Positions 1 through 25,407 of a stretch of 25,407 bases of DNA are shown in pieces (position 1 is the stretch's first letter; the number at the start of each line of letters is the position of its first letter). Below the pieces are notes generated by a model that did no database searches, was not told where the DNA came from, and saw nothing but the letters and a program-made list of their open reading frames with translations. The position numbers were made by a program, and so were the translations under genes. The stretch is from a virus, in IMG/VR virus record IMGVR_UViG_3300037450_000087, positions 1-25,407 of that record; one strand, given 5' to 3'.

Positions 1-160
1 AGGAGTTCCAGCAAACCCGATTGAATCTGTCATCTGATTGTAATCATCGGTAAGGCCCAGCAGCGAATCGGTAACTACTTCCTGTAATGACGAATACAGC
101 AGCTGCTCAACTTCAATCTTTATCGGTCCAGACCATCTGTTGGTAGACCAGTTAAAGACC
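1..160. repeat. Terminal redundancy of the contig, left copy
   Basis: Bases 1-160 match 25248-25407 in the same orientation except at 127 (T versus A at 25374) and 130 (A versus T at 25377). Both differences fall on third codon positions of the minus-strand tail gene and are synonymous (Gly and Ser). The simplest reading is an assembly overlap of a circular or circularly permuted genome with strain variation, not a functional repeat, because it lies inside a coding sequence. Confidence 0.9.
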
Positions 161-1077
161 ACAACCCGGTTCGGCAAGCCATCTACATGACCCGTACCGG
201 GATAGGCGCACCAGTACATGGTATTTGCAAGATCAATGGCCGATGTAACCCTATGAGGGTAGGCATCATCATAATCAGCAAAGAATGTTCGATTGATCTT
301 GTTCGCGCCGATTGGGTTGATGGTTGAGCCGTTGAATACGTAGAATCCATCGGTGTCCAGGTAATAAATTATATTACCGTACTGCGATACACTGCCCGGT
401 GCCCTGGTCCCCGACCCAGGGATTACCTCATCTATCTCAAAGATAATTGGATATGAGGCATATTGGAGCCGGTATATGCTGTGTTCGCAGAATACAACGC
501 CATACTCACCGCCAAGTATGCGAGTGATCTCGCCGCCGCGCTGCAGTACCTGTTCGTCTGATTGCTGATCGCCCGGTGTCCAGATGGTTTCGTCACCAAT
601 GCCGGACCATTTCAGCAGCCTGGGATTGGTCGGTAAATTACCGGTAACGACGAAATTACCCACTGTTGCAATATGCCGCGCCTGTGGTGATCCAGCAATG
701 TCTGCAAACAATGGCGGATCGGTAATATCCGATACCTGCAGCGGGTCCACACCATTAGCCGCTATTACCTTGTCATTAAACCTGATAAATTCCCAATTGT
801 TTGTTTCGGCTAACGTATACCCCGTATTGACTGACAGGTAATCATTGTCGCTGCGGTAATACAGATCTGTTTCATCACCGGCATAGTTGTATTCAACGCC
901 ATCTATTGCCTTGATCGCCGCTCCACCGCGACATCTGGCCTTGAGCGCGTTGGTATCTGCTACGGGTGAGTTTACAGGCAGGTATGAATTGGCAAACGGC
1001 AGCAGGTTTTCAGCCACTATCACGCCAGGATTATCCTTTGCAGGCAGATCGGGTAGCCATTCACCTAATTCAGGCAT
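1..1077 (-). CDS. P22 gp10-like tail/DNA-stabilisation protein (N-terminal 359 codons; continues at right edge)
   Basis: Probable tail hub protein that closes the portal channel after packaging, as P22 gp10 does. The ATG at 1077 sits in a TAATG overlap with the adaptor gene stop. The frame is open to base 1 and, treating the window as circular, continues in frame from 25247 to the stop at 24900, giving 474 residues. The sequence is rich in beta-strand/turn repeats typical of the propeller-like podovirus tail proteins. Signature stretches are ADTNALKARCRGG near residue 40, LLKWSGIGDETIWTPG near 155, APGSVSQYGN near 230 and a late FNWSTNRWSGP. The place after the gp4-like adaptor is where P22-type tail accessory genes sit. 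The family call is from memory of homologues; the function is inferred. Confidence 0.72.
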   Translation of the reverse strand, partial: MPELGEWLPDLPAKDNPGVIVAENLLPFANSYLPVNSPVADTNALKARCRGGAAIKAIDGVEYNYAGDETDLYYRSDNDYLSVNTGYTLAETNNWEFIRFNDKVIAANGVDPLQVSDITDPPLFADIAGSPQARHIATVGNFVVTGNLPTNPRLLKWSGIGDETIWTPGDQQSDEQVLQRGGEITRILGGEYGVVFCEHSIYRLQYASYPIIFEIDEVIPGSGTRAPGSVSQYGNIIYYLDTDGFYVFNGSTINPIGANKINRTFFADYDDAYPHRVTSAIDLANTMYWCAYPGTGHVDGLPNRVVVFNWSTNRWSGPIKIEVEQLLYSSLQEVVTDSLLGLTDDYNQMTDSIGFAGTP

Positions 1078-1685
1078 TATATATCCCTCATCACCAGCGG
1101 ATAACCATAGCGGCCATCCAGGGCTGTATTGTTGAGCGCTTGCAAGCCAATGGCATACTTCTCGGCCCACTTTTCAGCCGCAGAGAAATCACGGTTAAAC
1201 TCGCTGCCCTGGACAAGAGCGCCCTTTAACAGCACATCATAGGCATTATTTGATAGCCAGTTGGTTTGATTCGACAGGCTGAGATGCGGGAACTTGGCAT
1301 AATAGCCAAATATAAAATCATCATCGCTGAACCGCTGCGGAACAATTACCCTGCAATTCGCTATGGTATAATAAGGCGCATCCATGCTATTCAGCCTGAA
1401 CCGATAGTAATCAGATGGCGGGACAAACTCCTGATTGTTGCTAGCGTAATTCTTTACTCTGAGATATCGCTGCTCCAGATAATCATCTGGTAGCTGAAAA
1501 TATGGGAAACCAGACTCATCGGTTAGGGCAGCTGACAGGGTTATTTCTGTCTCTTGCTGACACAACCGCAGCGCTCGGTTAATCTCATTTTCAGCCAGCA
1601 ATATAAACTGTGGAATTTCAGCCGTCAGCGTATTATCTGCTAGCCAGTTTTCCACATCCAACTGCAGCTGCGTGTAATTGGTCAT
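1077..1685 (-). CDS. Head-to-tail adaptor, P22 gp4 / SU10 adaptor-like
   Basis: 202 residues. Likely the ring protein attached below the portal onto which the tail is built. The N-terminus (MTNYTQLQLDVENWLADNTL) followed by IPQFILLAENEINRALR is the helical start typical of phage adaptor proteins of this family; LPDDYLEQRYLRV follows near residue 68. The start ATG forms an ATGA overlap with the upstream RMF-like gene, and the stop overlaps the next start as TAATG. Its place between capsid and gp10-like genes agrees with the role. Family recognition is by motif and context. Confidence 0.78.
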   Translation of the reverse strand: MTNYTQLQLDVENWLADNTLTAEIPQFILLAENEINRALRLCQQETEITLSAALTDESGFPYFQLPDDYLEQRYLRVKNYASNNQEFVPPSDYYRFRLNSMDAPYYTIANCRVIVPQRFSDDDFIFGYYAKFPHLSLSNQTNWLSNNAYDVLLKGALVQGSEFNRDFSAAEKWAEKYAIGLQALNNTALDGRYGYPLVMRDI

Positions 1686-1894
1686 ACCGCACAGCAGCCC
1701 GGCGGGTCTGCTGCCGCAGCAGCATCCCAGCCATTATCCCAAGCAGCCAGGTTTTCATCTTCCTGGCCCGCTGTGAACGGGTTGGTTGTCTTTAGCGCTC
1801 CATCTACCTGCGCCTTGCGTCCCTCGCAAAATGCCTTGGCTACTCTGGGTGCGTACTGGTCGATTGCAAACCCTGTGCAAAATTTACCTGCCAT
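1682..1894 (-). CDS. Ribosome modulation factor (RMF)-like small protein
   Basis: 70 residues. The pattern EGRKAQVDGALKTTNPF, then a gap, then LAAWDNGWDAAAA, follows the plan of phage-encoded RMF-like proteins (a small-residue/Gly helix, NP[FYH], then W-x2-GW). Bacterial RMF binds 70S ribosomes and drives dimerisation into inactive 100S particles; whether this copy does so is inference. An AAGGGG ribosome site lies six bases before the ATG. It is embedded in the late operon, with an ATGA overlap into the adaptor gene and three bases after the previous stop. The C-terminus has a GCC cysteine pair of unknown meaning. Confidence 0.55.
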   Translation of the reverse strand: MAGKFCTGFAIDQYAPRVAKAFCEGRKAQVDGALKTTNPFTAGQEDENLAAWDNGWDAAAAADPPGCCAV

Positions 1895-1897
1895 GAT

Positions 1898-2218
1898 TTA
1901 CCCCTTACTCACTTTGTATGGTGCTGATTCCTCTGAAGCAATAAACCGCTTCCATGCCAGTGTCCTGGTCTGCGCATCCGTACTATCCAGCTCCGGATAC
2001 TTGCGCCGCAGCCGTTCCCTGTCATCCAGGGGGATAGTTAGCGCAAGACGCCCCATCCCTGGAACATCGCGCACTGCTTTGGCATTACGCAGATCCCGGT
2101 TACGTTCCAGGATCACATCCCTGGTTGGTTGGCTCCACTTGCGCGTGAGGGTGCCATCATGCGGGGAATACGAATAATCCCACACAATGACACCGTCACT
2201 ATCCTGCTTTCTGCGCAT
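1898..2218 (-). CDS. Conserved hypothetical protein following the major capsid gene
   Basis: 106 residues, starting on the base after the capsid stop codon. Visible features are an N-terminal basic stretch, QPTRDVILERNRDLR, an IPLDDRERLRRKYPELDS segment and a C-terminal WKRFIASEESAPYKV. Similar small proteins with a 'KYPEL…W.KF…ES.PY' ending follow the capsid gene in many podovirus genomes. A head-completion or decoration role is possible from position only. It is charged, lacks membrane segments and is probably cytoplasmic or virion-associated. Confidence 0.7.
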   Translation of the reverse strand: MRRKQDSDGVIVWDYSYSPHDGTLTRKWSQPTRDVILERNRDLRNAKAVRDVPGMGRLALTIPLDDRERLRRKYPELDSTDAQTRTLAWKRFIASEESAPYKVSKG

Positions 2219-3298
2219 TTATGACTCAGTTACCGGTAACGTATAGTCCAGGTTACGGATCTGACCTTGAGCGCGCTGGGAGAGGACTTTTAACGTCCAA
2301 TCAACACAAATTTGTCGATTATCAGCCAAGCCCAGCTTTGCCAGTTCCTCTGTACGATATCCGTGCAGATAACCCAGCCTCAGATAGTCCGGGTCAAGGA
2401 CATAAAACGGCGTGTCCTCGCTGCCTGGCGTTGAAACCAGCGGCTGCATGATCCGGTTCGATACCAGTTCAAGCACTACGCCAAAATCAGTAACGAAGAC
2501 ATTTACAGCGCCTTTGGCTACCGCTGCTTCCCGCGCCTGTCCGGTCTCACTGGTCAGCGTTGCAATACGCGCCGATGAGGTAAACAGGTAATTGGAAAAC
2601 TGACGCACCATTGATGGCACAGACATGCCATAGGTAGGGTTGCCGCCCTCTTCATATACGGCCTGACAGATATCACGAACCGCTGTTTCTGTCAGTGCCC
2701 TGGTTGTCCCCTCGGTAGGCGCATCAACAAGACCGGTTGATGCATTAAAGCCGCCAGCTGACCCACCAACTCCGCCATCAAAGTTTTTCTGTATCCAGGC
2801 ACCCAGCCCAGCCGACTGTCCGGCAGTGGTTGCACCATCATCAGCAACACTTGCCTGACTGGAACACTGGATTGCCTCGACATCACGACGGCATTCCCGC
2901 TGGCGCTGCATGACCTGATAACTCAGCTCATCTGCCTTGCCGATAGTGTTAGATTCGCGCGCCCTGGTCGATACACGAACAACCTTAGTACTGATCTGGC
3001 AGTGATTGCCCTGGCGCAACGGCTCGCCATCTGATGTTACGTTTCCGTCCTCATCAGGATTGGTATTGTTACCCGTCTGGTCACTACCGTCGATCTGCGC
3101 ATTGGTCAGATCCGGTGCATTCAGCCGGTCGGTTACCCAGCTTGCATAACTGTTTTTGACCGTATCTGTGCCGATCACATCGGTAAGCGGCAGGGGAATA
3201 CGCGAAATATCCCACAGCTGGTTCATTACGTCTTCATGGATAAGGCCATCTCTGCCTACACCCTTGAGGTCTGCACTGTCTAAATTTTGGGTACTCAT
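2219..3298 (-). CDS. Major capsid protein, SU10/DUF5309-like HK97 fold
   Basis: 359 residues. The ATG at 3298 is chosen over the GTG three bases upstream because AAAGGAG lies seven bases before it. It overlaps the scaffold stop as TGATG. The N-terminal part has NHCQISTKVVRVSTRARESN followed by ELSYQVMQRQRECRRDVEA, which matches the 'N..QI..K...VS…E..YQ…E..RD.E' signature of the SU10-type major capsid family. A Gly-rich insert, an MSVPSMVRQFSNYL segment and a C-terminal YLHGYRTEELAKLG segment follow. It forms the icosahedral shell; the scaffold gene directly upstream fits. Confidence 0.82.
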   Translation of the reverse strand: MSTQNLDSADLKGVGRDGLIHEDVMNQLWDISRIPLPLTDVIGTDTVKNSYASWVTDRLNAPDLTNAQIDGSDQTGNNTNPDEDGNVTSDGEPLRQGNHCQISTKVVRVSTRARESNTIGKADELSYQVMQRQRECRRDVEAIQCSSQASVADDGATTAGQSAGLGAWIQKNFDGGVGGSAGGFNASTGLVDAPTEGTTRALTETAVRDICQAVYEEGGNPTYGMSVPSMVRQFSNYLFTSSARIATLTSETGQAREAAVAKGAVNVFVTDFGVVLELVSNRIMQPLVSTPGSEDTPFYVLDPDYLRLGYLHGYRTEELAKLGLADNRQICVDWTLKVLSQRAQGQIRNLDYTLPVTES

Positions 3299-4296
3299 CA
3301 CACAACTCCTTTGCTCTGAAGTAACGCAACCGCAGCCCGCTTGACATCATCTGGCTTTTTGGTCGCCTTGGCCCGTTTGGCCAGCTTTTGAAATGTTGCG
3401 TTCTTCCCTGATAGTGTTGCCTTGACTGCACCAGATCGGATTACCTTAGGCGCATCTGTTGCCCTTTTCCTGGCAGCATTTGCCCCCTTGACCGCGCTTG
3501 ATTGGGTTGCAGCATCATAGATCATCTTCAATACTCTGTGATCTGCAATCCCCATCACCTCGGCCTCAGTAATACCGTACTTGCTCATGTGGCCTACAAT
3601 CCCGCTCCTGGCCTCGGAGAACTTCGATTCATCACGCCATTCCGGCATTTCCTCAAGCATCCTGGTGCGCTCACGTTCCAGCGTCTCCGCTTGTGCATGA
3701 TTCTGCGCATCATTAACCCGCTGTCGTGCCATATCGCGCTTGTATGCTGCCTGATTAAGGCGATCATTGAATTTCTGCTTTTCCAATGCCGCCCTGCCTG
3801 GATCAGTTGCCTCCAACTGGCCCCAATCAACGCTTGCATACTCCTGCTGTATGGCTGCTACCTGGCCCTCTGCTGCTAACATCTCGGCCGGCATGCCGAT
3901 AAATCTCTGCTGCTCCTGGGCAATTCTGGTTTTTTCCGCTTCACTACTCTGGGTGAACGCATCCCGGTCCTGCTGTAGTGATGTACGCAGGTCATTGACC
4001 TTCCTGAGATCAGACATCTGATCCTTTAGCTGACCAATGGTAACGGGATCTCCCCCGTCACCCATGCCGATCTGCAGTGAGTACAAATCCTCTGGATCTA
4101 TCTCCAGATTCTCTGCAAGATCCTTGATTGTGCGTATATCATCACCACTTTCCGCCTGTGCAGGTTCCGTCTCCGGCTCCTCTGCTGCTTGCGCTTCTTC
4201 AGTTACAGCCACCTCTTCCGCCTCAGTCTCCTGCGGCTCTGCTTCCTGCTGCGTCGGAAACAATACTTCTCTTATGTCATCTCTACTCGGTTCCAT
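3298..4296 (-). CDS. Capsid scaffolding protein
   Basis: 332 residues from the ATG at 4296, chosen because GGAGG lies six bases upstream and the longer frame to 4365 has no ribosome site. The first 80 residues are highly acidic (Glu/Ala/Thr/Pro-rich), then comes IDPEDLYSLQ, followed by a long Gln/Glu/Arg/Ala helix with coiled-coil character and a strongly basic C-terminus (Lys/Arg/Ala). An acidic head and a basic tail that contacts the shell are typical of podovirus scaffolds. It overlaps the upstream small gene and is coupled to the capsid start by TGATG. It should assemble procapsids and be absent from mature virions. Confidence 0.8.
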   Translation of the reverse strand: MEPSRDDIREVLFPTQQEAEPQETEAEEVAVTEEAQAAEEPETEPAQAESGDDIRTIKDLAENLEIDPEDLYSLQIGMGDGGDPVTIGQLKDQMSDLRKVNDLRTSLQQDRDAFTQSSEAEKTRIAQEQQRFIGMPAEMLAAEGQVAAIQQEYASVDWGQLEATDPGRAALEKQKFNDRLNQAAYKRDMARQRVNDAQNHAQAETLERERTRMLEEMPEWRDESKFSEARSGIVGHMSKYGITEAEVMGIADHRVLKMIYDAATQSSAVKGANAARKRATDAPKVIRSGAVKATLSGKNATFQKLAKRAKATKKPDDVKRAAVALLQSKGVV

Positions 4297-4519
4297 TTCG
4301 CGCCTCCGCGATTGTGTATTCATTAACCAGCGATTCAATCTCCCCTCGAAGATCCGCCAGTACATCCAGCTTCATACGTAATTCTTTCAATCCGTCCACA
4401 TCATCAACACGCTTGAACCGCTCGAACAAATCCTGCTCAAGACGCGGCCATATCTCATCTGTTAACAGGCTATTGCTCTGTAACAGGGCCGCTAGCTGTG
4501 CCAGCCTTAGATCGGACAC
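4283..4519 (-). CDS. Small helical protein between portal and scaffold
   Basis: 78 residues from a GTG at 4519, which has GGAG nine bases upstream inside the portal gene; the overlap with the portal reading frame is 50 bases. The sequence is almost wholly amphipathic helix, with LAALLQSNSLL, FERFKRVDDVDGLKELRMKL and LADLRGEIESLVNE. Small proteins of this plan sit between portal and scaffold genes in many podoviruses. No biochemical role is known to me. The start could be further inside, but the residues before the internal Met look like part of the fold. Confidence 0.65.
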   Translation of the reverse strand: MSDLRLAQLAALLQSNSLLTDEIWPRLEQDLFERFKRVDDVDGLKELRMKLDVLADLRGEIESLVNEYTIAEARNGTE

Positions 4520-6515
4520 GCATCTGCTCCAGTTCTAAATCAGTTGTTGCCTTGCCAACTATCTTGGCCTCTTCTACCTCTGAATCCAGCAGCATCTTGT
4601 CATAATCCTGGTCAATCTCTTGGGCTTTCAGCATGTTCTCGGTCGTTGTCTTGTAGAATTCAAGCTGGCCCTGCTGTTCGGCAAACTTAGCCATATCACT
4701 CTGTTGCATCTCCTGCTGCTGGGCATTCATCTGCGCTGCCTGCTGGGATTCCTCACTGTCAGGATCTATCCAATACTGCTCAGGCGCACTGAATCCACCC
4801 AGGCGCATCCAGTCCTGCAGGGCACGATATACGCCCTTGATATCGGCAAGTACACCATTGCCCACCTGATTGATAGATTCCATCTGTGATTCTATCGTGG
4901 TCTGCAGCATGGTCTGCTGTCGCTGGCGCTCACCAAATGACAGCCCGACCTTTACGTTGACCTTCTCGCGCGGCATCCACTGGCTGGGATTGGTCTGCGC
5001 CCATTTGCCGTTTAGCTTGGCCTCCATCTGCTCCGTATAATACGTCCGCATCGTTGCATGGGTCAGCAGGTAGGTATTCTTAACCAGTGTTTCTGCCAGC
5101 GTCTTTGTCATCATGCCGGTCAGCAGCTCGCTCGCCGTCATCATGCGTTCAACGCCGTGTGCTGTCTGGTTATTGATCTGCAGGTTTTCGGTCTGCATGT
5201 CCAGTGCAGCCCCGCCCGACTCAGTACGGCATTTATCCATATATCCGAGCAGGTTCATGCAGCTGGGACCGATATCATCGACCGGTATGGGAAATAGCGC
5301 ATCCTTTGTCTTCATGCGCACAACGCCACCTGGCCTGGAATTCAATATATCCTGCATATTCACATCACGTTCAACCGCGCCCATGCGCCTGTTGTTATTG
5401 GCATTCATATTGTCGTGATATTGCCGCAGCGTATGCGTTTTACTATCCTGTATGTACTTGATCTTGTCGTACAAGCTGCGCCCGACCAACCTGTGCGGCA
5501 TCAGAAATGGCGTACCAATGGCAAACGGGATAAATGGCACCTGCTGCTGCTCCAGTACAGACCCATTATGATTATAGATAATCCGCCTCAGCTCGGATAT
5601 GCCGTCAAGATCGTAATCAATGCGGATATATACCTCATATATCTCGATCGGCCTGGTGCTGCGCTGGAAGGTGTAATGCTCTGATTCGTCATCGATCTGA
5701 TCTCTGGCCAGCGAATCTATCCAGGTATCATTATCTTTACTCGGCAGATCAGCAACCACTGCCGGGTCATAGCCCATCTCAATCAGCTCACTCTGGGTTG
5801 TATTTATCCGCTGACAGCAGAACCGGCAATCAGACAGATCCATCTCCCTGGTATCTGTTGCGAACAGGAATTCCTCCGGAGGTACTGAGCTGACCTTACA
5901 GCGCTTTTTGATGTTCACCCGCTTTACGGTGGTAATCCCGCCATTCTCGCGCATGATTACCTGCTCGCCCTCCTGTTGCGGCTGGGCAAGCATAGCGGCC
6001 TCCAGCTCGGACAGGCCCTCATAATCAGCCGTCTCTACCTGCGCCTTTTCATCCATGGAAACCTTGATAATCCCATTTCGCTGTAGCAGCGCATCTTTAA
6101 CAGACGAGTAGAATTCCGTATATCCACTGTTCTGCTCCATGACGACATGATTAACGAAATCACTCTCAAGCTGCGCCTGGGAATCATCGTCTTCAGATAT
6201 GGCCTCGAACTGCACAACCATATCCTGGGCAAAGGTTGGCATGATCTGTGAAAGGCTGGCCTCGATCATGTCAGATACATCCATTGATATGATTGGCGAG
6301 CGCCCAGCCCTTTCATCCCCTCTTGGCCTGCCGAAGTAATAATCCAGCGCATCTGATCTATTACCGGTCAGCTCATCATCATAATAGCCAGCAGCCCGGC
6401 TGATCTCGCTTGAGATAATGCCCGCCATCTCGGACAGGGACATATGATCGGGGATATCATCAGCAGCCTCGTCCAGATAGGCACTGTTTGTTGCATCCCC
6501 TAAATTACTGGTCAT
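4470..6515 (-). CDS. Portal protein (P22/SU10-like)
   Basis: 681 residues. Forms the dodecameric DNA channel at the capsid vertex. The ATG at 6515 is chosen because it makes an ATGA overlap with the terminase stop and has AGG eight bases upstream. The N-terminal region has LDYYFGRPRGDERAGRSPI and SDMIEASLSQIMP, the usual portal opening. The middle carries VPPEEFLFA, a DYDLDGISELRR strand, PFIPFAIGTPF and HRLVGRSLYDKIKYIQD, all characteristic of large podovirus portals. The last 100 residues are a Gln/Met/Glu-rich helix like the barrel or C-terminal helices of this class. The length fits the P22/SU10 group. Confidence 0.88.
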   Translation of the reverse strand: MTSNLGDATNSAYLDEAADDIPDHMSLSEMAGIISSEISRAAGYYDDELTGNRSDALDYYFGRPRGDERAGRSPIISMDVSDMIEASLSQIMPTFAQDMVVQFEAISEDDDSQAQLESDFVNHVVMEQNSGYTEFYSSVKDALLQRNGIIKVSMDEKAQVETADYEGLSELEAAMLAQPQQEGEQVIMRENGGITTVKRVNIKKRCKVSSVPPEEFLFATDTREMDLSDCRFCCQRINTTQSELIEMGYDPAVVADLPSKDNDTWIDSLARDQIDDESEHYTFQRSTRPIEIYEVYIRIDYDLDGISELRRIIYNHNGSVLEQQQVPFIPFAIGTPFLMPHRLVGRSLYDKIKYIQDSKTHTLRQYHDNMNANNNRRMGAVERDVNMQDILNSRPGGVVRMKTKDALFPIPVDDIGPSCMNLLGYMDKCRTESGGAALDMQTENLQINNQTAHGVERMMTASELLTGMMTKTLAETLVKNTYLLTHATMRTYYTEQMEAKLNGKWAQTNPSQWMPREKVNVKVGLSFGERQRQQTMLQTTIESQMESINQVGNGVLADIKGVYRALQDWMRLGGFSAPEQYWIDPDSEESQQAAQMNAQQQEMQQSDMAKFAEQQGQLEFYKTTTENMLKAQEIDQDYDKMLLDSEVEEAKIVGKATTDLELEQMRVRSKAGTASGPVTEQ

Positions 6516-7777
6516 ATTGCGCACCTGTCTAATTCTGAATAGTCCAGCTCATAGGGCATATACCCTTCGACCGCTATCTGATTAATGCCCACTGCCAGAT
6601 ACCGAAAGGCGTCTGCATAGTGTGAAGTCCAGTCGTGTATAGGCATGTGGCGGAATACGGCCCGCTTGTCATCATATTCAGCCCGATACAGCGACAGGGC
6701 CTCGGCGCCCTGTCTACACTTGGTATCAAACCAGCAGCGGTTAAGCAGACTGCGCACGGCCTGTATCCCGTCCTGCAGTGGTATTTTCGGCGCTATCTTA
6801 AAATCAACGCCCAGCTGCCGGGCCGTCTCCAGCCGTGATTGACCACTGCCCAGCTCGCGCACGTTGATGTCATGAGGTGCGATATGGTCCCCATACTTGT
6901 GGCCCAGCTTATCCAGATGCTGGATCATATCCGGCAGTCCGGTTGACTGAAATTCAAGGCAATCTATCAGCCTTATCTGTGATCCAGCTGCCTGAAACAG
7001 CCAGATTACGGTACTATCCCTCACGCCCAAATCCCACGCCGTATGAACCGGCAGCGTCTTATCCACTGGAACCATAGTAATTCTGTCCTCAGAACCAACC
7101 GCCTGCATCTCCTTGCCATAGTAGGCCCCACGTATGGCCGCAGACCAGCTACACTCGAACTCCTGCTCATATTCAGCCTCAGACATTTCACGGCGTGCTG
7201 CTTCCAGCTCTTCTGGCCGTACAATACCTGTTTCACTGGCGCGCCACATCTCACGGTGCCATCCCTCCAGCTCTGCTGCCTGCTGGTACAGGTCATAAAA
7301 GTTGTTGTGCCCGCATGGAGTGCCGATAAATATCCCTGATCCCTGCCGGTCTGCAAGGGCTGGCCTGATTACCTGGGTCCAGGCAGCTGGTGCCATCTGG
7401 GCATATTCATCCATGACAACCATATCAAGATAGATCCCGCGCAGTGCGTCATAGTTATCAGCACCATATAGCTGCAGCCGGCCACCGTTGGGGTAATCCG
7501 CTCTCAGCTCTGCTTCATTGAATATGACCCCAGGGATGGGGCGCGAGAAATGTTTAACGTAATCCCAGGCTACAGACTTAGCCTGACGGTACAGGGGACA
7601 GATATAGGCAGTGCGGGGATTGGTCTTAGCTGTTGACAGTGCTGCGCGTATCAGCTCATTGACCGCAAACACGGTCTTGCCAAACCTGCGATGACAGGGC
7701 AGTACGTTGAACCGCTCAAGCCTTTGGTGCAGGGCCGCCTGTAGTGGCCTCGGCTGGTAGGGTATCTGTACTTTCAA
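6512..7777 (-). CDS. terL: Terminase large subunit (ATPase and nuclease)
   Basis: 421 residues. Motor that cuts and packages DNA through the portal. Walker A is CHRRFGKTV at about residues 28-36, Walker B is LDMVVMDEYAQ at 117-127 and the coupling motif IGTP is at 151-154. The RNase H-like nuclease has AWDLGVRDST (Asp 249 and 254), a central acidic stretch near 303-308 and HDWTSHYADAFR near 381-392. The start is a TTG at 7777 with GAGGTGA six bases upstream; it overlaps the small-subunit gene by 62 bases. The rare TTG start may lower its yield relative to the small subunit. Confidence 0.93.
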   Translation of the reverse strand: MKVQIPYQPRPLQAALHQRLERFNVLPCHRRFGKTVFAVNELIRAALSTAKTNPRTAYICPLYRQAKSVAWDYVKHFSRPIPGVIFNEAELRADYPNGGRLQLYGADNYDALRGIYLDMVVMDEYAQMAPAAWTQVIRPALADRQGSGIFIGTPCGHNNFYDLYQQAAELEGWHREMWRASETGIVRPEELEAARREMSEAEYEQEFECSWSAAIRGAYYGKEMQAVGSEDRITMVPVDKTLPVHTAWDLGVRDSTVIWLFQAAGSQIRLIDCLEFQSTGLPDMIQHLDKLGHKYGDHIAPHDINVRELGSGQSRLETARQLGVDFKIAPKIPLQDGIQAVRSLLNRCWFDTKCRQGAEALSLYRAEYDDKRAVFRHMPIHDWTSHYADAFRYLAVGINQIAVEGYMPYELDYSELDRCAI

Positions 7778-8039
7778 CCCATCTCACCTCGATCACGTTA
7801 TCGATATCGACTTTATGTTCAACTGCTTTCAGCTTGGGCGCTACATACATAGACACCTCGCGCAGCATTTCCTTGCGTGTTTGCTCCGATGCTTTCGGAT
7901 CTGCTGACAGCTTAGCCATTTCCACAACGGGATGCCAATCAGTACATGCCCCGTCTGTAACCTGCTTTACCGCCTCTTGACATAACGACAACAATGCCCG
8001 TTTGGGCCTGTTTAAGCTACCTCTGGGTCTCCCAGCCAT
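7716..8039 (-). CDS. Putative terminase small subunit
   Basis: 107 residues, beginning MAGRPRGSLNRPKRALL, a basic opening common in small terminases that start with a DNA-binding HTH. A middle helix (DPKASEQTRKEMLREVSMYVAPKLK) resembles the oligomerisation part seen in podovirus TerS. It precedes and overlaps TerL, the usual TerS position. GGAG is six bases before the ATG. The call rests on position, size and the N-terminal motif; the overall sequence is too diverged for certainty. Confidence 0.66.
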   Translation of the reverse strand: MAGRPRGSLNRPKRALLSLCQEAVKQVTDGACTDWHPVVEMAKLSADPKASEQTRKEMLREVSMYVAPKLKAVEHKVDIDNVIEVRWVESTDTLPAEATTGGPAPKA

Positions 8040-8074
8040 GCTTTACTCCATCAGTCTCCTGATATATATACAGT

Positions 8075-8100
8075 ATTATATATTTTTACTGAAATGTCTA
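8075..8100 (-). promoter_or_regulatory. Candidate late promoter before terminase genes
   Basis: The 61-base gap at 8040-8101 is an AT-rich island. On the minus strand it holds a perfect TATAAT (8080-8075) and TAGACA (8100-8095, five of six to TTGACA), but the spacer is 14 bases, shorter than the optimum. It could be a promoter for the packaging and head genes, possibly activator dependent. Confidence 0.35.
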
Positions 8101-8101
8101 A

Positions 8102-8296
8102 TTATCGTTTCTTCCCTAAAGATCGTTTCAAAGCGTCTTCAACACGGTAATTCTTACCTGCCCGCTTAGGCTTTGATTTAACTGGTGTTTTCGCCTTCGG
8201 CTTGGGTGTCCTGCCTACTGGCATATCAACACCCATGGCTTTCATGAGCCTGGCAGTAGAAGGGTTAACCTTCCGCTTTCTTGATACTTTCGGCAT
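8102..8296 (-). CDS. Small highly basic hypothetical protein
   Basis: 64 residues, mostly Lys, Arg and Pro (PVGRTPKPKAKTPVKSKPKR). It starts at the ATG at 8296 with a strong AAAGGAGG site, and overlaps the preceding gene by 32 bases. It ends just before the AT-rich promoter-like gap. Its charge suggests nucleic acid binding, but no family is recognised. It is the last gene of the accessory block before packaging genes. Confidence 0.6.
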   Translation of the reverse strand: MPKVSRKRKVNPSTARLMKAMGVDMPVGRTPKPKAKTPVKSKPKRAGKNYRVEDALKRSLGKKR

Positions 8297-8507
8297 TTTC
8301 TGCCTCCTTTAACAAATCTTTCAGCCTATTCCCGATGACGTCCTCGTATACCTGAACAGGCCCGGTAACCGGAGTTCCTGAGCCCTCTGAAGAAGGCGCA
8401 AACCTCCCTATCCTGGCTTTTGCCTCAGTCTTCAGAATATCCTGTGGTCTGGACAGCGCAGCTTTCAGGATCTCCTCTCGTGCTTTCTTGATACTTCCGG
8501 CATTCAT
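8265..8507 (-). CDS. Hypothetical charged protein
   Basis: 80 residues from the ATG at 8507, chosen because GGGAG lies just upstream while the longer frame has none. The sequence has a Lys/Glu/Ala helix at each end (KKAREEILKAAL; RLKDLLKEAENAESIKKAE) and a Ser/Gly/Pro/Thr linker in the middle. It overlaps the nuclease gene by 83 bases and the next basic gene by 32. Similar two-helix proteins sit before terminase genes in other phages; the role is unknown. Confidence 0.55.
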   Translation of the reverse strand: MNAGSIKKAREEILKAALSRPQDILKTEAKARIGRFAPSSEGSGTPVTGPVQVYEDVIGNRLKDLLKEAENAESIKKAEG

Positions 8508-8865
8508 GTCTATCTCCCAATAACGCCAATGCATCTTCCACACTGCGCACGATACCCGCCACGCACCCATTCTTAACCGCATCCTCTATAAACCGCGCCT
8601 GAGCCTCTGTGGGCTTACCCAGGCGGCGCTTAACCTCCAACCCTATAAACCGCCCGTCTACAGTGAAACCGAGTATATCGGGTGTTCCAGGAGGGCATGA
8701 TCTGAAGAAGTCCCGTTTACCGCCAGCCCTATCGAGGTGAAACGCCCCGGTATTCTGCCGCCATGCTGTAGCTACCATGGGATGATAGGTAAGCGCCTGC
8801 AGGATAGACGCCTGTATTTGCGCCTCGCTAGGCTCTTGCATTCTTAGCTTGAATCGGGCTGCCAT
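8425..8865 (-). CDS. VRR-NUC family nuclease
   Basis: 146 residues. A PD-(D/E)xK-fold nuclease of the VRR-NUC type, a family linked to structure-specific (Holliday-junction or flap) cleavage in phages and in FAN1. Visible motifs are SEAQIQ near residues 13-18, RQNTGAF near 36-42, PPGTPDILGF near 58-67 with the catalytic Asp, GLEVKRRLGK near 75-84 (E-x-K) and TEAQ near 86-89. The tail past residue 118 overlaps the next gene and is probably not part of the fold. The start may instead be the Met at 8841; neither has a clear ribosome site. It probably resolves branched DNA before packaging. Confidence 0.85.
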   Translation of the reverse strand: MAARFKLRMQEPSEAQIQASILQALTYHPMVATAWRQNTGAFHLDRAGGKRDFFRSCPPGTPDILGFTVDGRFIGLEVKRRLGKPTEAQARFIEDAVKNGCVAGIVRSVEDALALLGDRHECRKYQESTRGDPESCAVQTTGYSED

Positions 8866-9118
8866 ACAGCCAAGTATCGCGCAACCTCACATAATTTTCA
8901 TCTATGTGCTTGTTCAGGTATCGGGCAATCCACTTTTTAGGCCCAACCAGTACATTCTTGCGGTCCCTGGCGTACCATTCCACGCCGACACTATGCCCGC
9001 CGGCGCTATAGATATTCGATATCCAGTATGGCCCATTGTTCTTATAGTCCTTCTCATATCTAAGGGATATCTCGAGCCCCTTCCAGGTCAGGACCTCTAG
9101 CGGTTCTTTTTTCATCAT
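8828..9118 (-). CDS. Hypothetical protein with MKKEPL start
   Basis: 96 residues from the ATG at 9118, which makes an ATGA overlap with the stop of the hook-domain gene. Not recognised. It has a beta-rich middle (WKGLEISLRY…GPYWISNIYSAGG) and a basic region KKWIARYLNKHIDENYVRLRD. Its first residues (MMKKEPLEV) resemble those of the upstream gene (MKKKEPLNE), sharing 15 identical bases. It overlaps the nuclease gene start by up to 38 bases. Confidence 0.6.
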   Translation of the reverse strand: MMKKEPLEVLTWKGLEISLRYEKDYKNNGPYWISNIYSAGGHSVGVEWYARDRKNVLVGPKKWIARYLNKHIDENYVRLRDTWLYGSPIQAKNARA

Positions 9119-9651
9119 TTCGTAATGTGCTTCACAGCCCACATTACCGCCTCTTCCATCTTGGTTTTGGCCAACGATAATTCCCTGGAATCTCCAATCA
9201 TTGATATAGCGCCAACAAATGCCAAACCAATGTCCTTGATCTCTTTCATTGTGGCCTTTTCTTCTTCTGTCAGCACCCGGTATTCGTGGCGCATTACGTT
9301 GTTGTCAATCCTACTGTCGTCTGTTGAGTCCATTGTACTTTCCTCTAGTTTGAATAAAATAGGTTTACTAGGCCAGATATCCCCTGCTTCATATGCCCAG
9401 AACCGGCCCTTATCATCTCTATTAGTCCTGGCTATACCGCATGATCCCGCTTCAATAGCCTTAAAAAATGTTCTGTCCTTAGGTGCGTAGATCGAATTTC
9501 CCCAGCCTAAGTCTTCTAATCTTTTGACCCCTTCAAATATCTGCATAATTGCGTCTTTCTCTTCTGGCATTTTTAATGCCCGCTCGCTCTCCTTTCTCCG
9601 GATCTCTTGAAATATCTTTTGCGCTTCATTTAGCGGTTCTTTTTTCTTCAT
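9115..9651 (-). CDS. DUF551-like domain fused to Acb2/Tad1-like hook domain; candidate anti-CBASS/anti-Thoeris sponge
   Basis: 178 residues in three parts. Residues 1-45 form a charged helix. Residues 50-103 (GWGNSIYAPKDRTFFKAIEAG … WAYEAGDIWPSKP) resemble the small DUF551-type phage domain. Residues 115-178 carry RHEYRVLTEEEKATMKEIKD and RELSLAKTKMEEAVMWAVKH, the layout of the Acb2/Tad1 hook. Proteins of that fold sequester cyclic nucleotide or cyclic ADP-ribose signals used by CBASS and Thoeris defences; activity here is inferred. The start is an ATGA overlap with the gene upstream. An internal ATG at 9333 with AGAGGA seven bases before it could yield the hook alone (72 residues). Confidence 0.68.
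   Translation of the reverse strand: MKKKEPLNEAQKIFQEIRRKESERALKMPEEKDAIMQIFEGVKRLEDLGWGNSIYAPKDRTFFKAIEAGSCGIARTNRDDKGRFWAYEAGDIWPSKPILFKLEESTMDSTDDSRIDNNVMRHEYRVLTEEEKATMKEIKDIGLAFVGAISMIGDSRELSLAKTKMEEAVMWAVKHITK
9331..9346 (-). promoter_or_regulatory. Internal ribosome-binding site and start within hook-domain gene
   Basis: On the minus strand AGAGGA (9346-9341) lies seven bases before an in-frame ATG (9333-9331). Initiation there would give a separate hook domain, close in size to free-standing Acb2 proteins. Confidence 0.5.
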
Positions 9652-9974
9652 TGGAATATGCCCGTTTCCCGTAGTTCCTCTATAGTTTTCTGTGGATTGG
9701 CTAGCTTGTCGATTAATAGGTCAAGATCGGCATCTTCGGTTGCTGCTGTACATAGCTTTTTAAGGCGCGCAAGTCTCTCCTTTTCGTCATAACCAAATTC
9801 GTCCCGGAAAAGTGCATGCAATTCACATTCCATCTGACTAGCCAGTGAAATAGCTTCCATGAACGAGCGCATCAATTCATAGATAACCTGTTTTGGCTCC
9901 AGATGGTCCCTGCTGGTATCAATGGCCGCCATGAACAGCGCCAATGATGTCGGTGCCCCCCTGAAATCAATCAT
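9648..9974 (-). CDS. Hypothetical protein
   Basis: 108 residues from the ATG at 9974, preferred over an ATG at 10019 because GGGGAAG lies six bases upstream and the previous gene stops one base earlier. The sequence starts MIDFRGAPTSLALFMAAID and is mostly helical, with one HALFRDEFGYDEKERLARL segment. Not recognised. It ends in an ATGA overlap with the hook-domain gene, so the two are probably made together. Confidence 0.6.
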   Translation of the reverse strand: MIDFRGAPTSLALFMAAIDTSRDHLEPKQVIYELMRSFMEAISLASQMECELHALFRDEFGYDEKERLARLKKLCTAATEDADLDLLIDKLANPQKTIEELRETGIFQ

Positions 9975-9975
9975 C

Positions 9976-10281
9976 TTAGTCTTCCCCGTTGAGGTGCCTA
10001 TTATGTGTTTTTTCACCATTGGTAACCGCCTCTTTAATCATCTGCAGGTCAGCAATATAGCCATGGCCGTACTTATCCTTGAGATAGCGCAGCCTGGCCT
10101 GTCGATCGAGTGGCAGCATAGCAAGCAGGGACTTGACCTCTGCATACCTGGCCAGCGTCTCTTTCTCTGAGTGGAAATCACGCCAGCCGAACTCTCGCCG
10201 TATATCATCCATAGTCTTGTCCGGGAATTGAGTGCGCTGGGCCATCAGCACATCACGCCAGTCAGGTGGTTTTAGTTTCAT
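9976..10281 (-). CDS. Hypothetical protein
   Basis: 101 residues from the Met at 10281. It is rich in Arg, Lys and Asp, with WRDVLMAQRTQFPDKTMDDI near the start and a helical LARYAEVKSLLAMLPLDRQARL middle. The residue pattern suggests a small helical, soluble protein. No family is recognised. The first codons overlap the upstream Cys-rich gene by 20 bases, and the next gene follows after one base. Confidence 0.55.
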   Translation of the reverse strand: MKLKPPDWRDVLMAQRTQFPDKTMDDIRREFGWRDFHSEKETLARYAEVKSLLAMLPLDRQARLRYLKDKYGHGYIADLQMIKEAVTNGEKTHNRHLNGED

Positions 10282-10498
10282 GCTCGTATGCATCGCATTG
10301 CTTGCAATTTATTGCATATTGAACTGGTAAAAGGGCCTCTTGCTTATAACCTGTTAAATGCAGCGCCCAATGCGGCAAAGGATAAAAGCACCTGAAAACA
10401 TCTATAAATTCCACAGCATCAAGATGCCAAGCCTCTGGCACAGAGACGGTTTCAAAACGGGCATGCTTGCAACTATCACACAGACTCACAATTATCAC
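10262..10498 (-). CDS. Small CxxC…CxxC (zinc-binding) protein
   Basis: 78 residues with CDSC near the start and CKQC near residue 67, a likely single zinc site formed by two CxxC knuckles. The middle is aromatic (FIDVFRCFYPLPHWALHL). It may begin at the GTG at 10498 or at another GTG at 10489 that has GGTGA five bases upstream. It is the first gene after the promoter at 10533-10561 and the parS-like site directly abuts its start. The role is unknown. Confidence 0.58.
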   Translation of the reverse strand: MIIVSLCDSCKHARFETVSVPEAWHLDAVEFIDVFRCFYPLPHWALHLTGYKQEALLPVQYAINCKQCDAYEHETKTT

Positions 10499-10514
10499 CG
10501 TTTCACGTGGAACA
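10499..10514. promoter_or_regulatory. parS-like site (chromosomal ParB type)
   Basis: The minus strand reads TGTTCCACGTGAAACG. This matches 15 of 16 bases of the bacterial consensus TGTTNCACGTGAAACA; only the last base differs, and the 14-base core is complete. It lies 19-34 bases past the −10 element of the promoter at 10533-10561 and directly before the Cys-rich gene. Host ParB could load here. I found no second copy by eye. Confidence 0.6.
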
Positions 10515-10532
10515 GCTCATGACCATATGTCA

Positions 10533-10561
10533 ATACTATGCCTGATGGAATCAGATGTCAA
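10533..10561 (-). promoter_or_regulatory. Sigma70-like promoter before Cys-rich gene
   Basis: On the minus strand TTGACA (10561-10556), a 17-base spacer and TAGTAT (10538-10533). The 11 bases CATAGTATTGA around the −10 are identical to those in the plus-strand promoter at 13040-13068. AGTATTGACAT occurs twice here, once at each hexamer. Confidence 0.6.
10542..10554. promoter_or_regulatory. Operator-like dyad in promoter spacer
   Basis: CTGAT-GGA-ATCAG, five-base perfect arms around three bases, sits between the −35 and −10 hexamers, where a bound repressor would block polymerase. The cognate protein is unknown; the HTH gene directly upstream is the nearest candidate. Confidence 0.4.
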
Positions 10562-10591
10562 TACTTACCTATTCCTTACTGCGCTGCTTGG

Positions 10592-11074
10592 TTATTGGCG
10601 GGTACGGCTCAGCCTGGTGCGCACATCATCCCAGGATTCGCCCGGTCGGGCTGCTTTGGCTAACTCTGACTGACTGAAGACGGGGTTTTTTTGGTTTTTG
10701 ATATCTGTGATATCCCTTTTTTTCTTCCCATTGGTATGAAATACCTTGGTATGACTTCTATTGTCAGTGGCCCTACTGACAGTTTGGAAGAAATGAGAGA
10801 GCTTCGTACCTGGCCTGTACCGGTTCGCCAGTAAGCGATTGGTTTCCTTGTCAGTCCTGGTCTCGCGTATCAGCCAACCCTCAGACTCCAGCCAGTTCAG
10901 CCAGCGGAATATAGTCCGGTTACAGCACTTGGCCAGCCGGGCTAATCGTTTGGAACAGGGCCGCATCTCACCTTTCTTGGGTCGGTAGTGGCTGAATATG
11001 GCCAGCATGATTGCCTGAGCCATCGGCGGGAGGTCTTGTTCCATGATTAGCGTAGAGGTATTCAGACGTGCCAT
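10592..11074 (-). CDS. Winged-helix (HTH) DNA-binding protein; replication initiator or regulator
   Basis: 160 residues. The N-terminal 90 residues carry a winged-HTH: MAQAIMLAIFSHYRPKKGE, then CSKRLARLAKCCNRTIFRWL (turn and recognition helix) and LESEGWLIRETR (wing). This arrangement is common in phage O-type replication initiators and HTH_36 regulators. The C-terminal half is basic and probably disordered, ending SWDDVRTRLSR. AAGGGG is seven bases before the ATG. It follows the promoter at 11166-11194 and lies 31 bases upstream of another promoter. Either function fits; I cannot choose. Confidence 0.68.
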   Translation of the reverse strand: MARLNTSTLIMEQDLPPMAQAIMLAIFSHYRPKKGEMRPCSKRLARLAKCCNRTIFRWLNWLESEGWLIRETRTDKETNRLLANRYRPGTKLSHFFQTVSRATDNRSHTKVFHTNGKKKRDITDIKNQKNPVFSQSELAKAARPGESWDDVRTRLSRTRQ

Positions 11075-11151
11075 TGGTAGTCCCCTTTGATTAAATACTT
11101 GACAATATTAGTCGGGAGATATATGGTCACAATCGTGTTGTTGTGATTCAT
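11062..11151 (-). CDS. 29-residue leader peptide overlapping the HTH gene
   Basis: Begins at an ATG (11151) with AGGGAGAG four bases upstream, right after the promoter at 11166-11194, and encodes MNHNNTIVTIYLPTNIVKYL plus nine more residues before a TGA inside the HTH gene (13-base overlap). The strong ribosome site and overlap suggest a translated leader coupled to the HTH protein. No homologue is known to me. It may also be an independent micropeptide. Confidence 0.45.
   Translation of the reverse strand: MNHNNTIVTIYLPTNIVKYLIKGDYQWHV
11099..11127 (+). promoter_or_regulatory. Candidate plus-strand (antisense) promoter
   Basis: TTGACA (11099-11104), 17-base spacer, TATGGT (11122-11127, four of six). 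It faces away from the HTH gene and points to the terminator at 11193-11223, with no plus-strand gene between. Confidence 0.3.
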
Positions 11152-11165
11152 AGTCTCTCCCTGTA

Positions 11166-11194
11166 ATACTATTTGACCAGATGGATTAGGTCAA
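11166..11194 (-). promoter_or_regulatory. Sigma70-like promoter of leader/HTH genes
   Basis: Minus strand TTGACC (11194-11189), exact 17-base spacer, TAGTAT (11171-11166); the leader ATG follows 14 bases after the −10. The −35 overlaps the foot of the terminator stem at 11193-11223. Confidence 0.55.
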
Positions 11195-11195
11195 A
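11172..11195. promoter_or_regulatory. Operator-like inverted repeat
   Basis: TTTGACC and GGTCAAA, perfect seven-base arms separated by 10 bases, span the −35 and spacer of the HTH promoter. The arms are one helical turn apart, as for dimeric repressors, so autoregulation by the HTH protein is plausible. Confidence 0.45.
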
Positions 11196-11223
11196 CCCCG
11201 GTTTGTTACGGCCGGGGTTTTTT
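11193..11223 (+). terminator. Rho-independent terminator
   Basis: AAACCCCGG and CCGGGGTTT arms (nine bases, GC-rich) around a 10-base loop, followed by a run of six T on the plus strand. On the minus strand the T run is only three, so it is stronger for plus transcription although neighbouring genes are on the minus strand. It may also separate the upstream accessory genes from the HTH unit. Confidence 0.6.
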
Positions 11224-11311
11224 ATTGGAGCCGATCCGCCACATATCCCAGCACGGCCAGTACCCCGCAGAGTATTCCAATATACCCAATTAATAATATT
11301 AGGTTATCCAT
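11222..11311 (-). CDS. 29-residue single-membrane-segment protein
   Basis: Encodes MDNLILLIGYIGILCGVLAV plus nine residues ending ADRLQ: one hydrophobic helix of about 20 residues and a short charged end, so an inner-membrane micropeptide. GGGAAG is seven bases before the ATG and the zinc-ribbon gene stops one base upstream. Possible holin-like, lysis-timing or exclusion role; no family known. Confidence 0.5.
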   Translation of the reverse strand: MDNLILLIGYIGILCGVLAVLGYVADRLQ

Positions 11312-11312
11312 G

Positions 11313-11507
11313 TCATTGCTTCCCATATGGCCCAGGATTTATGGATATCTTTTCCCCGCAATAAGGGCACCATATAAATTGATCCGGGTCCCCTGAATAG
11401 GAGTATCCACAGCCAGATGTCCAATTTAACCCCTCAAGCATATATTCTTCATCAGGCTCCCACACACACACTTGTTTCGTGTTGTCCGTAGCTAGGTTAT
11501 CCATCAT
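11313..11507 (-). CDS. Small zinc-ribbon protein
   Basis: 64 residues. Pattern W-x-SGCGYSYSG … FIWCPYCGEKIS, where the second CPYCG is a classic zinc-ribbon knuckle and the first CG, together with the earlier Cys at residue 14, may supply the other ligands. Such proteins are frequent in phage accessory blocks, with unknown partners. The ATG at 11507 has GGGGA six bases upstream and overlaps the preceding stop by 11 bases. Confidence 0.68.
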   Translation of the reverse strand: MMDNLATDNTKQVCVWEPDEEYMLEGLNWTSGCGYSYSGDPDQFIWCPYCGEKISINPGPYGKQ

Positions 11508-11784
11508 ATTCTATCCCCGCGTCCTTTAGTGCTTTCTCTACTTCTGGGGTCAGCTCTATTGCACTTACCATGCAATCAATATCTCTATTGCTTCTTCCAG
11601 CATGAGGAAATATTCCGGTTCTCGGCTTATATGGCTTGATTCTGTATCGGTGATCTGCATCAAATCTGGGGATTCTCTCAACTTCCGGTCTGTAATCGTG
11701 CCATTTGCCGGACGATTTCCATTGAACCGTGACACCATCCCGCAATGCTTCCAGGATCTTGATTGCTTCTTCTAGCGTGTTCAT
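11497..11784 (-). CDS. Hypothetical phage protein with YRIKP motif
   Basis: 95 residues. The N-terminus has an amphipathic helix (LEEAIKILEALRDG), then a beta segment VQWKSSGKWHDY and a FDADHRYRIKPYKPR motif seen in many small phage accessory proteins of unknown function. The C-terminus is acidic and helical (ELTPEVEKALKDAGIEYDG). It starts in a TAATG overlap with the gene upstream. Probably soluble. Confidence 0.65.
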   Translation of the reverse strand: MNTLEEAIKILEALRDGVTVQWKSSGKWHDYRPEVERIPRFDADHRYRIKPYKPRTGIFPHAGRSNRDIDCMVSAIELTPEVEKALKDAGIEYDG

Positions 11785-12173
11785 TACTGATCCTCCCAGG
11801 TCTTGATAATATCAGTGGCCGCGATTATCACCGAATTGGCCCGCTTGGCACCTTCCTTGTAACCGGAGTCATATCCTGAATTAAACCCACTGTCGAATGT
11901 GCCCCCGTCTGGTTCTGCACTATCAGTATCCTGTGGCCTATCCCGTGCCTCATCAATCAGCAGGTCATACTTGGCGACCCATTGATTCATCCACAGAATG
12001 ATTGTCTCTACATCTGCTTGAACATCATCATCACCTAAGTATATGTACTTACTTAACTGGTCACAGTCCAGGTCCTTAAAGCCCTGCAGGTTTCCCTTGA
12101 TGAGCTTGTAAGCCTCATACAATAGCCGGGTGCGTGTCTTGTCTTCCTGGTATGTGTATTTATCCATGCTCAT
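11784..12173 (-). CDS. Hypothetical acidic protein with GYDSGY tail
   Basis: 129 residues, starting at an ATG with GGGG about five bases upstream. It is helical in the first 85 residues (LLYEAYKLIKGNLQGFKDL, then VETIILWMNQWVAKYDLLIDEARDR), followed by an acidic linker and a repeat-like FDSGFNSGYDSGYKEGAKRA, and a final helix. The [FY]xSG[FY] repeat suggests a small Gly hinge, as in coiled tails. The role is unknown. It ends in a TAATG overlap with the next gene. Confidence 0.62.
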   Translation of the reverse strand: MSMDKYTYQEDKTRTRLLYEAYKLIKGNLQGFKDLDCDQLSKYIYLGDDDVQADVETIILWMNQWVAKYDLLIDEARDRPQDTDSAEPDGGTFDSGFNSGYDSGYKEGAKRANSVIIAATDIIKTWEDQ

Positions 12174-12266
12174 TTACCCCCAATGGTTAGACAGCAGGGC
12201 GCACACCAAGAACCCTGCAACAAAGCCTATTACGGCCCCGCCGTATATGTAGAATAGGCAGTTCAT
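12174..12266 (-). CDS. 30-residue single-membrane-segment protein
   Basis: Encodes MNCLFYIYGGAVIGFVAGFL plus VCALLSNHWG: one glycine-rich hydrophobic helix with GxxxG-like spacing (GGAVIGFVAGF), typical of helix-helix packing in membranes. The start makes an ATGA overlap with the preceding tiny membrane gene and the stop is directly followed by the next gene. It is likely made in a fixed ratio with its neighbour. Confidence 0.5.
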   Translation of the reverse strand: MNCLFYIYGGAVIGFVAGFLVCALLSNHWG

Positions 12267-12361
12267 GTCAGCACCGGGACAATCAGCCCCAATCCTTCCA
12301 TGGCCCACAGGCCAGCATATAGCGCCAGCATATAAGCAATTATAAAAAGTAGTGTGTTCAT
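12263..12361 (-). CDS. 32-residue single-membrane-segment protein
   Basis: Encodes MNTLLFIIAYMLALYAGLWA plus MEGLGLIVPVLT, a hydrophobic protein of one long or two short membrane segments. Its stop overlaps the next membrane gene as ATGA and it starts one base after the preceding stop. The pair could form a small pore, a lysis regulator or an exclusion protein; I have no homologue. Confidence 0.5.
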   Translation of the reverse strand: MNTLLFIIAYMLALYAGLWAMEGLGLIVPVLT

Positions 12362-12362
12362 T

Positions 12363-12533
12363 TCAGTCCTCATATTCCGGATATAGGTTAATGAAGTGTT
12401 CCCATGCGGTTAAAGCGAAAGATCCATATCCATAATTTGGGGAATCCTTCAAAAAATTTTCCATATCCTTGATTTGCCGTTTCAGCCTTAAAATTTCCTC
12501 GATACGGTCAAGGTTTGCATTGTCCTCTGTCAT
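12363..12533 (-). CDS. Small coiled-coil-like protein
   Basis: 56 residues from the ATG at 12533, which overlaps the preceding stop as ATGA. The first half is a charged helix (NLDRIEEILRLKRQIKDMENFL) with heptad-like Leu/Ile spacing; the second half is aromatic (NYGYGSFALTAWEHFINLYPEYED). Probably a soluble helical partner. No family is recognised. Confidence 0.55.
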   Translation of the reverse strand: MTEDNANLDRIEEILRLKRQIKDMENFLKDSPNYGYGSFALTAWEHFINLYPEYED

Positions 12534-12688
12534 TTCATTCGCTCCTGTCTTCGCCTGGCCCAAGCTGCCCGCTTACGCGCTACGTAGCGCCTGACAGCCT
12601 CAGCCTCTCCAGCCGGTACCCATAACTGCATGAGTACATGGCCCGTATCTTTCATTTTCTGCTTCCACCTGTCTGATGGTGATTTCAT
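12530..12688 (-). CDS. 52-residue basic protein, possible ribbon-helix-helix-like regulator
   Basis: Begins at 12688 in an ATGA overlap with the pentapeptide gene and ends in an ATGA overlap with the next. It holds a strand-like [20 protein letters not shown] followed by a very basic helix ([16 protein letters not shown]). A short strand then helix is reminiscent of Arc/MetJ ribbon-helix-helix repressors, but the second helix is not clear. It could bind the divergent promoters nearby. Not seen as an independent frame without checking for short genes. Confidence 0.5.
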
Positions 12689-13020
12689 TGTTTGATTTCC
12701 TTACGTTGTTTATCGCACATGTATACATATTTCATATTCACCCCGCTGAGGTTCGCCCCGCTGAGGTCCGCCACCCTGAGGTTCGCCTCGCAAAGGTCCG
12801 CCTTGCTGAGGTTCGCCCCGCTGAGGTCCGCCCCGCGAAAGTTCGCCCCGCTGAGGTTCGCCCCGCTGAGGTCCGCCCCGCGAAAGTTCGCCCCGCTGAG
12901 GTTCGCCCCGCAAAGGTCCGCCCCGCTGAGGTTCGCCCCGCAAAGGTTCGCCCCGCGTAGGCTATCAGTGTCAACCTGCTTTAATATCTCTCCCGTGTCT
13001 TTGTGTTTTATCTCGATCAC
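12685..13020 (-). CDS. Pentapeptide-repeat protein
   Basis: 111 residues from a GTG at 13020 (GGAGA nine bases upstream), with the opening [20 protein letters not shown] seen in other phage and bacterial pentapeptide proteins. Residues 24-93 are 14 consecutive A[ND][LF]xx repeats, a right-handed quadrilateral beta helix. Some relatives (MfpA, Qnr, AlbG) mimic DNA and bind gyrase; others have unknown roles, so gyrase interaction here is a hypothesis. It has several Cys residues in the x positions. First gene of the minus early/accessory transcript, right after the promoter at 13052-13080. Confidence 0.85.
12742..12951. repeat. 15-bp tandem repeats encoding pentapeptide repeats
   Basis: Fourteen degenerate 15-bp units encode A[ND][LF]xx. 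The unit length keeps all frames open, so several spurious frames appear here on both strands. Near-identity of units suggests recent expansion by slippage or recombination. Confidence 0.8.
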
Positions 13021-13039
13021 TTTATTTTCTCCAGTGGTA

Positions 13040-13068
13040 TTGACATGAGTAATGTTATGCCATAGTAT
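13040..13068 (+). promoter_or_regulatory. Plus-strand sigma70-like promoter of SSB/exonuclease genes
   Basis: TTGACA (13040-13045), exact 17-base spacer, TAGTAT (13063-13068). The −10 context matches the promoter at 10533-10561. Transcription would start near 13075 and reach the SSB-like gene about 90 bases later. Confidence 0.6.
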
Positions 13069-13080
13069 TGAAACTGTCAA
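13052..13080 (-). promoter_or_regulatory. Minus-strand sigma70-like promoter of pentapeptide/accessory genes
   Basis: TTGACA (13080-13075), exact 17-base spacer, TAACAT (13057-13052). It overlaps the plus promoter face to face: each start lies in the other's −35. Its transcript would enter the pentapeptide gene about 25 bases later. Confidence 0.55.
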
Positions 13081-13163
13081 CAGGAAATAGCACTAAAGAT
13101 TTTCACCAAGCAACCGATACATCAATCATGAAACGTGCATGCGACCTTTGGAGAGATAGAACC

Positions 13164-13544
13164 ATGGATATGAACAAAGCATTCCCAGGCGAATATTTGA
13201 AAGGCCATGATGTAGAAGACCAACCGGTTAAAATTATTTCCGCTATATACTATGAAGGTATAAGTGATACCGTTCACATGAAAAAAGCTGGAGATGATGT
13301 TAAGCCGATCCTGCATTTTCAGGATGAAACGCAGCTAGTACTAAATCAAGTTAATACGCAAACATTAACCGCTGTATTGGGAGTCGATTCTCAGAAATGG
13401 GACGGGAAAAAGATAAAACTTTACTTTGATCCTAACGTTATGTTCGGCGGTAAGCGCACGGGCGGTATACGGATAAAAATGCCAAAACTGCCAGAGGCTA
13501 CGCCACAACCTCCAGCCGACTTTGACGACGATATACCATTCTGA
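13164..13544 (+). CDS. SSB-like ssDNA-binding protein with acidic DDDIPF tail
   Basis: 126 residues from the ATG at 13164 (GGAG ten bases upstream); a longer frame from 13068 lacks a ribosome site. The body has FPGEYLKGHDVEDQPVKI, KPILHFQDETQLVLNQVNTQ and DSQKWDGKKIKLYF, an OB-fold layout found in phage SSB-like proteins. It ends PADFDDDIPF, the acidic tip by which bacterial SSBs recruit repair and replication proteins. It is the first gene of the plus operon, directly followed by a TGATG overlap. Likely protects single strands during replication or recombination. Confidence 0.8.
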   Translation: MDMNKAFPGEYLKGHDVEDQPVKIISAIYYEGISDTVHMKKAGDDVKPILHFQDETQLVLNQVNTQTLTAVLGVDSQKWDGKKIKLYFDPNVMFGGKRTGGIRIKMPKLPEATPQPPADFDDDIPF

Positions 13545-13879
13545 TGAAAATAGACATAAACGGTATGCTTTCTGGCCAAGACAAAACTAATACAAGATAT
13601 CTATACCGCGCAATCAAATCTGATGATTATGGTATAGGTGGAGATTCTAATGTTATTTATGGCATGACTTTGCAATTTTTAGATGGTGATTATAATCCGA
13701 TTGATGAAGATTTAAGCAATGCAGGGCATGACGCGGTGATAGAATTTCCTCCAGATGGGCTGGAGGAAAACCAGATATATGAAGTAATTTACACAAATAT
13801 ATCCACTGATTATGAAACCGGAATTATAGATGGTTGGGATTTAAAGGTAATAAAATATGAACTACCACGAACTGGCTAA
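13544..13879 (+). CDS. Hypothetical acidic protein
   Basis: 111 residues, starting in a TGATG overlap with the SSB-like gene. Rich in Asp, Tyr, Ile and Gly, beta-strand prone, e.g. VIYGMTLQFLDGDYNPIDED and NQIYEVIYTNISTDY. No Cys or membrane segment, and no family recognised. Its AT-rich base use differs from the GC-richer virion genes, perhaps recent acquisition. Co-translation with the SSB suggests a DNA-metabolism role. Confidence 0.62.
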   Translation: MKIDINGMLSGQDKTNTRYLYRAIKSDDYGIGGDSNVIYGMTLQFLDGDYNPIDEDLSNAGHDAVIEFPPDGLEENQIYEVIYTNISTDYETGIIDGWDLKVIKYELPRTG

Positions 13880-14018
13880 CGACCTGCTGTTTGCTCTGCG
13901 CTGGGGCGGTATGAACAAGGAATCTATAGAGCTTCAGCTAATCATGGCATATCACAGCGGTCTTCAAGATGCACAGCAGAAAGCTGCTGACAAAATAGAC
14001 AATATTCTGGGAGATTAG
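13857..14018 (+). CDS. Small helical hypothetical protein
   Basis: 53 residues from the ATG at 13857, with AAAGG about eight bases upstream and 23 bases of overlap with the preceding gene. The sequence (MNYHELANDLLFALRWGG, then ESIELQLIMAYHSG) is amphipathic helical, ending KAADKIDNILGD. Such short helical genes commonly sit beside phage exonucleases; the role is unknown. Confidence 0.5.
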   Translation: MNYHELANDLLFALRWGGMNKESIELQLIMAYHSGLQDAQQKAADKIDNILGD

Positions 14019-14020
14019 AC

Positions 14021-14713
14021 ATGGATACAATGCGACTAACTATAGATATAGAGACAATCCCCTGCCAGGACTTGGCAAGGAAAACAAAAATAGTTTGCGG
14101 GATAACACCGCCGAAAAACTATAAATCTGACGAATCAATCGACAAATGGTGGGAGAGTACCGGCAACGAGAAAGCGAAGAAAGCAGTAGAAGATACTTCG
14201 CTGGATGGCGCCTATGGTGAGGCGTGGTGTATCGCATGGGCCATTAATGACGGGCCTATACAGAGTGTTACACGCACGCACCTGGATGATTCTGAGGGCG
14301 TCCTGTTGGCTGATTGGGTTAGCCTGCTGAATCAACAGCTCCGGGATGTACACCACCATGCACGCCGCCCCACCTGGGTGGGTCATGGTGTGCTGGGCTT
14401 TGATGCTCTATTCCTGCACCATCGCTGCTTGATAAAGGGCATACAGCCCGTATTCCCTGGGGGCATACCATACGATGAAAGGTATTATTCGGAATGGATC
14501 TTCGACACCATGCTTGAGTGGACTAGATCACCGCATAAATATATCAGCCTCGAGGACCTGGCCCAGGCATTTGGGCTGGAGGGTAAACAGGGCATGACTG
14601 GTGCTGATGTATGGCCCGCTGTACAGGCTGGCAAGTGGCAGGAGGTACTTGATTACTGCAAGCATGATGTGGAGCTGGTTCGCCAGATTGATAAGAGAAT
14701 GCATTATGTCTAA
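14021..14713 (+). CDS. DnaQ/PolB-like DEDDy 3'-5' exonuclease
   Basis: 230 residues. ExoI motif IDIETIP at residues 8-14 (D9 and E11), ExoII VGHGVLGFDALFLHHR near 120-135 (D128) and ExoIII DYCKHDVELV near 211-220 (Tyr212 and Asp216), the DEDDy arrangement of predicted PolB-like exonucleases. The usual Asn of the ExoII NG..FD motif is absent (GHGVLGFD). GGGAG precedes the ATG. It probably trims 3' DNA ends in recombination or repair, working with the SSB-like protein and VRR-NUC. No polymerase is present, so it is not a proofreading subunit of a phage enzyme. Confidence 0.85.
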   Translation: MDTMRLTIDIETIPCQDLARKTKIVCGITPPKNYKSDESIDKWWESTGNEKAKKAVEDTSLDGAYGEAWCIAWAINDGPIQSVTRTHLDDSEGVLLADWVSLLNQQLRDVHHHARRPTWVGHGVLGFDALFLHHRCLIKGIQPVFPGGIPYDERYYSEWIFDTMLEWTRSPHKYISLEDLAQAFGLEGKQGMTGADVWPAVQAGKWQEVLDYCKHDVELVRQIDKRMHYV

Positions 14714-14888
14714 ATATATCCCAATAACACCAAGAGGGACTTGGTTATATGAGCTTGCATCTACGACGGAAGATGATGCATGGAACAGGCTTTTAGGCGA
14801 ATCCCAGATCAACCCTGAAGATTATGAACAAGGAAAAGTATATCTAAGCGGATTGGGCTTTACTGTAAAACTCGGAGAAGACAAATGA
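14706..14888 (+). CDS. Small hypothetical protein
   Basis: 60 residues from the ATG at 14706, overlapping the exonuclease by eight bases and the next gene by four. It starts MSKYIPITPRGTWLYELAST and continues EDDAWNRLLGESQINPEDYEQ. The layout, W-x-YELAS-x4-EDxAWxRLL, is shared by small phage proteins of unknown role. No membrane segment. Confidence 0.58.
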   Translation: MSKYIPITPRGTWLYELASTTEDDAWNRLLGESQINPEDYEQGKVYLSGLGFTVKLGEDK

Positions 14889-15163
14889 AACTATCTAACC
14901 TATTACTAGCTATCATCGCTGCATCACTGGTTGTTTTGGCCAGCGAATCCCGTGCTGACTGGTTTAACCCGGATGCGGTCATCATCCAGAACTATGCAGA
15001 TGAATCAATAAGCTGCAAGTTCGTTGACAATGTTGACGTGCATGACAATAAACTGTTCATCAAGATCCGTTGCCGCATGGCACGCCAGCTATCAGGAGAC
15101 TGCACAGCTAGCCGTCAGTGTGACAAGATCATCATTACTGATGAACTGGCGTTTGAGAAGTGA
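14885..15163 (+). CDS. Small secreted/periplasmic protein
   Basis: 92 residues. It begins with a signal peptide (KLSNLLLAIIAASLVVLA) and a likely cleavage around SRA-DW. The mature part is about 68 residues with four Cys residues (SCKF, RCRM, DCTAS, QCDK), consistent with two disulfides in the periplasm. Start ATGA overlaps the previous stop. It may act in the envelope, e.g. lysis or superinfection exclusion, but there is no homologue I recognise. Confidence 0.62.
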   Translation: MKLSNLLLAIIAASLVVLASESRADWFNPDAVIIQNYADESISCKFVDNVDVHDNKLFIKIRCRMARQLSGDCTASRQCDKIIITDELAFEK

Positions 15164-15300
15164 AGACTGGCATAGCGTTAATAATCTTCTCCCTGGTAGC
15201 TATACAGCTTGCCGGGGTGTCGATTTCTATGCGGCTTGGTGATATCAACGATACACTAACCGAGTGTATCCCATACGACGGCAGGAGAAACGAACAATGA
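15160..15300 (+). CDS. 46-residue membrane-anchored protein (GTG start)
   Basis: Begins at a GTG that overlaps the preceding stop as GTGA, and encodes a hydrophobic segment (KTGIALIIFSLVAIQLAGVS) followed by RLGDINDTLTECIPYDGRRN. One membrane anchor and a short charged tail with one Cys. The overlap with the next ATG (ATGA at 15297) argues for real translation. Possible lysis accessory by analogy to tiny spanin-like proteins, unproven. Confidence 0.45.
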   Translation: MKTGIALIIFSLVAIQLAGVSISMRLGDINDTLTECIPYDGRRNEQ

Positions 15301-15425
15301 AACAGACAATAATTGTACTGATCGCACTGGCTGTACTGGTTGGCGTGCAGGATGCTAGCGCTGGATGGTTACAGGACTTTATCTGTCGTGTGATAGGCGG
15401 ATCAAGAATGTGCTGGTCTTACTGA
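15297..15425 (+). CDS. 42-residue secreted Cys-pair peptide
   Basis: Begins in an ATGA overlap with the previous gene. A signal peptide (MKQTIIVLIALAVLVGV) leads to a likely cut after ASA, leaving a 20-residue product that starts GWLQDF and contains two Cys residues nine apart. A secreted micropeptide is unusual in a phage. Last gene of the plus operon, 55 bases before the convergent hairpin. Confidence 0.5.
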   Translation: MKQTIIVLIALAVLVGVQDASAGWLQDFICRVIGGSRMCWSY

Positions 15426-15479
15426 TTTAGTATTAATTGGTAGGTAATTGGTATTTGCTTACTAACTGGAACAAAGGCA

Positions 15480-15524
15480 ACTCCCGGCTGTGCTGCAATA
15501 TTTCATGCGGCCCCAGCCGGGAGT
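15480..15524. terminator. Convergent hairpin between plus and minus operons
   Basis: Perfect 11-base arms (ACTCCCGGCTG at 15480-15490, CAGCCGGGAGT at 15514-15524) with a second internal stem (GCTGC with GCGGC, one G-T pair). No T run follows on either strand, so it may act with Rho or protect 3' ends. Both operons end here. Confidence 0.55.
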
Positions 15525-15544
15525 ACTGAACGATAGATAACCGC

Positions 15545-16063
15545 CTAGACCGCTGTAGAATCCTTACCGCGACGGGATACACCGATCAGCCCCAACATAC
15601 CCGCGCCAAATAGCCAAGCCGCAGGCGGCAACGGCACCGCTTGAACAACCAGATTCTGATGTTCCGCAACAGCCCCCAATAATGTCCCAGGTGCTGGGTT
15701 GATAAGGGCCGCAATAAAAGGGTCCTCTGTCGAGCTGCCAAGGAATACCGGGATATCCGTCTCATTCACATCAACCCGCCAGGCACTTATACCGGTCCAG
15801 CTATTGCCAACAATATTAATCTCTCCTGCTCCCCATGATACTGAGCTGAGATTACCCGCAACAAATCCGGTCTCCAGCGTCAGCTGCATCGGATCCCATG
15901 AAAGGCTGATGTCGTGAGTGATATCGGTAGGCAGCTCAAACCCGAGTACAGCAAGATCACCCTGGCCAGCAAACTGAAACTTGGGCGACACATCGACATC
16001 AATCAAATCAGCAACAGCAGACAGGCTGAACGCACATAACAGGATACCAAGTAGACTTTTCAT
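15545..16063 (-). CDS. Secreted protein with PEP-CTERM-like VPLP sorting tail
   Basis: 172 residues. N-terminal signal peptide (MKSLLGILLCAFSLSAVA). The C-terminus is AVPLPPAAWLFGAGMLGLIG followed by VSRRGK: a VPLPxxxWLFG motif, a hydrophobic helix and a basic end. That is the exosortase recognition tail of proteobacterial PEP-CTERM proteins. The mature part is beta-rich (LSWDPMQLTLETGF, NSWTGISAWRVDVN). It should be exported and anchored or processed by a host exosortase. GGAG is seven bases before the ATG. Terminal gene of the late operon, next to another secreted gene. Either acquired from a host or evolved for host-surface display. Confidence 0.78.
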   Translation of the reverse strand: MKSLLGILLCAFSLSAVADLIDVDVSPKFQFAGQGDLAVLGFELPTDITHDISLSWDPMQLTLETGFVAGNLSSVSWGAGEINIVGNSWTGISAWRVDVNETDIPVFLGSSTEDPFIAALINPAPGTLLGAVAEHQNLVVQAVPLPPAAWLFGAGMLGLIGVSRRGKDSTAV

Positions 16064-16067
16064 TTCA

Positions 16068-16580
16068 TCACTCCGTGATTATGGGCCGATTTGCCCGGAT
16101 ACAATCGCACTCGGCATCGTATGCGATATAGACATAGGGATTACCACGCAAGGCAACCCCCTTAGACATCAGGGCAGAATTCATTGAATAATCGCCCACA
16201 AATGCAATCCCAAATGGTGCCGTACTCAGGTCAACAATAGATGCTGATTCATATACACCATTCAACCGTATGCCCATGGTGCCCACTGTCTCAACATTGA
16301 TTGCGTGCCATGAGAATACACACTTATTCGTCAGTTGCAACCCAACCCAATCAATCCTTGATGGGGAGAAATCAGGCTCATATCGGGATTCCTGGTGAAA
16401 GAACCCGCGAGGGTCGGCAAACTCGCAGATAGCAAGATCCTGAAGCTCATAGTCGATCGGTGGATCTCTCGGCGGGTTCGGTTCCGGGTAATGATCGGGA
16501 TTAAAATCGTCTGCTGAAAGCGGCAATATAAATAACAAAATAATCAGTGCTAGATATCTCAAGTTGTCAGCCCTCATCAT
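16068..16580 (-). CDS. Secreted protein of unknown function
   Basis: 170 residues with an N-terminal signal peptide (LRYLALIILLFILPLSA) and likely cleavage before DDFNPD. A Pro-rich linker (PEPNPPRDPP) leads to a beta-rich body with Cys residues in ICEF, KCVF and ECDC. It overlaps the upstream fibre gene as ATGA and is followed by the VPLP-tailed gene after four bases, so they are co-expressed late. A cell-surface or periplasmic role is likely; unknown family. Confidence 0.6.
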   Translation of the reverse strand: MMRADNLRYLALIILLFILPLSADDFNPDHYPEPNPPRDPPIDYELQDLAICEFADPRGFFHQESRYEPDFSPSRIDWVGLQLTNKCVFSWHAINVETVGTMGIRLNGVYESASIVDLSTAPFGIAFVGDYSMNSALMSKGVALRGNPYVYIAYDAECDCIRANRPIITE

Positions 16581-18025
16581 CCCAATAATATAAATGGGAA
16601 TTCGTTTATATTTACCAAATCGGAATCAATCGCGCTTAAATTAGCAGGGAAACTATCCCATGATGATGCAATAAGAAAAGGGGGTGCTGCGGATAAACCG
16701 ACCTGCCCAACGGTGGCGTCGACCCAGCCGGGGAATCCTGGGTGACTTGTCATTATGCACCTGGATAAATTGTAGCTTGCCCCCGACCCTCCAGCAACCC
16801 CGCATGAGATAGCGAAATAAAACTGCGTTGGCCATGTAACAGTAGGCGGCGCTAACCCCAAGAACCCATCTACTGTTGGGTCATTTATAACAGGTTCATT
16901 AGTCCCCAGCAACAAACCAGAAAAAGCATCATATACCCCAAACTGAAACCTATTGGCAGTAGCGCCAGGGTTATTTTGTTTCCGCAAGAAAATGCTACTA
17001 AATCCGATAGCCGCCCGCTCTCTTGTAATCACAAATGGGAGTAAATGAACAGCATTAACAGCCCCTAAAATGGCAACTTCAGTAGCGGCATCTGTAACTA
17101 TATTACCTGTACAGCATGCAACAGCCCCATTTTTATTAGTTACCACCGCCCCTTGCCAAAACGATGAAGTACTGGTTTGTAGCTGGCTGACTGAAACGCT
17201 TACATCAGAATTCCCCTGCACTCCCGCCATTGCAACATCATCTGCTAGCGGTACACTTGCGGGGGTTGCTTCATTTATGGTTGTCATATTTGCATACTCC
17301 TCATCAATCCATGGTTGATATATCTGTTTATTCCCCGCCGCCCATTGTTCCCGATGATACTGCATAGCTTTTACAATATCCCCTGGCCATGGTGCCCCGC
17401 TTGGGAAATGGAAAACAGCAAATCCATAAAAATCCTGCTCTCTATCGGATGTCGTATTTAATCCGCCGGTCGGATAGCCCGAACTGCTATGTCCTAGCTG
17501 TATGCTGTTTGCAAATGAGCGTTCTGCTTGAAAAGATAATTCATGTGATCCGCCGTATATATAACTGTCGCTCAAATCATCATATGCATAATGTTCAATA
17601 TAATTGCCCCGCAACACAAAAGCGAAAATATAATTTATACCTGTGCGACGGCGTACTAAATCAGCATAATCGCTTGTTCTATCTGTGCCACCGCCCGCTC
17701 CCACAAGATACGGCTGCACTCTGTACGCTTTATTAGCGTCTCCAGCATCCCCCATATATAAGCAAATATTGCCAATTGCCTCGCGGCCGTCTCCTTCACC
17801 GCTGGAATCAAGTGCAGTACCGCACACCATCATGCACATATCTGCCCCTGGCGGGATATCAGTCCACCCGCTACCAGATAATGATGCAGCTGCACTTAGA
17901 GCATAAAATCTTACAGAATCAGGGACTACAACTCCAGACGAAACAGCTCCGACAATAGTCTGACCGGTCTCAGTGTCCGATAAACTGGCATCAGAACAAT
18001 CGAAAAAATTTACTAACCATGTCAT
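16577..18025 (-). CDS. Tail fibre/decoration protein with LamG-like N-terminal region
   Basis: 482 residues. The first 230 residues read like a concanavalin-type jelly roll: GREAIGNICLYMG, INYIFAFVLRGNYIEHYAYD and a terminal FYGFAVFHFPSGAPWPGDIVKAMQYHREQW. The C-terminal half (about 250-482) is Ser/Ala/Val-rich beta sheet with FPFILLG at the end. It lies in the distal fibre region after the main tail fibre. Probably contacts a surface polysaccharide. The Lam-G comparison is from pattern only. Confidence 0.55.
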   Translation of the reverse strand: MTWLVNFFDCSDASLSDTETGQTIVGAVSSGVVVPDSVRFYALSAAASLSGSGWTDIPPGADMCMMVCGTALDSSGEGDGREAIGNICLYMGDAGDANKAYRVQPYLVGAGGGTDRTSDYADLVRRRTGINYIFAFVLRGNYIEHYAYDDLSDSYIYGGSHELSFQAERSFANSIQLGHSSSGYPTGGLNTTSDREQDFYGFAVFHFPSGAPWPGDIVKAMQYHREQWAAGNKQIYQPWIDEEYANMTTINEATPASVPLADDVAMAGVQGNSDVSVSVSQLQTSTSSFWQGAVVTNKNGAVACCTGNIVTDAATEVAILGAVNAVHLLPFVITRERAAIGFSSIFLRKQNNPGATANRFQFGVYDAFSGLLLGTNEPVINDPTVDGFLGLAPPTVTWPTQFYFAISCGVAGGSGASYNLSRCIMTSHPGFPGWVDATVGQVGLSAAPPFLIASSWDSFPANLSAIDSDLVNINEFPFILLG

Positions 18026-18029
18026 ACCA

Positions 18030-18218
18030 TCACCAGCCTAATTCACCGTATTCTATTTCAGTATCCAGTGGTTCGGTTATTACCTCGTCGTCCATCTCAA
18101 TCGGGCATTTGCTAGCTATACAAATTATTATTTCCCTGTTCGCGCCTGGTGACCAGAAAGCTGCGCCTGAGAAGATCAGGTGCGCAACCAAAATGATTAC
18201 TATTTCAGTTCCGCTCAT
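18030..18218 (-). CDS. Small membrane-anchored protein
   Basis: 62 residues with one hydrophobic segment near the start (EIVIILVAHLIFSGAAFW), then a weakly hydrophobic IIICIASKC and an acidic tail (DDEVITEPLDTEIEYGELGW). It sits between two fibre genes, starting three bases after one stop and ending four bases before the next start. It could be a holin-like or exclusion protein; a second membrane helix is not clear. Confidence 0.5.
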   Translation of the reverse strand: MSGTEIVIILVAHLIFSGAAFWSPGANREIIICIASKCPIEMDDEVITEPLDTEIEYGELGW

Positions 18219-18221
18219 TAT

Positions 18222-19337
18222 TTAAGATGCCGCCAGCAACGAATCATCAATATCAATCTTCACCTGCACATGATCTGGAATTGTCGCTGGTATTGTGAAA
18301 TTAGATAATAAAATCACTTTAAGAATGGTCAACGAATCGGGCCATCCCATTTTAAAAAATGAAACCGTCCCATCAGTAACGGAAGCAAGATAACCACGGC
18401 TTTCTATTTCCTGCTCAAATTTATCCCAGTTAAAGGACGCCACTACATCTTCCGTCTCCCAACATGGCCCAGCCTCTGTCTCCCAGCATGGACCAGCTTC
18501 CGTATCCCATGTATTTGTAGATACTGGTGGAGCAGGGCGAGTGCTAAAATTAACTGCCAATGTAGTATCTGCCAGTTTGGTTAATGGCCATCCATTGTAG
18601 ATTGAAGCCAAATCCGCGTTCAAATCATCGGCATCATAATTCCAGGTACCGTTATCTGTGTTATAGAACGGGGCTGATGCAAACGTGTTGTACTCAATGG
18701 TGGTTGTACCAGAAGGATCATTGCCTACCGGGTTTTCTCCTGTCAGTCCCCCGCCCCAGGAAATCGCAGTGGACGTTGCACTGCCTGTCATAGGCACATT
18801 ACAGGTTACTTGTATCTTGTCTGCGTCAATTGCAACTGCACTCAGTGCCACAGGCGTATCATATAGGTTATTTGCTGTTATCGTTTGCGATGACCTGAAT
18901 AGTGTTTCGCCGTCTGCGCATACCCAATTTCCATCAGAATTATCCAGAGTAACCGTGATAACTTCATCTGGTTCAAATGGAGTAGCTCCGGGGATAGCTT
19001 GACAGTCGTATATGACGGTTATCCCGGAATCATTGGTTACACTGGCAGGCTGACCACTCCACCCGCCACCACTTGTTCCTGATATCGTTATTCCCGTTCG
19101 CAGATCAAGGTCGATCGGTTCCGGGTCACAGGAGAAGGTTACCTTTACTTCAGTTGGAGATGGTTGATCCAGGTTATTTACAGTTATCCCGGAAACCATA
19201 TAAGCAAGCTTGCTCTGGAAGTTCGACCCCCTGCCACCAGTTGTTATCAGCCGATTCGTAGACGTTACCCACTGACCCAGCCCCTGGCTCGGCCTTTTCT
19301 TCAGAAGCACAAGCGGTCTGATAATCTTCCTGGCCAT
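18222..19337 (-). CDS. Tail fibre-associated protein with Ig-like/SwmB-type domains
   Basis: 371 residues. After a basic N-terminus (MARKIIRPLVLLKKRPSQGL) come two beta-sandwich segments, one with PTEVKVTFSCDPEPIDLDL and one with AIDADKIQVTCNVPMTGSA, the layout of bacterial SwmB/Big-type repeats. A tandem WDTEAGPC-WETEAGPC-WETE repeat lies near residues 276-297, then a C-terminal domain with FNWDKFEQEIESRGY. It starts in a TAATG overlap with the main fibre gene. Probably part of the adsorption apparatus. Confidence 0.58.
   Translation of the reverse strand: MARKIIRPLVLLKKRPSQGLGQWVTSTNRLITTGGRGSNFQSKLAYMVSGITVNNLDQPSPTEVKVTFSCDPEPIDLDLRTGITISGTSGGGWSGQPASVTNDSGITVIYDCQAIPGATPFEPDEVITVTLDNSDGNWVCADGETLFRSSQTITANNLYDTPVALSAVAIDADKIQVTCNVPMTGSATSTAISWGGGLTGENPVGNDPSGTTTIEYNTFASAPFYNTDNGTWNYDADDLNADLASIYNGWPLTKLADTTLAVNFSTRPAPPVSTNTWDTEAGPCWETEAGPCWETEDVVASFNWDKFEQEIESRGYLASVTDGTVSFFKMGWPDSLTILKVILLSNFTIPATIPDHVQVKIDIDDSLLAAS
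18449..18511. repeat. 24-bp tandem repeat within fibre-associated gene
   Basis: Two full 24-bp units (18449-18472, 18473-18496) and a partial third encode the octapeptide repeat CWETEAGP. Units differ at a few bases. Whole-codon unit length means gain or loss keeps the frame. Confidence 0.7.
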
Positions 19338-21055
19338 TATGTCAGCCTCGCATCTGCCGTTATGTGTAAACCAAGATAATCAGTTGCAGATCCAAATAAT
19401 ACCTGACTGCCAGGGTTATAACTCACACCGGATGTATCACCCTGCAGCTGATTGGTTAGAAATGTATTACCACCACTTCCCGCAAACTGATTATTGGCAG
19501 ACAATGGATTGTAAGTTGTAAAGGTCGGATCACTTCTCATTTCTTTTGCAAAGTGCCAATTAACAACGTTGAAATGATTATAGGTCCCATCATTTAAGTA
19601 GAATGAATATAAGGCACCTGGTGTACCGCCATTCTGCTGTACGGGATTAGCATATGGGAATGTCTTTTGATAATACCGCTGTGATTTCTCCAGCTCTCCT
19701 TCAAATGTTTCGCCCAATGTGGGCATTACACTGTATGTACCAAACAGACATGACACGCTGTGTAGAATAAATACATTAGTAACGGACGCCATAAAGTTCG
19801 TTTGGTTCGCGCCCAGGTTTGGATTGCCTGAGTCGCTGTCTTCCCATGTCTCTTCGGTACCAGTTCCAGGGGTTCCATTAATAAAGATCCCGAATGTGCA
19901 GCCTTTTGTATTGTCGAAGTTATAGGTTTCAATCCCGCCGCTACCATCCATCGGCACTTGGAACACAAAAGCAATATCTGTATTTTCCTGCCCTGGATTA
20001 ATCGTGTATTCCTTGATGTATTGCTTGCCATTGGCCGACAGGAATACAGCGGTAAATGTACCGGGAATGGTTGTCTTGACAGTAAACCCAAACGTATTTG
20101 TATTCCCGAAAAACGGCCGGAATACAGCACCTTCAATAGGCTGATATATCCAGGTGTTGCGGGGAGTAAGCGGCGCATTAGCCAGCATCTGCATATAACT
20201 GCCAATTGCGGAAACAGGACCCTGGCTGACAACTACATCATCTATTGCCCCAATCGTCTGTATTACCCAGCAATCAGCAGCCAGCGTTCTTGATGTTATA
20301 TGCGTAAACTGCTGCTTCACCTGCCATACCTGCATAGACCCATTGATAATCATGCTCTGCAGGCTGGGAGCAGGCGCTACAGCTGGGCCACCGGTAATCA
20401 GGGATGTACCATCGTAGGTAATATCAGTAGCGGTTAATTCCAGTTCGAGCGCATTGGGATTTACTGTAATGGCCGAAAATCCGTCTGCACGATGAAGCCG
20501 CCATGCCCCATCAGATCCCAGGTCATAATAAAACTGCAGTACATCATCCCGGTAAATGGCCCACAGGGTCTCTGTTGCAGCGCCTGATAGCCGGAACTCC
20601 TGGAATGCCGTCCACTGGTTGGTTATGTTCGGCGATACCTGCGCACCTGCCGGATTGCCGGTCACATCCAGCCCGACAGCAATAGCGGTTGGTGCAGTGA
20701 ATACCTCGCCCTGGTCGGTATCTATATCTATATTCGTGTTCGGACCACCTACAACGCTGGTTCCGGTAATCGTTCCATAAATCGTAGTTGCATCGGTAAC
20801 CTTTACCCGCTGGCCCGCCACATAATATAAGGATTGATCCCCGGATACTTGCAATGTATCAGGATCAACCAGCGTTACCGCATCACCCAGATCCCGATAA
20901 CCCGGCAGCTCATACCATCTGCGTATAGCCGCCTGCAGCTCCCTGACAATATCGTCTACAGAGGCAACCGGCGTTGCCAGCTGTGGGGCATAATCCGGTA
21001 CCGGTTCCCTGTCATTACCTGCGGCTGTATTTGCCCAGTCTTTTAGATCACTCAT
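19337..21055 (-). CDS. Main tail fibre protein
   Basis: 572 residues. The N-terminus has a short attachment helix (SVDDIVRELQAAIRRWYEL) and beta repeats (LVDPDTLQVSGDQ, VKVTDATTIYGTITGTSV), like podovirus fibre shafts. The middle carries LQSMIINGSMQVWQV and a TFGFTVKTTIPGTF galactose-binding-like beta sandwich that is common in phage receptor-binding tips. The C-terminus has LEKSQRYYQKTFPY and ends LGLHITADARLT. It starts in a TAATG overlap with the ejection gene. Likely receptor-binding. No enzymatic motif is visible. Confidence 0.75.
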   Translation of the reverse strand: MSDLKDWANTAAGNDREPVPDYAPQLATPVASVDDIVRELQAAIRRWYELPGYRDLGDAVTLVDPDTLQVSGDQSLYYVAGQRVKVTDATTIYGTITGTSVVGGPNTNIDIDTDQGEVFTAPTAIAVGLDVTGNPAGAQVSPNITNQWTAFQEFRLSGAATETLWAIYRDDVLQFYYDLGSDGAWRLHRADGFSAITVNPNALELELTATDITYDGTSLITGGPAVAPAPSLQSMIINGSMQVWQVKQQFTHITSRTLAADCWVIQTIGAIDDVVVSQGPVSAIGSYMQMLANAPLTPRNTWIYQPIEGAVFRPFFGNTNTFGFTVKTTIPGTFTAVFLSANGKQYIKEYTINPGQENTDIAFVFQVPMDGSGGIETYNFDNTKGCTFGIFINGTPGTGTEETWEDSDSGNPNLGANQTNFMASVTNVFILHSVSCLFGTYSVMPTLGETFEGELEKSQRYYQKTFPYANPVQQNGGTPGALYSFYLNDGTYNHFNVVNWHFAKEMRSDPTFTTYNPLSANNQFAGSGGNTFLTNQLQGDTSGVSYNPGSQVLFGSATDYLGLHITADARLT

Positions 21056-22530
21056 TATTCCCGCCCCAATGATAAAGATCGCCCGATTAATCCGCCCATA
21101 GATGGCAATACTGATTCTGTTGGCGCATCGGAAAGCAAGCCACCGATTGAGCTGGCAGCAAAAGGATTATTTAGATAAAAATCATATGCACGATTTTGTG
21201 CAACATACCTTGCCAGCTGCGGCAATGACATATCCTGTACTGCCATAGCTGTTGGTGTGCCTGAGTCCGGAACAGTTGTTTTGAACGCCTGTGCTATCCT
21301 GGCAATATCCTGCAGATCATTGCCGGTCTCCCCCGCCTTAAAGCCGAGTTGCCCCCTTGTTCCCCTGCCCATCACATTGGCCAGTGTTTTGGGATTCAGG
21401 TCGCCTGCTGTCGTAACCACTCCAGGCTTTAACAGAGTTTTCAATACACCATACTGCTGATTAGCTTCGCGGAATGCGTCAACAGCATCCATGGGGATTG
21501 CCTTTTCCAGCTGCCTGTTTAACAACCCCTCCAGATCACTGATCTGTTGCGCCTGCGTAGTATTTTTGCCTGACTTCCACATATCGTTTGCAGTATCAGC
21601 AAGGTATTTACGCATATCCTTATATCTGCTAACCGTCATCGGGCCTGCTTCGATCTCATCGGACAGATCACGGAATATTCTCGCAGCATTGCCTTTTTTG
21701 CCCGGCAGGCTGGTTAATTTTTGGTTAAGCGTGGTAAACGCCTCGTTGAATTCGTCATCGAACTCAATTTCATCAGCAAGGTCTGCGAACTGGTCATATA
21801 CAGAACCTATCCTCCGCTTCGCAGCATTCAGTGTGGGACCGCCCAAGTCTGTATAGCCAGACTCACCCAGGGCATCCAGTGCGACTTGATTATATACGCC
21901 CTGGTTAGATTCAAGCCTGGCAGCAGACGGACCTGATAGAAACGGATTACGCTCGAATCCTGCCTCCAACTGACCCAGCTGTTTATTGCCCGTCATCTCT
22001 GCTGGTGAATACCTTAACCCAAGCTCCTGCCCGCGCTGCAACAATGCCTGTTGCGTATCGGTTAACTTGCTGCTGATGCTATCGGCCCCCTGCCGGATTG
22101 CATTGGCAACCCTGGATGCCATGCTGCCAACTACCTGTCCAGCCCCAGCCCCAGCTGCACCAGCCATCAGATTGGACTTTAAATCACCATATTCCATGGC
22201 CCCCAGACCAGCCCCTGTTGCCACTGCCCCTGGCAATCCCCCCGGTGATGGTATAGCCGCCGATGGAAGCATCCTACCCACAAATGCACTAACAGGCCGC
22301 TGCTCCTGCACCCCTTTATATAGTGCCTCTTTCCTTGCTTCTTCTTCTGCCAGCCTTTCAAGCGCTGGCTCATTACCCAGAAATTGATGGTATCTCTGCT
22401 GTACTCCAGACTTTAATGACCCAGCCCCACGCACAGCACCAGCCAGCATGGCCTCATTCCATGTCATTTCTGGTACTTCTTCCGGGATATCCTCCCAGCC
22501 GGCGTCAATATCTTCCCACTCGCCTGGCAC
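21055..22530 (-). CDS. Internal virion/DNA ejection protein
   Basis: 491 residues from a GTG at 22530 (GGAG six bases upstream; TAGTG overlap). The acidic N-terminus (GEWEDIDAGWEDIPEEVPE) leads to a Gly/Ala-rich membrane-active stretch (AVATGAGLGAMEYG, LMAGAAGAGAGQVVG) and then long helices. This is the layout of P22 gp16/gp20-type ejection proteins that form the channel across the envelope. It is ejected with the DNA in relatives. Followed directly by the fibre gene. Confidence 0.72.
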   Translation of the reverse strand: MPGEWEDIDAGWEDIPEEVPEMTWNEAMLAGAVRGAGSLKSGVQQRYHQFLGNEPALERLAEEEARKEALYKGVQEQRPVSAFVGRMLPSAAIPSPGGLPGAVATGAGLGAMEYGDLKSNLMAGAAGAGAGQVVGSMASRVANAIRQGADSISSKLTDTQQALLQRGQELGLRYSPAEMTGNKQLGQLEAGFERNPFLSGPSAARLESNQGVYNQVALDALGESGYTDLGGPTLNAAKRRIGSVYDQFADLADEIEFDDEFNEAFTTLNQKLTSLPGKKGNAARIFRDLSDEIEAGPMTVSRYKDMRKYLADTANDMWKSGKNTTQAQQISDLEGLLNRQLEKAIPMDAVDAFREANQQYGVLKTLLKPGVVTTAGDLNPKTLANVMGRGTRGQLGFKAGETGNDLQDIARIAQAFKTTVPDSGTPTAMAVQDMSLPQLARYVAQNRAYDFYLNNPFAASSIGGLLSDAPTESVLPSMGGLIGRSLSLGRE

Positions 22531-23492
22531 TATCTTCTCCGTTTCTGCCGTCTGCCAGTCTTTGGATCTGTGCGGTATTCAAAATCATCATCAGACCATT
22601 CTGTAATGCCCGCCTGCTTGCGGATATCACCAATTTTCTGCCGTAATACATCGAGCTGCGGCTTCAGATCCGAATAACTACGAAAGACATTCCCCAGGCT
22701 GGCTTGTGTCGGGTCAATTAACGCCGATGTTAACAACTCATATTCGTTGCCCTGTAGCGCTCCCATATCCCAGGCATTTTTTAATTGCATTACCAAATCC
22801 TTATGTAAACCTGCCAGCCTATTTTTTTCTGGCCCTGGCATTAACTCGGTTCCTGACTTCTGCAGGGCCTTGTCATAACGATTTAGTGCAGACTCCATGT
22901 TCCCGACAATATTTCTTTTCTTCTCCATCTCTGGATCTACTATGCGGGTTCCTTGCGCCTTTAATTCAGATGGCGTAGACCCGTATGCGGGGACCTCCCC
23001 GGATGGCGTTCTTAGCCCGCGCAGTTCAGACACAGGTACTGGCTTATCCTCCCCGCCAATCTTAACCATAGGGCCTTGTTTATACGACGGACCAATAGGT
23101 GTTATATCCCCTGACCCTGGTGTTGCCCAGGCCGGCTGTCTGTAATCCGGCTGGCCCGGAACTCCTGTTGTAACCAGCTTGGGAGTGGCTGGCTCAGGAT
23201 ATGGCACGCCAGTGCCCATATAAGCAGCGCGCCCCGGATCGGTCTGCTCCATGCTCTGCAGCAGAGTGTCGAACCTTCGCTGCTTTTTCTCGGCCCTCTT
23301 TTCATCAGCTGTTCGGAGTGCATTCATTTGCGCCATATTAGCCAGCATCTGCTGATTGCGCTGCATAGCCTGCATATTCAGCAGCCCCTGACCCATGCCC
23401 TGGCCCAGACTGGAGCCGGGGTCCCTCCCCTGCAGCAGCCCCGCAGCCATGCCCATGATAGGATCATTTAACGCTTCAAGTAATCCAGGCAT
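22530..23492 (-). CDS. Putative internal virion protein
   Basis: 320 residues, starting in a TAATG overlap. The N-terminus is Met/Gln/Gly-rich (LGQGMGQGLLNMQAMQRNQQ), the middle is Pro/Gly-rich and probably disordered, and the C-terminal third is helical (NIVGNMESALNRYDKALQK … LDVLRQKIGDIRKQAGI) and ends in a basic KTGRRQKRRR. It lies between two ejection-type genes, so it is likely ejected as part of the same complex. No enzyme motif is seen. Confidence 0.6.
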   Translation of the reverse strand: MPGLLEALNDPIMGMAAGLLQGRDPGSSLGQGMGQGLLNMQAMQRNQQMLANMAQMNALRTADEKRAEKKQRRFDTLLQSMEQTDPGRAAYMGTGVPYPEPATPKLVTTGVPGQPDYRQPAWATPGSGDITPIGPSYKQGPMVKIGGEDKPVPVSELRGLRTPSGEVPAYGSTPSELKAQGTRIVDPEMEKKRNIVGNMESALNRYDKALQKSGTELMPGPEKNRLAGLHKDLVMQLKNAWDMGALQGNEYELLTSALIDPTQASLGNVFRSYSDLKPQLDVLRQKIGDIRKQAGITEWSDDDFEYRTDPKTGRRQKRRR

Positions 23493-24376
23493 TACCCAAA
23501 CCCCCCTAGTAGTCCGCCACCAATAGCGCCAACTGCAGTCCCCACTCCTGGCATAAGCATTGACCCCAATTTGGCCCCTGCCATGGCACCGCCCAGCATC
23601 CCTGATGCTTTACTGCCACCGCCAACCGTTCCCCCCATGCTAGGCCCCGCATTCATAGCCCCCATCAGGCCAGCATACTGCTGCATGCGCTGATAATCGG
23701 CGTTCTGGCCGAAATCATGCCGCGCCATGGCCTCATCTATGCCCTTTTGCGCCTGGGAATAGTCCAGATTGCCCGCCTGCATCATCAGCTCCGGTCCCAT
23801 CATGGATATAGCCGGAAACTGCTGCATGGCCTGCTGCTGCATCTGGGCATTGAGTGCATTACTGGCAAGGCCCGCTTGCTGGTTCGACATCTGCGCCTGC
23901 AGGCCGCGCTGTGCTGCGCTCTCCTGCGCCTGATGGAAGTATGGAGCAAGGGCCTCGGTCGAACTCTTAACCATCTGCTGGGCTGATCCTGGGCTGCCAT
24001 AACGGCCCATGGATGCAAACCGGGATGCCATCTGCTCAACTGCTGGGTCGGTAATCGCGCCGCGGTACTGTGCCATACTGGTCGGGCCTTGTGCATTAAC
24101 AGAACCTGCACCATAGCCCCCTCCCTGGCGGGCCATATTACCCAGGAAATCCGTATATCCGCCAAACCCGGTCTGACCCATATTCATCATGCCCTGCTGT
24201 GCCTGCTGCTGGGATGGGTTCAGGTCTGCATAGGTCTGGCCCGGGAAGAAGCTCAGCGGGTTATTTTTGGTGTTGCGCATGAAATCACCGAACGCGCTCC
24301 CATAACTCGCCTGTGCATTCTGCTGATATTGCGTCGGGCCTGCCGGTTGCGGCGCACTACTTCCAAATAAGCCCAT
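23492..24376 (-). CDS. Putative DNA ejection protein, Gly-rich C-terminus
   Basis: 294 residues. Starts MGLFGSSAPQPAG, then a Gln/Ala/Met-rich helical middle (AQQGMMNMGQTGFGG; ALNAQMQQQAMQQF) and a C-terminal Gly/Ala/Met membrane-like stretch (MLGGAMAGAKLGSMLMPGVG, then IGGGLLGGFG). A MGLF start with a Gly-rich hydrophobic tail is typical of podovirus DNA-transfer proteins that insert into the cell envelope. GGAG is eight bases before the ATG. Confidence 0.68.
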   Translation of the reverse strand: MGLFGSSAPQPAGPTQYQQNAQASYGSAFGDFMRNTKNNPLSFFPGQTYADLNPSQQQAQQGMMNMGQTGFGGYTDFLGNMARQGGGYGAGSVNAQGPTSMAQYRGAITDPAVEQMASRFASMGRYGSPGSAQQMVKSSTEALAPYFHQAQESAAQRGLQAQMSNQQAGLASNALNAQMQQQAMQQFPAISMMGPELMMQAGNLDYSQAQKGIDEAMARHDFGQNADYQRMQQYAGLMGAMNAGPSMGGTVGGGSKASGMLGGAMAGAKLGSMLMPGVGTAVGAIGGGLLGGFG

Positions 24377-24378
24377 AA

Positions 24379-24903
24379 TTAATTCTCCAAAGCACTCATG
24401 ATTTTAAGATTCACCTGACCATCAACAACAGTTACCGTACTACCAGCAGTATCAGAATTGATATAAAACGACAGCACCTGACCCTCCTGCAATATGCCGA
24501 TAAAGGTGGCTGTTATAGTCGCTGAGGCCCCGCCAGATAAAAACACAGTACCGATAACCCCAGCGAATACATCGTCTATCCATAGTTCAATCAGATACTG
24601 GCGGTTATTGCTTGCCGATGACAGCCCGAAAAAGGCGGTAAGCTCATATAGCCCGCCCTCTATAACCGTTATTTCACCATTGGTTACATCAATCCCTAAA
24701 TCATCCGCCCCCCAGCTACTGATTCCAGTCACCCATGGTGCGAGCTTTTCAGCAGGCGTTACCGTTGCAACCTGATTGATCTCATCCATAAACTGGACTT
24801 TCAGCTGCGCACCCAACAGATGATTTATTGCCAGGGCACAACGTCTCAGCGCTTCTTCCCAGCTGGGCAGTCGAACCGGTACCCGTGGATATAACAAGCT
24901 CAT
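24379..24903 (-). CDS. C1q/TNF-like virion protein
   Basis: 174 residues from the ATG at 24903, an ATGA overlap with the gp10-like stop. The N-terminus (SLLYPRVPVRLPSWEEALRR) may be the attachment helix. The body (about 80-174) is a jelly-roll pattern: GEITVIEGGLYELTAFFGL, a hydrophobic strand with IELWIDDVFAGVIG, GGASATITATFIGILQEGQV and a LSFYINSD strand, as in phage C1q/TNF-like domains that trimerise on tails or capsids. It is probably a tail-spike head or decoration protein; binding target unknown. Confidence 0.62.
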   Translation of the reverse strand: MSLLYPRVPVRLPSWEEALRRCALAINHLLGAQLKVQFMDEINQVATVTPAEKLAPWVTGISSWGADDLGIDVTNGEITVIEGGLYELTAFFGLSSASNNRQYLIELWIDDVFAGVIGTVFLSGGASATITATFIGILQEGQVLSFYINSDTAGSTVTVVDGQVNLKIMSALEN

Positions 24904-25407
24904 TGCTTGCCAGCCGGCACAATGTGTGGGACAGCTCCATATAAATGTGTGAAATCCCGCTGTACCCTGATCCTGAAACGGATGTATTTCGCCCGCTTGT
25001 GAAATCTGGCAATGCCGGTTCTGGGGTGCGGGGATTGCAGGGGGGTCCATTCAACAATGCCATATGGTGGATTTCTGGTACCCAGCGAGACAGCTAACCG
25101 AACATCATCACCGTCTGCCCGCGGCTCCAGCCCCAGCACATAGGACCAGTCGTCAAGGGTAAATTCGCCGCTCTCTATCCACCCTTCCAGCCTGGGACCG
25201 GTAAATATCGCGTGTTCGTGTGCTGAGTTAAACAGGCTCAGGCTGGCAGGAGTTCCAGCAAACCCGATTGAATCTGTCATCTGATTGTAATCATCGGTAA
25301 GGCCCAGCAGCGAATCGGTAACTACTTCCTGTAATGACGAATACAGCAGCTGCTCAACTTCAATCTTTATCGGACCTGACCATCTGTTGGTAGACCAGTT
25401 AAAGACC
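24900..25407 (-). CDS. P22 gp10-like tail protein (C-terminal part, right edge)
   Basis: Continuation of the gene at 1-1077. Codons down to 24900 (stop) include PASLSLFNSAHEHAIFTG, LDDWSYVLGLEPRADG and HKRAKYIRFRIRVQRDFTHL. Bases 25248-25407 repeat bases 1-160, so only 24900-25247 is new sequence. An apparent internal Met at 25280 is not a start. The stop overlaps the next ATG as ATGA. Confidence 0.75.
   Translation of the reverse strand, partial: VFNWSTNRWSGPIKIEVEQLLYSSLQEVVTDSLLGLTDDYNQMTDSIGFAGTPASLSLFNSAHEHAIFTGPRLEGWIESGEFTLDDWSYVLGLEPRADGDDVRLAVSLGTRNPPYGIVEWTPLQSPHPRTGIARFHKRAKYIRFRIRVQRDFTHLYGAVPHIVPAGKQ
25248..25407. repeat. Terminal redundancy of the contig, right copy
   Basis: Same-orientation copy of bases 1-160 with two synonymous third-position differences at 25374 and 25377. 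It closes the contig to a likely unit of 25,247 bp. Confidence 0.9.

Follow-up and report, generated by a model that had tools for sequence, protein, structure and literature searches.

The Acb2/Tad1 sponges are a common means of counter-defence, and most of those described are either small proteins of a single domain or Tad1 (Thoeris anti-defence 1). Among the single-domain forms, the Acb2 (anti-CBASS 2) of phage T4 loses binding upon the mutation Y8A (PMC12657218, PMC12657230). The N-terminal domain of Tad1 is a four-stranded beta-sheet (PMC12043709). In a different functional setting, certain phage endolysins are made as two polypeptides from one gene by means of an in-frame internal start, with a shared C-terminal domain and the formation of hetero-oligomers, as shown experimentally (PMC9430671, PMC12203907).

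Here we describe a phage gene whose 178-aa product carries an Acb2/Tad1-type hairpin behind an N-terminal part of no known family. Our preferred reading, to which we give a probability of roughly 0.6, is that it encodes a sponge of this family that arose when a stand-alone hairpin gene, retaining its start codon and possibly also a ribosome-binding site, became fused to an in-frame ORF of 106 codons lying upstream.

The locus and its gene neighbourhood

The window (the whole stretch of DNA analysed here, 25,407 bases of a viral record) encodes SU10-type portal and major capsid proteins. By sequence, the virus is thus a phage with an SU10-type portal and capsid, to which HTVC010P-like Pelagibacter phages are nearest as judged by the terminase (about 52% identity). 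The fusion ORF sits in a series of small minus-strand genes flanked by replication-initiation-like and VRR-NUC-like genes (Table 1). Both of its junctions with neighbouring genes take the form ATGA, its ATG overlapping the upstream gene's stop codon and its TGA the start of the downstream one. The original prediction had this ORF and its length right but omitted the strand. A search with PADLOC gave zero matches. Elsewhere in the window, the minus strand encodes a pentapeptide-repeat-like protein (12685-13080) with a GANLSGADL pattern, the coding sequence of which is a 15-nt tandem array (repeats at 12741-12956).

Table 1. Coordinates of the fusion gene, its parts and surroundings in the window, and of loci with the KxVxAxKI/SPA module
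Feature	Position	Strand	Basis or remark
178-aa fusion ORF	9115..9651, stop codon included	-	ORF list; positive coding score along the frame
N-terminal part, residues 1-106, without known family	9334..9651	-	coding in frame; no relatives found
Acb2/Tad1 hairpin domain PF24729, residues 124-178	9118..9282	-	Pfam profile; six-frame search, 68.5 bits
Possible 72-aa hairpin-only product from internal ATG	9115..9333	-	located where stand-alone relatives start
AGAGGA, possible internal ribosome-binding site	9341..9346	-	7 nt before the ATG at 9333
Upstream neighbour, 123 aa, without family	9648..10019	-	stop overlaps the ATG of the fusion ORF
Downstream neighbour, 96 aa, without family	8828..9118	-	ATG overlaps the stop of the fusion ORF
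Replication-initiation-like gene	10592-11074		one border of the run of small genes
VRR-NUC-like gene	8425-8865		other border of the run; terminase next
22-nt direct repeat, start-junction copy	9631..9652	.	over the ATGA overlap with the upstream gene
22-nt direct repeat, end-junction copy	9098..9119	.	over the ATGA overlap with the downstream gene
KxVxAxKI/SPA module loci	L129:2114-2716; L166:734-1411; L167:695-1291; L168:686-1561; L169:713-1279		

The C-terminal hairpin domain

When searched against the whole protein, the Pfam model PF24729 (Acb2_Tad1_hairpin) matched its C-terminal residues with an E-value of 2.7e-18 and a score of 66.3 bits, well above the cut-off of 27 bits for this model; the 72-aa product of the internal start alone scored 69 bits. 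The stretch HEYRVLTEEEK begins at residue 122, and RELSLAKTKMEEAVMW lies close to the C-terminus, as had been noticed previously. AlphaFold2 modelling, performed for the whole protein and also for the 72-aa form by itself, predicted helices at residues 129-152 and 156-177 with pLDDT values of about 98, yielding two long antiparallel helices in the arrangement seen in Acb2. In Foldseek searches with the 72-aa form, T4 Vs.4 and the Pseudomonas phage Acb2 ranked at the top with probabilities of up to 1.00 (1.00 for the Acb2 structure 8h2x_E, with an rmsd of 1.4 A), and the top seven matches in a library of viral structures were all named Acb2/Tad1 hairpin proteins. Since the E-values of the PDB matches are weak (0.1-0.6) and the VIA Z-scores (6.8-7.3) are middling values that are usual for helical hairpins and do not separate them, the fold backs the profile match and is not by itself proof of family membership.

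A profile built from the relatives described below in turn matched Acb2 homolog 43, Vs.4, p26 and Tad1 in the PDB. Across 71 aligned sequences, residues Y124, K139 and R156 are invariant and align with Y11, K26 and R67 of the p26 Acb2, which we take to be its contacts to cyclic di- and trinucleotides. The assignment to the sponge family, as originally predicted, therefore holds on three concordant grounds, namely the profile match, the predicted Acb2-like hairpin and the invariance of the binding-site positions. Judged by sequence and structure modelling, the protein is a true member of the Acb2/Tad1 family, albeit with an unusual architecture, and by analogy with the family it probably soaks up alarm molecules of bacterial defence. 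The hairpin probably assembles like other Acb2 proteins, which form hexamers, and would sequester the cyclic di- and/or trinucleotides of CBASS-type defences.

Relatives and their N-terminal extensions

Viral and genome scans recovered 35, 80 and 26 loci which, together with two annotated phages, gave 101 distinct sequences. Nearly all of these relatives are stand-alone hairpin genes. One such gene, in Sinorhizobium phage Aussie (L038, 3025-3261), has the head-to-tail adaptor gene on one side and the head-to-tail stopper gene on the other, a setting among structural genes that is unexpected for an anti-defence gene. The only clear coding N-terminal extension among the 101 relatives is that of L129, from a Paraglaciecola metagenome-assembled genome, and it is a different domain from that in the window. 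Long open frames upstream of L082, L098, L110 and others were considered as further fusions and rejected, because their codon-position composition is not coding-like, unlike that of L129.

The extension of L129 is shared with gp16 of Caulobacter phage Jess A: in both, an N-terminal module of the form KxVxAxKI...GGYxVxYEDGYxSYSPAxxFExGY precedes the hairpin. A Punavirus and Klebsiella phage SopranoGao have the same module, for which Pfam has no model, ahead of Tad2-like domains; in Klebsiella phage LASTA it stands before a crAss001_48 domain, and elsewhere it occurs by itself. It is common in viral contigs, with 477 relatives. The fusion of another domain to a sponge is thus a recurring theme. 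The module is shuffled between the unrelated sponge folds of the Acb2/Tad1 hairpin and Tad2, could mark more counter-defence proteins and could serve in a search for further domains of this kind.

In-frame fusion and the proposed internal start

The frame of the ORF has the top codon score at each step up to and through the junction between the two parts, with no indication of a frame change. Further, the N-terminal segment scores 0.11 in this frame, against -0.31 +/- 0.14 (maximum -0.01) for out-of-frame segments. Because its score exceeds those of all out-of-frame segments, the N-terminal segment is to be regarded as coding in the same frame as the hairpin. The claim of a fusion is thus borne out by coding potential in a single unbroken frame: at the sequence level the fusion is real, though the combination of this N-terminal part with the hairpin was seen once, in one contig.

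The original prediction further proposed a second start, and the AGAGGA does lie seven bases 5' of the in-frame ATG at 9333, which would give a product of 72 residues. The duplex of this element with the anti-Shine-Dalgarno has an energy of -6.0, a value equalled or bettered by 8 of the 17 assigned starts and by 12% of the 171 in-frame internal ATGs in the genes of this phage. Given how common such elements are at internal ATGs, the Shine-Dalgarno is weak evidence when taken alone, and we rejected it as stand-alone proof of a second product. Comparison with the relatives is more telling. In 99 of the 101, a start codon lies at most 34 residues before the RHxY motif, and in 14 one lies at exactly the distance found in the window; the start region of L052, for example, reads MDSTSDERIVNNVMRHEYRVL against MDSTDDSRIDNNVMRHEYRVL in the window. 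As the relatives begin at or near its position, the simplest reading of the ATG at 9333 is that the stand-alone ancestor of the fusion began there. Unlike the strength of its Shine-Dalgarno, its placement at the starts of the relatives is beyond chance by these sequence comparisons. What survives of the proposed internal start is therefore its position as an ancestral gene start, whereas its Shine-Dalgarno does not by itself rise above chance.

Under the preferred reading of a fused gene that kept the old start, translation of the 178-aa form would be coupled to the upstream gene via the ATGA, and the same gene may also yield the original 72-aa sponge if both starts are used; from the sequence, two products are plausible. 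A second reading, which we regard as possible but hold more tentatively, is that the 178-aa fusion is the sole product, with the internal ATG a mere relic and the N-terminal part integral to the sponge, as is that of Tad1. The coupling of the main ATG to the upstream stop fits such a reading, as does the tolerance of N-terminal domains by the hairpins of Tad1 (with its beta-sheet), L129 and Jess A; the intact internal ATG and its moderate Shine-Dalgarno, placed where the relatives start, argue against it. An unlikely third reading holds that the working product is the 72-aa sponge and the fusion is functionless, the N-terminal 106 codons being a neighbouring gene that lost its stop through a recent mutation or a sequence error. 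Consistent with this are the predominance of stand-alone genes among the relatives, the single occurrence of the architecture and a TAG in the +1 frame that borders the AGAGGA, as if an upstream gene had formerly ended there; however, the codon scores favour the frame of the ORF at every step through the junction.

The N-terminal part

Residues 1-106 gave no significant match among Pfam (E up to 10), PHROG or NCBIfam models and none beyond chance among solved structures, and no relatives of them were found in viral contigs, genome contigs, phages, plasmids and 398 genomes of one phylum. The sole match with an E-value below 0.01 (L149, E 0.006) was rejected as a chance hit, because it contains an internal stop and neighbours histidyl-tRNA-synthetase-like and IspG-like ORFs. 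In the structural model, helices at residues 7-27 and 29-47 are confidently predicted, and residues 50-107 are of low confidence for want of relatives. The stretch GRFWAYEAGDIWPSKP was likened to the GGYxVxYEDGYxSYSPA part of the module described above; it ranked 449 of 2001 when compared along with 2000 shuffles, and hhalign gave a probability of 0.4%. The likeness was thus rejected, and by these sequence comparisons the N-terminal region of the window's protein is not a member of the KxVxAxKI/SPA module.

The DUF551 identity originally predicted for the N-terminal half is very improbable, since PF04448 has no match in the window at E-values up to 10, though the identical search does detect DUF551 genes in E. 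coli and elsewhere; what counted for this identity was APKDRT...GRFWAYEAGDIWP, which bears a loose resemblance to the APKDGT motif of certain small phage proteins.

One speculative and rather doubtful extension of the preferred reading is that the 178-aa fused sponge and the bare 72-aa hairpin are both made and co-assemble, the N-terminal part, as a new family, adding to an Acb2-type oligomer a second activity, such as the binding of a further ligand or partner or a particular location. If the preferred reading is true, a stand-alone gene that acquired a new N-terminal domain and yet retained its former start would illustrate how domains are added to sponges, and might supply a natural mixed oligomer.

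Direct repeats at the gene borders

The ATGA junctions at the two ends of the fusion gene are each covered by one copy of a 22-nt direct repeat, the copies being identical at 21 of 22 positions. A second direct repeat, of 23 nt (22/23 identical), is present at 8275-8297 and 8482-8504; this pair is associated with another small gene, 0.6 kb away, one copy being close to its end and the other to its likely start. Besides the tandem array at 12.7-12.9 kb, these two pairs are the only direct repeats in the window that qualify at a length of at least 18 nt with one mismatch allowed and the copies within 3 kb, and 100 Markov controls contained no direct repeats of at least 20 nt. Recombination between the copies of the 22-nt repeat would excise the gene and leave its neighbours rejoined by an intact ATGA, so that the gene has the look of a cassette. 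The sequence therefore suggests that the fusion gene is a cassette flanked by these repeats; a search with the two neighbouring genes found no contig with the empty site.

Comparison with known systems

Acb2 (PF24729; T4 Vs.4 and the Pseudomonas phage p26) resembles the C-terminal part of the window's protein in hairpin profile, predicted fold and the invariant residues aligned with Y11, K26 and R67. It differs in being a single domain of about 90 aa, whereas the window's protein has a 106-aa N-terminal part ahead of the hairpin. Tad1 shares the layout of a C-terminal hairpin behind an N-terminal domain, and its RE..A...EEA.MW helix matches; however, its N-terminal domain shows no sequence match to residues 1-106, where the window's model has its low-confidence stretch (50-107). 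Tad1 was rejected as the nearest relative, the alignment being limited to residues 137-178, which are part of the hairpin. L129 and gp16 of Jess A have, like the window's protein, an N-terminal extension on a PF24729 hairpin, but the module differs. Finally, the two-product phage endolysin genes provide a precedent for the dual-start mechanism: they encode unrelated proteins, and the window's gene, in which the second start is only proposed, would resemble them if that start is used.
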